From NCBI GenBank assembly GCA_035968315.1, contig JAVYIN010000002.1, positions 186,001-250,000 on the forward strand: DNA of 64,000 bases. The letters run 5' to 3'. The stretch is from Nitrospira sp. (lineage in GTDB: Bacteria; Nitrospirota; Nitrospiria; Nitrospirales; Nitrospiraceae). Shown here in pieces: positions 1-64,000 of this stretch. Each line of letters starts with the position of its first letter. Positions within the stretch are counted from its first letter, which is position 1. The translations under genes and the position numbers were made by a program. The notes beneath the pieces are model-generated. The model saw nothing but the letters and a program-made list of their open reading frames with translations, had not been told where the DNA came from and made no database searches.

Positions 1-2
1 TC

Positions 3-1238
3 GACGGCGAGTTTGCCACCATGACCGGGCTGACCGCGGCGACCTTCACCGGCCGTAATTTCGGCTGGGTGCCGGGGGAAAAGGCCCAGGCCATCGCCCA
101 CGTCGCCCGCATTGTGCGGGAAGACGACGGCACCGGCGCTCTCGCGCAGGAGTTCGGCCGCCTGCCGCTGGCCGTCATGCTCACCGGCAGCGGCCAGCCG
201 ATTCCCAATGAGTTCCGGCTCCCTCCCGCCTTCCGGGTCAACGTCGCCAGGGCCACCGACCAGGAAATCTTCGACGGCGTCGTGCGCCTGGTCGCCGCCT
301 ACGTCGAGCAACTGGCTTTTGCCCAAGACAAGGCCGGGAGCTTCATCCTGTCGCCCTACGATGTCTTCTTGGCCCGCAATGGCCTGCCCAGAAAGCCGGA
401 GGCGAATGAATCGCCGCTCGACTACAGCCGGCGCCTGCGAACCTTGATCGCCGCCCGCCAGCAAACGGGCACGCTCGTCTTCGTCAGCGGCAATCCGAAC
501 ACGGCGGACGGCCGGTTCCAATTCCACGATCAATCGTTCCGCTTCGGCGCTGACGAACTGGCCGGCCTGAATATCTTCCTGGCTGAGCCGGCTGCCCTGC
601 CGCTGGCCCCGCGCGAGATTGCCGCCGGCGGCATCGGCAACTGCGTCGCCTGCCATGCCGCGCCGAACTTTACCGATTTCAACCTGCACAACACCGGCAC
701 GGCCCAGAAAGAATACGACGGCCTGCACGGCGCCGGACGATTCGCCCAACTCGCCATCCCGAACCTGGCGGAGCGCAGCGCCTCTCCCGAGCGCTACCTC
801 CCCGCAACCCACAACCATCCGTCCTATCAGGAGCCATTCCGGGCTGTTCCGATGGCCGCCAACCCCGGCCTGACGGATCTCGGCGTCTGGAATATCTTCG
901 CGAATCCCGACATGCCGGAGCCGCAGGACACGATCCGCGCCATGCTCTGCGACGGCCAGCAGCCCTGTCCGCTGGCTGACAGCATCCTGCTCGACCGCGC
1001 CATCGCCCGCTTCAAGACTCCGGGGCTTCGAGACCTGGGACACGGCGGGCCCTACATGCACAACGGGCAATTCGATACGCTGGACGACACGGTGCAATTC
1101 TACCGGGACGCCGCCGCACAGGCCCGGGACGGCGCCTTGCGGAACGGCGCCGTGCAGCTACAGGGCATCGCCCTGACACAGGCCGACGTGGCGTCACTGG
1201 CTGCATTCTTGAAATCGCTGAACGAGGATTACGAATAG
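3..1238 (+). CDS. Di-haem cytochrome c peroxidase / MauG-like protein, 5' truncated by the window edge
   Basis: The reading frame is open from the first bases of the window, so the true start lies upstream. About 411 residues are visible. One CxxCH haem motif (CVACH) is seen about 210 residues in, and the C-terminal third carries the GPYMHNGQF..TL..TVQFY signature typical of the di-haem peroxidase/MauG family. The second haem site expected in this family would be in the missing N-terminal part. Such proteins act in the periplasm and transfer electrons from c-type cytochromes to peroxide or to protein substrates. The exact substrate cannot be told. An ATG at position 21 is inside the gene and is not preferred as a start. 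Confidence 0.75.
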   Translation, partial: DGEFATMTGLTAATFTGRNFGWVPGEKAQAIAHVARIVREDDGTGALAQEFGRLPLAVMLTGSGQPIPNEFRLPPAFRVNVARATDQEIFDGVVRLVAAYVEQLAFAQDKAGSFILSPYDVFLARNGLPRKPEANESPLDYSRRLRTLIAARQQTGTLVFVSGNPNTADGRFQFHDQSFRFGADELAGLNIFLAEPAALPLAPREIAAGGIGNCVACHAAPNFTDFNLHNTGTAQKEYDGLHGAGRFAQLAIPNLAERSASPERYLPATHNHPSYQEPFRAVPMAANPGLTDLGVWNIFANPDMPEPQDTIRAMLCDGQQPCPLADSILLDRAIARFKTPGLRDLGHGGPYMHNGQFDTLDDTVQFYRDAAAQARDGALRNGAVQLQGIALTQADVASLAAFLKSLNEDYE

Positions 1239-1394
1239 GAGGGGCACGCATCCAGCATCGTCAACAGCCGGCGCTCTCCACGCGCCGGCACCGGAGTGGG
1301 AGCCATGACCTCCCACTTCGCGGGCGGGGGCCCTCAGTCCTCCTGGGGCCCCCCGCCCACACTTTTGCAGCGCAGAACGCCACCGATACCGTGT
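1239..1394. terminator. Three consecutive hairpins between convergent genes
   Basis: The 156-base gap between the rightward cytochrome gene and the leftward bacterioferritin genes holds three inverted repeats in series: GCCGGCG/CGCCGGC (1267-1273, 1283-1289), AGTGGGAG/CTCCCACT (1295-1302, 1310-1317) and a very GC-rich GGGCGGGGG-type stem (about 1322-1358). Position and convergence suggest bidirectional termination. No long T tract follows, so a purely intrinsic terminator is not certain. Confidence 0.55.
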
Positions 1395-1865
1395 TTATGA
1401 CTTCATCTGCTCGGCGAGATAGGCGGGAAGGCCGGTCTGGCCAATGGTGGCGAGCTGGCGCTCGAAATAGTCGACATGTTCCTCCGAATCCACGACCATC
1501 TCTTCCAGCTTGTGGCGCGTGGTGAAGTCCCCGACCTTGGCCGCATGGGCGATCGCCTTCCGCAGCATCTCCACATCCTCTTTTTCAAAGGCAAGATTCG
1601 TCTCGAACAAGTCTTTAACCGACGCCCCGTCTTTCACCTTGTCCAGCTTGCTCACATCGGCCCGTCCGCCCAGGTAGAGAATATGCCGGACCAACTGGCC
1701 TGAATGGGTCACCTCTTCCGTATATAAATGCTGAAATTGATCGGCCAGCCGCTCATAGCCCCAATGGCGGCACAACTCCGCGTGCAGCAGATATTGGTGC
1801 ACGGCCGTCAATTCGGCTGTCAGGATCTCAGCGAGCCGATCAAGGATTCCTTCTTTGGCTTTCAT
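1395..1865 (-). CDS. bfr: Bacterioferritin, subunit 1 (no haem methionine)
   Basis: 156-residue ferritin-like four-helix protein that stores iron in a cytosolic 24-mer shell. Aligned by position to E. coli Bfr it keeps ferroxidase ligands E18, E51, H54, E94 and H130. Position 127, normally Glu, is Ser, and position 52, the haem-ligating Met, is Val. It therefore looks like a di-iron, non-haem subunit. It lies 42 bases downstream of a second, different bacterioferritin gene and shares its promoter, suggesting a mixed-subunit particle as known for BfrA/BfrB pairs in Neisseria and Magnetospirillum. Confidence 0.9.
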   Translation of the reverse strand: MKAKEGILDRLAEILTAELTAVHQYLLHAELCRHWGYERLADQFQHLYTEEVTHSGQLVRHILYLGGRADVSKLDKVKDGASVKDLFETNLAFEKEDVEMLRKAIAHAAKVGDFTTRHKLEEMVVDSEEHVDYFERQLATIGQTGLPAYLAEQMKS

Positions 1866-1907
1866 CAGAGCACATCCTTTCCTTCATCTTGGGGAAACCG
1901 TTCTCCG

Positions 1908-2384
1908 CTAGCTGTCTTTTTTGATCTGCTCGGCGAGATAGTTCTCGAGGCCGACCTGCTTGATCGTTTCCATCTGCGTTTCGATCCAGTCGATATGCGC
2001 ATCGACATCCTTCGCCATGTCCTCGAACATGTGCCGCGTCGTGAAGTCCGCCACTTTGGCGCAATGGACGACCCCGTCACTCAACAGCGCCAGCATCTCC
2101 TGCTCCGCCTTCAGATCGAGTTTGAGCTGCTCGGGCACCGTTTCACCGACCTGCACCGCGTTCATGCGCTGCACGTTGGGCACCCCCTCAAGATAGAGAA
2201 TGTGGCCAATCAATACATCGGCGTCCTTCATCTCGTCGATGCTGCGCTCACGCACTTTATGGTGCAGCCGTTCATACCCCCAGTTTGCGCACATCTTGGC
2301 ATGCACAAAATACTGATTGATGGCCGTGAGATCGGCCGTCAACACCTTGTTCAAAAGGTCGATTACACCCTCTTTCGCTTTCAT
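1908..2384 (-). CDS. bfr: Bacterioferritin, subunit 2 (haem methionine present)
   Basis: 158 residues when started at the ATG at 2384, which has an AGGGGA ribosome site 7 bases upstream. A start 21 bases earlier is possible but lacks this spacing. The haem ligand M52 is present, but the ferroxidase set is altered: D18 instead of E, E51 kept, D54 instead of H, E94 kept, V127 instead of E, H130 kept. This pattern is complementary to the neighbouring subunit. It is the first gene behind the promoter at 2473-2501. A role in iron storage or haem-mediated electron exit from the shell is inferred. Confidence 0.9.
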   Translation of the reverse strand: MKAKEGVIDLLNKVLTADLTAINQYFVHAKMCANWGYERLHHKVRERSIDEMKDADVLIGHILYLEGVPNVQRMNAVQVGETVPEQLKLDLKAEQEMLALLSDGVVHCAKVADFTTRHMFEDMAKDVDAHIDWIETQMETIKQVGLENYLAEQIKKDS

Positions 2385-2472
2385 CGGTAGTTCCCCTTTC
2401 TTCATTCAGGCAGGCCCTCTGATCGGGGCGCAGGCAGGTCTTATGAGTCGTAGCGACCGAACTGTTATCTTT

Positions 2473-2501
2473 ATTATCCTCTGGCATTCGGCGCCCGTCA
2501 A
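2473..2501 (-). promoter_or_regulatory. Sigma-70 promoter of the bacterioferritin pair
   Basis: On the minus strand TTGACG (2496-2501) and GATAAT (2473-2478) are separated by 17 bases, each 5/6 to consensus. Transcription would start near 2466 and give an untranslated leader of about 80 nt. The segment 2385-2608 otherwise holds no gene. Confidence 0.65.
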
Positions 2502-2608
2502 CCGACAGCCCTTGAGAGGGTGCCCTCACGACGGAGCGCACATGAATCCGTTTCTCAGATTCAACGGCGGAAAGGATGAGGAAGAAAATCGACGGGCGAG
2601 CAGCAGCA

Positions 2609-4948
2609 CTATCCGGCTTCGCGGTACCCGCATTCTTCATTGCGGCATTGCACGCTCCGGCCGGCCTGTTTGCTGACTTTCTCAATGAGGAACGGCGCCT
2701 GGCACGTCGGACACGCCTTGTTGACGGGGCGATCCCACAGCGCAAATTCGCACTTCGGGTAATGGCTGCAGGCGAAGAACGAGCGCCCCTTCTTGGTCCG
2801 CTTCTGCACAAGATCTCCGCCGCAGTCCGGCTGAGGGCACTTCACGCCTAACGCCATCGGCTTGGTCGTCTTGCACTCGGGATAGGCCGAACAGGCGATA
2901 AACTTCCCGAACCGCCCGGTCTTGACGACCATGGCGCTGCCGCACTTGTCGCACTTCTGGTCGGTCGTGAGTTCAATCTTCGGGACAATCTTGATCGTCC
3001 CATCTTCGAGCTTCTGAAAATTCTGCGTATTCTTGCAGGGCGGATCGTCTTTATAGGCGGGGCACGCGAGGAACTTGCCGTTCCGCCCCCACTTGATCTC
3101 CATCATCTTGCCGCATTTCTCGCAGGGGATATTCGTCGGCGGCTCAACCGTATCCTTCGGCCCTGGAATCGTCTTGGCCCGCTCCAGCTCCTTCGTAAAC
3201 GGCGTATAGAAATCCCGCACCGCCGTTACCCAGGGCTTGGTCCCCTCTTCCACTTCGTCGAGTTGTTCTTCGAGATGCGAGGTGAAATCCACATTGATGA
3301 GCTCGGGGAAGCCCTTCATGAGATACTCATGCACGGTCTTGCCCGTCTCGGTCGGCACGAGCCGCCCCTCGGTCTTTTCGACGTACTTGCGGTCCTGAAT
3401 CGTGGAAATAATCGCGGCATAGGTGGACGGCCGCCCGATGCCTTTCTCTTCCAATTCTTTGATCAGCAGCGCTTCGTTATACCGGGGCGGCGGCTGCGTG
3501 AAATGCTGCTTCGAAAGCAATCCCGGCACCGATTGCCCTTCAGCGTCAACCAGCCGCAGCGATTCCCCTTCTGTCAGGGCCGGCAGCTGGCGCTCGTTGT
3601 CGTCCTCCGCCTCCTGATCGGCCTTCGGCTTCTGCGTCGGCAATTCTTTATCGACCCCTTCCATATAGACGATCGTATGGCCGGGGAACTTCACGACCGT
3701 GCCGGTCGAACGAAACCCGTACTTCTCCTTCGTCCCAACCGGCGAGGAATCGATCCGTGTCACATCCAAAATAGCCGGGACCATCTGCGACGCGATAAAG
3801 CGATTCCAAATCAGCTTATAGAGATTGTACTGATCGTGGTCGAGATATTGGCGGATCGACTCGGGGTCGCGGGCCGCCGCTGTCGGCCGGACCGCCTCGT
3901 GCGCCTCTTGCGCCGCCTTCTGCGTCTTGTAGACATTCGGCGTCGCCGGAAGATAGTCCGCCCCGAACCGGGCCTGAATCACTTCGCGCGCCTCGGCCAT
4001 CGCTTCATTGGAGATTCTCGGGGAGTCGGTTCTCATGTAGGTAATGAGACCTGTCGCCCCTTCGGCTCCAATTTCAATGCCTTCATACAGCTGCTGCGCC
4101 AGCGTCATGGTCTTTTTCGGAGAGAAGTGCAGCTTGCGGGCGGCTTCCTGCTGCAGCCGGGACGTAATGAAGGGCGCCACGGGGTTCCGCTTCTTTTCCC
4201 GCCGCTCAATCGACTCGACCACGAACGGCTTGCCCTGAATCGCCGCCACCACACGGCCGGCCTGCTCGGCATTCTCGATCGACGCCTCTTCCCCGTTGAT
4301 GCTGTGCAGCTTGGCCTCAAACGAAGGCGGATTGGCGCCGGCGAGCAACGCGGTCAGCGACCAATACTCTTCCGCGCGAAACGCGTCCCGTTCGGCTTCC
4401 CGCTCGCAGATCAGCCGCATGGCGACGGACTGCACCCGGCCCATGCTGAGCCCGCGGCGCACTTTATTCCACAGCAACTGGCTGCCTTGATAGCCGACGA
4501 TGCGGTCCAGCACGCGGCGCGCCTGCTGGGCATTGACGAGATTCATATCGATGTCGCCCGGCGACTTCAGCGCGCGCTTGATGGCCGACTCGGTGATCTC
4601 GTTGAAGAGTACCCGGAAAACTTTGCTCTCTTTCTTCTTTTTCGACTTCCCCTTCAACTCTTCGGCGATATGCCAGGCAATGGCCTCCCCTTCCCGATCG
4701 GGGTCCGGCGCAAGATAGATCGTGTCGGCCTCTTCGGCCTTTTTCTTGATTTCAGCGAGGACTTTGGACTTGCCTTTGATCGTGACGTATTGCGGCTCGA
4801 AGTCGTGTTCGAGATCGACGCCCAGCTTGCTGGTCGGCAGATCCTTGACGTGGCCGACAGAGGCCATCACGGTATAGCCGCGTCCCAGATATTTGGTAAT
4901 CGTCTTCGCCTTGGTCGGCGACTCAACGATGATCAGCGATTTCGCCAT
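2609..4948 (-). CDS. topA: DNA topoisomerase I
   Basis: 779-residue type IA topoisomerase that relaxes negative supercoils by transient single-strand breakage. The N-terminal Toprim domain has the acidic PDPDREGEAIAWH motif near residue 81, and the catalytic tyrosine is Y304 in GLITYMRTDSPR. The C-terminus carries four C4 zinc-ribbon units (CEKCG, CDKCG, CPQPDCGG and CPTC types), the usual DNA-binding tail. It sits 85 bases downstream of dprA, a gene order widespread in bacteria. Confidence 0.97.
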   Translation of the reverse strand: MAKSLIIVESPTKAKTITKYLGRGYTVMASVGHVKDLPTSKLGVDLEHDFEPQYVTIKGKSKVLAEIKKKAEEADTIYLAPDPDREGEAIAWHIAEELKGKSKKKKESKVFRVLFNEITESAIKRALKSPGDIDMNLVNAQQARRVLDRIVGYQGSQLLWNKVRRGLSMGRVQSVAMRLICEREAERDAFRAEEYWSLTALLAGANPPSFEAKLHSINGEEASIENAEQAGRVVAAIQGKPFVVESIERREKKRNPVAPFITSRLQQEAARKLHFSPKKTMTLAQQLYEGIEIGAEGATGLITYMRTDSPRISNEAMAEAREVIQARFGADYLPATPNVYKTQKAAQEAHEAVRPTAAARDPESIRQYLDHDQYNLYKLIWNRFIASQMVPAILDVTRIDSSPVGTKEKYGFRSTGTVVKFPGHTIVYMEGVDKELPTQKPKADQEAEDDNERQLPALTEGESLRLVDAEGQSVPGLLSKQHFTQPPPRYNEALLIKELEEKGIGRPSTYAAIISTIQDRKYVEKTEGRLVPTETGKTVHEYLMKGFPELINVDFTSHLEEQLDEVEEGTKPWVTAVRDFYTPFTKELERAKTIPGPKDTVEPPTNIPCEKCGKMMEIKWGRNGKFLACPAYKDDPPCKNTQNFQKLEDGTIKIVPKIELTTDQKCDKCGSAMVVKTGRFGKFIACSAYPECKTTKPMALGVKCPQPDCGGDLVQKRTKKGRSFFACSHYPKCEFALWDRPVNKACPTCQAPFLIEKVSKQAGRSVQCRNEECGYREAG

Positions 4949-5033
4949 GACAACCCCATGCTCAAATGACGTGCGTTCCCATCCGTATCAAAATTCCCGC
5001 GATCCTGCAACTGGAATGCGCACATGCGACAGG

Positions 5034-6152
5034 TCACCGGCGGAGGTATTGCTGCCCGGGGAGCTGCCTGATATGCCCGCGCAGCTCCAGCGACAACAGC
5101 GTGACCGAGACTTGCGCCGCGCTCAACTGCGTCTGCTCGATCACCGCATCGACCGACCGGGCGTCATAAGACAGCGCGTCGTACACCCGTTGTTCTTCCG
5201 GCCCCAGCCGCTCGCTCGACGATGACGGCGCCGCATCGGGACGCATCCGCGCACGCCACGACGGCTCCACCTGCGGCAGCAGCGCCTGCAGAATATCGTC
5301 CGCGCACTCGACCAGCGTCGCGCCTTCCTTGATGAGGCCGTTCGATCCGCGGCACCGCGCTTCCTTGACCGAACCCGGCAGCGCGAAGACCTCGCGCCCC
5401 TGCTCCAACGCCAGCTTCGCCGTAATGAGGGACCCGCTGCTCACCGCCGCTTCGGCAACCAGCACACCGACGGACAAGCCGCTAATAATCCGGTTCCTGC
5501 GGGGGAAATGATGGCTCTGCGGCGGCGACCCGACGGGGAGCTCGGCGATCACCGCCCCATGGGCGTCAATCTGCTTGCGCAGCTGGTCATGCTCCGGAGG
5601 ATAGGTCCGATCGACTCCGCAGCCGAGCACCGCCAGCGTGCGGCCGTTCCCGGCCAGCGCGCCACGATGGGCCGCGGCGTCGATGCCGCGCGCCATGCCA
5701 CTGACAATCGTCCAGCCCCTTAGGGCCAGTTCCTTCGCAATCTCTTCCGTTACCGCACGCCCGGCAGGAGTCGCATGCCGCCCGCCGACTACCGCGACGG
5801 CCAATCCATCCTGCTCATCGAACGATCCCGTGTAATACAACAGCGGAGGCGGATCGTGAATCATCGCCAGCCGCTTGGGATAGGCCGGATCCGACAGGGT
5901 GATCACGCAAATCTTCAACTGCTCGATTAGGGCGACCTGGCGATCGATCTGCCGGCGAACCGCCAACTCAGGGCCTCGCCGTACGGCCTCTGCCAGCTCA
6001 GGGCTACAGCCGGCCCGGACCAACTCCTCCAGGGACGCGGCCAGCGCCCGCTCAGGCAATCCAAACACCTGCACCAGCTTCACGAGCGTCCGATCGCCCA
6101 CACCTTCGACAGCCTGCAGCACCAGCCATGCGGTGAGTTGCGCAGCATCCAT
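5034..6152 (-). CDS. dprA: DNA-processing protein DprA (Smf)
   Basis: 372 residues. DprA protects incoming single-stranded DNA and loads RecA during natural transformation. It is also widely kept in species not known to be competent. The N-terminus has helix-hairpin-helix character (AVEGVGDRTLVKLV). The Rossmann core shows VVGGRHATPAGRAV, SGMARGIDAAAHRGAL and the FPRRNRIISGLS segment. A winged-helix-like C-terminus ends at LPGQQYLRR. It lies upstream of topA in the same direction. The 110 bases back to the RNase E/G stop contain no recognisable gene. Confidence 0.95.
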   Translation of the reverse strand: MDAAQLTAWLVLQAVEGVGDRTLVKLVQVFGLPERALAASLEELVRAGCSPELAEAVRRGPELAVRRQIDRQVALIEQLKICVITLSDPAYPKRLAMIHDPPPLLYYTGSFDEQDGLAVAVVGGRHATPAGRAVTEEIAKELALRGWTIVSGMARGIDAAAHRGALAGNGRTLAVLGCGVDRTYPPEHDQLRKQIDAHGAVIAELPVGSPPQSHHFPRRNRIISGLSVGVLVAEAAVSSGSLITAKLALEQGREVFALPGSVKEARCRGSNGLIKEGATLVECADDILQALLPQVEPSWRARMRPDAAPSSSSERLGPEEQRVYDALSYDARSVDAVIEQTQLSAAQVSVTLLSLELRGHIRQLPGQQYLRR

Positions 6153-6262
6153 GACGCGTGACCATCAGAGAAGCGCCCATCGGGGAGATTCGACAGCCCC
6201 CGCCCTCCTCGCTCAGCGCGAGGCCCGGACGGTACACGGCGCCCCGCTAAAGCCTCACGGCC

Positions 6263-7771
6263 TTACAGCGCGACGAGATCGTACTGTTCGAGGTGCAGCT
6301 GGCTGTCCGGCGTCACGATAATCTTTGCCGAGCAATCCCGCTCCAGCGTTTCCACGCCTTGCCGCTCTTCATCCTGCAACAGATCCGCCACCGTGGGGTG
6401 CGCGCCGATGACGATGCGCTGGCACTCGCCCGACTCGGCGATCTTGCGGATGTCCCTGAAAATCTCGTAGGCAACGGTCGTGGGAGACTTGGTATACCCG
6501 CGGCCTTCGCAGTAGTGGCAGGGCTCGGACAACGACCGCAGCAAATCCTCGCGGACCCGCTCGCGGGAAATCTCGATCAGCCCCAGGTCGGAAATCCTGG
6601 AAATGCGCGTGCGGGCCTTGTCGGACGCCATCGCATCGACGAGCGCATGATAGACCTTGTCGCGGTTCTTCTCCCGCTCCATGTCGATGAAATCGACGAT
6701 GATGATCCCGCCGATTCCCCGCAGCTTAATCTGATAGGCCACCTCTTTGGCGGCCTCGAGATTATTGCGGAGTATCGTCTCTTCCTGGTCGCGCTTGCCG
6801 ACGAACCGCCCGGTATTCACATCGATCACGGTCATGGCTTCGGTATGGTCGATCACCAGATACCCGCCCGACTTGAGCCAGACCTTCCGGCTCATCGCGC
6901 GCGAGATTTCCTGCTCGACGCCCAGATGATCGAACAAGCTTTCGTCTTTGTCGTAGAAGTGAATCCGCGAGGTTTGTTCCGGGGAAAACCGCTGGACAAA
7001 ATCCCGGATGGCCTCATACTCCCTGCGCGAATCGATCCAGAGCCGGTCCACCTTCTTGCCGAAGAGGTCCCGCACGACACGGAAGCTCAAGCTCAGATCC
7101 GTATGCAATAACGCCGGCGCGCCCAGCTTCTCCCGGTTGGTCAAAATATCCTGCCAGAGCACATGGAGAAAATCGACGTCGGACTTCAGTTCATCTTCCT
7201 TCACGCCTTCGCTGACCGTCCGGACGATATAGCCGCATCCGGGACGGCGGACCCGCCGCATGATGTCCTTCAACCGGGCGCGCTCTTCATCCCGCGCAAT
7301 CCGGCGCGAGACCCCGATATGTTCGACGTTCGGCATAAACACCAGATACCGGCCCGGCAGCGACACGTAGGTCGTGACACGCGGCCCCTTGGTGCCGATC
7401 GGACCTTTCGAGATCTGCACCATCAACTCCTGGCCCTCGGTCAGCAGCTGCTCGATCGGCTTGGCGCTCTGGCGTTTCGGCCGCAGCATATCCGCGTCTT
7501 TATCGTCTTCGTCCGCCTCCACCAGCAAATCGCTGGGCTCCGCATCCTCCGACAGATCGGACACATGCATGAACGCGGCCTTTTCCAAACCGATATCGAC
7601 AAAGGCCGCCTGCATGCCCGGCAGCACCTTCGCCACTTTGCCTTTGTAAATATTCCCGACAAAGTCTTTGTGCTTGGCCCGGTCCCCGAACAAATCGGTG
7701 ACGACTCCGCCATCCAGCACAGCCACGCGGGTTTCTTCCCGCGAGACAGCAATCGCAATCTCAATCCCCAT
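6263..7771 (-). CDS. rng: Ribonuclease E/G family endoribonuclease
   Basis: 502 residues from the ATG at 7771, chosen because AAAGGAG lies 6 bases upstream and MGIEIAIAVSREETRVAVL is the usual family N-terminus. An ATG 78 bases earlier lacks support. An S1 RNA-binding domain (GNIYKGKVAKVLPGMQAAFV) is followed by the RNase H-like and DNase I-like core with GIIIVDFIDM, holding the metal-binding Asp, and the zinc-link CHYCEGRGY. The length fits RNase G or a minimal RNase E without the degradosome scaffold. It should process rRNA and mRNA in the cytosol. It is downstream of the mre cluster, separated by 168 bases. Confidence 0.93.
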   Translation of the reverse strand: MGIEIAIAVSREETRVAVLDGGVVTDLFGDRAKHKDFVGNIYKGKVAKVLPGMQAAFVDIGLEKAAFMHVSDLSEDAEPSDLLVEADEDDKDADMLRPKRQSAKPIEQLLTEGQELMVQISKGPIGTKGPRVTTYVSLPGRYLVFMPNVEHIGVSRRIARDEERARLKDIMRRVRRPGCGYIVRTVSEGVKEDELKSDVDFLHVLWQDILTNREKLGAPALLHTDLSLSFRVVRDLFGKKVDRLWIDSRREYEAIRDFVQRFSPEQTSRIHFYDKDESLFDHLGVEQEISRAMSRKVWLKSGGYLVIDHTEAMTVIDVNTGRFVGKRDQEETILRNNLEAAKEVAYQIKLRGIGGIIIVDFIDMEREKNRDKVYHALVDAMASDKARTRISRISDLGLIEISRERVREDLLRSLSEPCHYCEGRGYTKSPTTVAYEIFRDIRKIAESGECQRIVIGAHPTVADLLQDEERQGVETLERDCSAKIIVTPDSQLHLEQYDLVAL

Positions 7772-7939
7772 ATCCACTCCTTTGGTCTGCGAGACCCGGC
7801 TCCGCACCATGGACGAAGGACGCAGGCCAACGGCCCAGGTCCCAGACATCCGCCCACCGCATGCGGCTCCGGCTTCTCAATCTCGTTGCTCGATACACTC
7901 TTCCCTAACGCTCAACACCACTGTGGGTTCGCAATCGGT
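7772..7939. other. Intergenic gap, no feature recognised
   Basis: 168 bases between rodA and the RNase E/G gene. No RNA gene, convincing promoter or terminator was seen. Confidence 0.5.
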
Positions 7940-9061
7940 TCAATAGAACAAGCTCAACCGTCTTCGCTTCACGTTCAGCAGGAGTCCCAGCGACGCCATC
8001 GTCATAATGGTCGCGCTCCCTCCGTAACTCATAAGCGGAAGGGGAATCCCGACGATCGGAAACATGCCCGCCGTCATCCCGATATTCACCACCACACAAA
8101 AACACAACATCGCCGTAATGCCGGCGGCTAAGAGCGCCCCCAGCTGGTCTTTGGCCTTCGACGCAATTTCAAGCGATAGCCAGATCAACCCGACAAAGAG
8201 GACCAGGAGCAGCAAGACCCCGAGGAACCCCCACTCCTCCGCATAGACGGCAAAGACAAAGTCTGTATGACCTTCGGGCAGGAACTTCAGTTGGCTTTGC
8301 GTGCCTCCATAAAGTCCTTTCCCCATCAATTCCCCCGATCCGATCGCAATTCTCGACTGCAAGGCATGATAGCCCTTTCCTCCCGGATCATAATCCGGAT
8401 CCACGAAGGCCATAATGCGCTGTCGCTGATAATCATGCAAGGACCCCCACACCCCTTCCCAGGCAAAGGGGAAGAGCATGAGCGAAAAGAGCAGGATCAC
8501 GCCAAGCGCCTTCGACCGCACCCCGACCATCAACAGCATCGCCGCATACACCGCCACGAAGCTCAATCCGCTGCCCAGATCGGGCTGTTTCAAAATCAGC
8601 ACCAAGCCCGGCAGCATCAGCAACCCCGGCATCACCACCCGCTGCAACCACCCCACGCGGGGCGCTTTCGAGTAATAATGCGCCAGCACCAGGATCAGGA
8701 CGAGCTTGGCAAACTCGGACGGCTGGAAGCTGAACGGCCCCAGCGCGATCCACCGCTGGGCGCCCTTGCTGGTCCGGCCCTCCAGCAGCACAAACGCCAG
8801 CATGAGCAGCACCACCCCGTAGGCAGGATAGGCCAGCCGCGCGATCCGATGGTAGTCCGAGACCAGCATGACGACGAAGGCCACACCGCCCAGGAAGATC
8901 CAGACCAGCTGCTTGAGATAATAGGGCGCGACGCCGCCCTGCTGGGCATGCGTCACACTATGAATCGATAGCACGCCGATGCCTAAAATGGCCGCCACCA
9001 GCGCCAGAAAGCGGTAGTCGAAGTTGTCGAGCCCGCGATTATCGATCAGCCGGTCAATCAT
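7940..9061 (-). CDS. rodA: Rod shape-determining protein RodA (SEDS glycosyltransferase)
   Basis: 373-residue polytopic membrane protein of the FtsW/RodA/SpoVE family, which polymerises lipid II into glycan strands. Family marks include the C-terminal GMFPIVGIPLPLMSYGGSA segment and an AVYAEEWGFLG loop. FtsW belongs to the same family. RodA is preferred because the gene directly follows mrdA and the mreBCD genes. RodA works as the polymerase partner of PBP2 in the elongasome. Confidence 0.95.
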   Translation of the reverse strand: MIDRLIDNRGLDNFDYRFLALVAAILGIGVLSIHSVTHAQQGGVAPYYLKQLVWIFLGGVAFVVMLVSDYHRIARLAYPAYGVVLLMLAFVLLEGRTSKGAQRWIALGPFSFQPSEFAKLVLILVLAHYYSKAPRVGWLQRVVMPGLLMLPGLVLILKQPDLGSGLSFVAVYAAMLLMVGVRSKALGVILLFSLMLFPFAWEGVWGSLHDYQRQRIMAFVDPDYDPGGKGYHALQSRIAIGSGELMGKGLYGGTQSQLKFLPEGHTDFVFAVYAEEWGFLGVLLLLVLFVGLIWLSLEIASKAKDQLGALLAAGITAMLCFCVVVNIGMTAGMFPIVGIPLPLMSYGGSATIMTMASLGLLLNVKRRRLSLFY

Positions 9062-9095
9062 CTGCGCTCACATCTCACGGTCCATCGCCGTATGC

Positions 9096-10937
9096 TCATG
9101 ACCCGGAGGCCTCCTCCGGCACAGACGGCGGCATCAACTTCATATAGGTTTCGATCACTTCCTTGGCCAAGGGCGCCGCCGCCGACCCGCCGTGGCCCAT
9201 ATGCTCGGCCAGCACCGCCACCGCAATTTTCGGAGACTCGACCGGAGCGAAGGCGACAAACCAGGCATGGTCTCGAAATTTCTTGGGGATATCTTTCTCC
9301 GCTTTTTTCTCTTTGGCCAGCGCCGTCGTTTGCGCCGTGCCGGTTTTCCCGGCAATCGTCACTATAGAGGACTTGGCCCGTGTCGCAGTGCCCTCCGTCA
9401 CCACAGCGGCCAGCGCCTCCTTCACCAGCCGAAACGTCTCCGGCTTGGCATGCACTTTCCCGCGCGCCACGGCCGGCATCTCTTGCAGATTGCCCGTCAT
9501 GCGATCCATGATGGCCTGCACCAAACGCGGCCGGTAGCTGACCCCGTCGTTGGCCACCGTCCCGATCATGCTGGCCATCTGCAACGGCGTGACCGTCACG
9601 TACCCCTGTCCGATCGCCGCGGAGATCGTTTCGCCCGGCAACCAGGGCTCCTTCTTGGCTTTCATCTTCCAGGCCGTCGAAGGAACAATCCCCACGCGTT
9701 CAGAGGGCAACTCGATCCCGGTTTCATGCCCCAGACCGAACGCCTTGGCATACTCCGCCATCGTATCGATCCCCATCCGCTGTCCGACCGTATAAAAATA
9801 GACGTCGCACGAATGGACCAGGGCTTTATGAAGATCGACCGAGCCATGCCCGGTGGCTTTCCAATCGTGATACACCCGCTTGCCGAACTGATAGCCGCCG
9901 TTGCAAAATACCGAACTGGACGGCGACATCGTATTGGATTCCAGCGCCGCCACCGCCATCGGCACCTTGAAAGTGGATCCGGGCGGATATTGGCCTTGCG
10001 ACGCCCGGTTATTCAATGGACGCCCCTCGTTCTGCACGATTTCGACCCACTGTTTCGGCGTGAGTTCGCGCGAGAGCACATTGGGATCGAACCCTGGACG
10101 GCTCGCCATCGCCAGAATATCCCCGCTAGTCGGATCCAAGGCGACGATCGCGCCGGATTCTTCTCCGAGCAGATCCTCGGCCACCTTCTGTAGGCGGATA
10201 TCGATCGTCAAATAGAGATCGTTGCCGGACTGCGGCTTATCAACCAAGACTGTTCGCTTTTCATGCCCCAAGGCATCGACTTCGACGCTTTTCTGTCCCG
10301 CCTGGCCGCGCACATGGCGATCGAAGGACTTCTCCACTCCATATTGTCCGACGATACTGCCCTGATGCAGATCGGCAAACTCCGGTTTCTCCAACTGTTC
10401 CGGAGAAATTTCGCCCACGTATCCGATGAGATGCGAGGCCGCCATCCCGCCGGGATAGTTGCGCTGTGACTCGACCTGAATCATCACACCCGGAAGATCG
10501 AGCCGATGCGATTCGATCAGCGTCGCGTCGCGCAGCGTGAGCCGGTCCTTAATTTTTCTCGGGAGCATCTTGCTGCCGCGGCCCGCCAGCTTCTTCCGGA
10601 TCATGGCGGAGTCGAGCCCCAGCAGTTCGGAGAGCTTCTGCGTCAACGCATCGCGATCTTTGACATCTTCCAGCGTGACATAGAGGCTGAAGCTCGGCAC
10701 GTTGTTCGCCAGCAACACGCCGTGGCGGTCATAGATTAGCCCGCGCGCCGGCTCCAGGAGCACGGACCTCGTCCGGTTATTCTCGGACAAATCCAGATAG
10801 TAGGGGCCTTCGCGGATCTGCAAGTGCCAGAGCCGCAACGCCAATAGGCTCACGACCAGCAACAGCCCGACCCGCAGCAACATCAGCCGCCGCTGCAGCT
10901 CTCCGAGTTCAGAATCATGCAGGCCTGAGGTTGCCAT
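9096..10937 (-). CDS. mrdA: Penicillin-binding protein 2 (elongation transpeptidase)
   Basis: 613 residues from the ATG at 10937. One transmembrane helix near residues 20-40 (LLLVVSLLALRLWHLQI) anchors a periplasmic dimerisation domain and a transpeptidase domain. The transpeptidase motifs are PGSTFK (SxxK nucleophile), SCD (SxN-type) and KTGTAQ. The protein cross-links peptidoglycan of the side wall with RodA. The start lies 8 bases after the mreD stop. A start 66 bases upstream, overlapping mreD, is possible but would precede the usual N-terminus. Confidence 0.95.
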   Translation of the reverse strand: MATSGLHDSELGELQRRLMLLRVGLLLVVSLLALRLWHLQIREGPYYLDLSENNRTRSVLLEPARGLIYDRHGVLLANNVPSFSLYVTLEDVKDRDALTQKLSELLGLDSAMIRKKLAGRGSKMLPRKIKDRLTLRDATLIESHRLDLPGVMIQVESQRNYPGGMAASHLIGYVGEISPEQLEKPEFADLHQGSIVGQYGVEKSFDRHVRGQAGQKSVEVDALGHEKRTVLVDKPQSGNDLYLTIDIRLQKVAEDLLGEESGAIVALDPTSGDILAMASRPGFDPNVLSRELTPKQWVEIVQNEGRPLNNRASQGQYPPGSTFKVPMAVAALESNTMSPSSSVFCNGGYQFGKRVYHDWKATGHGSVDLHKALVHSCDVYFYTVGQRMGIDTMAEYAKAFGLGHETGIELPSERVGIVPSTAWKMKAKKEPWLPGETISAAIGQGYVTVTPLQMASMIGTVANDGVSYRPRLVQAIMDRMTGNLQEMPAVARGKVHAKPETFRLVKEALAAVVTEGTATRAKSSIVTIAGKTGTAQTTALAKEKKAEKDIPKKFRDHAWFVAFAPVESPKIAVAVLAEHMGHGGSAAAPLAKEVIETYMKLMPPSVPEEASGS

Positions 10938-10945
10938 GATGCGGC

Positions 10946-11446
10946 TTACAATTCCGGCTCCATCGCCATTCGATCCAGCTGGAATCGGGTCCAGATCAGC
11001 CAATAGCCGATGCCCCCGATCACGGCATCAAAGCAGGCTTGCGGCACAATGATCGTTTGGAGCGCCCACCACGCATGTTGCTGTTCGCTCAGCTTGGCCG
11101 CCCACAGCGTCACAAGCCCTCCCACCGTCGAGGCGACGAGCAGCCCGCTTACCAACACCACCGGCGTCACCTGCGCCATATGCCGGCCTGCCAGCCCGGC
11201 GAGAAATCCCGCCCCGCCCTTGACCGCCAGGTTGACCGCCAGATCCCCGGCGGAGAACAAACTCATCGCCCATCCCAGGGCCAGGCCGACGAGCAATCCT
11301 TCCAGCTCTCCGGCCAGCAGGCCGACAAAACACACCGCCACCAACCCGACATCCGGCTTGACATCCCAGACACTCACATACGGCAACAGGGTCGTGTGCA
11401 GGACCACCAGGCTCACAATCAATAGGATGTAGACCACCACCCTCAT
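10946..11446 (-). CDS. mreD: Rod shape-determining protein MreD
   Basis: 166-residue integral membrane protein with about five hydrophobic helices, starting MRVVVYILLIVSLVVLHTT. The ATG at 11446 overlaps the mreC stop in an ATGA arrangement, which fixes the start and suggests translational coupling. MreD joins MreC and the MreB filament to RodA/PBP2. Sequence similarity among MreD proteins is low, so the call rests on hydrophobicity, size and position between mreC and mrdA. Confidence 0.92.
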   Translation of the reverse strand: MRVVVYILLIVSLVVLHTTLLPYVSVWDVKPDVGLVAVCFVGLLAGELEGLLVGLALGWAMSLFSAGDLAVNLAVKGGAGFLAGLAGRHMAQVTPVVLVSGLLVASTVGGLVTLWAAKLSEQQHAWWALQTIIVPQACFDAVIGGIGYWLIWTRFQLDRMAMEPEL

Positions 11447-12324
11447 GGCTTTGCCTTCACCGCAGGAAGACCGGGGCCCAGACTTTCCTCGTCCGCCGCA
11501 TACGACGATTGAAGCACCAATACTTCTTCGACGCGCGTGACATCCACCTCCGGCCGGACCTCCGCCAATTGAAACAACGCGCCCTCTTCCTTGTCGATCC
11601 TGGTAATCGTGCCGATCGCCAGCCCGCGGGGGAACCCTCCAACCAGCCCGGAGGTCACCACATGATCGCCGCTTCGAACATTGGACAGCAACGGAATGTA
11701 CTTGAGCCGCGCCAGCCCTTCCGTCGTCCCTTCGACAATCCCTTCGTCGCGCGTGCGCTGTATCAGCCCCGCGATCGCATTGTTCGGATCGGACACCAGC
11801 AACACGACTGACGTCGCCACAGTCGTTTTTACAACACGCCCCACCACGCCGGCTGACGTGATCACGCCCATATCCGGGCGGATCCCATCCGAAGACCCTT
11901 TGTTCAGAATGATCGTCCGATACCAATTATCCGTATTCCGGCCAATGACCTGGGCCGCCACCATCGCCGGCAGAGCCTGCGCCTTAAACTCCAGGAGCGC
12001 GGTCAACCGCTCCGTCGCCGAGGCCGCTTCACGCAACTGGCTGTTCTGCCCCTGCAGTTGCTCGATCTCTTTCTTGAGCCGCCGGTTTTCATCCTCGACG
12101 CCCTGCAACGCGAAGTAGCGATGCCAGGCCTCGCCGATCCCGCCTTCAATCGACGAGACCATCCGAATAGGCCAGCTCAGGACCCACCCAACCGGCCCGC
12201 CCAGCCCTTGGAACATGGTTTGGAGTTGATGCGGCAGCAGAAAGAAGCCCAGCAAGACAAGCAGAAACACGCCGAGAGCGAGACGCCGCGCGCCGTACGA
12301 TGAACGAAAGTTGGCCATCCGCAT
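11443..12324 (-). CDS. mreC: Rod shape-determining protein MreC
   Basis: 293 residues: a short cytoplasmic N-terminus, one membrane helix (LALGVFLLVLLGFFLLP), a coiled coil (about residues 68-105, rich in ENRRLKKEIEQLQGQNSQL) and a periplasmic beta-barrel core with VIGRNTDNWYRTIILNKGS and GVVGRV motifs of the family. It scaffolds the elongasome and activates PBP2/RodA. An ATG two codons later is an alternative start. It lies between mreB and mreD. Confidence 0.95.
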   Translation of the reverse strand: MRMANFRSSYGARRLALGVFLLVLLGFFLLPHQLQTMFQGLGGPVGWVLSWPIRMVSSIEGGIGEAWHRYFALQGVEDENRRLKKEIEQLQGQNSQLREAASATERLTALLEFKAQALPAMVAAQVIGRNTDNWYRTIILNKGSSDGIRPDMGVITSAGVVGRVVKTTVATSVVLLVSDPNNAIAGLIQRTRDEGIVEGTTEGLARLKYIPLLSNVRSGDHVVTSGLVGGFPRGLAIGTITRIDKEEGALFQLAEVRPEVDVTRVEEVLVLQSSYAADEESLGPGLPAVKAKP

Positions 12325-12338
12325 AGAGGGATGGAACC

Positions 12339-13427
<1,089 letters not shown>

Positions 13428-13448
13428 CTAATCGCTCGCCATCTATGC

Positions 13449-13907
13449 TTAATCCGGCACAGCTAACTGACCGGCATCCAACACCTGAGTCCTGGCCACT
13501 TCATCACCCAACCGCCGGCCCTGCTCATTTCCGATAATCAACAACCCCTCGAAGGCAAGAATGGCCGCGGAGCCAATCCACCCAATGTAGGGCACCGCAA
13601 ACAACACCTGCGCGATGCCACAAGGGAGATTCCGGATAATGGACTCCCGAAACCCCGCAGATTCCCTGGAGTCAAGCCGCATCGTTTGCAGGCCAACCAG
13701 CCGTTTCCCGATGCTTCTTCCCCCCGCAAACCCATCGGCAATCAAAATGTAGGCCAACCCGGAAAGGAACCCGACCGGTGGGGCGATTTCGTCCGCCGCC
13801 ACCACGATAAACAGATCAATGAGCTTTGCAATGAACCGGTTGAGTACATGCGCCTTGGGATAGACGGCCTGTTCCATACGCTTCGCCCCTACCCCGATCA
13901 CAGTCAC
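13449..13907 (-). CDS. RDD family membrane protein
   Basis: 152 residues. Starts with an RDD-like segment (HVLNRFIAKLIDLFIVVAADE, with the Arg and Asp that name the family) followed by three hydrophobic helices and GRSIGKRLVGLQTMRL, also typical. Function of RDD proteins is mostly unknown; some have been linked to ion transport. A second ATG ten codons in (MEQAVYPKAH) is an alternative start. It lies 60 bases upstream of mreB in the same direction and may be co-transcribed with the shape genes. Confidence 0.8.
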   Translation of the reverse strand: MTVIGVGAKRMEQAVYPKAHVLNRFIAKLIDLFIVVAADEIAPPVGFLSGLAYILIADGFAGGRSIGKRLVGLQTMRLDSRESAGFRESIIRNLPCGIAQVLFAVPYIGWIGSAAILAFEGLLIIGNEQGRRLGDEVARTQVLDAGQLAVPD

Positions 13908-14175
13908 TCCTTCTAATTAGTGGCAAAGTATAACAAAGTCAAACAACATGCACAAACAAACCTCATTTTCCTTTACATCTCCCCAAACCGCCCGGCACAG
14001 CCGGACGTAGGCCTCCCCTCTCGGCAGAGTATCACAGAATCAGCCCAACCCCCTCATGGATCTGCTCACCTCTCCATTTTCCCACCCCTTCATAGGCTGG
14101 ACCCTGCCTGATCTTGCCTTCAGTCCCCGCGCCAAGTACAATCCCCGCACAAATTCAGCCGATGAGAGGACACGA
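13908..14175. promoter_or_regulatory. Divergent intergenic region with a promoter for the SurA-N gene
   Basis: 268 bases between two divergent genes. Rightward, TTGCCT (14114-14119) and TACAAT (14137-14142) are 17 bases apart, giving a start near 14149, about 27 bases before the ATG. Leftward, a TATACT box lies about 40 bases before the RDD gene with a weak TTG-type box 17 bases further. No gene is seen inside. Confidence 0.5.
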
Positions 14176-14874
14176 ATGATCAAGTTAATGCGTGACGCGT
14201 CGCACAATTACCCCTGGGTCCTGAAGTCGATCATGGGAATCCTTGCCATTGCCTTTGTGATCACGATGGGCTGGTGGGGATTCGGGGAGCAAGCCGGCAA
14301 TGACGTCGCCACTGTCGGGGATCTCGTCGTCACCCGCGAAGAGTTTCGGCGCGCCTATGAAAACATGTACCGGTTCTACAAGGACAAGGTTCCGGGAGAG
14401 TTCAAGGACGAAACCATCAAGCAATTCGTGATCGAACAGCTGGTCGATAACCGCCTCTGGCTGATCGCCGCGAAAGACTTGGGCGTCACCGTTTCAGACG
14501 GAGATCTCCGCGAGATGATCGTCCAGACCCCCGAATTCCAGAAAAATGGCGCGTTTGATCCGGAGACGTATCAACGGCTCCTGGCCGCGAATCATCTCAC
14601 CCCCGCCGTCTTTGAAGCGGCGCAGGCCAAAGAAATTCTGGGGAACAAAGCCCGCATGTTCGTTAGGGACGCCGTGGCCCTCACGCCATCGGAAATTGCG
14701 GAAGGGCAGACGCTCATGACGCGGCAACCGGATGCCGACCCCGCCAAAGCCACCGCCGCCAAGGACCGCGTGTTGCAAGACATGCTATTCCAAAAACAGC
14801 AGCGCGCGCTCATGGCCTATCAAGAATCGCTGAAGGTGAAAGTGCCGGTCAAAATCCACCGCGAGCTGCTCTAG
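14176..14874 (+). CDS. Membrane-anchored SurA N-terminal domain protein (PpiD-like, no PPIase domain)
   Basis: 232 residues from the ATG at 14176, with GAGAGG 6 bases upstream. A single transmembrane helix near residues 15-35 (LKSIMGILAIAFVITMGWWG) is followed by a SurA_N-type chaperone domain (VATVGDLVVTREEFRRAYE, FVIEQLVDNRLWLIAA, FQKNGAFDPETYQRLLA). Full-length SurA and PpiD carry parvulin isomerase domains after this. Here the protein ends soon after the chaperone part, so a periplasmic holdase role is inferred rather than proline isomerisation. It is alone on this strand between two leftward operons. Confidence 0.8.
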   Translation: MIKLMRDASHNYPWVLKSIMGILAIAFVITMGWWGFGEQAGNDVATVGDLVVTREEFRRAYENMYRFYKDKVPGEFKDETIKQFVIEQLVDNRLWLIAAKDLGVTVSDGDLREMIVQTPEFQKNGAFDPETYQRLLAANHLTPAVFEAAQAKEILGNKARMFVRDAVALTPSEIAEGQTLMTRQPDADPAKATAAKDRVLQDMLFQKQQRALMAYQESLKVKVPVKIHRELL

Positions 14875-14877
14875 GTC

Positions 14878-14965
14878 AGGCTAGCGGCAAGGGGCGAGAG
14901 GCACGGGGAGAACCCGATCCTCGATTTTCGCCCATTGCCTCTTGCCACTGGCCTCGCGCCTCGCA
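14878..14965. repeat. Dispersed intergenic hairpin repeat, copy A
   Basis: Between the convergent SurA-N and queA genes. The left arm has gcaaggggcgagaggcacg and the right arm carries gcctcttgcc and gcctcgcgcctcgc, roughly inverted relative to the left. The unit gcgagaggc recurs in the gaps at about 57403-57478 and 59200-59276. It may act as a bidirectional terminator here. Confidence 0.55.
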
Positions 14966-14969
14966 TGAC

Positions 14970-15989
14970 TCACACGATCAGCATCGCATCGCCATAGCTG
15001 TAAAACCGATAGCGTTCTTTGACCGCCTCGGCATAGGCTCCGCGCACGGCCTCCACACCGGCCAATGCCGACACGAGCATCAACAGCGTCGTCCGCGGAA
15101 GATGGAAATTCGTCATGAGCGCATCGACCACCTTGAACTGAAAACCAGGGGCGATAAAGAGCCGGCTGTCGCCGGTAGCCGGACGAAGCACCTCCTGGTG
15201 CAACGCGGCGGACTCCAACGCCCGCACAGCCGTAGTGCCGACTGCTACCACCCGCCGTCCCGCACGTTTGGTCTCAAGAATCGCCTGAACCGCCTGCGCG
15301 CCCACATCAAACCATTCCTCCCCCATCTGATGCTCCTCGATCCGCTCCACGACCACCGGCTGAAAGGTCCCCGGCCCCACGTGCAGCGTGACGGCCGTGG
15401 TCAAGATCCCGCGCGCGCGCAATTGGGCGAATAGCTCAGGGGTAAAATGGAGCCCTGCGGTCGGAGCGGCGATCGCGCCTTCCCGGCCCGCAAAACACGT
15501 CTGATACCAGACCTGATCTTCCGGCTGCACCGCCCGCTTGATATAGGGAGGGAGCGGCATCTGCCCATGAGCCCGAAGCAACTCCACGACCGGCACGGTA
15601 CTCTCGACCTTCAGCCTGGTCCCTCTTGCATCGCGCTGCACCACCGTGGCGCGCGCATCGGAGCCGAACTCAATCTGTTGCCCCACGTGGAAGCGTCCCT
15701 TGATCAGCACCTCCCACAGGGCCTCTCCAAGGTCTCTGACGAACAGCACCTCGACCACGGTGCCCGTCGGCTGTTTTCGCCCGGAAAGACGGGCGGCCAT
15801 CACTCTGGTGTCATTCACCACAAGCAGATCGCCGGGCTCCAGCAACGACGGGAGGTCCGCCACCTGCCGATGGGCCATGCCATGCGATGCCCGGTCAAGA
15901 CAGAGCAGCCGCGCCTCATGCCGCGGAAGAATCGGCTCGGACGCAATCAAGGACGCATCGAATGGAAAATCGAATTCGGAGAGATTCAT
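14970..15989 (-). CDS. queA: S-adenosylmethionine:tRNA ribosyltransferase-isomerase
   Basis: 339 residues. QueA moves the ribosyl part of SAM onto 7-aminomethyl-7-deazaguanine in tRNA to make epoxyqueuosine at the wobble base of GUN-decoding tRNAs. Family motifs seen: LVVNDTRVMAARLSG near the N-terminus, APTAGLHFT, LHVGPGTFQPV and the C-terminal TNFHLPRTTLLMLVSAL. The ATG immediately follows the spoIID stop (TAG ATG), indicating coupled translation. No other queuosine gene is in the window. Confidence 0.97.
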   Translation of the reverse strand: MNLSEFDFPFDASLIASEPILPRHEARLLCLDRASHGMAHRQVADLPSLLEPGDLLVVNDTRVMAARLSGRKQPTGTVVEVLFVRDLGEALWEVLIKGRFHVGQQIEFGSDARATVVQRDARGTRLKVESTVPVVELLRAHGQMPLPPYIKRAVQPEDQVWYQTCFAGREGAIAAPTAGLHFTPELFAQLRARGILTTAVTLHVGPGTFQPVVVERIEEHQMGEEWFDVGAQAVQAILETKRAGRRVVAVGTTAVRALESAALHQEVLRPATGDSRLFIAPGFQFKVVDALMTNFHLPRTTLLMLVSALAGVEAVRGAYAEAVKERYRFYSYGDAMLIV

Positions 15990-17219
15990 CTATGAAGAGG
16001 GCGCCGGAGGCATTTTAGTCAACGCCACATTCTGCAATTCCGTTCCCGGATAGTAATAGCGAAGGATCGTCGAATAGGAATAGCCCAGCTCCGCCAGCTC
16101 TTTCGCGCCCCACTGGCACAACCCGACCGCATGCCCGGCGCCGTATCCGAGCAGCACCACATCCTGTCCCATCGACTCAATCGTGAATTGCGTGCTGGGG
16201 ACGACCGTATACCCCACCGCCTTGCGCAGATCCTCCCCGCGCACGATCAACTCGCCGTTGGAATGCAGAATGCGCAGCTTCGCGACACGCCCGGCTCGGC
16301 TGAAACTCACCGGCGTCATCGTCGCAATCGTGCCGAGCGAAAATCCCTGGCTTCTGAGATTCCGCTCCAGTGTCGAGAGCTTGAACGACGCCTTCCACTG
16401 ATAGTAGGGAGACTCGACATCGAACGGGCATTCGACCCCTTTGAGATACGGCAGATCCTTCGACCACACAATCATGGCATCTTCGGTAATGCCGGCCGCC
16501 GTCGAGGAAAAGGCCGCATAGATCGGCGCGCCCTCGTGGGTGACCACCAATCCCCGCGTGGACTCCACCGCCTCCTGCACCCGGGCATCCACGCCCTGCC
16601 GGCCGCGATAGACTTGGTCCTGAATGCTGGCGGCCACATCGTAGTCGCGCGAGGCGCTCAACATGTGCTGGTACACCACATACGTTCTGGCCGCGATGGC
16701 CTGCACCTTGAGCATTTCAGGATGCCAGGCTGAATTGACCTCCGCCGGCACCACGCCCTTCACATATTCTTCCAGATCCACCTGGTTGATCACCAACACG
16801 CCTTTCCCCCGCCGGACGAGATGCACCAGTCCGCTCACGTGCAGCGCGGCTTTCTCATCCGTTGACTGGACGGAGGGGCCATTCGCCCCGCCATTGGAGC
16901 GAGGGATCCACAGCTTGAGGTCGTGATCGCCGGCTCGAAGCGTGACGCGCTCTCCGGCAACCCGGGTCCCGTTGATCAGGAACGTAGCCCCCCGTACCTC
17001 GATATGCAGCGCCGACTTGAACGGATGCGCCCGGTCCTGCGCATCCGTGACCCACAGGACCGTCTCAGCCCGGGCCTCCAAACGGTGGACATCAGAGGCC
17101 AACAAGACGCGAATCGACTCCGCGGCCTCGGCGGCTGGCATCGTCCCGAAGAAGCAGAGCCCGGACAATCCTCCGGCCAGAATGGCGCGTTGCAGACAGC
17201 CTAGCGTCGAAATAGCCAT
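15990..17219 (-). CDS. SpoIID/LytB domain protein, secreted
   Basis: 409 residues with a signal peptide (ILAGGLSGLCFFGTMPAAEA, likely cut near AEA-A). The SpoIID/LytB domain shows VDLEEYVKGVVPAEVNSAWH, LKVQAIAARTYVVYQ, AAFSSTAAGITEDA and the C-terminal GYGAGHAVGLCQWGAKELA. SpoIID is a lytic transglycosylase in sporulating Firmicutes. In a non-sporulating Gram-negative-type cell a cell-wall remodelling role is inferred. The start overlaps the end of the DUF2905 gene by 19 bases. Confidence 0.9.
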   Translation of the reverse strand: MAISTLGCLQRAILAGGLSGLCFFGTMPAAEAAESIRVLLASDVHRLEARAETVLWVTDAQDRAHPFKSALHIEVRGATFLINGTRVAGERVTLRAGDHDLKLWIPRSNGGANGPSVQSTDEKAALHVSGLVHLVRRGKGVLVINQVDLEEYVKGVVPAEVNSAWHPEMLKVQAIAARTYVVYQHMLSASRDYDVAASIQDQVYRGRQGVDARVQEAVESTRGLVVTHEGAPIYAAFSSTAAGITEDAMIVWSKDLPYLKGVECPFDVESPYYQWKASFKLSTLERNLRSQGFSLGTIATMTPVSFSRAGRVAKLRILHSNGELIVRGEDLRKAVGYTVVPSTQFTIESMGQDVVLLGYGAGHAVGLCQWGAKELAELGYSYSTILRYYYPGTELQNVALTKMPPAPSS

Positions 17220-17455
17220 GATACGAGATAGAATACCAGACTCAGGACCACACTGAGCACCAGACTGGTTCCGAGAGGAAAATAGAAGGAAAAATGATCG
17301 CGTTTGATGGAGATATCACCGGGCAGCCTGCCGATCCACCCGAACCACGAGCCCACCCCGGACAGCCGCTCACCGAGCACCAGAATGAGGCCCACCAGCA
17401 CCACACCCGCCCCTGCGGCGATCAAGAGCTTGCCGAGGCTGCTCCAGTCTTCCAT
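17201..17455 (-). CDS. DUF2905 small membrane protein
   Basis: 84 residues from the ATG at 17455, whose TGATG overlap with the asd stop fixes the start. Two hydrophobic segments flank a conserved GWIGRLPGDISIKRDHFSFYFPLG loop (shown in part: LPGDISIKR, FYFPL), the mark of DUF2905. Function is unknown. Tight packing between asd and spoIID implies co-transcription. Confidence 0.85.
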   Translation of the reverse strand: MEDWSSLGKLLIAAGAGVVLVGLILVLGERLSGVGSWFGWIGRLPGDISIKRDHFSFYFPLGTSLVLSVVLSLVFYLVSWLFRR

Positions 17456-18477
17456 CAGCCCTGTACCAAACACTCCGCAATTTGAATCGCATTGAGGGCG
17501 GCGCCCTTGCGAAGATTGTCCGACACGACCCAGAGATTCAAGCCGTTGGGAATCGACTCGTCCTCGCGAATGCGGCCGACGTAGACCTCGTCCTTGCCCG
17601 TCGCATCCAACGGCATCGGGTAGAGCTTTTTCAATGGATCATCGTAGACAATGACACCCGGCATGGCGGCCAGCGCCGCCCGTGCGTCATTCGCCGTCAA
17701 TGGCTTCTCCAGCTCGACATTGATCGCCTCGGAATGGCAGCGCAAGACCGGCACGCGCACCGTCGTCGAGGTCACGCGCATTTTCGGCGCGTCGAGAATC
17801 TTTCTCGTCTCCCGGACGATCTTCACCTCTTCGGAACAATCGCCGGCCTCGGAAAACGATCCGATGTGCGGCAGGAGATTGAAGGCAATCTGATACGGAT
17901 ACACTTCCGCTTTGACATCGCGAAACGCCATCAAGGCTCTGGTTTGTTCCAGCAATTCATCCATCGCCGCGGCTCCGGTGCCGGACACGGACTGAAACGT
18001 GGTCACGACCACGCGCTTCACCCCCACGGCATCGTGCAGCGGCTTGAGCGCCATCACCAGAGGCGTCGTTGTGCAATTGGGAATCGAGACAATCCCTCGC
18101 GGAAGCGAACGCAACGCAGCGGCATTCACTTCCGGGACGACCAACGGCACCTCGGCATCCATCCGGAATACCGCGCTATCGTCGATCACCACCACTCCGG
18201 CAGCCCCTAACCGCGGTCCGTATTCCTTGCTGATCGCATCCGTCGCGGAGATCAGCGCAAAATCAACCCCGGCAAAGGACGACGACGGCAACAATTCCTC
18301 GACTGTCCATTCCTTCCCCTGGCACATCATGACTTCCCCTGCCGATCGCTTCGACGCAAACAGGCGCAGCGCCGCCAGCGGGAATTTCCGTTCTTCCAAA
18401 ATCTCGAGCGTTTCTTTTCCAACCGCGCCGGTCGCACCGAGAATGGCCACCGTGTATGCCGACTTTTTCTTGAGCAT
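17455..18477 (-). CDS. asd: Aspartate-semialdehyde dehydrogenase
   Basis: 340 residues from the ATG at 18477, with AGGAAGAGG just upstream. It reduces aspartyl phosphate with NADPH to aspartate semialdehyde, the branch point to lysine/diaminopimelate, threonine, methionine and isoleucine. The NADP-binding loop is VAILGATGAVGKETLEIL, and the catalytic Cys is in SIPNCTTTPLVMAL. An apparent extension of 31 codons upstream has no ribosome site and runs to the NHL gene end. It fits the isoleucine/diaminopimelate theme of the run. Confidence 0.97.
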   Translation of the reverse strand: MLKKKSAYTVAILGATGAVGKETLEILEERKFPLAALRLFASKRSAGEVMMCQGKEWTVEELLPSSSFAGVDFALISATDAISKEYGPRLGAAGVVVIDDSAVFRMDAEVPLVVPEVNAAALRSLPRGIVSIPNCTTTPLVMALKPLHDAVGVKRVVVTTFQSVSGTGAAAMDELLEQTRALMAFRDVKAEVYPYQIAFNLLPHIGSFSEAGDCSEEVKIVRETRKILDAPKMRVTSTTVRVPVLRCHSEAINVELEKPLTANDARAALAAMPGVIVYDDPLKKLYPMPLDATGKDEVYVGRIREDESIPNGLNLWVVSDNLRKGAALNAIQIAECLVQG

Positions 18478-18487
18478 GCGCCTCTTC

Positions 18488-19690
18488 CTACTCCAACGAT
18501 AAAATACGAATACGATGATTGAAGGTGTCGGCCACGAATACCACGCCCTCGCGATCGGCCACAATCCCAAAGGGGTAACAGAGACTCGCCTCCAGCGCCG
18601 ATCCCCCGTCTCCGCTGTACGAAGCCGCGCCGATACCGGCCACCCTCGTTACCACTCGCGTGTCCCGATCCCACCGGCGAATCAAATGGCTATCCGAATC
18701 GGTGAGAAAGAGATGTCCATCCCGATCCAAGGCGATCCCTGAAGGCCTGGAAAGGCTGGGGGACGGCGGTTCGGACGGCGCCTGATAGCGATAGTCGCCG
18801 CCATCGCCGGCAACCGTGGATATCAGCCCTGTGGCCAAATCCACACAACGGATGCGTCCGTTGAAGGTATCGGCGATATACAACCCACCAGCCCCTAATG
18901 CCAGTCCACTCGGCCCGGCAAGGCTCGATTCCGCCGCAGGCCGTCCATCTCCGTCGTAGGTTGCGGACCCGGTCCCGGCCAGCGTCCTGATGAGGCCGCT
19001 CTTCAAATCCACTACCCGGACACGGTTGTTGCTCTGATCGGCAATGTACAGCTGCCCGGAGTCATCCACGACCAATGCGGCCGGCTCATTGAGCGCGGCC
19101 TGATCAGCCGGGCCCCCATCACCGGAAAATCTGGCCTGCCCGGTCCCGGCCACTGTCGTGATCACCCCGGTCTGCGCATCCACCCGCCGCACACGATGAT
19201 TCATCGTATCGGCGACATAGAGATGGCCCTGCCCATCCACCGCCACGGCCGTGGGGAAATTGAGCTGCGCGCCTGTGGCAGGCCCCCCGTCGCCGCCAAA
19301 TCGCTTCTGTGCCGCCGCGCCGACGAGGTATCGCACGGTGCCGCTCAGATCCGTCTGTTGCGTATATTTCTCCGTCGTAGACTGGCCGGCCTCGGCAAAC
19401 GGATCCGCCTCGTCCTGCGCAGATGCCTGCATCCATGGGGATGGCGCGCTGGCAGCCGCATTGTCTGACGGAAGCCCAACGACGGTGGCGATCAGTCCCG
19501 TCACCCGATCGACCCGTCGAATTACATGATTTTCAGAGTCGGCGATGAACAGGTGTCCCTCGCGATCGATAGCGAGCCCTTTCGGTTCATTCAGACTCGC
19601 ACGGGAAGCCAGGCCACCATCACCGGCAAACCCCGGCTCTCCGATGCCGGCCCGAGTACTCACGATCCATGATTTGGTTGTCGTCGCCAT
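18488..19690 (-). CDS. NHL-repeat beta-propeller protein
   Basis: 400 residues, no signal peptide visible. At least six repeats of the type GDGGPA..A.LN.P..VAVD..G.LYVADT.NHRVRRVD...G.I.TVAG build a six-bladed NHL propeller. A spacer of about 55 residues rich in Ala, Ser and Gln (around residues 75-130) interrupts after the first repeat. NHL propellers mediate binding or act as lyases. The partner is unknown. It lies between leuB and asd, an odd site for a protein with no amino acid biosynthesis role. Confidence 0.9.
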   Translation of the reverse strand: MATTTKSWIVSTRAGIGEPGFAGDGGLASRASLNEPKGLAIDREGHLFIADSENHVIRRVDRVTGLIATVVGLPSDNAAASAPSPWMQASAQDEADPFAEAGQSTTEKYTQQTDLSGTVRYLVGAAAQKRFGGDGGPATGAQLNFPTAVAVDGQGHLYVADTMNHRVRRVDAQTGVITTVAGTGQARFSGDGGPADQAALNEPAALVVDDSGQLYIADQSNNRVRVVDLKSGLIRTLAGTGSATYDGDGRPAAESSLAGPSGLALGAGGLYIADTFNGRIRCVDLATGLISTVAGDGGDYRYQAPSEPPSPSLSRPSGIALDRDGHLFLTDSDSHLIRRWDRDTRVVTRVAGIGAASYSGDGGSALEASLCYPFGIVADREGVVFVADTFNHRIRILSLE

Positions 19691-19707
19691 ACGTGACCTG
19701 ACCGGCC

Positions 19708-20790
19708 TTACACCAGATTGCGGAGAATCGCCTCACCCATCTCGGTGGTCCCGACGATTCTGGCCCCCGGGCTCTGAATGTCTTTCGTTCGATAACCCAA
19801 ATCGAGGGTCTTCACGATCGCCTGCTCAATCGCTTCCGCTTCCTTGTCGAGCTGGAAGGCATAGGACAGCATCATCCCCGCCGACGCAATGGTCGCAATC
19901 GGATTGGCGATGTTTTTCCCGGCAATATCGGGCGCGCTGCCATGAATCGGCTCGAACAATCCAACCTTGGCGCCGATGCTGGCGGAGGGCAGCATCCCGA
20001 TCGATCCCGTCAACATCGCCGCCTCATCGCTCAAAATGTCCCCGAACATGTTGTTGCACACCATCACGTCGAACTGGCGGGGATTGCGCACCAGCTGCAT
20101 CGCCGCATTATCCACATAGATGTGGTGCAATTCGACGTCCGGATAACTCTTCTGCACCTCGATCATGACACGGCGCCACAGCTCGGACGATTCCAGCACA
20201 TTGGCTTTGTCAACCGACGTCACTTTCTTCCGCCGCTTCCGCGCCGCCTCAAACGCCACCTTCCCGATGCGCCGAATTTCCTCGGTCGTATAGACTTCGG
20301 TGTTCACGCCCCGTTCTTCGCCGTTCGGCAGCTTTTCAATCCCCTTCGGTTTGCCGAAGTAGATCCCGCCCGTCAGTTCGCGCACGACGAGAATATCGAT
20401 CCCTTCGATCACTTCACGCTTCAAGGTCGAGGCATCAACCAGATTGGGATAGACCTTCGCCGGCCGCAGATTGGCATAGAGCCCCAAGGCTTCGCGAATA
20501 CCGAGCAACGCGCGCTCAGGACGGAGGCTGTACTCCAGCCCCTCCCATTTGGGACCGCCGACCGCCCCCAACAACACCGCATCGCTTTGCTTCGCCAGCG
20601 CCAGCGTGTCTTGAGGCAGCGGCACCCCGACCTTGTCGATCGCCTGGCCGCCGATATCGGCCGACACGAATTCAAATGAATGGTGGTACTTCTCGCCGAT
20701 CGCCTTCAGCACCTTGACGGCTTCCGGCACAATCTCACGCCCCACACCATCCCCTGCCAACACCGCAATCTTTGCTTTCACGTCATGCAC
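19708..20790 (-). CDS. leuB: 3-isopropylmalate dehydrogenase
   Basis: 360 residues. Oxidises and decarboxylates 3-isopropylmalate with NAD to 2-oxoisocaproate, the third step of leucine synthesis. Motifs: [30 protein letters not shown], substrate-binding [26 protein letters not shown] and the metal/NAD region [17 protein letters not shown]. Length is normal. It follows leuA and a cupin gene; leuC and leuD are not in the window. Confidence 0.98.
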
Positions 20791-20815
20791 TCCTTCTTAC
20801 GAACGAACTCCGCAC

Positions 20816-21178
20816 CTACTCCAGCACCTGCTCATCTTCCACCCGCCAGGCCGGATCGACCAGGCAGAGAAACTCGATATCGCACGTCCCGGTATTTTCC
20901 AACGATTGGTCTCCGCCCGGAGGCACATACAGAACCGATCCGCCCTCAACGGGACAGACGTCCTGATCGATCGTAAACCGCCCTTGCCCGGCAATAAAAT
21001 AGTACACTTCGGACGAGGCCAGCCGGTGCCGCTTTGACCGCCGCCCCGGCGCAAGCCGGCCATGGGCCACACTATAGCCCAACTCCACCGGCTGTTTGGC
21101 CGGATGCAACAACTCGCGGAGCACCGTATGGTCCCCGGCGAGAAACTCCTCGCAATCGGCAAGCGTGCGTTTCAACAT
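20816..21178 (-). CDS. Cupin-domain protein
   Basis: 120 residues from the ATG at 21178 (MLKRTLADCEE). A small single cupin barrel: first motif around ELGYSVAHGRLAPGRRSKRHR and second motif PGGDQSLENTG, with the segment EVYYFIAGQGRFTIDQD between. Some canonical metal-binding His residues are replaced, so metal dependence is uncertain. It lies between leuA and leuB in the same direction. Substrate or regulatory role is unknown. Confidence 0.75.
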   Translation of the reverse strand: MLKRTLADCEEFLAGDHTVLRELLHPAKQPVELGYSVAHGRLAPGRRSKRHRLASSEVYYFIAGQGRFTIDQDVCPVEGGSVLYVPPGGDQSLENTGTCDIEFLCLVDPAWRVEDEQVLE

Positions 21179-21261
21179 AGGAGACCGCCCCTTCGCCGAT
21201 CCCGCCCGCCAACAGCGGAAGACTGGCGCCAAAGACGATCACTGTAGCGTGGCTGGAACGA

Positions 21262-22809
21262 TCAAATCAAGCGAACCTTGCCCCCTCCGTCGGCCTGCTT
21301 CGACGCCATATAGGCCAGCCGATTCAGGGCATTCAAATAGGCCTTGGCCGCCGCCGTAATGATGTCGGTATCCGCGCCGTTTCCGGACACCGTCCGTCCA
21401 TCCTCCTCCACCCGCACAGAGACTTCTCCCTGCGCATCCGTTCCGCCCGTGATGGCGTTGACGCCAAACATCAGCAGCTTGCTCTTGGTCTTCGTAATGG
21501 ACGCGATGGTGCGATAGACCGCGTCCACCGGGCCGTCGCCCGAGCCGGATTCCTTGATGAGCCGGCCGTCGATTTCCAGTTCGACCGTGGCCGTCGGCAC
21601 ACGATCCGTCCCGCTCTCGACGTGGAACGATTTCAACACAATCCGCTCCGTCATCTTGGCCAGCTCTTCCGACACGATCACTTCCAGATCCTCTTCGTAG
21701 ATCTCTTTCTTCTGATCGGCCAGCTTCTTGAATCGTTCAAAGGCGTGATTGATCTCCTCCTCGGAGAGCTTGTAGCCCAAATCCTCCAGCCGCTGGCGGA
21801 AAGCATGCCGGCCGGACAACTTGCCCATCACCATTTTGCTTTCGACCAGCCCGATCGATTCCGGCCGCATGATCTCGTAGGTCGTCTTCTCCTTCAGCAG
21901 CCCGTCCTGATGAATGCCGGACGTGTGGGCGAACGCATTCGCCCCAACGATCGCCTTGTTCGGCTGCACCACCATGCCGGTAATCTTGCTGACCAGGCGG
22001 CTGCTCTTGGCGATCTCCTCGGTCCGGACGCCCGTATCGGCCTGATAGAAATCCTTCCTCGTCCTGAGCCCCATCACGATTTCCTCAAGCGACGTGTTCC
22101 CGGCCCGCTCCCCGATCCCGTTGATCGTACATTCGACCTGTCCCGCGCCATTCACCACCGCCGACAGGCTATTGGCCACCGCCAGGCCCAGGTCGTTGTG
22201 GCAATGCACGGAAATCACGGCCTGCTTGGCGTTGGGCACCTTCTCGCAAATCCCCTTGATCAACTGGCCAAATTCTTGCGGAACCGCATACCCCACGGTG
22301 TCCGGGATATTGATAGTTCCCGCCCCCGCCGCAATGACCGCTTCAATCACCTCGTAAAGGTAAGCCGGGTCGGACCGGCTGGCATCCATCGGGGAGAATT
22401 CCACATCGCTGACGTAACTTCTCGCCCGCTGCACCATCTCGACCGCCCGCTTCTTCGCTTCCTCCCGCGTCATTCGAAACTGATGTTTCAAATGAATGTC
22501 CGACGTCGAGAGGAACGTATGGATCCGGACCTTCGGCGCCCCCTTGAGCGCTTCCCACGCACGGTCGATGTCTTCCGGGCGCGCACGGGCCAGGCTGCAA
22601 ATCGTCGGCCCCTCCACTTCCTGCGCAATCCGCCGCACCGCTTCAAAATCGCCGGGCGAACTGTAGGCGAACCCGGCCTCGATAATATCGACGCCCAAGC
22701 GCGCCAACTGCTTCGCCACCATCACTTTTTCTTCCACATTCATGCTGGCGCCGGGCGATTGCTCGCCGTCGCGCAACGTCGTATCGAAAATCCTGATCAT
22801 CCGTTCCAT
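21262..22809 (-). CDS. leuA: 2-isopropylmalate synthase
   Basis: 515 residues. Condenses acetyl-CoA with 2-oxoisovalerate, the committed step of leucine synthesis. The N-terminal TIM barrel begins [19 protein letters not shown], with the metal-binding [14 protein letters not shown] segment. The C-terminal LeuA regulatory domain ([30 protein letters not shown]) binds leucine for feedback control in this family. A complete T-box leader precedes it, so transcription is expected to rise when tRNA-Leu is uncharged. Confidence 0.97.
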
Positions 22810-22839
22810 GACGTTCTCCCTCTCTTCTCAGCGGCCTCC

Positions 22840-23100
22840 AGAAACACAAAAGCCCTCATCCCGATCCTTGCGGATCAGGGACGAAGGCTTGACGCACTTC
22901 GTGGTACCACCCTGCTTCGGTCACAGATGACGACCGGTCATCCATCACCCTTCATTGGCTCCTTACGGGAGCGACACGGAATCCATTACTCGTCTTCACG
23001 GATTCGGCTCAGAGGCGAGTTCTGCGGCGCACAGACCGGCTTGCACCACCCGCCGGTTCTCTCAGATCTATACGGCCCGCGTACTACTCCTCGTCGTCGC
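22840..23100 (-). promoter_or_regulatory. T-box leader (leucine-specific) upstream of leuA
   Basis: Read on the minus strand. Stem I distal region has AGAGAACCGGC..GGGTGGTGCAAGCCGGTCT. The specifier loop reads GAA-CTC-GCCTCTGAG, placing the Leu codon CUC at 23017-23019. The antiterminator has helix CAGGG/CCCTG (22910-22914 with 22876-22880), the 7-base bulge TGGTACC (22903-22909), and helix ACGAAG/CTTCGT (22897-22902 with 22881-22886). The fourth bulge base U would pair with discriminator A73 of tRNA-Leu. A competing terminator stem follows. The element begins directly after the pssA stop. Confidence 0.93.
22842..22890 (-). terminator. T-box attenuator terminator before leuA
   Basis: Minus strand: AAGCC-TTCGTCCCTGATCC, loop GCAA, GGATCGGGATGAGGGCTT, then TTTGTGTTT. 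Its 5' arm contains the bases that pair in the antiterminator, so the two structures exclude one another as in transcriptional T-boxes. Confidence 0.88.
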
Positions 23101-23101
23101 C

Positions 23102-23905
23102 TTACGCTTTGGGTTCTATCACAGGCTGATCGGACTTGAGAAGGGGCTTCTTCCCCATCGCTTTGGCGACCAGCCAAAAGACTCGTTCTGTCGGCCCCAT
23201 CAAGGCATAGCCGGCAAACACCACAAACAGCATGACCTCAGGCCACGCCGCAATCATCATCAACGCCAGAATTCCCCACACCAGATAGGTAATCTGCTGA
23301 TGCCCCTTGAATTTGAGATCCTTAAAGCTCCGGTACTTTACCGTACTGACCATCAGGAACGACAAGGCCAGGGTGATCAGAAGCACCGCGACCGGCTTCA
23401 CATCGGCTCCCATCCGGACAACATGCTGATCCAAAATCACCAGCGAGGCGACCACACCGGCTGCCGCAGGAATCGCCAGCCCCGTAAAATACTTGCTATC
23501 AGCCAGCGCCACGGTGGAATTGAATCGCGCCAGCCGCACCGCGCCCATCGCCACATAGGCAAACATCACGGCCACGCCGAACGTGCCCTGTCCGCTAAGC
23601 GCCCAGGAATAAATCAGCAGCCCCGGGGCCACACCGAACGAAACCACGTCGGACAAGGAGTCATATTCCAGCCCGAAATGGCTCGTGCTATTGGTCAGCC
23701 GGGCTGACTTTCCATCCAACACGTCAAAAATCATGGCCACTAAAATGGCGATCGACGCAGCCATGTAGTTGGCGTTAAAAATCGACAGAATCGCATAGAC
23801 GCCACAGAACAGATTCCCGGTGGTAAACAAATTGGGAATCAGGTGCATGGCCTGGCGCTTTCGCCCTTCCTTCGCAAACGCTTGCCGCAAGCCGTTTCCC
23901 TTCAT
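23102..23905 (-). CDS. pssA: CDP-diacylglycerol-serine O-phosphatidyltransferase
   Basis: 267-residue membrane enzyme making phosphatidylserine from CDP-diacylglycerol and serine. The CDP-alcohol phosphotransferase signature is complete: DG at DVLDGKSAR, then an eight-residue gap, G, and the two Asp of YDSLSD. About seven hydrophobic helices follow. Its start overlaps the psd stop by 4 bases (ATGA), so synthesis and decarboxylation of phosphatidylserine are coupled. The stop is immediately followed by the leuA T-box. Confidence 0.95.
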   Translation of the reverse strand: MKGNGLRQAFAKEGRKRQAMHLIPNLFTTGNLFCGVYAILSIFNANYMAASIAILVAMIFDVLDGKSARLTNSTSHFGLEYDSLSDVVSFGVAPGLLIYSWALSGQGTFGVAVMFAYVAMGAVRLARFNSTVALADSKYFTGLAIPAAAGVVASLVILDQHVVRMGADVKPVAVLLITLALSFLMVSTVKYRSFKDLKFKGHQQITYLVWGILALMMIAAWPEVMLFVVFAGYALMGPTERVFWLVAKAMGKKPLLKSDQPVIEPKA

Positions 23906-24552
23906 TGCAGTTCTCCTACAATGGTTTCCCCGCCCTTGACGCGATCACCCACCGCTACCCGCATCTTCGTCCCCAACGGAAGGAACGTATCCATCCGTGA
24001 TCCGAATCGGATCAACCCAAATCGCTCTCCTCGCGGCACGCGATCGCCGGCCGTCACCCAGCACACGATCCGGCGGGCGATCAATCCCGCCACCTGCACG
24101 CACAGAACTTTTGCGCCTTTGTCAGTCCGGATCATCAGCGCATTCTGCTCATTCCGCAGGGTCGCCTCGGGCTTGCTGGCAACCAGAAATGCGCCAGGCT
24201 GATATTGCACCTGCTCAATGAGCCCCTCACAGGGCGTCCGATTCACATGCACATCGAACACGTTCAAGAAAATCGTCAGCCGGATGCTGCGATCCTTGAG
24301 ATACCGTGGCTCGAATTCTTCCTCAATGGCGATGACTTTCCCATCGCCCGGCGCCACCACCACATTGGCGCCCTGAGGAACGACCCGAGACGGGTTACGA
24401 AAAAACCAGGCCGTAAAGAGGGTGAATCCTCCGGCAATGACAGCCGGAACCATCCACCCCATCACACCTGATAGCAGTGTAACCCCTCCCGTTATTCCAA
24501 CGAAGGGAATTCCTTCTTTCACAATCGGGATACCGACAGCGCGATCTGCCAC
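23902..24552 (-). CDS. psd: Phosphatidylserine decarboxylase proenzyme (short type)
   Basis: 216 residues, the short PSD class found in many non-enteric bacteria. Converts phosphatidylserine to phosphatidylethanolamine. The self-cleavage site that creates the pyruvoyl group is the G-S of LIRFGSRMD near the C-terminus. Motifs FFRNPSR, APGDGKV and NVFDVHVNRTPCEG are also family marks. Two hydrophobic segments lie in the first 50 residues. It lies 13 bases after ilvC and overlaps pssA. Confidence 0.95.
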   Translation of the reverse strand: MADRAVGIPIVKEGIPFVGITGGVTLLSGVMGWMVPAVIAGGFTLFTAWFFRNPSRVVPQGANVVVAPGDGKVIAIEEEFEPRYLKDRSIRLTIFLNVFDVHVNRTPCEGLIEQVQYQPGAFLVASKPEATLRNEQNALMIRTDKGAKVLCVQVAGLIARRIVCWVTAGDRVPRGERFGLIRFGSRMDTFLPLGTKMRVAVGDRVKGGETIVGELQ

Positions 24553-24565
24553 AGGATGAAGAGCC

Positions 24566-25600
<1,035 letters not shown>

Positions 25601-25636
25601 CTATGGTCAAAATAAATCCGTTCGCTGAACGACTGG

Positions 25637-26155
25637 CTACTCGCGCGCCACTTTTTTCGGTTGCACGACACTGGCCCGAATCGGTTCACGGGCGACCGCC
25701 ACGCGGCCGGTCCGGGTGAGCTCCTTGATACCGAGCGGCTGCAACAGATTGATGATGGCTTCGATCTTTTTAGGATCGCCCGTCACTTCGATCGTATAGG
25801 TGGCCGGCGTCGAATCGATGACGTTCGCCCGGAAGATGTCCGCGATCCTGAGCGCCTCGGCCCGGTCTTCCGCCTTGGTGTGCACCTTGATCAGCGCCGT
25901 CTCCCGCGAGACGAACTCGCTTTCATTCAGATCGACCACTTTGATGACATCGATCAGCTTGTTCAGCTGCTTGACAATCTGCTCGATGATGCGGTCATCG
26001 CCGGACGTGACGATGATCATTTGCGACATCGACGGATCCAGCGTCGGCGCGACCGACAGGCTCTCGATGTTGAATCCGCGCCCGCTGAACAGCCCCGCGA
26101 CGCGGGACAGCACGCCAAACTTATTTTCCACTGTCACTGCGATGATATGTTCCAT
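25637..26155 (-). CDS. ilvN: Acetolactate synthase small (regulatory) subunit
   Basis: 172 residues. An N-terminal ACT domain (HIIAVTVENKFGVLSRVAGL, RGFNIESLSV) that binds valine for feedback is followed by the ALS-associated C-terminal domain (ALIKVHTKAEDRAEAL, TYTIEVTGDPKKIEAIINLL). It activates the catalytic subunit encoded 11 bases upstream. The name ilvH would be equally valid. Confidence 0.96.
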   Translation of the reverse strand: MEHIIAVTVENKFGVLSRVAGLFSGRGFNIESLSVAPTLDPSMSQMIIVTSGDDRIIEQIVKQLNKLIDVIKVVDLNESEFVSRETALIKVHTKAEDRAEALRIADIFRANVIDSTPATYTIEVTGDPKKIEAIINLLQPLGIKELTRTGRVAVAREPIRASVVQPKKVARE

Positions 26156-26166
26156 AGTCCGTTGCC

Positions 26167-27948
26167 TTACGCCGTCAAGACCGTATCTTTGTCTTCCGGC
26201 GTCACCTTCCCGGAGCCGGCCTGTTTCTGCTTTTTCTTCAACTCCGGCGGATCTTCCAGAATCATTTCATGATTGCACCCGCCGGCCGGAATCATGGGAT
26301 AACAGTTCTCGAACCGATAGGTCGGAACATCCACGATCACGGGTTTATCGACCGCAATCGCTTCCTTCAACACGCCATCGAGATCGCCCACCTTGCTGGC
26401 CCGCAACCCGACTGCGCCGTAGGCTTCAGCCAGCTTCACAAAGTCCGGCGTATTTTCGAGATCGCTGGAGGCATACCGCCCTTCGTAGAACAGGTCCTGC
26501 CACTGCCGCACCATGCCATGGAAACGGTTGTTCAACACAATGATCTTCACCGGAAGCTTGCTGACCACGGCGGTCGCCATCTCCTGCATGTTCATCTGAA
26601 TGCTGCCGTCTCCGGCAATGCAGAGCACCAAGCGGTCCCGGAACGCGGCCTGCGCCCCCATGGCGGCCGGGAAGCCAAAGCCCATCGTCCCTAATCCGCC
26701 TGACGTCAGCCAGCGATTCGGCTTCGCCAGCTTGAAATACTGCGCCGCCCACATTTGATGCTGGCCCACGTCGGTCGACACGATCGGATCACGATCCTTC
26801 GTGAGCTCGTAGAGCCGCTTGACCACATGCTGCGGCTTGATCGGTCCGTCGGCATCCTGCTGATAGGTCAAGGGATGATTGCGCTGCCACTCATGAATCT
26901 GATCCCACCAGGGCTTGCGCAATTCCTTTTGCTCGCCATTCACTGATGCGCGAAGGATCTGATTCAGTTCGCGCAACACCGTTTTGCAATCGCCCACGAT
27001 TGGAATATCGACATGGATGTTTTTCCGGATCGACGTCGGATCGATATCGACGTGAATGATCTTAGCGTGGGGGCAGAACTCGGAGACCTTCCCCGTTACC
27101 CGGTCGTCAAAGCGCGCGCCGATCGCAATCACGAGATCGGAGTAGTGCATCGCCATGTTGGCCTGATAGGTGCCATGCATCCCGAGCATCCCCATTGAAA
27201 GCGGATGCTCGCCCGGGAAGATGCCCAAGCCCATCAAAGTCATATCCACGGGAATCTGGGTGAGTTCGGCCAGCTCAAGCAATTCCTGCGCAGCCCCTGA
27301 AAACACCGCGCCGCCGCCCACATACAAAATGGGCTTCTTGGCCTTCATAATAGCCTCAGCCGCTTGCTTGATCTGCCACTTGTTGCCGTCGTACGTCGGG
27401 TTATAGCCGCGAATCGACACCGAGTTCGGATAGACGAACTCAGCCTTGGCCATCGACACGTCCTTGGGAATATCGACCAGCACGGGACCCGGCCGGCCGG
27501 TCGTGGCAATGTAGAACGCTTCCTTGATCGTCATGGCCAGATCGTTCACGTCTTTCACCAAGAAATTGTACTTGGTGCAAGGACGGCTCAAGCCGATATT
27601 GTCCGCTTCTTGGAAGGCATCATTGCCGATCAAACTCGTGGGCACCTGCCCGCTAAAACAGACCAGCGGGACAGAATCCATATAGGCATCGGCCAGCGCC
27701 GTAATGACGTTGGTCATGCCTGGACCAGACGTGACCAAAGCCACGCCGGCCTTCCCGGTCGCTTTGGCATACCCCTCGGCCATATGACCGGCACCCTGCT
27801 CGTGCCTGGTCAAAATCACTTCAAGATCCTTTTGCTGGTGGAGCATGTCGAAAATCTTCAGCACCACGCCGCCGGGAAGCGCGAAAATCGTTTTCACGCC
27901 TTCCCGCTTGAGGCTCTCGATAAAGATTTCTGATCCGTTGAGATTCAT
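26167..27948 (-). CDS. ilvB: Acetolactate synthase large (catalytic) subunit
   Basis: 593-residue thiamine diphosphate enzyme that condenses two pyruvates, or pyruvate with 2-oxobutyrate. The catalytic Glu lies in LTRHEQGAGHMAEGYA, and the ThDP-binding motif is CIAGDGSIQMNMQEMATAV ending in NN. It is the first gene of the branched-chain run, with a promoter about 125 bases upstream. Confidence 0.97.
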   Translation of the reverse strand: MNLNGSEIFIESLKREGVKTIFALPGGVVLKIFDMLHQQKDLEVILTRHEQGAGHMAEGYAKATGKAGVALVTSGPGMTNVITALADAYMDSVPLVCFSGQVPTSLIGNDAFQEADNIGLSRPCTKYNFLVKDVNDLAMTIKEAFYIATTGRPGPVLVDIPKDVSMAKAEFVYPNSVSIRGYNPTYDGNKWQIKQAAEAIMKAKKPILYVGGGAVFSGAAQELLELAELTQIPVDMTLMGLGIFPGEHPLSMGMLGMHGTYQANMAMHYSDLVIAIGARFDDRVTGKVSEFCPHAKIIHVDIDPTSIRKNIHVDIPIVGDCKTVLRELNQILRASVNGEQKELRKPWWDQIHEWQRNHPLTYQQDADGPIKPQHVVKRLYELTKDRDPIVSTDVGQHQMWAAQYFKLAKPNRWLTSGGLGTMGFGFPAAMGAQAAFRDRLVLCIAGDGSIQMNMQEMATAVVSKLPVKIIVLNNRFHGMVRQWQDLFYEGRYASSDLENTPDFVKLAEAYGAVGLRASKVGDLDGVLKEAIAVDKPVIVDVPTYRFENCYPMIPAGGCNHEMILEDPPELKKKQKQAGSGKVTPEDKDTVLTA

Positions 27949-28185
27949 ATCGTTATCCTCCCCCGGATGGCCGGAGTCTATTACTTGAGAAAAACGCCCC
28001 CACAGATAGGCTGAACAAAACGCCCAGTCTGCTTACGCAGAAATTTCTGAAATATCAATGGGAAAGATGGGAGATCCTAACATCACGCCCCACGAGGGTC
28101 AAGAGGCCATGGTCCAGGGAACCCCTCCCCCAAACCATGAGGTTGCCAGAGATCATGAGGAGAGCGCCGAGCGGGAGAAGAAAAA
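27949..28185 (-). promoter_or_regulatory. ilvB leader with sigma-70 promoter
   Basis: TTGACC (28097-28102) and TAGGAT (28074-28079) are 17 bases apart on the minus strand, giving transcription from about 28067 and a leader near 118 nt. The leader contains the palindrome CAGAAATTTCTG and a hairpin AGACTGGGC/GCCTATCT. No T-box bulge sequence is present here, unlike before leuA. Confidence 0.55.
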
Positions 28186-28618
28186 GCGCGAGTGAGGAAG
28201 CCTATAAGCCGGATTCTGTCCTGCAAGAGCTCAACACCCTTGCATAGGTGACCATTTCTCTGGGACCCGAGTTACCCCGAGCCTCAAGCGACCTACCCGA
28301 AGACCCCGGCCGGGCCAGCCGTTGCGCAGTCTCTTTCGAAACCGCACGTGTCTTCCTATTTGGCCTTGCACCGGGCGACGCTTACCGTGCCAGTGATGTC
28401 GCCACCACTGCGGTGGGCTCTTACCCCACCGTTTCATCCTTACCTGAGCCGCAGCGACCAGATGGGATCCCGTCGCGTTGGCCATCGGCGGTTTGTTTTC
28501 TGTGGTGCTGGTGTCGGATTGCTCCGCCTGGGCGTTACCCAGCGCCCTGCCCCTGGAGTCCGGACTTTCCTCCCGATACCGAAGGTATCGAGCGATCACC
28601 CAGCCTCCTCACTCGCGC
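28186..28618 (-). ncRNA. rnpB: RNase P RNA (catalytic subunit of RNase P, class A)
   Basis: Minus-strand transcript. The 5' part reads GAGGAGGCTGGGTGATCGCT and GAGGAAAGTCCGGACTCC, and the 3' part ACAGAATCCGGCTTATAGG: the conserved ends of bacterial RNase P RNA. Helix P1 is formed by GCGCGAGTGAGGA at the 5' end and TCCTCACTCGCGC at the 3' end. A T-rich stretch (TTTTTCTTCT) follows P1. Length about 433 nt. It removes 5' leaders from tRNA precursors. Confidence 0.95.
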
Positions 28619-28619
28619 A

Positions 28620-28654
28620 AGTATAGTATAGGGGAAACGCCTGAGCACTGACAA
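28620..28654 (-). promoter_or_regulatory. Promoter of rnpB
   Basis: TTGTCA (28649-28654) and TATACT (28625-28630), each 5/6 to consensus with an 18-base spacer. The predicted start near 28618 coincides with the first base of P1, which supports both calls. Confidence 0.75.
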
Positions 28655-28687
28655 GGAACCGACCGGCTCCCGGCAAGAAGGGATCGA

Positions 28688-29059
28688 TTACTCTCCCGCT
28701 ACGGCAAGAAGCTCGACGCCCCCAGTCCAGCAGCGGGCGGGCTGTTCCAGGATCGGCGCATGTTTTCTGACGAAGCGGCTCAATCTCGCCTGATCGCCCT
28801 GAGAGGACCGAATAAACTCAAGCCCCACGAGATTCCCCTCCGCACGCCGTACCACTGCCAGCAGGATGTTCAGGGGCGCTGCTCGGTCAGGCAAAAACAG
28901 GCGCATCCGGATATAGTCCCCAATCTTCATCGCCTCAGGACTTTCCATGAGACAGCCGGGAAGCGACACATCGATCACCCGGCCTTCCCCGATCACTCCA
29001 TTCCCGGCAAACATCACGTCACAGGCGACCGGAATCCGCTCACTATACCGTTGTTCCAT
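28688..29059 (-). CDS. PilZ domain protein
   Basis: 123 residues. The N-terminal part has an Arg-containing segment (RYSERIPV) and the D-x-S-x-x-G motif in VIDVSLPGCLME, the two halves of a c-di-GMP-binding PilZ site, followed by a beta-barrel-like GDYIRMRLFLP..EGNLVGLEFI. It likely responds to cyclic di-GMP. The output partner is not evident. It stands alone between rnpB and the M48 gene. Confidence 0.85.
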   Translation of the reverse strand: MEQRYSERIPVACDVMFAGNGVIGEGRVIDVSLPGCLMESPEAMKIGDYIRMRLFLPDRAAPLNILLAVVRRAEGNLVGLEFIRSSQGDQARLSRFVRKHAPILEQPARCWTGGVELLAVAGE

Positions 29060-29217
29060 AAGCGCCCCCTACCTTTGTGATGCGCAACTCTCTCACAATA
29101 GGCAGTCCATGCCTACTCTTCAGAAGAGGTGCCCACGCACCTCATTTGTAGGGAGAACCTTTGCCTCGCACGATAGAGAGCGAGACAATAGAGAACATTC
29201 GACACGAACCGATCTAG
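29060..29217. other. Intergenic gap with small hairpins
   Basis: 158 bases with inverted repeats such as GAGGTG/CACCTC near 29125-29142, possibly a terminator for the M48 gene. No gene seen. Confidence 0.4.
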
Positions 29218-30087
29218 TTATCGCCCCCCAATCATGGGCAATAGTGAAGCAGACACCGGTTGTTTCGCCTGGTATATGGCCAGAGCTTCCGGCATCCACT
29301 TTTTGAGCTGCTGGATCCTGGTTTCGTGTCCCGGATGAGTCGACAGAAATTCTGCTGGCCCACCGCCGGCGGACAATTGCGCCATGCGCTCCCACAAGCC
29401 GACAGACTCCCGCGGGTCATACCCGGCATCGGCGGCAAGGAGAATGCCGATATAATCCGCCTCCGACTCATGCTTCCGGCTAAACGGCAACAATACCCCG
29501 ACCTGCGCGCCGGCCCCCAAGGCCGCCATCGCCGCCTGTGACAACATCCCCCCTTCACCACTTATCCCCGCCACGGCCTCCGCCACTTGCAAGGCCGCAT
29601 TCGTCAACTGCCCCTGGCTCATCCGTTCCGCTCCGTGACGAGCCAGCGCATGGACAACTTCATGCCCCAGCACAGCAGCCAATCCGGCCTCCGTCTTGGC
29701 GACCGGGAAAATGCCCGTATAGACCGCAATCTTTCCCCCGGGCAACGCAAACGCATTCATCGTCTTGTCGTCCTTGATCACCGTCACTTCCCACTGAAAC
29801 TGCTGGGCCATCTCGGCGTACTTCGACCGCTTGGCCGCCTCGATAATGCGAGCCGCCACCCGCTTCACCGGCTCGATCTCACGAGGGTCTTGCGATTGCC
29901 GCATCTTGGGATCGCTCTTGACCTGCTGATAGGCCTGCGCCCCCATCGTCATTTCCTCCGCCACTGACGTCATGACTAACTGCTGCCGGCCGGTATAGGG
30001 ATTCGTCTCACAACCAGCCACACTCCACAAGACACACCAGAGCATACCGGCCAGCACCAGCCTCATCCTATTCGCGCGATGCCTCAT
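29218..30087 (-). CDS. M48 family metallopeptidase, lipoprotein
   Basis: 289 residues from the ATG at 30087, which has GAGGG 7 bases upstream. The lipobox LWSVAGC gives a lipid-anchored mature protein beginning CETNPYTGR, typical of the LoiP/YggG-like group. The zinc protease motif is GHEVVHALARHGAER (HExxH) with the distal Glu region HESEADYIGILLAADAGYDP. Probably an outer-membrane or periplasmic quality-control protease. Divergent from the RNase HIII gene. Confidence 0.93.
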   Translation of the reverse strand: MRHRANRMRLVLAGMLWCVLWSVAGCETNPYTGRQQLVMTSVAEEMTMGAQAYQQVKSDPKMRQSQDPREIEPVKRVAARIIEAAKRSKYAEMAQQFQWEVTVIKDDKTMNAFALPGGKIAVYTGIFPVAKTEAGLAAVLGHEVVHALARHGAERMSQGQLTNAALQVAEAVAGISGEGGMLSQAAMAALGAGAQVGVLLPFSRKHESEADYIGILLAADAGYDPRESVGLWERMAQLSAGGGPAEFLSTHPGHETRIQQLKKWMPEALAIYQAKQPVSASLLPMIGGR

Positions 30088-30131
30088 ATTCCGTCCCTCA
30101 TCATATCGGCGCACAAATTGACCGCTGCCTC

Positions 30132-30851
30132 ATGCATTCGTTACATTACCGCGCCGGCACAAGTGTTTTCCACCGGGAGCGACGCGTGACCTCTCCAGCC
30201 CATACCGCCCCGTCGATCGAACGCATCGGCATCGATGAATCAGGGAAGGGTGACTATTTTGGCCCGCTGGTCATCGCCGCCGTCTTCGTCAATGCGACGA
30301 CCCAAGGCGAACTGGCCCTTATGCAGGTGCGGGACAGCAAGAAGATTTCCGATGGCAGAATTCTCGAGATGGCGCCGGACATCAAAACAATCTGCCCGCA
30401 TAGCATCGTCGCCATCGGCCCGCAGAAATACAATGAGTTGTATGCGAAGATTAAGAATTTGAATCGCTTGCTGGCCTGGGGCCATGCGCGGGCGCTGGAG
30501 AATCTGCTGGATCAAGTGTCCTGCGAACGGGCGATTGCCGATCAGTTCGGAGACGAACGGCTCATCCTGAACGCCCTTCAAGACAAGGGACGGAAGATTG
30601 TCCTGGAGCAACGAACCAAAGCCGAATCCGACATCGCCGTGGCCGCCGCTTCCATTCTGGCACGTGCGGAATTCCTGCTGCGCCTGAAGCGGCTATCGGA
30701 TGAGGTCGGGACAACGCTGCCGAAAGGGGCCTCACCGGCCGTGGAACTTGCCGCAAAGATGGTCATCAAGAAACACGGAAAAGACCGGCTCGAAACCGTG
30801 GCGAAGCTGCACTTCAAGACCACACAAGCCGTCCTGGCGGGATTGGCTTAA
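30132..30851 (+). CDS. rnhC: Ribonuclease HIII-like protein lacking the N-terminal substrate-binding domain
   Basis: 239 residues. The motif GIDESGKGDYFGPLVIAA carries the catalytic Asp-Glu pair in the RNase HIII form; further acidic sites are in VRDSKKIS and AESDIAVAAASILAR. It cleaves RNA in RNA/DNA hybrids. Bacillus RNase HIII is over 300 residues with an N-terminal TBP-like domain. Here the conserved core begins about 30 residues in, so that domain is missing. A GTG at 30186, closer to the core, is an alternative start. It converges on the zinc-ribbon gene, overlapping its end by 4 bases. Confidence 0.85.
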   Translation: MHSLHYRAGTSVFHRERRVTSPAHTAPSIERIGIDESGKGDYFGPLVIAAVFVNATTQGELALMQVRDSKKISDGRILEMAPDIKTICPHSIVAIGPQKYNELYAKIKNLNRLLAWGHARALENLLDQVSCERAIADQFGDERLILNALQDKGRKIVLEQRTKAESDIAVAAASILARAEFLLRLKRLSDEVGTTLPKGASPAVELAAKMVIKKHGKDRLETVAKLHFKTTQAVLAGLA

Positions 30852-31624
30852 ACCGATTCGCCGACTTCCAGATCTTTTTTCTTGGCTTCGCTCAACGCCG
30901 AGGGGGACTCGGTTGGGACCTCGCCTTCCCAGTAGAGCATCCGGCGGCAGTAGGGGCACACATGGAGATCGTCGGAGCGTTTGACCTGAGCGATCAATTG
31001 AGGCGGGATTTGCAAGCGGCACCCGGCGCACATGCCGTCGCGCACCGCGGCCAGCGCTTGCTCCTTCTTGGCCGTTTTGATCTGGTTATAGCGGGCAAGC
31101 AGGTTCTTATCGATCAACCCCGCCGCCTCGGCCTGCTGGGCTTCGAGCTTGGCTAACTCTTTTGCCAACACCTGATCCTGCTGATCAAGCACTTTTCTCT
31201 CTTCCGTAAAGATTTTCCTGGCTGCATCAGCTTTTTCTTGAGCTTCTTTGACCGTCTGTTGTAGCTGCTCGATCTTTTCCATCGAGAGGAGAATCTTTTC
31301 TTCAAACTCCCCCCGCTTCTTATTCGCCAACTCGATCTCGAACAGATGCGCCTGATATTCCTTGTTGGTTTTCAAGCTTGCGGCATGCGACTTCATCTTC
31401 TCGGTCTGCGCCTCGTGCGCTTCCAGATCTTTTTCATGCCCACGGCGCTCTTTGACGAGGGCCTCGACCGCTGACTGCGTTTCAGTGAGAAGCTGGGTCT
31501 GTTCGAGTAGCGGCGCTTCGGCCAGACTGAGGCGTTCAGGAATTTTTCGGCGCTGATCTTTGATCTCCATGATGCGGAGATCAAGTTTTTGCAGGGCGAT
31601 CAGAGGAAATAGTTTCTGGCTCAA
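30848..31624 (-). CDS. Zinc-ribbon coiled-coil protein (C4-type, DUF164-like)
   Basis: 258 residues starting at TTG (31624), with AAGGAG 4 bases upstream. Residues about 30-180 form a long coiled coil rich in Glu, Lys and Gln. The C-terminus has a zinc ribbon with paired CAGC and CPYC and a conserved ARYNQIKTAKKEQALAAV segment before it. Relatives include Helicobacter HP0958/FlgZ, which binds mRNA and RpoN, and Chlamydia CdsZ. The function here is unknown. It lies just downstream of a tRNA gene on the same strand. Confidence 0.85.
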   Translation of the reverse strand: MSQKLFPLIALQKLDLRIMEIKDQRRKIPERLSLAEAPLLEQTQLLTETQSAVEALVKERRGHEKDLEAHEAQTEKMKSHAASLKTNKEYQAHLFEIELANKKRGEFEEKILLSMEKIEQLQQTVKEAQEKADAARKIFTEERKVLDQQDQVLAKELAKLEAQQAEAAGLIDKNLLARYNQIKTAKKEQALAAVRDGMCAGCRLQIPPQLIAQVKRSDDLHVCPYCRRMLYWEGEVPTESPSALSEAKKKDLEVGESV

Positions 31625-31686
31625 CGGACTCCTTTATACTGCATGCAGGCAATCACTGCCCGCCATGCGCAAGAACCTCTCCCATG

Positions 31687-31763
31687 TGGTGGGCCCACTA
31701 GGACTTGAACCTAGGACCAGCTGATTATGAGTCAGCCGCTCTAACCACCTGAGCTATGGGCCC
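31687..31763 (-). tRNA. tRNA with CAU anticodon (tRNA-Ile2 favoured, elongator tRNA-Met possible)
   Basis: 77 nt including an encoded 3' CCA. Acceptor GGGCCCA pairs with TGGGCCC, discriminator A. The D arm is GCTCAGGTGGTTAGAGC, the anticodon arm GCTGA-CTCATAA-TCAGC, and the T arm CTAGG-TTCAAGT-CCTAG. CAU can be elongator Met or lysidine-modified Ile2. The variable loop and T arm resemble E. coli Ile2 more than elongator Met, but this is a judgement. Confidence 0.93.
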
Positions 31764-31820
31764 CATCAGGTGTACCCAGAATACCCACACGGCCCGCAGA
31801 GAGCCGACGGCAAGTAGTCG

Positions 31821-31849
31821 ATTCTAGGCCGCCCCCCACCCGGAGTCAA
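31821..31849 (-). promoter_or_regulatory. Promoter of the CAU tRNA
   Basis: TTGACT (31844-31849) and TAGAAT (31821-31826) with a 17-base spacer on the minus strand, both 5/6 to consensus, about 58 bases before the tRNA. The zinc-ribbon gene may be on the same transcript. Confidence 0.65.
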
Positions 31850-31877
31850 ATCGGACTGTACCCGGCAGTGCATCCGG

Positions 31878-33692
31878 CTACAGCGTTTCGACGAAGCTGC
31901 GCAACTTCTTGCTGCGGCTCGGATGGCGCAACTTGCGCAGGGCCTTGGCTTCGATCTGGCGAATGCGCTCGCGCGTCACCTCGAAATCCTGCCCGACTTC
32001 TTCCAGCGTATGGTCCGTCGCTTCGCCGATCCCGAACCGCTTCCGCAGAACTTTTTCTTCGCGCGGCGTCAGCGTCTCCAGCGCACTGTTGATCTGGCGC
32101 TGCAAGTCGTACCGGATCGCGGCTTCCAGCGGAGACACCGCCTTCTTATCCTCGATAAAGTCGCCCAAATGGCTGTCTTCTTCTTCACCGATCGGCGTCT
32201 CCAGCGAAATCGGCTCACGCGCAATCTTCAAAATCTTTCGCACCTTGTCGAGCGGCAGATCCATCCGCTCGGCGATTTCCTCCGGAAGGGGCTCGCGCCC
32301 AAGCTTCTGCACCAGATGGCGGGACGTCCGGATCAATTTATTGATCGTCTCGATCATGTGCACCGGAATGCGGATCGTGCGCGCCTGGTCCGCGATGGCC
32401 CGCGTGATCGCCTGGCGAATCCACCAGGTCGCATAGGTGCTGAACTTGTACCCGCGCTTGTACTCGAACTTATCGACCGCCTTCATCAGGCCAATATTGC
32501 CCTCCTGAATGAGGTCGAGGAACTGCAAGCCGCGGTTGGTGTACTTTTTCGCGATGCTCACGACCAGACGCAGATTGGCTTCGACAAGCTCCGCTTTCCC
32601 GCGCTTGACCTTTTCTTCCGCCACGTCGAGATGCTTGACCGCATCCTTGATCTCGTCAGCCGACACCAGCGCTTCTTCGGTTTCCAGCTGGCGGATGCGC
32701 GCCTTGGCCGCCTGATAGACCTTCTTGATGTCGTTCAGCGTGTCTTCGGACACGCCGGCCCGCCGCTTGACGGCCAGAAAATCCGGCCGCGTCCGGCACA
32801 TCTTCTTCAGCAATTCGGCGCCGGCTTCCCCGCCGACTCCGATGCGCCGCTGGCAGCTCGCCACTTCGCGCTCGGCCATGCGGAATTGCACCGCCAGGTC
32901 GCGCACCCGCTGCACCATGCGGTCCTTCAACACCCCGTGCAGATTGACGGACTCGATCTTGTCCACCACCTGCTGGCGCGCCACATCGAACTGCTTCTTG
33001 AATTGCTTCTGCTTGACCGGGTCGCTTCCGATCGTCTTGCCCTTTTCGGCCAGAGCCTTCAACGCCAGCGACACCTTGCGCACGGCATTCAACGCATCCA
33101 GCGTCTTGACCCGCAGTTCCTCATAATCCCGTTCGACCGGCTGCTCTTCGTCGAAATCTTCTTCCGTTTCCTGCACCGGCACGATTTCACGGACATCGAT
33201 CTTGGCATCCTTCAGCTGATCCCGCAGGGCCAGGACGAACTCGATCGTCATCGGCATGCCGTAGATGACCGAGGCTATGTCCTTCTTCCCCTCCTCGATG
33301 CGCTTGGCGATCTCGATTTCCCCTTCGCGGCTCAGCAGCGCGACACTGCCCATCTCTTTCAGATAGAGCCGCACCGGGTCGTCCGTCCGGCTGAGCGCGC
33401 CCGGCGTAAGATCGATCGGCTTTTCGTTTTCTTCGTCACTCTCCGCCTCGGCTTCTTCGCTCTCGTCACCGGCATCCTCGCGCTCGGTCGTCTTCTGAGC
33501 CCGTTCGCCTTCCGGCGCATCCACAATCTCGATGTCCATTTCCCCGAACATCGTCATGATGCTCCCGAACTGGTCGGACGAGACCACTTCCGCCGGCAGG
33601 GTGTTGTTCAATTCGTCGTAAGTCAGAAAGCCCTTTTCTTTCCCGATCGAGATGAGCTTTTTGACCTCGCCGAGCAACTCTTGTTTCGGCAT
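31878..33692 (-). CDS. rpoD: Primary sigma factor RpoD (sigma-70)
   Basis: 604 residues. Region 1.1 ([19 protein letters not shown]), region 1.2 ([20 protein letters not shown]), an acidic insert, region 2 ([33 protein letters not shown]), region 3 ([14 protein letters not shown]) and region 4.2 helix-turn-helix ([20 protein letters not shown]). This is the complete housekeeping layout, consistent with the TTGACA/TATAAT promoters in the window. The gene lies 2 bases after the dnaG stop, with AAGGAG before the ATG: the classic dnaG-rpoD pair. Confidence 0.98.
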
Positions 33693-33694
33693 AG

Positions 33695-35518
33695 CTACTC
33701 CTTAACCAATGAAACTGTGCCGGCGACTGGCGTGCCGGCTTTCCGCATCCGCAATTCATTCACTTGCAGGTTGATCGACCGCACATCCTCCGACCGGCCT
33801 TCCCGCTCGGCCGTCTTCAGCCGGGCGATCAAGTCGCGCATGACCCCTTCCGCCCGCTTCCGATCCAACTGATCCAGACAATCCTTGATGTGGGCCGACA
33901 CATCGTCGAAATGTTCTTCACGCAGCGATAATTCCGTCGCCAGGGCGCCGCAATCCGGATCGTCCAACACCGCATCGAGCAGCGCGCGGATGCCGATCCG
34001 GCCATCCAACCCCACATGTCCGAGCGCGAGCTCCGCTAATTTCCGGCAGGCAGGAACGGAAAATAGTTCCGGGTTGAGCCGGCGAACATCGGCTGGCGCC
34101 AGCTTGCCATGCAAGAGCATGAACGCCAAGTCTCGCTCCTCCGGGACGTTCTTAAAGACCGGCACCGCCTTAGGCGGAATCGCCGCGGCACTCGCAACTT
34201 TTTTCTGCTCCGCCACCAATGCCGGATACCGCTCGATCAGCCGTTGCTGGCTGATGCCCAGCCGCTCGGCCACGACGCGGATCCGCTCCTCGCGCTCGAT
34301 GGGATGCTCGCTCTTTTGGAGGATGCGGAGAATTTCATCAACACTCCGGATGCGCCCTTCCAGCGACCCGGCCTCCGCGGCCTTCACACTATGTTCCAAT
34401 GCATAATCCAACAGGCTCGGCGCGGCCGCTTCCAGCCGCGCAAACGCGTCCACGCCTGCTTTGCGCACATAGGTATCCGGATCGTCGCCGGACGGAAGCG
34501 TCACCACCTTCACGCCCAGCCCGCTGTTCACAAACAAATCCAGCCCCCGCAACGCCGCGCGCACCCCGGCCGCATCGGGATCGAACAGCAACACCACATT
34601 GGAGGCAAACCGCCGGAGGGCCTGAATGTGCTCCGGCGTCAACGCCGTACCCAACGTCGCGACGGTCTGGACAATCCCGGCTTGGTGGAGCGCAATCGCG
34701 TCGAAATACCCTTCCACCACAATGACGGTCTTCGTCCTGGCGATCGCCTCCCGCGCCTGATCGAACGCAAAAAGCGTCAGCCCTTTCTTGAATAACGGTG
34801 TATCGGGGGAGTTGAGATACTTGGGCGTTCCATCGCCGAGCGTCCGCCCGCCGAACCCCACCACGCGCTTGCGGAGATCCACGATGGGAAACATGACCCG
34901 CGACCGAAACCGGTCGTAGAATCCCGTCGCCCCGTTGCCGGCCTGGTCCCGCGCAATCGTCAAACCAGCCGCCGCCAAGTCGCCCGACGTAAAGCCTTGC
35001 TGGGTGAGCGCCTTGATCAGCCCTTCCCACTCGCCCAAAGCCACGCCGATCTTAAATTGCACAATCGTCGCCGGTTCAATCCCGCGTTCGGCGAGGTAGC
35101 GCCGTGCGTCTTCGCCGGCCTTCGCCTCGTGCAGATTCTTGTGAAACCACGCCGACGCCGCCTGATTCACCTGCTCGATCCGGGCGAACTGCGCCGTCTG
35201 CGGATTGAACCCCGCCTGCTCCTGAACCTCGACCCCCACCTTCCGTCCGAGCTCACGCACCACCTCCGGAAAGCTCGAGCCGGTAATCCGGGTGAGAAAG
35301 GCAAAGACATTGCCGCCGGCCCCACAGCCAAAACAATGAAAAATCTGCTTCGAGGGACTGACCGTAAAGGATGGACTTTTCTCTTGATGAAACGGACAGA
35401 GCCCTTTCAGATTCTGCCCCGCCTTCGTGAGCGACACATGGTGCCCGACGATATCGGCGATATCGGCACGATCCCGAATCTGGTTGATGATATCGTCAGA
35501 AATCAGGCCTCGGCCCAC
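33695..35518 (-). CDS. dnaG: DNA primase
   Basis: 607 residues from GTG at 35518, chosen because the N-terminus then matches E. coli DnaG in length before the conserved helix. GTG at 35551 is the alternative. The zinc-binding CHC2 motif runs CPFH..CFGC. The Toprim catalytic core has [17 protein letters not shown] and the acidic [16 protein letters not shown]-terminal helicase-binding region follows. It makes RNA primers at the replication fork. In an operon with rpoD. Confidence 0.96.
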
Positions 35519-35641
35519 GAGAGTCGTCGCTCCTACACACCCGTCAGGCACGACCGGACGAGTCGGTTAACAAAAGTCGGATGAATCGATCGATCAGGGT
35601 ATCAGACAGCCGGAAAGTCTGTCAATTCAGCGGAGGGAACG

Positions 35642-35986
35642 TCAGCCTGGAGGCCAGCCTAAATGTCTGCCCCCAAGTACATGAAAATGCAGATGAAACA
35701 CGGATTGCCCACCATCGCGACCAGTATTCGCCACAATGCGATAGCCGGATTCGGCCAGCCCTTTGTCTGTCGCCACCTTTCGGCAGGTCAACAGGAGCTG
35801 TCCCAGCAGCGCCTGATCCGCCTCACCGAGCTCTTGGACCGCCGCCACATGCCGTTTGGGAATCACCAGCGTGTGGACCGGCGCCTGCGGCGTAATGTCG
35901 TCGAACGCGAGCGTGTGTTCATCCTGATACACAAGCTTGGCAGGGATAGTCCCTTCCACGATCCGGCAAAAGATGCAGGTACTCAC
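35642..35986 (-). CDS. HIT family nucleotide-binding protein
   Basis: 114 residues from GTG at 35986, preceded by AAGGAGG. The histidine-triad motif is VFHLHFHVLGG near the C-terminus, and the N-terminus CIFCRIVEGTIPAKLVYQDE is that of HINT/Hit-type purine nucleoside phosphoramidases. It is the last gene of the second his segment, 13 bases after hisIE. Confidence 0.93.
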   Translation of the reverse strand: MSTCIFCRIVEGTIPAKLVYQDEHTLAFDDITPQAPVHTLVIPKRHVAAVQELGEADQALLGQLLLTCRKVATDKGLAESGYRIVANTGRDGGQSVFHLHFHVLGGRHLGWPPG

Positions 35987-35999
35987 ACGTCCTCCTTGA

Positions 36000-36671
36000 C
36001 TACTTTTCAGGCCTGAGACCAGACTTCCCAAACCGCTTGGCGAGTTCCTCATAGATCGCGTGAAGCGGTACATCGTGATAGCCCAAGACCATCAACGTAT
36101 GGAAGAACAAGTCAGCCACTTCGTAGACGATCTCGTCCCGCTTGCCGCCCTTTGAAGCCAGGAGCACTTCCCCCGCCTCTTCCGCCACTTTTTTGAGGAT
36201 CTTATCCTGGCCTCCTTCAAACAGCTTCGTAGTGTAAGAGCCCGGCTGCGGATGGGCCTTGCGCGTCTCGAGGGTTCGAGCGATTGCCTCAAGAATGCCC
36301 CCCGCCGCGTCACTGGTCTTTTCCGACTCAATCCAGCCTTCCGGATCAATCGCGGTAAAGAAGCACGCCCGCTCACCCGTATGACAGGTTGGCCCGACCG
36401 GCTGCGCCTTCACCAGAATCGTATCGCGATCGCAATCGATGAACAGGCCTTTGACATGCAACTTATTGCCAGAGGTCTCACCCTTCTCCCAGAGCTTCTT
36501 GCGGGACCGGCTCCAGAAGTGGACGGATTTTGTGGCCAGCGTCTGGCTCAGCGCCTCCTGGTTCATATACCCGACCATCAGCACGGTCCCATCCAGCCAG
36601 TCTTGCACCACGGCCGGAATCAGTCCCTGCGCATCAAACGTGAACGTCGCTCCCGCGTCCTGTTGTCCCAT
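36000..36671 (-). CDS. hisIE: Bifunctional phosphoribosyl-AMP cyclohydrolase / phosphoribosyl-ATP pyrophosphatase
   Basis: 223 residues. The N-terminal HisI domain (about 1-125) has VLMVGYMNQEAL, the metal-binding DCDRD and CHTGERACFF. The C-terminal HisE domain (about 130-215) has KLFEGGQDKILKKVAEEAGE and EVADLFFHTLMVL. Together they catalyse steps 2 and 3 of histidine synthesis. It begins 4 bases after hisF. Confidence 0.97.
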   Translation of the reverse strand: MGQQDAGATFTFDAQGLIPAVVQDWLDGTVLMVGYMNQEALSQTLATKSVHFWSRSRKKLWEKGETSGNKLHVKGLFIDCDRDTILVKAQPVGPTCHTGERACFFTAIDPEGWIESEKTSDAAGGILEAIARTLETRKAHPQPGSYTTKLFEGGQDKILKKVAEEAGEVLLASKGGKRDEIVYEVADLFFHTLMVLGYHDVPLHAIYEELAKRFGKSGLRPEK

Positions 36672-36675
36672 CGCC

Positions 36676-37458
36676 TCACGCGGCCGGCACGGCTTGGTCC
36701 AGCCGAACCGGCACTCCTTTCTCTTTCAAAAATTGTTTGGCCTGCGGAATCGTATAGGTTCGAAAGTGGAATATCGATGCCGCCAGCACCGCATCGGCCT
36801 TGCCCGCCACAAACCCGTCATACAGATGCTCCAGCGTGCCCACGCCGCCTGAGGCGATGACCGGAATGGATACGCGCTCGGATACCGCCGCGGTGAGCGC
36901 CAGATCGTAGCCGGTCTGCTGGCCATCCTGGTCCATGCTCGTGAGCAGAATCTCGCCCGCGCCAAAGCGTTCCATTCGGCTGGCCCACTCGATCGCATCA
37001 AGGCCGGTTGTTTTCCGGCCTCCGTGCGTAAAGACTTCCCAGTGACCCGGCGTCCCCGCGCGCTTCGCGTCGATCGCCACGACAATGCATTGCGTGCCGA
37101 ACCGCTGCGCGGCCTCCCGCACGAACTCCGGCCGCTGCACCGCCGCCGTGTTGATGCTCACCTTGTCGGCCCCCGCATTCAGCAAGGCGCGAATATCGTC
37201 GAGCGTGCGCACGCCTCCGCCCACGGTCAGGGGCATGAAGACCCGTGCCGCCGTTCGCTCGACCACATCGAGAATCGTCTTCCGGTTTTCATGTGACGCC
37301 GTGATGTCGAGAAAGCACAACTCGTCCGCGCCTTCGCGATCGTAGGCCGTCGCGACTTCGACCGGATCGCCCGCATCGCGCAAATTGACGAAGCTGACGC
37401 CCTTCACCACACGGCCGTCTTTGACATCCAGACAGGGAATGATGCGTTTCGTCAGCAT
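36676..37458 (-). CDS. hisF: Imidazole glycerol phosphate synthase, cyclase subunit
   Basis: 260 residues from the ATG at 37458 ([20 protein letters not shown]), 2 bases after the hisA stop. The TIM barrel has catalytic Asp residues in LDVKDG and SMDQDG. It accepts ammonia from HisH and makes imidazole glycerol phosphate plus AICAR. An in-frame upstream extension overlapping hisA is not supported. Confidence 0.97.
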
Positions 37459-37460
37459 CG

Positions 37461-38180
37461 TTAACCAATCGCCTTCACGGCAGAGGCATAGTCCAGCTTG
37501 CCGTCGTAGAGGGCCTTGCCGACGATGGCGCCTTCGATGCGCGGGCCGAGCGATGCGACCGCCCGCAGATCCTCGACACGCGAAATCCCGCCCGAGGCAA
37601 TCACCGGAAACGACGAATGCTCCACGACCTCCCGCAGAGCCGGAATATTCGGCCCATCCAGCATCCCATCCCGTGCAATATCGGTATAGATCACCGCGCC
37701 TAACGCATAGCCGGACAGCTCTTTCAACAAGTCGATCGCCTTCGTATCGGACACCGCGGTCCAACCCTTCACCGCCACCTTGCCGTCACGCGCATCCAGC
37801 CCCAACACAATGCGGGTCGGAAATTCGTGACAGGCTTGCTCGAGAAACGCCCGATCCGTCAACGCCGCGGTGCCCAGCACGACGCGCGAGACCCCAGCCG
37901 TGAGATACCGGCGGACCGTGTCGATATTGCGAATACCGCCGCCGACCTGCACCTTCACACTGACCGTCGCGATCACCGACTGAATCTCAGGGAGATTGCG
38001 CGGTTCGCCCTCCACCGCGCCGTTGAGATCCACGACATGGATCAATCCCGCCCCCTGCTGTTGCCATTGCCGGGCCATCGCCGGCACATCGGTGGAATAG
38101 ACGGTCTCCGCCGCCATATCGCCCTGGCGAAGCCGCACACAGCGCCCGTCTTTCAAATCAATTGCTGGAATGACGATCAT
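37461..38180 (-). CDS. hisA: Phosphoribosylformimino-AICAR ribotide isomerase
   Basis: 239-residue TIM barrel, an internal-duplication homologue of HisF. The catalytic acids lie in [14 protein letters not shown] and in [10 protein letters not shown]; phosphate-binding loops are VGGGIRN and ASGGISR. Isomerises ProFAR to PRFAR in histidine synthesis. Sits between an unrelated lipoprotein gene and hisF. Confidence 0.97.
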
Positions 38181-38203
38181 GAACGTTGTCCGCCCTTTCT
38201 CCG

Positions 38204-38971
38204 CTACTTCGCCGGGGTTCCAAATGGAAATTCCTTCAGCACTTCTTCAACCCCGTACTGCGCCAATTCTTCTGCCGTGACGAAGGACCACCGCTGGATA
38301 AAGCCCATGACATCCTCGGTCATCGGCCGCTGCCGTTCGTAGTAATTCCCGACCCAGAGCACCTGCCCGTCTGCCGCCACCGCTTTGACTTCGAATCCAA
38401 CCGAAGCGGCAGGGCTTGCGCCAAGACGGCTGCCGACGCGCTCCTGAAAGACCAACACCTGCCCAATGAGGGCGACATCCGCTTTCAATCGTTTCGCCAG
38501 CAGCGCCGCACCCATTTCAGGAGAGGCCTTCGCATCCGCCGCCGTCAGAGACACCTTGGCCGCATCCCCAGGCGGCAACACCTGCACCCCTTCCCTCCCC
38601 TGAAGCCGCTTCCAGAACAGCTGCGTCACTTTGTCCGCCGCGTAGCCAGGGACCGTCGCCGTCTGCCTGGATAACAGCTCGGCATCGGGCTGGACAGCAA
38701 CCGAAATATCCGACCGCCGCACCCCCTCCGGCGTCGAGAGTTGCGACACTCCTTGATCACGCACTTGCGGCGTCGTGATGGAGGTAAACGGCACCAGTGC
38801 AATGGTTTGGATGGTGTACCGTGGCAGCTCGTTCGACGATTTCGTCGTGACCTTCGCACCGCTGCACCCAACAAACAGAGCCAGCGTGGCATAGACACAC
38901 ACAACGAGGACTGCCTGCTTAGCCAGACGCAGGAGACGCCACTTCTGAAGCCCCGCCCTCTTACGCCTCAC
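38204..38971 (-). CDS. Putative lipoprotein of unknown function inserted in the his cluster
   Basis: 255 residues from a GTG at 38971 with AAGGGG 6 bases upstream, overlapping the hisH stop region. The N-terminus is basic, then LVVCVYATLALFVGC gives a lipobox. The mature part has LPRYTIQTIALVPF and AALLAKRLKADVALIGQVLVFQERVG, reminiscent of lipoproteins that assemble like TolB/GNA1162-type periplasmic proteins. This resemblance is loose. Nothing in it suggests histidine synthesis. Confidence 0.75.
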   Translation of the reverse strand: MRRKRAGLQKWRLLRLAKQAVLVVCVYATLALFVGCSGAKVTTKSSNELPRYTIQTIALVPFTSITTPQVRDQGVSQLSTPEGVRRSDISVAVQPDAELLSRQTATVPGYAADKVTQLFWKRLQGREGVQVLPPGDAAKVSLTAADAKASPEMGAALLAKRLKADVALIGQVLVFQERVGSRLGASPAASVGFEVKAVAADGQVLWVGNYYERQRPMTEDVMGFIQRWSFVTAEELAQYGVEEVLKEFPFGTPAK

Positions 38972-38981
38972 CCTGCACCCC

Positions 38982-39593
38982 TTACGGTTTCCATGATCCA
39001 AAATTCTTGACCAGCTGTAATCCGACAGCCTGGCTCTTTTCCGGGTGGAACTGACAGGCCACCACATTATCTTTCCAAATACTGGAGACAAAGGAAATGC
39101 CGTAGGTCGTGGTCGTCGCCGCAATCTGTTGGTCCACCGGATCGACGAAGTAGGAATGGACAAAGTACCAATTCGACCCGCTGGGAATCCCCGCAAACAC
39201 CGGACACTGCCGCAGCACGTCCACCTGATTCCAGCCCATGTGCGGCACTTTCAGCATGGGATCAGCCGCAAATCGCCGGACCCTGCCTGGAATAATATCC
39301 AGCCCTTTATGAGTGCCGAACTCCTCACTTTCAGTGAAGAGCAGTTGCAGCCCCAGGCAAATCCCCAAGAAAGGTTTACCCGATTGAACCGCCGTCCGAA
39401 CGGAATCGATGAGATCATACTGCGCAAGATTCGCCATACAATCGCCAAAGGCACCAACCCCAGGCAACACCACATGGCTGGCATCCTTGATCGCCGCCAC
39501 ATCGCGCGTCACCACCGCCTGATGCCCCACCGCCTCAAAGGCCTTGGAGACACTGCGCAAATTGCCCATGCCGTAATCGACAATCGCGATCAT
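38982..39593 (-). CDS. hisH: Imidazole glycerol phosphate synthase, glutamine amidotransferase subunit
   Basis: 203 residues from the ATG at 39593 (MIAIVDYGMGNLRSV). Class I amidotransferase with nucleophile Cys in FLGICLGLQLLF and the catalytic His/Glu in CQFHPEKS. Delivers ammonia to HisF. Separated from hisB by a hairpin that looks like a terminator, and from hisA by the lipoprotein gene. Confidence 0.97.
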   Translation of the reverse strand: MIAIVDYGMGNLRSVSKAFEAVGHQAVVTRDVAAIKDASHVVLPGVGAFGDCMANLAQYDLIDSVRTAVQSGKPFLGICLGLQLLFTESEEFGTHKGLDIIPGRVRRFAADPMLKVPHMGWNQVDVLRQCPVFAGIPSGSNWYFVHSYFVDPVDQQIAATTTTYGISFVSSIWKDNVVACQFHPEKSQAVGLQLVKNFGSWKP

Positions 39594-39660
39594 AGAATGT
39601 TGTCCATCCAAAGAAGCGTAACAATACCGCAACCGGCTCCGTCCTGCCACTCCCGTCTTA

Positions 39661-39700
39661 AGAAAACAAAAAGGGACAGGCGCACAGTGCCTGTCCCTTT
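39661..39700 (-). terminator. Terminator-like hairpin between hisB and hisH
   Basis: Minus strand: AAAGGGACAGGC, a 7-base loop, GCCTGTCCCTTT, then TTTGTTTTC. The 12-bp stem and T-rich tail fit an intrinsic terminator. The perfect AAAGGGACAGGC arms also resemble dispersed palindromes linked to REP-associated transposases in other genomes, so a repeat element is an alternative. Confidence 0.75.
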
Positions 39701-39730
39701 CGAATCATCTAGCCGCTGGTCTTCTGCGTC

Positions 39731-40339
39731 CTACAACAGCCCCTTCGTCGAGAGCACTTTTCCGGCCAGCCGCTCTTCCGGCATGGTGGCCTGATCCAGC
39801 GCCTTGGCCAGGCCTTTGAAAATAGCCTCCATGATGTGGTGCGGGTTGCGGCCATACATGAGATTCACATGCAGGTTGAGCCCCCCGTGGGTCACGAAGG
39901 CCTGGAAGAAATCTTCGAACAAGCCGAGGTCGAACGCCTTGATCTTCCGGTCCGGCAGCGCCACGTTGTAGACAAGATAGGGCCGTCCGCTGAGATCCAC
40001 GGTGATCTGCGCCAGCGTTTCGTCGAGCGGCGCCGAAGCGAACCCGAATCGCTTGATCCCCGCCTTCTCACCGAGCGCCTGATGCAGCGCCTTGCCCATG
40101 ACGATGCCGACATCCTCGACCGTGTGGTGTTCATCGATATCGATGTCGCCCTTGGCTTTGACGACCAGATCGAAAAATCCGTGTTTCGCGAGCAACTCCA
40201 GCATATGGTCGAAAAACCGGATGCCGGTGTCGATCTTGCTCTGTCCGCTGCCGTCCAGCGTCCACTCGACGGCAATATCGGTTTCTTTCGTGGCACGGTG
40301 AATCGACGCCTGCCTCGATGCCGCTCCGCGCTTCTTCAT
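39731..40339 (-). CDS. hisB: Imidazoleglycerol-phosphate dehydratase
   Basis: 202 residues, monofunctional (no phosphatase domain). Manganese-binding motifs: [46 protein letters not shown] and [11 protein letters not shown]. Dehydrates imidazole glycerol phosphate to imidazole acetol phosphate. Its ATG overlaps the hisD stop (ATGA). Lys/Arg-rich extra residues precede the conserved start. Confidence 0.97.
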
Positions 40340-41619
40340 GAGAACCTGCTTTCAGCCGACTTGGCGTGCGCATCGAACCCTTCGATGTGCGCGAGGCGCA
40401 CGAGATGATCTTTCACCTTCCTCAACTCCTCTTTCGTGTAATGCACGATATTGCTGGTCTTCACATAATCATTGACGGACAAGGCCGAGAAGAACCGCGC
40501 GGACCCGCCGGTGGGCAGCACATGGTTCGGCCCGGCAATGTAGTCGGCCACGGATGGCGGCGTATGCCGACCTAGAAACAAGGCGCCCGCATGCCGGATC
40601 TTCTCCAGATAGTCGAAGGGATTATCCACCGAGAGCGTCAGATGCTCCGCGGCAATTTCATTGGCCACATCGATCGCTTCATCGAGCGTTGTGACGACAA
40701 ACGCCACCGCATGCCGAGCAATGGACTTTGCGGCAATCTTCTCGCGCTGGAGCCCCTTTAACTGACTCCCGATCAGCTTGGACACCTCTTTCGCCAGGCG
40801 CCCGGAGGTCGTCACGAGAAAGACTTGCGCGTCTTCATCATGCTCGGCTTCGCAGAGCAGATCGGCCGCCACATGTTCGGGGTTTGCGTCGTCATCGGCC
40901 ACAACCAGCAATTCGCTCGGGCCGGCCACCATGTCGATCCCCACCGTCCCATACAGCAGCCGCTTGGCGGTCGCCACATAGATATTGCCGGGCCCAACGA
41001 CCTTATCGACTTTGGCAATCGTCTTCGTCCCGTAGGCGAGCGCCGCAACGGCCTGCACCCCCCCCACACGATAGATTTCGGTAACCCCCGCGATATCGGC
41101 CGCGACCAGCAAGTAGGGATTAATGCCTCCTTTTTGCGGCGGCGTCACCATCACGATCCGCTGCACGCCGGCCACCTTGGCGGGAATGGCGCACATAAGG
41201 ACGGACGAGGGATACACCGCTTTGCCACCCGGCACGTAGACGCCCACCGCATCGACCGGCGTCACGACCTGCCCCAGCGTCGCCGTATTATCCTGGTACA
41301 TCCAGGTCTTGGTCCGCTGCCGCTCGTGGAACGCCGTCACCCGTTGCGCGGCAAACCGCAACGCGTCGCCCTCGTCTTTTCTGATGTGGTGGTAGGCCTC
41401 TTTGATTTCTTCCGGTGTGACCCGCAGCATCTCCGGCTTCAAGGCCACGCGATCAAACTGCTTCGTGTACCGGAGCACGGCGCGATCGCCGCCACGCTGC
41501 ACCGCCTGCAGAATCGTCCTGACGACTTTTTCCACGGCATGGCTTTGGGTACTGCCCCGTAGCGCGACTTTTTTGAGCATGGGCGTAAAGGAGCGGTCTG
41601 CCTGAGTGAGAATCTTCAT
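40336..41619 (-). CDS. hisD: Histidinol dehydrogenase
   Basis: 427 residues. NAD-dependent zinc enzyme carrying out the last two oxidations to histidine. Motifs: [44 protein letters not shown], and zinc/catalytic sites in [12 protein letters not shown] and IAAEHLTL. Overlaps hisG by 4 bases upstream and hisB by 4 bases downstream. Confidence 0.98.
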
Positions 41620-42320
41620 GCGCGGGCCTTCGCTTTCTTGGCTCGGCCGGCCGTGGCCGGACTGCCGTTCTTCGATGGCTGGGCCGTCTGTGACGCTGCG
41701 ACCGCTTTCCGGAGCCGGCGGATCAGCTCCATCAACGGTTCGTGTTTCAGTTTCAAACTGGCCCGGTTCGCGATGAAGCGCGCGGTGGACTGGGCGATCA
41801 CATCGACTTCGACGAGATCGTGGGCCTTCAGTGTACTGCCGGTCTCGACGAGATCGACGATCCGGTCGGCCAGTCCGACCACCGGCGCCAGCTCGATCGA
41901 CCCGTAGAGCTTGATGATTTCGACCGGGATCCCGCGCTGATTGAAAAACCGCTCGGTGATCCTGGGATATTTCGTCGCCACACGGACTTTCGACGACAGC
42001 CGGTCATGCGCCACTTCCGCACGGAGCGCGGCGACCGAGATTCTACATGCTCCAAAGAGTAAATCCAATGGTTCATAGACGTCGCTGTCCTGCTCCATCA
42101 AGACGTCTTTGCCGACCACCCCGGCATCGGCCCCCCCATATTCCACGTAGGTCGGGACATCGCTCGGACGCACGATCAGAAACGTCATCCCGATTTCAGG
42201 ACAGGGGAACACCAGCCGCCGGCTTTCCCCAGCCAGCCCGGCTCGTTCATACCCGGCCCGGCGGAAGAGTTCCAGCGTCGGCTCAATCAACTTTCCTTTG
42301 GACAGTGCAATCGTCAGCAT
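41616..42320 (-). CDS. hisG: ATP phosphoribosyltransferase (short form)
   Basis: 234 residues from the ATG at 42320, with AGGGG 5-6 bases upstream. First step of histidine synthesis. Motifs: LTIALSKGKLIEPTLELF, GGADAGVVGKDVLME and the PRPP-binding IVDLVETGSTLKAHDL. It lacks the C-terminal regulatory domain of long HisG, so it is the HisG-S type that needs HisZ, which is not seen in the window. The last 25 residues are a low-complexity Ala/Lys/Ser tail. Confidence 0.96.
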   Translation of the reverse strand: MLTIALSKGKLIEPTLELFRRAGYERAGLAGESRRLVFPCPEIGMTFLIVRPSDVPTYVEYGGADAGVVGKDVLMEQDSDVYEPLDLLFGACRISVAALRAEVAHDRLSSKVRVATKYPRITERFFNQRGIPVEIIKLYGSIELAPVVGLADRIVDLVETGSTLKAHDLVEVDVIAQSTARFIANRASLKLKHEPLMELIRRLRKAVAASQTAQPSKNGSPATAGRAKKAKARA

Positions 42321-42349
42321 AGAATCCCCTACCGGACAGCCGGAGACCG

Positions 42350-43603
42350 TCACGCCTTTTGGCGTTCGATCACCGCCCCCACCGCCCGCAGTTTTTCTTC
42401 AATGCGTTCATAGCCTCGATCCAGATGGTAGACCCGCTGCACATCCGTCGTGCCCTCGGCTGCGAGCCCCGCCAGGATCAACCCGGCGCTGGCGCGCAGA
42501 TCCGACGCCATCACCGGCGCCCCCGTCAGGGTGGGCCGGCCGGTCACGATCAAGCGGTTCCCCTCCACCCGAATGTCCGCCCCCATCCGCCGCAACTCTT
42601 CCACATGCATGAAGCGGCTTTCAAATACCGTCTCCGTCACCACACTCGTGCCCTCAGCCAAGGCCATGACCGCCACCATCTGCGCCTGCATGTCCGTCGG
42701 AAACCCGGGAAACGGCAGCGTCCGGATATCGATCCCCTTCAGCCGCCCCGCCACCTTGATCCGAACCCAATCTGGCCCCACCTGAATCTCGGCGCCCGCT
42801 TCACGCAGCTTCATCAAAAGCGCTTCCAGATGGGCCGGCCGGCAGCGAGTGATCGTCACATCGCCTCTGGTGATGGCCCCGGCGACCAGATGAGTCCCCG
42901 CTTCGATCCGGTCGGGAATGACATCGTGCGCGCCGCCTTGCAGCGCCCGCACGCCTTCAATGGTCACCACATCGGTCCCGGCTCCGGTCACCTTGGCGCC
43001 TCGCCGGCAGAGAAACTCGGCCAGATCGTTGATTTCAGGCTCTTTCGCCGCATTCTCGATGACCGTGGTCCCGTCAGCCAGAGACGCCGCCATCATCAAA
43101 TTCTCCGTGCCCGTCACCGTGGGGGTATCGCAATAGATCCGCGCCCCTTTCAGCCGCGCCGCCTTTGCGGTGATATACCCATGCTCGATGGAAATGTCAG
43201 CCCCTAATTTTGCCAGGCCGGCCAAATGCAGGTTGACCGGGCGTGAGCCAATGGCGCACCCCCCTGGCAACGAGACCTTCGCTTCCCCCCACCGGGCTAA
43301 CAACGGACCGAGGACCAACACCGAAGCCCGCATCGTTTTGACAAGATCGTAGGGCGCTTCCGTGGAATGAATCGCATCGGCCCTGATGACCGCGCGATTG
43401 CCCTCATGGGACACCGTGGCGCCCAACATGCCAAGCAGCTTGCCCATCGTCAGGACATCGACCACCCGCGGGAGATTCGTGATGACACACTCCCCGCCGC
43501 CTAAAATCGTTGAGGCCAGAATGGGAAGGGCGGAGTTCTTCGCGCCGCTGATCGGCACTTCGCCCTGCAGCCGATTCCCACCCGTGATGACAATGTGATC
43601 CAT
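42350..43603 (-). CDS. murA: UDP-N-acetylglucosamine 1-carboxyvinyltransferase
   Basis: 417 residues. Adds enolpyruvate to UDP-GlcNAc, the first committed step of peptidoglycan synthesis. The active-site Cys lies in LPGGCAIGSRPVNLHL (the fosfomycin target); GAKNSALPILASTIL at the N-terminus and FPGFPTDMQAQMVA are also typical. It lies between prmC and hisG in one leftward run. Confidence 0.98.
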   Translation of the reverse strand: MDHIVITGGNRLQGEVPISGAKNSALPILASTILGGGECVITNLPRVVDVLTMGKLLGMLGATVSHEGNRAVIRADAIHSTEAPYDLVKTMRASVLVLGPLLARWGEAKVSLPGGCAIGSRPVNLHLAGLAKLGADISIEHGYITAKAARLKGARIYCDTPTVTGTENLMMAASLADGTTVIENAAKEPEINDLAEFLCRRGAKVTGAGTDVVTIEGVRALQGGAHDVIPDRIEAGTHLVAGAITRGDVTITRCRPAHLEALLMKLREAGAEIQVGPDWVRIKVAGRLKGIDIRTLPFPGFPTDMQAQMVAVMALAEGTSVVTETVFESRFMHVEELRRMGADIRVEGNRLIVTGRPTLTGAPVMASDLRASAGLILAGLAAEGTTDVQRVYHLDRGYERIEEKLRAVGAVIERQKA

Positions 43604-43615
43604 CGTGTTGTCGCC

Positions 43616-44509
43616 TTATCCGAGCTTCCTGGCTATCACCACGCGCTCAATACCCGCCGCATCGTCAACCACCGCCACCGGCGCATAGCCTGCGGTATCC
43701 CGCGCCAATGCACGCACCGCATCCGCCTGCCCCTGTCCGATTTCCATCACGAGCAAACCCTGCGGCACTAAAAACGGCAGGGCATCCTGAAGCAATCGCC
43801 GATGAAACTCTGTGCCCAGCGGGCCGCTCACCAACGCCAGGTGGGGCTCGAAAAGCCGCACTTCCGGCTGAAGCCCCGGCATGTCTCGCTCGGCGATATA
43901 GGGCGGATTCGACACGATGACATCAACACGGCCTTCCAACCCACGACCCGCCAGCGGCGCCAGCAGATCCCCGTGCAACCATTCGATCGCTTCAAGAACC
44001 CCGTGCGTCACAGCGTTGCATTTCGCCACCTGCAAGGCATCGGCGGACCGATCGATCGCCAGCACGCTCGCTCCCCTGAGCGTGGCTGCCAGTGTCACCG
44101 CCAGACAGCCTGAGCCGGTCCCGACATCGACGAGGGTCGCCCTATGCCCCGCACGATGCTGCCGCACCACCTCACGCACCAGCAACTCGGTCTCCGGCCG
44201 TGGGATCAAGACCGAAGGGCTGACCGCAAACTCCAAGCCGCAGAACTCTTGCGTGCCGAGAATATATTGCAGTGGTTCGCAGGCCATTCGCCTGGCGATC
44301 AACGACTCCGCCAGGGCCCAGACAGCGGGAGAGACCAACTGGTCAGGCTGACTCAGCAACTGGTGGCTGCGCACCTTGAGCGCATGCTCCAGCAGCCACA
44401 TCGCCTCCTGCGCCCCGTTGCTCACCCCGGCGTAAACGAAGGACTGCCGGGCCCACGTGAGGAGCGCGCCGACCGTCTTCCGCTCTGGCATGACACACGC
44501 CGTCATCAT
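43616..44509 (-). CDS. prmC: Release factor glutamine methyltransferase
   Basis: 297 residues. N-terminal helical domain, then a SAM-binding domain with LVDVGTGSGCLAVTLA and the catalytic NPPY in VDVIVSNPPYIAERD. Methylates the Gln of the GGQ motif in release factors. It follows prfA by 3 bases, the standard pairing. The second or seventh Met may be the real start. Confidence 0.96.
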   Translation of the reverse strand: MMTACVMPERKTVGALLTWARQSFVYAGVSNGAQEAMWLLEHALKVRSHQLLSQPDQLVSPAVWALAESLIARRMACEPLQYILGTQEFCGLEFAVSPSVLIPRPETELLVREVVRQHRAGHRATLVDVGTGSGCLAVTLAATLRGASVLAIDRSADALQVAKCNAVTHGVLEAIEWLHGDLLAPLAGRGLEGRVDVIVSNPPYIAERDMPGLQPEVRLFEPHLALVSGPLGTEFHRRLLQDALPFLVPQGLLVMEIGQGQADAVRALARDTAGYAPVAVVDDAAGIERVVIARKLG

Positions 44510-44512
44510 TCC

Positions 44513-45592
44513 CTACGCGTTGGCTGTGGCGATCTGCTGCTCCTGGGCCTTCAACGCTTGGACGAATTCGTCCAGATCGCCTTCCATCACCAATTCAAGC
44601 TTATGCAAAGTCATGCCGACCCGATGGTCGGTCACACGATTCTGGGGGAAGTTGTAGGTCCGAATCTTTTCACTCCGCTCACCCGTCCCGACCTGCGACT
44701 TTCGGCTCTGGGCGATCTCCGCGTCGTGCTTCTCGCGCTCCGCTTCCACGATTCGCGCACGCAACGTCCGCATGGCTTTCGTGCGATTCTTCAGTTGCGA
44801 CCGCTCGTCCTGGCAGCTCACCACCACCCCGGTAGGAATATGGGTGATGCGCACGGCGGATTTGGTCGTATTGACACTTTGCCCGCCGGCGCCGGAGGAG
44901 CAGAACGTGTCGATCCGCAGATCGCCCGGATCGATCTTGACATCGATTTCGTCCACTTCCGGCATGACCGCCACCGTCACCGTGGACGTGTGGATCCGGC
45001 CGGCGGCTTCCGTCACCGGCACACGCTGCACCCGATGCACGCCGGCTTCATATTTGAAATGACTATAGGCCCCTTTGCCCTCGATCAAGGCGGTGATGTT
45101 CTTGTACCCGCCAATGCCCGTTTCTGACGCCTCAACCGTATCCACCTTGAACCCCTTCTGTTCCGCATATTTGACATAGAGGCGAAAGAGTTCTCCGGCA
45201 AATAAGGCCGCTTCATCGCCGCCGGTCCCGGCCCGAATTTCCAAGAGCAGGCTCTTGTCATCCCGGGGGTCTTTCGGGATCAAGAATTCTTTCACCTGCT
45301 CTTCCAGCGCGCCCTGCTGCCGTTGCAGCTCGGCGGTTTCCTCGGCGGCCATCTGATGCATCTCGCTGCCGGCCGAGGGATCGGCGAGAATGTGCGCCGC
45401 CTCGTCAAGCTGCCGGGCATTGCCGCGGTAGGTCTCAAACAGCTGGGCGACCGGCTCGAGATCGATCCGCTCCTTGCTGAGCTTGTGCAGCAAGGACGGC
45501 TGACTGGAGACAGAGGGATCCATGAGTTGGTCGGTCAACTCCTGAAATCGCGAGGCCAAGGATTCCCACTTCTTGAGTAAGGCGGCTTCCAT
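44513..45592 (-). CDS. prfA: Peptide chain release factor 1
   Basis: 359 residues. Recognises UAA and UAG. The catalytic GGQ is in CSSGAGGQSVNTTKSAVRITH (about residue 235), preceded by the codon-recognition domain containing the PVT tripeptide (VQRVPVTEAAG). Starts the prfA-prmC-murA-hisGDB run. A terminator for rpmE lies just upstream. Confidence 0.98.
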   Translation of the reverse strand: MEAALLKKWESLASRFQELTDQLMDPSVSSQPSLLHKLSKERIDLEPVAQLFETYRGNARQLDEAAHILADPSAGSEMHQMAAEETAELQRQQGALEEQVKEFLIPKDPRDDKSLLLEIRAGTGGDEAALFAGELFRLYVKYAEQKGFKVDTVEASETGIGGYKNITALIEGKGAYSHFKYEAGVHRVQRVPVTEAAGRIHTSTVTVAVMPEVDEIDVKIDPGDLRIDTFCSSGAGGQSVNTTKSAVRITHIPTGVVVSCQDERSQLKNRTKAMRTLRARIVEAEREKHDAEIAQSRKSQVGTGERSEKIRTYNFPQNRVTDHRVGMTLHKLELVMEGDLDEFVQALKAQEQQIATANA

Positions 45593-45627
45593 CGTGCTCG
45601 TTCCTCAGACACGGCCTCCAGCAGGCC

Positions 45628-45666
45628 AAAAAGAAAAAGACCCTGCCTCGATGCGAAGCAGGGTCT
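45628..45666 (-). terminator. Intrinsic terminator after rpmE
   Basis: Minus strand AGACCCTGC, 11-base loop, GCAGGGTCT, followed by TTTTTCTTTTT. Separates rho-rpmE from prfA. Confidence 0.85.
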
Positions 45667-45687
45667 CTTCTCTGAACCGTCGCGTGG

Positions 45688-45894
45688 CTACTTGTCCTTC
45701 TTCGCGTACTTCTTCTTGAACCGTTCGACACGTCCTTCGGTATCGACGATCTTTTGGGTGCCGGTGAAAAACGGATGGCAGCCCGCACAGATGTCTACGC
45801 TGATATCCCCGATGGTCGTGCGCGTCTTGAATGAGTTGCCACAGGCACAATGAACCGTGGCTTCCCGATACACTGGATGAATTCCCTTTTGCAT
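45688..45894 (-). CDS. rpmE: 50S ribosomal protein L31 (zinc-binding form)
   Basis: 68 residues from the ATG at 45894 ([16 protein letters not shown]). Four Cys-type ligands in HCACGNSF and DICAGCHPF place it in the zinc-binding C+ group, and [18 protein letters not shown] is the family core. Downstream of rho, a common pairing. Confidence 0.97.
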
Positions 45895-45990
45895 AACCTG
45901 CGACTCCTTGGCCAACATTCGGTCAGACTCCTGGCACCACGCCAAGAGCGGTACACTCTATCTGAACGGCAGGGGGAGAAACAAGGTCCC

Positions 45991-47238
45991 CTACCGGTTC
46001 ATGGACTGCAAGAACTCCTGGTTGGTCTTGGTCCCGCTGATCTTGTCCATCAAGAACTCCATGGCTTCCATGGTGCCGAGCGGGCTCAGCACCTTGCGCA
46101 GGATCCACATCTTATTGAGCCGGTCCTTATCGACCAGCAATTCCTCTTTGCGGGTCCCGGACTGGCTGATGTCGATGGCCGGGAAGAGGCGCTTATCCGC
46201 CAGCCGGCGATCCAGATGCACTTCCATATTGCCGGTGCCTTTGAATTCTTCAAAGATCACGTCGTCCATGCGGCTGCCGGTATCCACCAGCGCGGTGGCC
46301 ATGATGGTCAAGCTGCCCCCGTGTTCGATATTCCGGGCGGCGCCGAAGAAGCGCTTCGGCCGCTGCAGCGCGTTGGAGTCCAACCCGCCGGAGAGCACTT
46401 TGCCGCTGGGCGGCGCAATGGTGTTATAGGCACGCGCCAACCGCGTGATGCTGTCCAAGAGGATCACGACATCCTTCTTATGCTCGACCAAGCGTTTGGC
46501 CTTTTCCAACACCATTTCAGCCACCTGCGCATGGCGCTGGGGCGGCTCATCGAACGTTGAGCTGATCACTTCCGCCTTGACCTGGCGCTGCCAGTCGGTG
46601 ACTTCTTCCGGCCGCTCATCGATCAACAGCACGATCAGCGTGACTTCCTTGTGATTCTTCAGAATGGCCCGGGCAATCGCCTGCAACAGCATGGTTTTCC
46701 CGGTGCGCGGCGCCGCCACGATCAAACCGCGCTGCCCCTTTCCGATCGGCGTCGTGAGATCCATGACGCGGGTGCAATATTCTTCCCGGTCAAACTCCAG
46801 ATTGAGCCGTTCTTCCGGATACAGCGGGGTGAGGTTGTCGAAGAGAATCTTGTCGCGGGCTACTTCGGGATCTTCGTAATTGACCTTTTCTACCTTCAGC
46901 AGGGCAAAGTACCGCTCGCTCTCCTTCGGCGGGCGGATCTGCCCGGAGACGATGTCGCCGGTGCGCAGGTTGAACCGCCGGATTTGAGAGGGAGAAATAT
47001 AAATGTCGTCGGGACCGGGGAGGTAGTTGGAGTCAGGCGCGCGCAGAAAGCCGAATCCGTCCGGCAAGGTCTCGAGAACCCCTTCGCCAAAGACGACGCC
47101 GTTCTTCTCCGTCTGGCCTTGCAGAATGGCAAAAATCAGTTCCTGCTTCCGCAGATTGGCCGCGCCCTCGATTTTTAGCTCGCGGGCCACATCGTTGAGA
47201 TCGGCAATGGATTTCTGCTTCAACTCCGACAGATACAT
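45991..47238 (-). CDS. rho: Transcription termination factor Rho
   Basis: 415 residues from the ATG at 47238 ([16 protein letters not shown]), which aligns with the E. coli N-terminus. An ATG 24 bases upstream, also with a GGAG site, is a close alternative. The RNA-binding cold-shock domain has [25 protein letters not shown]; Walker A is [11 protein letters not shown], Walker [16 protein letters not shown]. The ring helicase ends untranslated transcripts. Confidence 0.97.
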
Positions 47239-47262
47239 GACCTCGCCCTTAGTTGCTTGCAT

Positions 47263-47714
47263 AGATCTCCTATCGAGCCTTCGGCTCTGTTGTCATGAGG
47301 GACGGCTCACGAAATTGATTGACCATTCGAAACAGATGTTAGTGTGTGGTTGAATCCGCGATAGTTCGTCGGGGAGGACGATCCGTGTAGATTATTCGTT
47401 ATTGAAGATTCAGGATATGGTCTCCGAAGCCACTGAGGTGCCGATGACGATCAATACATCCTGCTGGCTTTAGCCTTATGCCCCGACATTCGCAGATCGT
47501 GTGATTTCGCTTTGAGACAGGTTCCGAGAATTGAGTTATTTAAGTGGAGTGAGCCCGCGCAAATTGGAATGCTACGGTGAATGATACCCAGGGACTCTCC
47601 GGTTGTCAACTGAGATTCCTATATTTTTCACGCGGCGCCTCCCGGTTGCGCCAGGCGCCTGCCTCCCATTGAATGAAGAATTCCACTGTGATAAACAGCG
47701 CCGAGGAGCATTGC
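47263..47714. other. Long divergent intergenic region
   Basis: About 450 bases between the rho start and the DUF2203 start. It should contain the rho promoter and leader and the promoter for the rightward small genes. A small GAGCC/GGCTC hairpin lies near 47276-47288 and a GGCGCCT-type repeat near 47635-47662. I found no convincing consensus promoter and no gene. Confidence 0.4.
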
Positions 47715-48128
47715 ATGGCACACGAGCGAGACGATGAACAGCCGGAGCGGGTCTTTACGCTATTCGAGGCCAATCAGTTGATCCCTCAACTCCAGTCCCA
47801 TTTAGCCACTGTTCAGCGTCGAAAAGCCGTTCTGATGGAGACCCGTGACGAAGTCCGGAAAGCCTCCGCACAGGCCGACCATGGGGGCGGAACGCCCGTC
47901 GGCGCGCACTACGTCCGCAGCCTGCAAGAGATCAGCACCAACCTCCACGCCATTCACGAGCTCGGCGTGCACGTCAAAGACATCGATATGGGCCTGTGCG
48001 ACTTTCCCCACCTCCGCGAAGGCCGAATCGTCTATCTCTGCTGGAAACTGGGCGAGAAAGAGATTCGCTGGTGGCATGAGGTCACGAGCGGCTACAACGA
48101 CCGCTGCCCCCTTGAGGATCCGGCCTAA
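47715..48128 (+). CDS. DUF2203 family protein
   Basis: 137 residues from the ATG at 47715, which has GAGGAG 6 bases upstream. FTLFEANQLIPQLQSHL at the start, a helical middle, and the C-terminal VKDIDMGLCDFPHLREGRIVYLCWKLGE with EIRWWHE are the DUF2203 pattern. Cytosolic, function unknown. Followed after 33 bases by a YciI-like gene in the same direction. Confidence 0.85.
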   Translation: MAHERDDEQPERVFTLFEANQLIPQLQSHLATVQRRKAVLMETRDEVRKASAQADHGGGTPVGAHYVRSLQEISTNLHAIHELGVHVKDIDMGLCDFPHLREGRIVYLCWKLGEKEIRWWHEVTSGYNDRCPLEDPA

Positions 48129-48161
48129 CCTCCGGCACACCGTCCATCGAAAAGAGCACCT

Positions 48162-48434
48162 ATGAAATTTGTCATTCTCGGATACGACGGCCCCGAGGGG
48201 GAAGCGAAGCGGAAGATTCACCGGCCGGCCCACCTGGCGAACCTTGAGCCATTGGCTCAGCAAGGCCGCGTGGTTTTAGCCGGCCCCCTAACAGACAAAG
48301 CGGGCAGTTTGCTGGTCTTGGAATTCGAGACGCAAGCCGACGCCGAACAATTCGCCCGGCAAGATCCGTACACCGTTCATGGCGTGTTCGAACGCGTCGA
48401 AGTCCACCCCTTCATGCAAGTCCTGCCGAAATAG
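48162..48434 (+). CDS. YciI-like protein
   Basis: 90 residues. Small ferredoxin-like fold protein: MKFVILGYDGPEGEAKRKIH, HLANLEPLAQQGRVVLAGPL and EFETQADAEQFARQDPY are the YciI pattern, with the conserved His (H23/H27 region) and Asp. The biochemical role of YciI proteins is mostly unresolved. Confidence 0.88.
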   Translation: MKFVILGYDGPEGEAKRKIHRPAHLANLEPLAQQGRVVLAGPLTDKAGSLLVLEFETQADAEQFARQDPYTVHGVFERVEVHPFMQVLPK

Positions 48435-48724
48435 CACTTCTTGGGCCTGCCCTTCTCCAAATGAACGCGCGCACTGGTTTGACAAGGAAAAAGTCCCTTA
48501 CCTATAATGCCGCTCCTTGTTGGCCCCGAACGATCTTTTCTCTTGAAAAGCGGTTAGTTCAAAAGGCCTACCGTCACCACTCCTGATAGCCCTAAATCGC
48601 TCCAGGGTGGGCCTTCTGTGAGGTTGCAGAAGAGAGAGGAAAAAGCATAGAGTATTTGTAGGGTCAAATCTTAGAACCTCGTCATTCTTAGGTCATTCAC
48701 CCTTTTGCCGGAGAGTAGGTCGTA
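48435..48724 (+). promoter_or_regulatory. Perfect-consensus promoter and long structured leader of the 2-oxoacid oxidoreductase operon
   Basis: TTGACA (48479-48484) and TATAAT (48503-48508), both exact matches, with an 18-base spacer. Transcription from about 48515 leaves a leader of about 210 nt. It contains hairpin CTTTTC/GAAAAG (48535-48550) and a longer helix AAGGCCTACC/GGTGGGCCTT (48563-48572 with 48606-48615) enclosing 33 bases, then a GGAG ribosome site. I do not recognise a known riboswitch class. Confidence 0.8.
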
Positions 48725-49360
48725 ATGAGTCAATATCGCGTGCTTCCAGGACCTGAACACTTCCTCCCGCCCGCCGCAGCCAGCATGGGAATCCAGCTGC
48801 CAAACCCGGGGGAAGCGCACATTAATGGCGTTATCGTATCGGAAGACAAGGCCTATGAGGAAGCCGCCAAGCAATTCCTGATGGCAAAAGTTCCGACGAT
48901 TTTCCCGGGCCCGCTCGTATTGTGGGCGTGGAACGAGAAAGCCGCCAAGAAAGCCACGGCGGTGCGTCACCTCTACAACACGCTGAAAGAATGCGTGCAG
49001 CCCGGGCAGACCCCCATGCTGATTCCGATGCCCGATTACCGGCCCAAGTATCCCAAGATCAATCCCGAAGTCGAGATCAATCCCAACCACCCGAATCTGA
49101 CCATCTGGCACAATAAAATCGATTGCTGCATGTTCATCGGCGTGCATTGCCACCAAGCCAACCTGTCCTTGAAGATCATTCGCGGCGGCACCTCCTGCTA
49201 TACGATCGCCATGTGCGCCCAGGCTGGCCATGAAGACGCGATGCTGTCCTTCCGTGATGCCTCGGTCGAGAAGATCATGAAGCTGGCCGAATGGGTGAAG
49301 AAGTTGAAGGGAACCGTCCAACCACGGCTGACGTCAGCCAAGAGCGGGGCTTCAAACTAA
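48725..49360 (+). CDS. Fifth (epsilon-like) subunit of a five-subunit 2-oxoacid:ferredoxin oxidoreductase
   Basis: 211 residues, related to the CO dehydrogenase beta-subunit-like proteins that accompany five-subunit oxidoreductases (PorE/ForE) in Hydrogenobacter and Nitrospira. It has Cys/His-rich segments DCCMFIGVHCHQANLSLKII and GGTSCYTIAMC. Cofactor content is unknown. First gene of the operon. Identification rests mainly on the company of alpha, beta, gamma and delta genes directly downstream. Confidence 0.75.
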   Translation: MSQYRVLPGPEHFLPPAAASMGIQLPNPGEAHINGVIVSEDKAYEEAAKQFLMAKVPTIFPGPLVLWAWNEKAAKKATAVRHLYNTLKECVQPGQTPMLIPMPDYRPKYPKINPEVEINPNHPNLTIWHNKIDCCMFIGVHCHQANLSLKIIRGGTSCYTIAMCAQAGHEDAMLSFRDASVEKIMKLAEWVKKLKGTVQPRLTSAKSGASN

Positions 49361-49400
49361 TCGTTTGAAATCCTCGAAAGCCTGAAAGGAGGCTGGGTCC

Positions 49401-50612
49401 ATGGCAGATATACACTCAGTCATCGGCACGAAGAATAAAAAGGGCCAAACCTATACCGATACCTGGAAGATGATGAACGAGGCGCCACGCACGCCGTCGT
49501 TCTATACGGGCAGCGAAGTCATCAAGGAAGCCGTCCGGCGGGCCAGCTGCGATGTCATGATCGCCTATCCGATCACCCCGCAGAGCGAAGCGGCGGCCCT
49601 GATCGGCGAACTGTTCGCAGAAGGCTACATCGGCGACTACTTCCGCGGCGAAAGCGAATTTGCCGTCATGTCGCAATGCGCCGGCGCCGCGTTCGGCGGA
49701 GCCCGCGTCTTTACGACGACCGCGGGCCCCGGAACGATGCGCGCCATGGAGAACTTCCCCATGTGGGCGGGCGCGCGGCTCCCGATTCAGATGATCGTGA
49801 CCTGCCGCGGCATCAACTCGCCGCTATCGATTCAGCCTGACACGCTCGAAATCGCCTATCTGCTGAACACCGGCATGCTGGTGTGGCACGCGGAAACGGC
49901 GCAAGACTTCTTCGATTGGATCCTGAAGGGCTACATGGTGTCGGAAGAGCCCGATGTGCACCTCCCGCTGGCCCTCTGCTGCGACGGATTCTTTGTCACG
50001 CACACCAAGGACGTGGTCAACCTCACCCCGGCAGACATGTGCTTGCCTCCATACGATCCGTACCGCTCGCCGGTGCCCTGCATGGATATGGAATGCCCGC
50101 CGGTCCGGATGATGCGCGATCCGTTCGTCATGAAGAGCAACTACATCAGCTATGCCACGCACGCCTCCTGGCAGCAGGAAGTGTGGGCGGCGGTCGAGCG
50201 GTCCCGCAAGCATTCCATTCATTGGCTCAACGGACTGATCGACACCGAAAATACCGATGCCGACATCGTCATCGTGGCCTCGGGCACCGCGGTCTCACAA
50301 GGCCGTGAAGCCATCCGCCTTCTCGAAGATGAGGGCATCCGTTGCGGGTTGGTGAAGGTGAAGACCTTGCGCCCCTGGCCGGAAGAAGAAATCCGCGAAG
50401 CGACGAAGAACGCCAAACACATCTTCGTACCGGAGTTCAATGTGACCGGATGGCTGGCCAAGGAAATCCGCGCCTCGATCCCGAACCCCCAGCGCGTCCA
50501 TGCCGGCCCGCACGTCTGCGGGGGCATGACCATGCCGCCGGAAGTCATCGTGCAGGAAATTAAGACGACCCTTGGGATGAAGACCATCTCCATGGCCGGT
50601 CGGGGAAGCTGA
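49401..50612 (+). CDS. 2-oxoacid:ferredoxin oxidoreductase, alpha subunit
   Basis: 403 residues with AAAGGAGG 8 bases before the ATG. The pyrimidine-binding domain of ThDP enzymes is seen in SFYTGSEVIKEAVRRA, IAYPITPQSEAAALIGE, RGESEFAVMSQCAGAAFGGA and TTAGPGTMRAMENFP; a C-terminal transketolase-like domain has IVASGTAVSQGREAIRLL. Part of the reductive TCA cycle: carboxylates acetyl-CoA to pyruvate or succinyl-CoA to 2-oxoglutarate. Which one cannot be told from sequence alone. Confidence 0.92.
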   Translation: MADIHSVIGTKNKKGQTYTDTWKMMNEAPRTPSFYTGSEVIKEAVRRASCDVMIAYPITPQSEAAALIGELFAEGYIGDYFRGESEFAVMSQCAGAAFGGARVFTTTAGPGTMRAMENFPMWAGARLPIQMIVTCRGINSPLSIQPDTLEIAYLLNTGMLVWHAETAQDFFDWILKGYMVSEEPDVHLPLALCCDGFFVTHTKDVVNLTPADMCLPPYDPYRSPVPCMDMECPPVRMMRDPFVMKSNYISYATHASWQQEVWAAVERSRKHSIHWLNGLIDTENTDADIVIVASGTAVSQGREAIRLLEDEGIRCGLVKVKTLRPWPEEEIREATKNAKHIFVPEFNVTGWLAKEIRASIPNPQRVHAGPHVCGGMTMPPEVIVQEIKTTLGMKTISMAGRGS

Positions 50613-50667
50613 GACGATCGTATCGACGAGCACCTAATTCCGAGGAAGATCCCTTGAGGAGGCATAT

Positions 50668-51573
50668 ATGAGCAAGGAACGCATCAAGATTTCAGAAGCG
50701 CTGTACGACATCATGCCGTCGGACTATCAGGATCTGGTGAAGAATGCGACCTACGGCAAAGAGGATCGCGGCTGGAAAGATATCGGGAGCAGCAAGGAAT
50801 TGATCGAGCAGCACTCGCTCTGCGCCGGCTGCCCGGAGTCCATGGCCTTCCGTTACATCCTGGCCTCCCTCCCGAACCCGGAAGACACCGTCATGGTCGG
50901 TTCGACCGGCTGCACCAGCCTGGTGTTCCCCATGGTAGCCGTGCATAACATTCACTCCCTGTTCGGCAATCAAAACGCCATCGCCTCCGGCCTGAAGCGC
51001 GCCCTCAGCGTGCGGTTCCCTGGCCGGGTGAAAGATGTCGTCGTCCTCGCCGGTGACGGCGCGACCGTCGATATCGGTCTCGACATGACCCTCCAGGCCT
51101 GGTTCCGCCAGGAAAAATTCACCACCATTTGTTTCGACAACGAACTCTACGCCAACACCGGCGGCCAAGAGAGCGGCCTGATGCAGAAGGGCTTCGTCGC
51201 AAAGATGGCCCCGGTCGGCAAGCTCTTCGACAAGGTTCGGCTGCCTGAAATCGCCCGTGAGTCCGGCTGTCACTATGTTGTGAACTGCACGGTCAGCAAG
51301 CCCTCCCTGGTTGAGAAGGTGATCCGCAACGCCGTGCATATCGCGCGCGAAATCGGCCCGACGTATCTCCAGCTGTACACGCCCTGCATCCTTGAAATCG
51401 GCAAGAACAGCATGGAAGGCCTCCAGGAAATGCGCGATTCTGAAAAGCCGACCGAGCGGTTTGCCTACAAGGAATACGTCAGCGAACCGGCGAAGCAATT
51501 GCTGGCCGAGCTGGCCGCAAAGGACAAGGAAAAGAAAGCCGCCGCCAAGCAATTGGCCTCACAGGAAGCCTAG
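50668..51573 (+). CDS. 2-oxoacid:ferredoxin oxidoreductase, beta subunit
   Basis: 301 residues, GAGGAGG 5 bases before the ATG. The ThDP diphosphate-binding motif is VVLAGDGATVDIGLDMTLQ ending at NELYANTGGQ. Cysteines for a [4Fe-4S] cluster lie in HSLCAGCPESMAF, with a further GCTS and a CHYVVNC region. The C-terminal 25 residues are Lys/Ala rich. Works with the alpha subunit as the catalytic centre. Confidence 0.93.
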   Translation: MSKERIKISEALYDIMPSDYQDLVKNATYGKEDRGWKDIGSSKELIEQHSLCAGCPESMAFRYILASLPNPEDTVMVGSTGCTSLVFPMVAVHNIHSLFGNQNAIASGLKRALSVRFPGRVKDVVVLAGDGATVDIGLDMTLQAWFRQEKFTTICFDNELYANTGGQESGLMQKGFVAKMAPVGKLFDKVRLPEIARESGCHYVVNCTVSKPSLVEKVIRNAVHIAREIGPTYLQLYTPCILEIGKNSMEGLQEMRDSEKPTERFAYKEYVSEPAKQLLAELAAKDKEKKAAAKQLASQEA

Positions 51574-51595
51574 CTCGAATCTTGAGGAGACGATC

Positions 51596-52303
51596 ATGAT
51601 TAAGAAGAGACTGAATATCCGGATGTCAGGGCTCGGCGGACAGGGCGCCGTGACCGCCGCGCACGTCATGGCGATGGCGGCCAACCGCGACGGCAAGTTT
51701 TCCATTTCCAATCCCTTCTTCGGCGCGGAAAAACGGATGGCCCCGGCCGAGAGCTATTGCCGGATCGGCATCGAGCGGATCTACGATCGCGGCGAGCTGG
51801 TATTCCCCGATGTCATTCAAGTGTTCCACCCCCAGGTCATCACCATGGGGAAAAGCTACACGATGCCGTTCTACTCCGGCGTGAAGGAGGGCGGCGTCGT
51901 CATCATCAACTCCGACCAGCCCTTGCTGTCCGAAGAAGACGTGCAGCGTCTGAAAGACTTGAACGTCGCGGTGTTTTACATCGCCGCAACCGAGCTGGCG
52001 ATCGAAGTGGCCGGCACCGAGCTGTCCACGAATATGGCGATGATTGGCGCCGTCGCCGGCATCACCAAGTGCGTCTCGATGGAAGCCCTGGATGGCGCCT
52101 TGCAGGAACGGTTCGGGAAGAAATTCGTCGCCTCAGGCGGTACCGCCTCGCTCGACGAAGCCATCAAGAAGAAGTTCGCCAAGAAAGAGATGCTGCTCGC
52201 GAAAAACCTGGCCACCGTCAAGCGCGCCTATGAAATCGCCAGTGAATGGGCGGAGAAGAACAAGATTGAGCTGCGAGTCGGCAATCCCGCCGTCGCCGCG
52301 TAA
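51596..52303 (+). CDS. 2-oxoacid:ferredoxin oxidoreductase, gamma subunit
   Basis: 235 residues from the ATG at 51596 with GAGGAG 6 bases upstream. The CoA-side domain shows LNIRMSGLGGQGAVTAAHVM and FFGAEKRMAPAESYCRIG, then an Asn/Ala-rich TNMAMIGAVAGIT. An in-frame extension into the beta gene is not real. Confidence 0.92.
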   Translation: MIKKRLNIRMSGLGGQGAVTAAHVMAMAANRDGKFSISNPFFGAEKRMAPAESYCRIGIERIYDRGELVFPDVIQVFHPQVITMGKSYTMPFYSGVKEGGVVIINSDQPLLSEEDVQRLKDLNVAVFYIAATELAIEVAGTELSTNMAMIGAVAGITKCVSMEALDGALQERFGKKFVASGGTASLDEAIKKKFAKKEMLLAKNLATVKRAYEIASEWAEKNKIELRVGNPAVAA

Positions 52304-52330
52304 GTCGAGCTAAAGAAGGAACCCCCTCGC

Positions 52331-52612
52331 ATGTACAACGTAGCGCAAGTCATCGACGAGAAATGCGTGGCGAAAAAGGGCTGCCGCCTCTGTATCATGT
52401 ATTGCCCGGAGGCCAACTGTCTGGACCTCAATTCAAGCAAGATGGTCGCAGAAGTGAATATCGATCGTTGCAAGGGCTGCGAGCTCTGCGTGGTCGTCTG
52501 CAACGCCGCGAAGCACATGGCCATCGAGATGCAGGCTGTCAGCTCCACGGGAGAGCTCATCAAGCACCACAAGGCTGAATCCGCAGCCCTGGGTCAAGCC
52601 TACCAAGGCTAG
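52331..52612 (+). CDS. 2-oxoacid:ferredoxin oxidoreductase, delta (ferredoxin) subunit
   Basis: 93 residues with two [4Fe-4S] motifs: C-x4-C-x2-C-x3-CP (CVAKKGCRLCIMYCPE) and CKGCELCVVVCN. In the second, the usual Pro after the last Cys is Asn. It passes electrons between ferredoxin and the catalytic subunits. Last gene of the operon, closed by a strong terminator. Confidence 0.92.
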   Translation: MYNVAQVIDEKCVAKKGCRLCIMYCPEANCLDLNSSKMVAEVNIDRCKGCELCVVVCNAAKHMAIEMQAVSSTGELIKHHKAESAALGQAYQG

Positions 52613-52631
52613 CCCACCGGGACGTTTCATG

Positions 52632-52667
52632 AGCCCCATAGCGTAACCCGCTATGGGGCTTTTTATT
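52632..52667 (+). terminator. Intrinsic terminator of the oxidoreductase operon
   Basis: Perfect 12-bp stem AGCCCCATAGCG/CGCTATGGGGCT with loop TAACC, followed by TTTTTATT. Confidence 0.93.
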
Positions 52668-52687
52668 CAGGCACATGGAGGGCCCTC

Positions 52688-52957
52688 ATGGAACGTGAAG
52701 ATAACGTCATCGACGAACTCCTGGGCGAGATCAGCCGGATTATCCAAGCCTTCCCAAAAGCGCTGGAACAACGGGCCGCCCTCATCCATGCGGGGGGGAA
52801 AGACCCGGAGCTGGCGGAGAAGCTGGTCAAAGCGGCCGACACCATGAGAGATAGCGGGAATTTGTATTTCACCTGGGCCAGGCACTATGCTGCGGTGGCA
52901 GAGGGAAACACCGACGCGTCATCGGACGAAGACGAAACCGAAGACTTCGACGTATAG
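52688..52957 (+). CDS. Small hypothetical protein
   Basis: 89 residues, GGAGGG 5 bases before the ATG. Helical first two thirds (NVIDELLGEISRIIQAFPKAL, LVKAADTMRDSGNLYFTWARHY) and a strongly acidic tail (SSDEDETEDFDV). No domain recognised. It begins only 20 bases after the oxidoreductase terminator, so it is either read through or has a promoter in the terminator region. Not enough to assign a role. Confidence 0.7.
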   Translation: MEREDNVIDELLGEISRIIQAFPKALEQRAALIHAGGKDPELAEKLVKAADTMRDSGNLYFTWARHYAAVAEGNTDASSDEDETEDFDV

Positions 52958-53048
52958 CCGGCAAACCAGCACCCACGTACCAGCGAAAAAAAACTCCACT
53001 CAGCCAAAAACTTTTGCTAGAATACGCCCTCCGTCGAGCATACGACGT

Positions 53049-53124
53049 TCCCCGGTAGCTCAGTTGGTAGAGCAGCCGGCTGTTAACCGGCTGGTCGCAG
53101 GTTCGAGTCCTGCCCGGGGAGCCA
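53049..53124 (+). tRNA. tRNA-Asn (GTT)
   Basis: 76 nt including encoded CCA. Acceptor TCCCCGG/CCGGGGA, D arm GCTCAGTTGGTAGAGC, anticodon arm GCCGG-CTGTTAA-CCGGC (anticodon GTT), T arm GCAGG-TTCGAGT-CCTGC, discriminator G. A TAGAAT box lies about 30 bases upstream. Confidence 0.98.
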
Positions 53125-53130
53125 ACATAA

Positions 53131-53171
53131 AAAAGAGGGCTGGTGGCACACGCCGCCAGCCCTCTTTTTCT
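53131..53171 (+). terminator. Terminator after tRNA-Asn
   Basis: 14-bp stem AGAGGGCTGGTGGC/GCCGCCAGCCCTCT with loop ACAC, one G-T pair, followed by TTTTCTT. Confidence 0.92.
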
Positions 53172-53297
53172 TGTCCTCTCGATTCTCTCTTGCACCATGT
53201 GAGCAAGTCTCTGGTTTTCCCATTCCTCTCACATTCAGCCCAATAGAAAGTTCATAGTACGCAACGGCGCCACGTTTGTTTATGATAGGGGAAATCT

Positions 53298-54281
53298 ATG
53301 CAGACCACCCCTCCCTTTAATCCGCCATTCCTGCTTCGGAATGCCCATCTCATGACCGTCATCCCCCGCTATTGGCCAAGAGCCGACTCCCTGAACGGCA
53401 TACCCCATACATCACGCCTGTTCACCGTGGAGCCAGGCACACAACTCCTGGGGCTCTGTCATTGGCAACGCCAGCGGCAAACCGCGCCCACCGTCATCCT
53501 CGTGCATGGCCTCGAAGGATGCGCGGAATCGCGCTATATGCGCGGGATTGCGGCAAAGGCCTACCGAGCCGGATTTAATGTACTGCGGATGAACCAGCGC
53601 AACTGCGGAGGCACGGAACACCTGACGCCGACACTGTATAACAGCGGCCTCAGCCAGGATTACCGAGCCATCGTGCATGAGCTCGCAACCGTTGACCGTC
53701 TCACCAGCCTCTGGCTCGTGGGCTACTCGATGGGCGGCAATCTGGTGCTGAAAGCAGCCGGAGAGCTGGAGGGAATGGAGCCAGCGTTGGCGGGCGTTGC
53801 AGCGGTCTGTCCGAATATCGACCCCGCGCAGTGCGTGACAGAATTAGAGCGGCCTCGGAATTGGATCTACCACCAGCACTTCCTCCCACGCCTGAAAGCG
53901 CGCATGAGACGGAAGGCCGCCTACTTTCCAGGGAAATGGGACTTGGCGCGACTGAACTCCATCCGCACCATGAGCCAATTTGATGATGACTACACCGCCC
54001 CCGATGGCGGCTATCGGGATGCCGCCGACTATTATGACCGTGCGGGTTCCCACCATGTCCTGCACCGGATTACCACCCCCACACTGATTATCACGGCACA
54101 AGACGATCCCTTCATCCCTTACTCCATGTTCACCCAGCCGGCGATCAGGAACAACCGCGCCATCACCCTGCTCGATCCCCGCTATGGCGGCCATTGTGGA
54201 TTCTTCCACTGGGGCCGGAACGGAGAAGATCCCTATTGGGCGGAAAATCGCATCATGGATTTTCTGCGGCCGAAGAGCTGA
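53298..54281 (+). CDS. Alpha/beta hydrolase, YheT family
   Basis: 327 residues. Begins FNPPFLLRNAHLMTVIPRYWPR, the YheT/ABHD1-3 opening. Catalytic triad candidates: Ser in LVGYSMGGNLVLK, Asp in TAQDDPFIPY, His in YGGHCGFFHWG. Oxyanion region VILVHGLEGCAESRYMRG. Family members are lipases or esterases, exact substrate unknown. It converges on pafA with 29 bases between them. Confidence 0.92.
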   Translation: MQTTPPFNPPFLLRNAHLMTVIPRYWPRADSLNGIPHTSRLFTVEPGTQLLGLCHWQRQRQTAPTVILVHGLEGCAESRYMRGIAAKAYRAGFNVLRMNQRNCGGTEHLTPTLYNSGLSQDYRAIVHELATVDRLTSLWLVGYSMGGNLVLKAAGELEGMEPALAGVAAVCPNIDPAQCVTELERPRNWIYHQHFLPRLKARMRRKAAYFPGKWDLARLNSIRTMSQFDDDYTAPDGGYRDAADYYDRAGSHHVLHRITTPTLIITAQDDPFIPYSMFTQPAIRNNRAITLLDPRYGGHCGFFHWGRNGEDPYWAENRIMDFLRPKS

Positions 54282-54310
54282 ACCATCCGGCGCTTCCAGG
54301 CCGGGCATCC

Positions 54311-55795
54311 TTACTCGACGTTCAGATGGGAGCGCACGTCCTGCGCATAGGTTTTGAAAGGATCCGGCATGGGAAACGGCGTGCGGCCGCGGACTTGAAA
54401 GATCGACCAATTGATCACATAGGCGGGGAAATAGCGTTCATCCTGCACCGGCCCACCAGGTTCGGCGATCGGACCGGCCGCGAGCAGATGCCGAACCAGC
54501 TCGCCGCGGCCAAACGCGCGCGTGTTACGGGGCGGATGTTCCATCGCCAGCGCGATGGCCTTGTCCGTCGTCATGCGTGGCACACGGCCTTCTTCCAATA
54601 ATCCGAAGTAGAGCCCGCGATCGGGGCGAAGATTATGGTATTCGAGGTCCAGACTCTTCAGCGTCGGATCGTGCCACTCCAACTGCTCGGCCTCGCGGAA
54701 AGACTCCAGCAGCCAGAGCTTGGAGGCCCAATCCACGCGGCCCACCAGCTTGGCATAGTCTCCGCGCAAATCCGTCAGCACCGCTTCCCATTGAGCCAGC
54801 ACCCAGTCGGTTTCCTCGTCCTGCCCGGCATAGGCGTCGCGGGCCGCGGCCAGAAACTGTTCCTGGATGTCGATGGCCGAGATGCTCCGGCCTGACTGCA
54901 ACCGCACGATCCACTGGCGTTCTTGATCCTGTGAAATCTCTTGCAGGGTCTCGACCGGCTCGTCGATATCCAATCCGCGCGGCGCCTTGCCCTCCTCGAT
55001 CAGCTGCAGCACCAGCCCGGTCGTGCCCATCTTCAGCGCCGTCGCATATTCGGCCATATTGGAATCGCCGAGCAGCAGATGAATGCGCCGGTACTGATTC
55101 GGGTCCGCCAGCGGTTCATCGCGGGTATTGATGATGGCCCGGTTCTGTTGGACCCACTCGAAGAAGTCGTTGACGATGTGGTCCGCCCGCTGCGAAATCT
55201 GAAACGGAATCATCGTCTGCGGCGAACCCTGATGCAGCACGGCACGCGGCACGATCAGGCGGTCCATCTGAATCCAGGCATCCTGCGGACTGGCGGCGCC
55301 GATCCGCCCGGAGCCGGTAAAAATCTGGCGGGTCACCAGAAACGTCACCAGCGGGCTCAACCCGCGCCGGCTGAACGGGAATTGTCTGGTGACCAGATAG
55401 TTCTCGTGCGATCCGAACGTGGCATCGGTTTCGTGATCGATATTGTTCTTGATCAGCGAGATCGTATCGCCGAATCCGAGTTCCTCGATCGCCTGCTGCA
55501 GCACCAGATCGCCTGCCCGATCAGTGGCGACCAGATCCGCCAGCGAATGGCATTCAGGCGAGGCATACTCGAGATGCCCCATATCCAAATACATGCGCCC
55601 GGCATTGGTGAGAAATCCGCCGTTCCCCGGCGGCTCGTCATGCCCGCGATGGTGCAAATCGAGCACCCCCCGGCGCTGGACATGGAAGAGATGATCGCGG
55701 ATCTGGTGGGCAAACCACGTCGGCATATGGTCGGGACGGTCCTGATTGACCAGGAGACCATACTCGGTTTCGATCCCAAAAATACGGTTCAGCAT
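54311..55795 (-). CDS. pafA: UBact/Pup ligase PafA
   Basis: 494 residues from the ATG at 55795 (MLNRIFGIETEYGLL); an upstream TTG is less likely. Glutamine-synthetase-like ligase that phosphorylates the tag C-terminal Glu and joins it to lysines of targets. Motifs: GIETEYG, LDMGHLEYASPEC, IKNNIDHET..GSHENYL, QISQRADHI and RAIINTRDEPLADPNQYRR. It lacks the Dop-loop region present in its paralogue upstream, which is why it is called PafA. Starts 1 base after the prcA stop. Confidence 0.92.
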   Translation of the reverse strand: MLNRIFGIETEYGLLVNQDRPDHMPTWFAHQIRDHLFHVQRRGVLDLHHRGHDEPPGNGGFLTNAGRMYLDMGHLEYASPECHSLADLVATDRAGDLVLQQAIEELGFGDTISLIKNNIDHETDATFGSHENYLVTRQFPFSRRGLSPLVTFLVTRQIFTGSGRIGAASPQDAWIQMDRLIVPRAVLHQGSPQTMIPFQISQRADHIVNDFFEWVQQNRAIINTRDEPLADPNQYRRIHLLLGDSNMAEYATALKMGTTGLVLQLIEEGKAPRGLDIDEPVETLQEISQDQERQWIVRLQSGRSISAIDIQEQFLAAARDAYAGQDEETDWVLAQWEAVLTDLRGDYAKLVGRVDWASKLWLLESFREAEQLEWHDPTLKSLDLEYHNLRPDRGLYFGLLEEGRVPRMTTDKAIALAMEHPPRNTRAFGRGELVRHLLAAGPIAEPGGPVQDERYFPAYVINWSIFQVRGRTPFPMPDPFKTYAQDVRSHLNVE

Positions 55796-55796
55796 T

Positions 55797-56621
55797 TTAG
55801 CCGGCCACAATCGGCTGGAAGTCCTTCGGCAAGAGCCGCGTCAACTCAGCCGGCTTGAGCGCCCGATACTTGGACGATCCTGGCTGCTGACGGTCCAGCA
55901 CGGCACATTCCAACGTCTTGTCCGCCAGCACCTCGCGAAGATGCGCGAGCAGCGCCGCCTGATCCGGAATCGCCGCAGCCTTCTGGCTCTCACCGGATGG
56001 TCCGGACTCCTCCGCCGTCTCCGCCGATTCCTGCCGATGCGCGAGAGACCCGATCGCCCAGGTACGGAGCGCCAGCACCAGTCCTTGATCGAGGGAGCAG
56101 GAAGCGGGCCTCTGTGTGTTCAGATACTCCAGCATGCGCGCCTGAGCCGTTTTCGTGGCGGCCAGGACGGCCTGGTTCTTCATCTCTTCAAACGTGCCGT
56201 CATAATTGATCGTGAGCAGCGAGTCCCGCTCCGGCTTCTGTCCCAGCTCAGCCAGCAGAATCCGGACGATAAACGGCGCCTTATAGACCTCTTCAAACGC
56301 TTGCTTGATCACCGGCGCGATCCCGTACTTAACCAGGCGCGAACCCGTCACATCGGAGGGCGAACGGTTGAACCCCTCGACATGCGCCATCTCCAGCAGG
56401 TTGAACCGCAGCTTTTCCAAATCCGCCGGATGCCCCATGCCTCCCAGCGCGATCCGATCGTAAATCTCATAGAGCTTCGAGGTCCCTTTGCTGACGGTCG
56501 TCAGCAGAATACCGCCCTCGTAGACGAGCCCGACAACCGGGCTGCCCTGCCGGAACTGTTCATCGAGATACGACCGGCGATTACCGACCGCTTCCACCCA
56601 CCGATAGGGTTCTTCATACAT
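55797..56621 (-). CDS. prcA: Proteasome alpha subunit
   Basis: 274 residues. Forms the outer, gate-keeping rings of the 20S core. Segments GSPVVGLVYEGGILLTTV, KLYEIYDRIALGGMGHPADL and SDVTGSRLV match actinobacterial PrcA. A variable linker rich in Glu and Ser (about residues 195-215) precedes the C-terminus. No catalytic Thr, as expected. Its start overlaps the prcB end by 8 bases. Confidence 0.92.
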   Translation of the reverse strand: MYEEPYRWVEAVGNRRSYLDEQFRQGSPVVGLVYEGGILLTTVSKGTSKLYEIYDRIALGGMGHPADLEKLRFNLLEMAHVEGFNRSPSDVTGSRLVKYGIAPVIKQAFEEVYKAPFIVRILLAELGQKPERDSLLTINYDGTFEEMKNQAVLAATKTAQARMLEYLNTQRPASCSLDQGLVLALRTWAIGSLAHRQESAETAEESGPSGESQKAAAIPDQAALLAHLREVLADKTLECAVLDRQQPGSSKYRALKPAELTRLLPKDFQPIVAG

Positions 56622-57387
56622 GGCGCGACACCTTCGTTTCGAACAATGGTTTCAGCGTCGAATCCGGGATCGTCCGCAGCCCGTCCTGCGTAATGAGCTT
56701 GATGACCGGATAGAGGCTCGCCTCCCGGTTGACCCCGCCGGTCGCCGAATCGAACTCGGCCGCACTCGTCAGCAGGCGCAACGCCTGAATCGTCGCCTCT
56801 TCTTCATTCAACTGCACGAGCGGACGCTCACCCCACGTATTGACGTAGTGGAGAATGCCGCGGATCGTCGGCGAGCCTGAACCGGACACCGCATACTCCA
56901 CGCCTTCAAACTCAGCCCCGAGAATATCGTAGAAGAAAATCTTCGCCGTCCCCTGCTCGAAATCGTACCCGGCAAAGACCGGCACCACCGCGCCGGTTCC
57001 CGCCAAGGCCGCAGCCACATTCTCCTTCAAGAGCTTGGACACCGCGCGCAGCTTCCCTTCGAAACTCAACTCTTGAAGTTGCGTCCGCCGGTAATATTTG
57101 AAGGAATGCTCCAGCACCCGCACCATCTCATAGGCCGTGGCGGGCACGCCGGCAATCGCCATGACACTGTGCCGGTCGATCTCTAGGACCTTGTCCGTCC
57201 GGTCATACATCACCATATTGCCGGCCGTGGCCCGCCGATCGCCGGCCACCAGCACGCCGTCACGATATTTGAACGCGAGAATCGTCGTCGCGCTCGTCAG
57301 CTCCTGTCCGTTCCCGGCCTGGCCGGGACTCCCTAATGTATAGCCCTGCTCTTTGAGCAGTTGAAAGAAATCGCCCTGCATTCCCAT
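56614..57387 (-). CDS. prcB: Proteasome beta subunit (proprotein)
   Basis: 257 residues from the ATG at 57387, with GGAGG 5 bases upstream. A propeptide of about 33 residues ends before TTILAFKYRDGVLVAGDRRA, so the nucleophile is expected to be T34. The residue before it is Ala rather than the more usual Gly. Lys of the active site lies in FKYRDG-K region equivalents, and SATGG near residue 215 is also conserved. It forms the proteolytic rings. Separated from ubact by a hairpin repeat. Confidence 0.93.
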   Translation of the reverse strand: MGMQGDFFQLLKEQGYTLGSPGQAGNGQELTSATTILAFKYRDGVLVAGDRRATAGNMVMYDRTDKVLEIDRHSVMAIAGVPATAYEMVRVLEHSFKYYRRTQLQELSFEGKLRAVSKLLKENVAAALAGTGAVVPVFAGYDFEQGTAKIFFYDILGAEFEGVEYAVSGSGSPTIRGILHYVNTWGERPLVQLNEEEATIQALRLLTSAAEFDSATGGVNREASLYPVIKLITQDGLRTIPDSTLKPLFETKVSRHV

Positions 57388-57402
57388 TGAAACCTCCAGG
57401 CT

Positions 57403-57478
57403 AGGGGGCACGAGGCGAGGGGCGAGAGGAAACCCACCTGCCCCTCCCATCGCCTCTTGCCTATTGCCTCTCGCCTAT
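57403..57478. repeat. Dispersed intergenic hairpin repeat, copy B
   Basis: Between ubact and prcB: left arm gcacgaggcgaggggcgagagg, right arm gcctcttgcctattgcctc (partly inverted). The same units occur in copies A and C. It overlaps the last codons of ubact. Confidence 0.55.
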
Positions 57479-57669
57479 TCACCAGTTCTTTGCCGATACC
57501 GCTCAGCCTGCTTCGGATCGACCTTCTTCATGCGCTTCATCAAACTGTCCTTATCGGGCGACCCAATATCAGGCCGCTTGGGTCCGCTGCCTTCCTCCAA
57601 TGGGCTCGGCGCTTTCGGCATTGGATCACCCGGCCCCTCGCGCCGTTCCGGCATGCTTGTATATGTCAT
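57475..57669 (-). CDS. ubact: UBact (Pup-like protein tag)
   Basis: 64 residues, rich in Lys, Pro, Asp and Glu, predicted disordered, ending RYRQRTGE. This matches UBact, the Pup homologue described from Nitrospirae and other Gram-negative phyla. The core KKVDPKQAERYRQR is the conserved part. The terminal residue is already Glu, so deamidation by Dop should not be needed before ligation. The ATG overlaps the dop stop (ATGA), coupling tag and Dop translation. AAGGA lies 9 bases upstream. Confidence 0.92.
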   Translation of the reverse strand: MTYTSMPERREGPGDPMPKAPSPLEEGSGPKRPDIGSPDKDSLMKRMKKVDPKQAERYRQRTGE

Positions 57670-59192
57670 GATCGTGCATCCTTTCGTCGATTCCAGGCCG
57701 TCATCGCTTCGGCGGGAGACGCAGCCGCCTCCAGCACCGCCGCACAGGCCTTCACATCCTCGGGAGTGAACAGATCGCCCATTTCCAAGGTCTTGGGCAT
57801 CAACCCGCCGGAAAACTGAATGCGCTCCCACTGCATCGACTTGATCTGGTCCGGGAAACGCCGCACACAGAGCCCGCGCAAGCCACCGCGTGTATCGCTG
57901 GGACCAGCCGACAAGGCCCGCTCAATGTCGGCTTCCGTTGTCATGCGCCAGACCTTGCCTTCCGCTTCAAGCCCCAGATACAGCCCGCGCTCGGCATTCA
58001 CATTGTGATATTCAAGGTCCAAGCTGGCCAGCCAGGGATCATCCCAGCCAATCCGTTCTTCCCGCATGAAGGTTTCCAGAAGCCACAGCTTCGTGACCCA
58101 ATCCAAGCGCCCCACCAGCTGCGCGCGATCCGTCGTAAGGAGCGTCAGCGTCTGCCGCCATTCCCGCAAGATCCAATCCGTATCCGGATCTGACCCGGCG
58201 AACTCTGCCTCCGCCGCCGCACAATATTGCTCCTGGATCTCGACACCGGACAGCATGAGGCCGTTCTTCTGCCGCACCACCGCTTTGAGATCGCGGTCAC
58301 GCGCAATATGTTTTACCGCAACGACCGGCTGATCGAGCTCGATCGCCGGCGCGCGATCGCGGCCAATCAACTCCAGGACCAGCTGCGTGGTGCCGATCTT
58401 CAACGCAGTCGCATATTCACACATATTCGCGTCGCCGATGATCAAATGCAGCCGCCGGTATTTCTTGGGATCGGCATGGGGTTCGTCCCGCGTATTCAGG
58501 ATCGGGCGATTGTGCATCGTGTCGACGCTCAGATCCGTTTCCATGAAGTCGGCCCGTTGCGAGAGCTGATACGAGCCCGGCACGAAACCGCTTTCCTGCG
58601 CCTCCACCCCCACCTTGCCGGCCCCGGCAATCACCTGGCGGCTGACGAGGAACGGAATCAACCCCTCTACCAGCGTGGGAAACGGGATCGCGCGCGGGAC
58701 CAGATAGTTGTCGTGACAGCCATAGCTGTGGCCATGAAAATCGGAGTTGTTCTTGTAGACCTGCACATGCGGTCCGCCCAACGTCCGGTTTCTCCGCTCA
58801 GCTGCGCGCTGCACCACCCGCTCGCCGGCCCGGTCATGGGCCAGCAGATCGCGCAAGGTGCGGCACTCGGGAGTGGAGTATTCCGGGTGCGTATGGTCGT
58901 TGTAAAACCGGGCGCCATTCGGCAGCACCAGGTCGCTCTTCATCTCGTGAAACGAAAAGGGCCGGTGCGCATCGACCTTGGCGAACTCATCCTCTTCCTT
59001 GTCCTGCTGGAGGCCGGACACCCGGAACCCGCGCGAATCTTCATGCGGATCTTCGCCGCTGTAATCCCACCGCCGCTCGAAGGAGGCGGTCAGGTGCGCC
59101 CGCACCAGCTCCATCGACTCGACGACCGGATCCACCACGTCGAGATCCTCGCGCGTAATGCCGTACTCTGTTTCAATGCCAAAGAGACGCAT
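57666..59192 (-). CDS. dop: Dop: depupylase/deamidase of the UBact/Pup system
   Basis: 508 residues from the ATG at 59192 (MRLFGIETEYG). Paralogue of PafA with the Dop-specific region RWDYSGEDPHEDSRGF, aligned with RWDYEVESPLRDARGF of mycobacterial Dop. Other motifs: DHTHPEYSTPEC, YKNNSDFHGHSYGCHDNYL, QLSQRADFMET and RPILNTRDEPHADPKKYRR. Because UBact here ends in Glu, the main role should be removal of UBact from proteins. Lies between mpa and ubact. Confidence 0.92.
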   Translation of the reverse strand: MRLFGIETEYGITREDLDVVDPVVESMELVRAHLTASFERRWDYSGEDPHEDSRGFRVSGLQQDKEEDEFAKVDAHRPFSFHEMKSDLVLPNGARFYNDHTHPEYSTPECRTLRDLLAHDRAGERVVQRAAERRNRTLGGPHVQVYKNNSDFHGHSYGCHDNYLVPRAIPFPTLVEGLIPFLVSRQVIAGAGKVGVEAQESGFVPGSYQLSQRADFMETDLSVDTMHNRPILNTRDEPHADPKKYRRLHLIIGDANMCEYATALKIGTTQLVLELIGRDRAPAIELDQPVVAVKHIARDRDLKAVVRQKNGLMLSGVEIQEQYCAAAEAEFAGSDPDTDWILREWRQTLTLLTTDRAQLVGRLDWVTKLWLLETFMREERIGWDDPWLASLDLEYHNVNAERGLYLGLEAEGKVWRMTTEADIERALSAGPSDTRGGLRGLCVRRFPDQIKSMQWERIQFSGGLMPKTLEMGDLFTPEDVKACAAVLEAAASPAEAMTAWNRRKDARS

Positions 59193-59199
59193 AATTCGT

Positions 59200-59276
59200 T
59201 GCGTGGCGAGAGGCACGAGGCCAGGGGCTAGCGGTTCAGACGATCCCCCTAGCCTCTCGCCCCACACCCCTTGCCT
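59200..59276. repeat. Dispersed intergenic hairpin repeat, copy C
   Basis: Between mpa and dop. Left arm gtggcgagaggcacgaggcc, right arm tagcctctcgccccacacc, inverted and able to fold. Related to copies A and B. Confidence 0.55.
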
Positions 59277-59279
59277 CAC

Positions 59280-61022
59280 TCAAATAATCTGACTCACCAG
59301 CCGTTCCTCGGTCTGCCGGCCATGACGGAACGACGACACGCCGACCACCTGGTCGGGATGATGATCGAGCAGCTTCAGCCACTCTTCCGCCGCATCGTCC
59401 GGCGGCAGCATCTCGCCTTCGCGGAACTCTTCCGATGCCGCGTCCAGCACATCTTTCGCCATCAGGCCGGCCGGTGTCCCGGATTGAATCGTCCGGTCGA
59501 TCGCCTTTTCCTTCGCGCGCTGCACGATGGAAGAGAGAATCGCGCCGCTCACGAGATCGCCCCGATAGAGCACCTTGTGCTGCCCGTTGCGCAACCGGAT
59601 CGAGAGCACCCGGTTCTCATCGGTCCGCTTGAAGATCGTCTCGATGACGTCGCCAACCAGCGCCTGCAAGGCCGCCGCCTTCTCGCCACCCCGCTCCGCC
59701 ACATAGGCGGCGTCCAGCGGCAGGTCTTCCCGCAGATACACTTTCAGAATCTCTCCCGCCGACTCGCGATTGGGCCGGCTCACCTTGATCTTGCGGTCGA
59801 TCCGGCCTGGACGCAGGACCGCCGGATCGATCAGGTCCGGCCGATTCGACGCCAGGATGATCACCACGTCGCGCAATGACTCGATCCCGTCCATTTCGGA
59901 ACAGAACATCGGAACGAGCGTGCTTGAAATATTGAACGAACGCGAGGCCCGCCTGGTGCCGAGAATCGACTCCGCCTCGTCGATGAAAATAAAAGGCAAG
60001 GCGCCTTCACGCCGCCTGGCTCTCGCTTTGGCAAAGAGATCGCGCACCATCCGCTCGGATTCCCCGAGCCACATATTCAATATCTCAGGCCCCTTGATGT
60101 GGAGAAAGGCGCCGCCGGTAATAGGCACCTGCGTTTCACCCTGGCCGCCCTCGGGCATCGATTCACTGACCAGCTTCGCGAGACTCGCCGCCGCCGCCTG
60201 ACCGATCAGGGTCTTGCCGCAACCGGGCGGGCCATAGAGCAGAAATCCTTTAGGCTGTGTGAACTTGAATTGCTGGAAGGTTTCCGCGTGCAACAGGGGA
60301 TATTCGATCGCCTTGCGAATCGCGCCGATCGCCTCCTGCTGGCCGCCGATCTGTTCCCACGTGACCGTCGGCACTTCATCCAGCACGTGCGTCTTGGCTT
60401 TCCGATCTTCGAGCTTCTCAATCGCGATGCGATGGCCCGGATCAATGCGCAATTCATCGCCGGCCTTGAGGTCCACACCCGCGAGATCGCTCGACCGCTG
60501 GAGGATCATGGACTGCCGCCCCATCTCCTGCTCGAATCGCAACCGCCCGTCCGGCAAGGCTTCGGCCAGTTTGAGCACCGGCCCGCTCCGGTCATAGCCC
60601 AGCGTCTTGATGACGGCGTAGGCTTCATTGACCAGGATCTGCGTGCCGATCTTCAGCACATCGGCCGGCACCCGTGGATCGACATTGGTGTAATACTCCG
60701 CGCCGCCCACCACGATCCGAGCCAGCCCTTCGCCGGGCAAGTCGAGCAAGGTGCCGATCCGGTTGGCCGGCGCGGTCAACTTCCCGACCACTTCGCTGAT
60801 CTTTTTGTATTCGGCTTCCCGCTGCTGTTGGCTGGCGGCATTCAGCATGACCGAATGCCGGAGCTTGTAGAGGATCTGCTGGCGGGGGTCGTTCTCAGGA
60901 AACGAGGCCAGACACTGCTCGATCAATTCCAACGGGTCTGCCGCCGCCGAGGCCGGCCGCTTCCCCGCCCCTGTATCCGATGGGCCTCCCGGCCCCTTGT
61001 CGTCCGCTCGATGGTCGCTCAT
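59280..61022 (-). CDS. arc: Proteasome-activating AAA ATPase (ARC/Mpa)
   Basis: 580 residues with GGGAGG 5 bases before the ATG. A shortened coiled-coil region near residues 45-80, an OB-type interdomain (about 85-215), then one AAA module: Walker A LLYGPPGCGKTL, Walker B PFIFIDEAESIL, sensor LASNRPDLIDPAVLRPGRID. It captures tagged proteins, unfolds them and feeds the 20S core. The C-terminus is LVSQII and lacks the penultimate Tyr of the GQYL tail used by mycobacterial Mpa to dock on the proteasome. First gene of the locus. Confidence 0.93.
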   Translation of the reverse strand: MSDHRADDKGPGGPSDTGAGKRPASAAADPLELIEQCLASFPENDPRQQILYKLRHSVMLNAASQQQREAEYKKISEVVGKLTAPANRIGTLLDLPGEGLARIVVGGAEYYTNVDPRVPADVLKIGTQILVNEAYAVIKTLGYDRSGPVLKLAEALPDGRLRFEQEMGRQSMILQRSSDLAGVDLKAGDELRIDPGHRIAIEKLEDRKAKTHVLDEVPTVTWEQIGGQQEAIGAIRKAIEYPLLHAETFQQFKFTQPKGFLLYGPPGCGKTLIGQAAAASLAKLVSESMPEGGQGETQVPITGGAFLHIKGPEILNMWLGESERMVRDLFAKARARRREGALPFIFIDEAESILGTRRASRSFNISSTLVPMFCSEMDGIESLRDVVIILASNRPDLIDPAVLRPGRIDRKIKVSRPNRESAGEILKVYLREDLPLDAAYVAERGGEKAAALQALVGDVIETIFKRTDENRVLSIRLRNGQHKVLYRGDLVSGAILSSIVQRAKEKAIDRTIQSGTPAGLMAKDVLDAASEEFREGEMLPPDDAAEEWLKLLDHHPDQVVGVSSFRHGRQTEERLVSQII

Positions 61023-61161
61023 GTGTGCCTCCCAACCAATCAGGCGTCATCATAACAACATGTTTGCGCCAGACGCTACCAGGGAGATATCGAGGATTGG
61101 GGGCAATCGAGAGCGCAGATTGGATGGAGAACCGCATCGAAACAGAAAGGCCCACAACCTG
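61023..61161 (-). promoter_or_regulatory. Upstream region of the proteasome locus
   Basis: 139 bases between the htrA-like stop and the mpa start. On the minus strand TGT followed by TATGAT (61049-61057) fits an extended -10 box 28-30 bases before the ATG. No good -35 is seen. Confidence 0.35.
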
Positions 61162-62295
61162 CTAATTGACAGCTTGGAGTGTCACCGATACCGATTGCCG
61201 CTTATTGGCGCGCAAAATCTCGACGGATACCTGCTCACCGACCTTGTGCGCCTCCATGACGTCCATCAGGTCGTCGAGCGTGGCCACGGGTTTGCCGGCA
61301 ACCGCGAGAATGACATCGCCGATCTCAATCCGGCCATCGGCCGTTTGCCGTGCGCCTCTGAGCCCAGCCGCATCGGCCGCACCCCCACGGGCGACCTTCC
61401 CGAGAATCAACCCCTTGATGCCCCAGCGCTTCGCCATCGCATCGGGAATGAACGACACGCCAAATCCTGGACGAATCAGTTTCCCGTGCTTGATCAATTC
61501 CGGAACAATGCGATTCACCGTATCCACCGGCACGGCGAATCCGATGCCGGCATAGGCGCCACTGGGGCTCACAATTTGCGTGTTGACGCCAATCAAGCGG
61601 CCGCTGCTGTCCAGCAACGGCCCGCCGGAGTTGCCGGGATTGATCGCCGCATCGGTCTGCACGACCCCGTCGATCGTCCGGTTCGACATCGACTTGATCG
61701 TGCGTCCCAAGGCGCTCACCACGCCGGTCGTCAAGGTATGGTCCAGCCCGAACGGATTCCCGATGGCCAGCACCTTCTGCCCCACCCGCAAGTCGTGCGA
61801 CAGGCCCACCGCGAGCGGCTCTAACACCGTCTCTGGCGCTTGAATCTGCAAGACCGCGAGATCGTGGTCCGGATCGACGCCGACCACTTTCGCCTGGTGC
61901 TCGCTCCGATCGGCCAGCGTCACCTTAATGGAGTTGGCGCCATAGATGACGTGAAAGTTCGTGACGATATGGCCCTGCTTGTTCCAGATGAATCCGGAAC
62001 CGGAGCCCTGCGGCACTTCCATCGTCTCCAGCGACCAGAAGTCCCGCTGGATCGCCGTATTGGCAATAAAGACGACGGACTTTGTGGCTCGTTCGAAGAC
62101 GGCCATGGTGGCCCGCTCATCGGGAGACAATTCGGCTGGTCCAGGCGAAACCGGCCGAGGCTTGCCCTCCGCGCCGTCATAGCCGCCGCCGAGCGGCTTC
62201 CCCCAATCCGACGCCGTTGCCGCTACGGTGGATGTGAACAGACAAGCTCCCAAGGCAATCCCCTGGAGGCACCCTCTGACAGGCCGCGTGATCAC
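61162..62295 (-). CDS. Trypsin-like serine protease with PDZ domain (HtrA/DegP type)
   Basis: 377 residues from GTG at 62295, 1 base after the upstream stop and with GGGAG 4-5 bases before it. A start 87 bases earlier would overlap the neighbour. Signal peptide (CLQGIALGACLFTSTVAATA). Triad: His in IVTNFHVIYG, Asp in DPDHDLAVLQI, Ser in INPGNSGGPLLD. One PDZ domain at about 285-375. Periplasmic quality-control protease. Confidence 0.93.
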   Translation of the reverse strand: MITRPVRGCLQGIALGACLFTSTVAATASDWGKPLGGGYDGAEGKPRPVSPGPAELSPDERATMAVFERATKSVVFIANTAIQRDFWSLETMEVPQGSGSGFIWNKQGHIVTNFHVIYGANSIKVTLADRSEHQAKVVGVDPDHDLAVLQIQAPETVLEPLAVGLSHDLRVGQKVLAIGNPFGLDHTLTTGVVSALGRTIKSMSNRTIDGVVQTDAAINPGNSGGPLLDSSGRLIGVNTQIVSPSGAYAGIGFAVPVDTVNRIVPELIKHGKLIRPGFGVSFIPDAMAKRWGIKGLILGKVARGGAADAAGLRGARQTADGRIEIGDVILAVAGKPVATLDDLMDVMEAHKVGEQVSVEILRANKRQSVSVTLQAVN

Positions 62296-62296
62296 C

Positions 62297-62719
62297 CTAC
62301 TCCCCCATGATCTGAATAATGAGCTCGCGCGTGCGGGACCGCGTGTCGAAATCAACGACCACGATCTGCTGCCAGGTGCCAAGATGCAAGGCGCCTTCGG
62401 AGAAGGGAATGGTCACGGACGGCCCTTGGAGCTGCCCGCGCAGATGGCTGTGCCCGTTGTCTTCGCCTGGATTTCTCGTATTGTGCTGCCAGGCCGGATC
62501 GGCCGGCACCACCCGGTCCCAGAAGGCTTTCGTGTCGGCGCGAATGCCCGGTTCGTCTTCGATGACCATGATCGAAGCGGTGGTATGCTTCACAAACACC
62601 GTGACGATCCCCGCCTCCAGCTCCGACTCGGCCAGCGCAGACTGCACCGCAGCCGTCAGGTTCTCGATGTGCGAATCGCCCCGCATGTTCACGTGCAACG
62701 CGACGGTCTTCACAGCCAT
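62297..62719 (-). CDS. YjbQ family protein (secondary thiamine-phosphate synthase-like)
   Basis: 140 residues from the ATG at 62719 (MAVKTVALHVNMRGDSHIENLT), 1 base after the HD-gene stop. Family marks: VFVKHTTASIMVIEDEPG, HNTRNPGEDNGHSHLRGQLQG and PFSEGALHLGTWQQIVVVDFD. YjbQ proteins have weak thiamine-phosphate synthase activity; the physiological role is not settled. Confidence 0.93.
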   Translation of the reverse strand: MAVKTVALHVNMRGDSHIENLTAAVQSALAESELEAGIVTVFVKHTTASIMVIEDEPGIRADTKAFWDRVVPADPAWQHNTRNPGEDNGHSHLRGQLQGPSVTIPFSEGALHLGTWQQIVVVDFDTRSRTRELIIQIMGE

Positions 62720-62720
62720 G

Positions 62721-63587
62721 TCAGCACTCCATCTGACGAAGGAACCGGCGCTCCGATGGAGAGAGCCGGCAACCCCGCGCTTCTTCCAACACCCGGTCAA
62801 ATTCGCCCTTCGAGGCCAGGCCCCGCAGCGCACCCATCACCGCGTGGCTCAGAATGCCTTCCTGCTGCAGCTTGGCGAGATAGGCGAACGCGTCGGCCAG
62901 CGTCTCCTTCTTCCGCACATAATAATCGCGCCCGCGCTGTTGGTTGCTGTAGGCCTCGAACTGTTCGCAGGCGACCAGAATTTCCGCCAGCTGTTTCACC
63001 CAGGGTTTCGCCGATGCCAGCCGCTCGGGATAATAGTAGTAGAGCATCACCTGCTGCATCCAGGGCAGCCAGGTGATCCCCATATTCTTGATCGCGGGCC
63101 GGACCGCCCGCAGGCGGCGCGCCAGCCGCCGCGCGTAGCCCAGCCGCATTTCCACCTGCTCCTTCGCCCAAGGAGTCACGGCGATCCCGGCCGCTTCAAG
63201 GTCCCGCCGATATCGCGCGAGGAACGCCTCTGTCTCCCGTCCATAGGTGGTGCCAGGGTGGACGGCACGCCACTCGCGCGGCCTGGTCGGAATGCCCCGC
63301 TCTTTGGCCCATGACCAGATAGATCCAAACAGTGTTCGGTCAAGACCCGCCCGCCCCAGGTCGTGCAGCAGACAGGCGATCTGATAGGACCGCACCCGAT
63401 CCGGATCGTGCCCCAGCGATGCGGCCACGGCCGCACACATGCGTGCCGTCCGCACGGCATGCGGCCGATCGTAGCCGCGAATGATCCGCCCGGCTTTGTG
63501 AGGGTGGGGGTAATCGTAGAGCCGCATCAGTCCCGCCACCAGTTGGCGAGGGATTACAAGCGGCGCCGATGAACGAGCAATTGGCAT
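62721..63587 (-). CDS. HD domain phosphohydrolase-like protein
   Basis: 288 residues. The metal-binding HD pattern is spread as RPHAVRTARM, IACLLHDLGRAGLDR and a later His/Asp region. The C-terminal half is helical and Arg-rich (RRLARRLRAVRPAI) with YYYYPER. A substrate cannot be named. It heads a tight leftward trio with YjbQ and the HtrA-like protease. Confidence 0.8.
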   Translation of the reverse strand: MPIARSSAPLVIPRQLVAGLMRLYDYPHPHKAGRIIRGYDRPHAVRTARMCAAVAASLGHDPDRVRSYQIACLLHDLGRAGLDRTLFGSIWSWAKERGIPTRPREWRAVHPGTTYGRETEAFLARYRRDLEAAGIAVTPWAKEQVEMRLGYARRLARRLRAVRPAIKNMGITWLPWMQQVMLYYYYPERLASAKPWVKQLAEILVACEQFEAYSNQQRGRDYYVRKKETLADAFAYLAKLQQEGILSHAVMGALRGLASKGEFDRVLEEARGCRLSPSERRFLRQMEC

Positions 63588-63717
63588 AGGTGCAAGAAAA
63601 CGAACACCATACGAGTCGCCAGAACCGGGCGCAGAATATCGTCGAGTGCCCAGGGTGTCAAGGCGACAGCACCAGCGGCCACTCGCTCAATCGATCGAAC
63701 TTTGCTATGCTCGGCGC

Positions 63718-64000
63718 ATGAATGATCCCCAATGCAAAGCCTGTTCTGGCACCTGGCCGAGAGCCGACCACTTCATCGCCGACCTCGGGCTGACCCGGGC
63801 CTATCTCCATGACGATCAATTCTTTTCCGGCTGGACCGTACTGGTCTTTTGCCGGCATGCAACCGAGCTCTTTCACCTGGCACCGACCGAGCGGATGCAG
63901 TTGATAGAAGAAGTGACCCTGGTTGCCAAAGTCCTGAACCAGGTCTACGAACCACGAAAAATCAACTACGAATTGCTGGGCAACCAGCTCCCACACATTC
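63718..64000 (+). CDS. HIT family hydrolase, 3' truncated by the window edge
   Basis: 94 codons are visible, from ATG at 63718 running off the window. Begins MNDPQCKACSGTWPRADHFI; later FSGWTVLVFCRHATELFHL and INYELLGNQLPHI, where the HxHxH triad of Ap4A-hydrolase-type HIT proteins would follow just beyond the edge. It is divergent from the HD gene. The opposite strand is also open here but shows no protein-like conservation. Confidence 0.85.
   Translation, partial: MNDPQCKACSGTWPRADHFIADLGLTRAYLHDDQFFSGWTVLVFCRHATELFHLAPTERMQLIEEVTLVAKVLNQVYEPRKINYELLGNQLPHI

Follow-up and report, generated by a model that had tools for sequence, protein, structure and literature searches.

The leuA gene of Nitrospira sp. 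is preceded by an RNA element that is almost certainly a leucine T-box, judging from its own sequence and that of its relatives. We favour, with a probability of roughly three in four, a reading in which a class I T-box senses tRNA-Leu(GAG), is transcribed from upstream and gates leuA. Positions given below are those of the window, i.e., the whole 64,000-nucleotide stretch of DNA analysed, and all window features discussed lie on its minus strand. A survey from 2013 placed T-boxes in Firmicutes, Actinobacteria, Chloroflexi and Thermus/Deinococcus as well as in Geobacter (PMC3766115), and our search of the literature returned no paper describing them in Nitrospira; the present element widens their known range to Nitrospira. 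It also leads to the prediction that Nitrospira, an important nitrifier, controls leucine synthesis apart from the genes for valine, isoleucine and membrane lipids.

Identity and anatomy of the leuA T-box

The element spans positions 23101-22840, at the end of a gene run headed by ilvB (acetolactate synthase large subunit, 26167..27948, TIGR00118 above cut-off), which continues with ilvN (acetolactate synthase small subunit, 25637..26155, Pfam ALS_ss_C and ACT domains) and ilvC (24566..25582, NF004017 above cut-off). Next come psd (23902..24552, NF003678 above cut-off), which overlaps pssA by 4 nt, and pssA itself (23102..23905, TIGR00473 above cut-off). The controlled gene, leuA (21262..22809), encodes 2-isopropylmalate synthase (TIGR00973 and NF002086, both above cut-off). 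The T-box had been described as flush against the pssA stop, and this is literally so: the stop codon (23104-23102) abuts stem I, with pssA ending at 23102 and stem I starting at 23101. At the edges of the run, an ORF with a cupin domain lies between leuA and leuB (20816-21232), a place where relatives have a similarly sized gap. The RNase P RNA gene (28189-28611), which has a promoter-like site of its own (TTGTCA-18-TATACT), is found upstream of ilvB in the same orientation.

The initial annotation had claimed a complete leucine T-box upstream of leuA, and a covariance-model search with RF00230 bears this out. The full model (1-219) is matched at 23106-22874 with 93.1 bits (E 4.6e-19), the curated gathering score of Rfam for this family being 93 bits, and all the features that had been named were located. 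No other T-box was found in the 3.1 Mb genome, in which the leuA copy is the sole RF00230 match, and scores among relatives reach 126.5 bits. Because a single copy barely clears the curated cut-off, the case rests on the relatives and on covariation.

Pairing was followed in an alignment of 48 leaders from the window's own family. Stem I (23006..23101, from the RF00230 alignment and pair counts) comprises the base helices GGC/GCC and GAGG/CCUC, the specifier loop, the middle helices, a GAGA bulge and the distal hairpin ACCGGC/GCCGGU, whose loop is GGGUGGUGCAA; its helices 1-4 are 88-100% paired, and 16 pairs have changed on both sides. Stem II (22979..23005, GAAUCC/GGAUUC, pair counts) is paired in 99.7% of cells, with both-side changes in 5/6 pairs. 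In the stem IIA/B region (22956..22978, RF00230 alignment), the hairpin GCUCC/GGAGC shows such changes in all five of its pairs; a CG:CG pseudoknot arm was read by eye and stands outside these counts. Stem III (22919..22949, from the fold), flanked 5′ by AAGGG and 3′ by GAA, is only 73% paired because its length varies, and 9 of its 12 pairs have changed on both sides. The antiterminator (22876..22914, pair counts and fold energy) is built of CAGGG/CCCUG and ACGAAG/CUUCGU, paired in 100% and 99.3% of cells, around the T-box bulge UGGUACC (22903..22909), which is invariant in the alignment.

The putative intrinsic terminator hairpin (22888-22852) is followed by TTTTGTGTTTCT; its region folds at -43 kcal/mol (z -5.2). 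The U-run, UUUUGUGUUUCU (22840..22851), is interrupted, being broken up in the window species (UUUUGUGUUU), which counts against the favoured reading. A consensus terminator scan of the window did not list the T-box hairpin, and the terminator call rests on folds. Antiterminator and terminator had been read as mutually exclusive, and the folds agree: both use the strand CUUCGUCCCUG, so only one can form, and without tRNA the terminator (-29.1 kcal/mol) is much more stable than the antiterminator (-11.5 kcal/mol).

The specifier codon CUC, for leucine, lies at 23017..23019 and is directly preceded by GAA (23022-23020). The GAA-CTC specifier loop of the initial annotation is thus found at 23022-23017, and its leucine codon is conserved across relatives: CUC in nearly all those in Nitrospirota, and CUG, which still encodes leucine, in L017, L022 and L057. 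The genome itself encodes tRNA-Leu(GAG), with A73 followed by an encoded CCA. The proposed fit between the bulge U and discriminator A73 is confirmed in that UGGU is complementary to the ACCA of this tRNA (A73 and CCA), and tRNA-Leu(GAG) is accordingly the predicted ligand of the element.

Covariation and spread of the element

The structure used for counting was taken from the RF00230 alignment and the window folds, and pairs were then counted directly. This choice was made because RNAalifold, when left to derive a structure from the alignment, combined the terminator with incorrect pairings in stem I and the antiterminator. In total, 90.6% of cells are paired, versus 32-49% after shifting the partner by 1-3 columns, a control that leans in favour of the structure since the latter came from Rfam and folds. 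The compensatory changes are independent of that bias: both sides have changed in 36 of the 59 pairs, and no shuffle reached the observed values. Together, the pairing and the compensatory pairs led us to reject a chance hairpin. The terminator is 87% paired in relatives and shows little covariation beyond shuffles, as expected with one strand tied to the antiterminator.

One could argue that the element is a decayed T-box that has lost its function, the conserved hairpin merely serving as an operon terminator. The window copy does just clear the curated cut-off, and the T-box is absent from sister families. Against this, compensatory changes occur throughout, the bulge is invariant and the antiterminator near-invariant in 48/48 aligned sequences, and the T-box is kept in 108 of the 110 genomes sampled from the window's own family (counted from the match table). 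Given this covariation and conservation across the family, decay was rejected as highly improbable.

Across the phylum, T-box matches were found in 125 of 396 genomes; carriers other than the window's own family comprise 6 genomes in two families of the class and 11 in three families elsewhere. Psd and pssA lie upstream and leuA downstream in nearly all loci fetched. The named Nitrospira records L141, L145 and L186 encode LeuA proteins 87-92% identical to that of the window, which points to Nitrospira as the source of the window's family. Searching named genomes with the leucine T-box core gave at least 80 loci, in Nitrospira, Desulfuromonadales, Chloroflexi and Firmicutes among others. The order psd-pssA-[T-box]-leuA also occurs in other Nitrospirota and in Desulfuromonadales, some of which have ilvBNC ahead of it as well.

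The initial annotation had stressed a location outside Firmicutes. The location is correct, but it is less exceptional than was implied, given the Desulfuromonadales arrangement, the published leuA T-box of Geobacter and Pelobacter (PMC2494555, PMC2700814) and the near-universal presence of the T-box in the window's own family. As in the window, the Geobacter and Pelobacter element is a leucine T-box directly upstream of leuA, and in several Desulfuromonadales psd-pssA or ilvBNC-psd-pssA precede it. However, the LeuA of Geobacter and Pelobacter shares about 59% identity with the window's LeuA, the gap from pssA to the T-box looks longer in the Geobacter type, and T-boxes there that are not behind pssA have a promoter-like site. 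The kind of leuA T-box was therefore already known, and the window belongs to a new and very well conserved branch of it. Chloroflexi leucine T-boxes (L138, L191, L195, L196, L201, L205) share the GAA-CUC specifier and the core GGUGGUACC(A/G)CG but stand ahead of an ilvB-ilvN-ilvC-leuA block.

Several variants were seen among the relatives. T-boxes of family f9 (L055, L061, L068, L071) are without most of distal stem I, and in L040 and L045 about 59 nt separate the specifier from GGTGGTACC, stem II and stem IIA/B seemingly being missing. In L059, L067, L069, L070, L080, L082, L083, L085 and L088, a palindromic repeat of about 120 nt separates the middle helices of stem I from its GAGA bulge; it resembles a dispersed repeat with 15 matches in the window's genome. 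L051 carries at this hinge an insert that looks unrelated. In many Nitrospira (L009, L016, L021 and others), members of the palindromic repeat family are also found between the terminator of the T-box and leuA, and they account for much of the variation in leader length; the window has no full copy.

The route of transcription into leuA

According to the model that we favour, RNA polymerase coming from ilvBNC-psd-pssA would transcribe the T-box just past the pssA stop codon. As long as tRNA-Leu is charged, the antiterminator would remain unstabilised, the hairpin 22888-22852 would form and transcription would stop after pssA. When it is uncharged, its anticodon would pair with CUC and its free ACCA end with the UGGU bulge; the tRNA-bound antiterminator would then keep the common strand, and polymerase would read through into leuA. 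The T-box thus most likely decides whether transcription goes on into leuA, the first leucine-specific gene, and leucine synthesis would be opened separately from the upstream genes for valine/isoleucine and phosphatidylethanolamine. The T-box of the Bacillus subtilis ilv-leu operon likewise senses tRNA-Leu and serves branched-chain amino acid genes, yet it heads the whole ilvBNC-leuABCD operon (PMC12452182), so that leucine controls ilv and leu together, while the window T-box comes after ilvBNC-psd-pssA.

The presence of the terminator makes the element, as far as can be read from sequence, a class I, transcription-attenuating T-box. Control of leuA translation, in addition or instead, through hiding of its ribosome-binding site was considered, since translational T-boxes exist upstream of ileS in Actinobacteria (PMC1262725). 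Here, however, a terminator with a U-run comes after the antiterminator, and the spacing between GGTGGTACC and leuA varies within the family between about 73 and 277 nt, with a single value of 1201, which places the ribosome site of leuA outside the structure. On both grounds, translational control was set aside as very improbable.

A more serious alternative is that a genuine leucine T-box is transcribed from its own promoter in the 3′ part of pssA, the T-box and leuA forming a separate transcription unit. We scanned for a sigma70-like site whose -10 ends 6-24 nt before stem I. Sites resembling TTGACA/TATAAT, their -10 ending 13-20 nt ahead of stem I, do accompany T-boxes of f16, f9 and the Geobacter type: promoter-like sites were detected in 4/5 leaders of f16, 4/4 of f9 and 7/7 Desulfuromonadia T-boxes not behind pssA, versus 1/10 of those behind pssA. 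In f16 (L004, L008, L040, L045), a strong promoter-like site, TTGACA-17-TAAGAT, falls within the last part of pssA at 17-18 nt upstream of stem I; the flush position therefore does not exclude a promoter, and the earlier argument that there is no room for one after pssA is unsound. The L068 locus has a T-box and leuA with no upstream pssA, and TTGACA-17-TATCAT 19 nt before stem I.

The window and its family look different. No promoter-like site was found before stem I in the window, and only 1 of 72 family leaders has one, which is the chance level (0.9% in shuffles), in a scan whose power is limited, as it detects the promoters of only 6 of 23 tRNA genes, along with that of the RNase P RNA, in the window's genome. 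Of 61 family leaders measured, 35 have stem I starting 0-6 nt downstream of the pssA stop (after subtraction of a 10-nt offset). Moreover, leuA lies near or abuts pssA in sister families that have no T-box, which supports transcription of leuA through pssA. There is thus good but indirect support for leuA normally being reached in this way, and a separate promoter appears unlikely. The proposal that the T-box works as an internal attenuator is supported by the scan and by the sisters; in its own organism the element probably acts as one.

Sister families and a possible leucine-rich leader ORF

The sister families f2, f3 and f4 (these names being our working labels of families), which belong to the same order, have no T-box but keep the order ilvC-psd-pssA-leuA. 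The distance from pssA to leuA is 0-1 nt in two f3 genomes and 68-93 nt in f4; other sister genomes lacking a T-box have a terminator between the two genes. In f2, 19 spacers (L298, L299, L300, L307-L321 where the assembly is present, and L329; example MNKWQGKGRATLLLWDKSLVLLGVLTLLIGF) contain an ORF of 28-35 codons that starts at most 6 nt from the pssA stop and is followed by a terminator-like hairpin. Leucine accounts for 20.4% of the in-frame codons of these ORFs; base composition would give 8.7%, and the two remaining frames have 3.4% and 3.0%. In an alignment of seven g16 ORFs, synonymous changes make up 113 of the 222 codon differences that involve a single base (the pairs not being independent). 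The antiterminator pairing that classical attenuation would require in the f2 leader region, assessed from duplex energy, showed no clear gain over shuffles.

A trace of the T-box appears to persist in f2. The decamer CCTTCGTCCC, which is the strand common to the antiterminator and the terminator of the T-box, is found six times in the f2 loci (179 kb, both strands), each time within the spacer between pssA and leuA, a region that accounts for 3.7% of their bases; four of the six occurrences are in genomes with the leucine-rich ORF. This leftover argues for loss of the T-box in f2-f4 rather than for its gain in f1. The sister lineages have apparently lost the T-box or replaced it, and the sequences of f2 suggest that there its terminator was kept and that control has passed to a leucine leader peptide. 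Tentatively, and at somewhat less than even odds, the pssA-leuA joint may have seen the direct conversion of a tRNA-sensing T-box into a ribosome-sensing leader peptide that uses the T-box's own terminator; if true, f2 would represent an exchange between two unrelated ways of sensing leucine. The joint offers a natural series (T-box; terminator and leucine-rich ORF; bare terminator; nothing) in which one can trace how a regulator is gained, lost and replaced under fixed gene order. A short leucine-rich ORF before leuA is also known from the LEU element of Actinobacteria, a leuA leader peptide (PMC1262725). The window has no ORF of this type, and the f2 version comes with an intrinsic terminator and, in six genomes, with CCTTCGTCCC.
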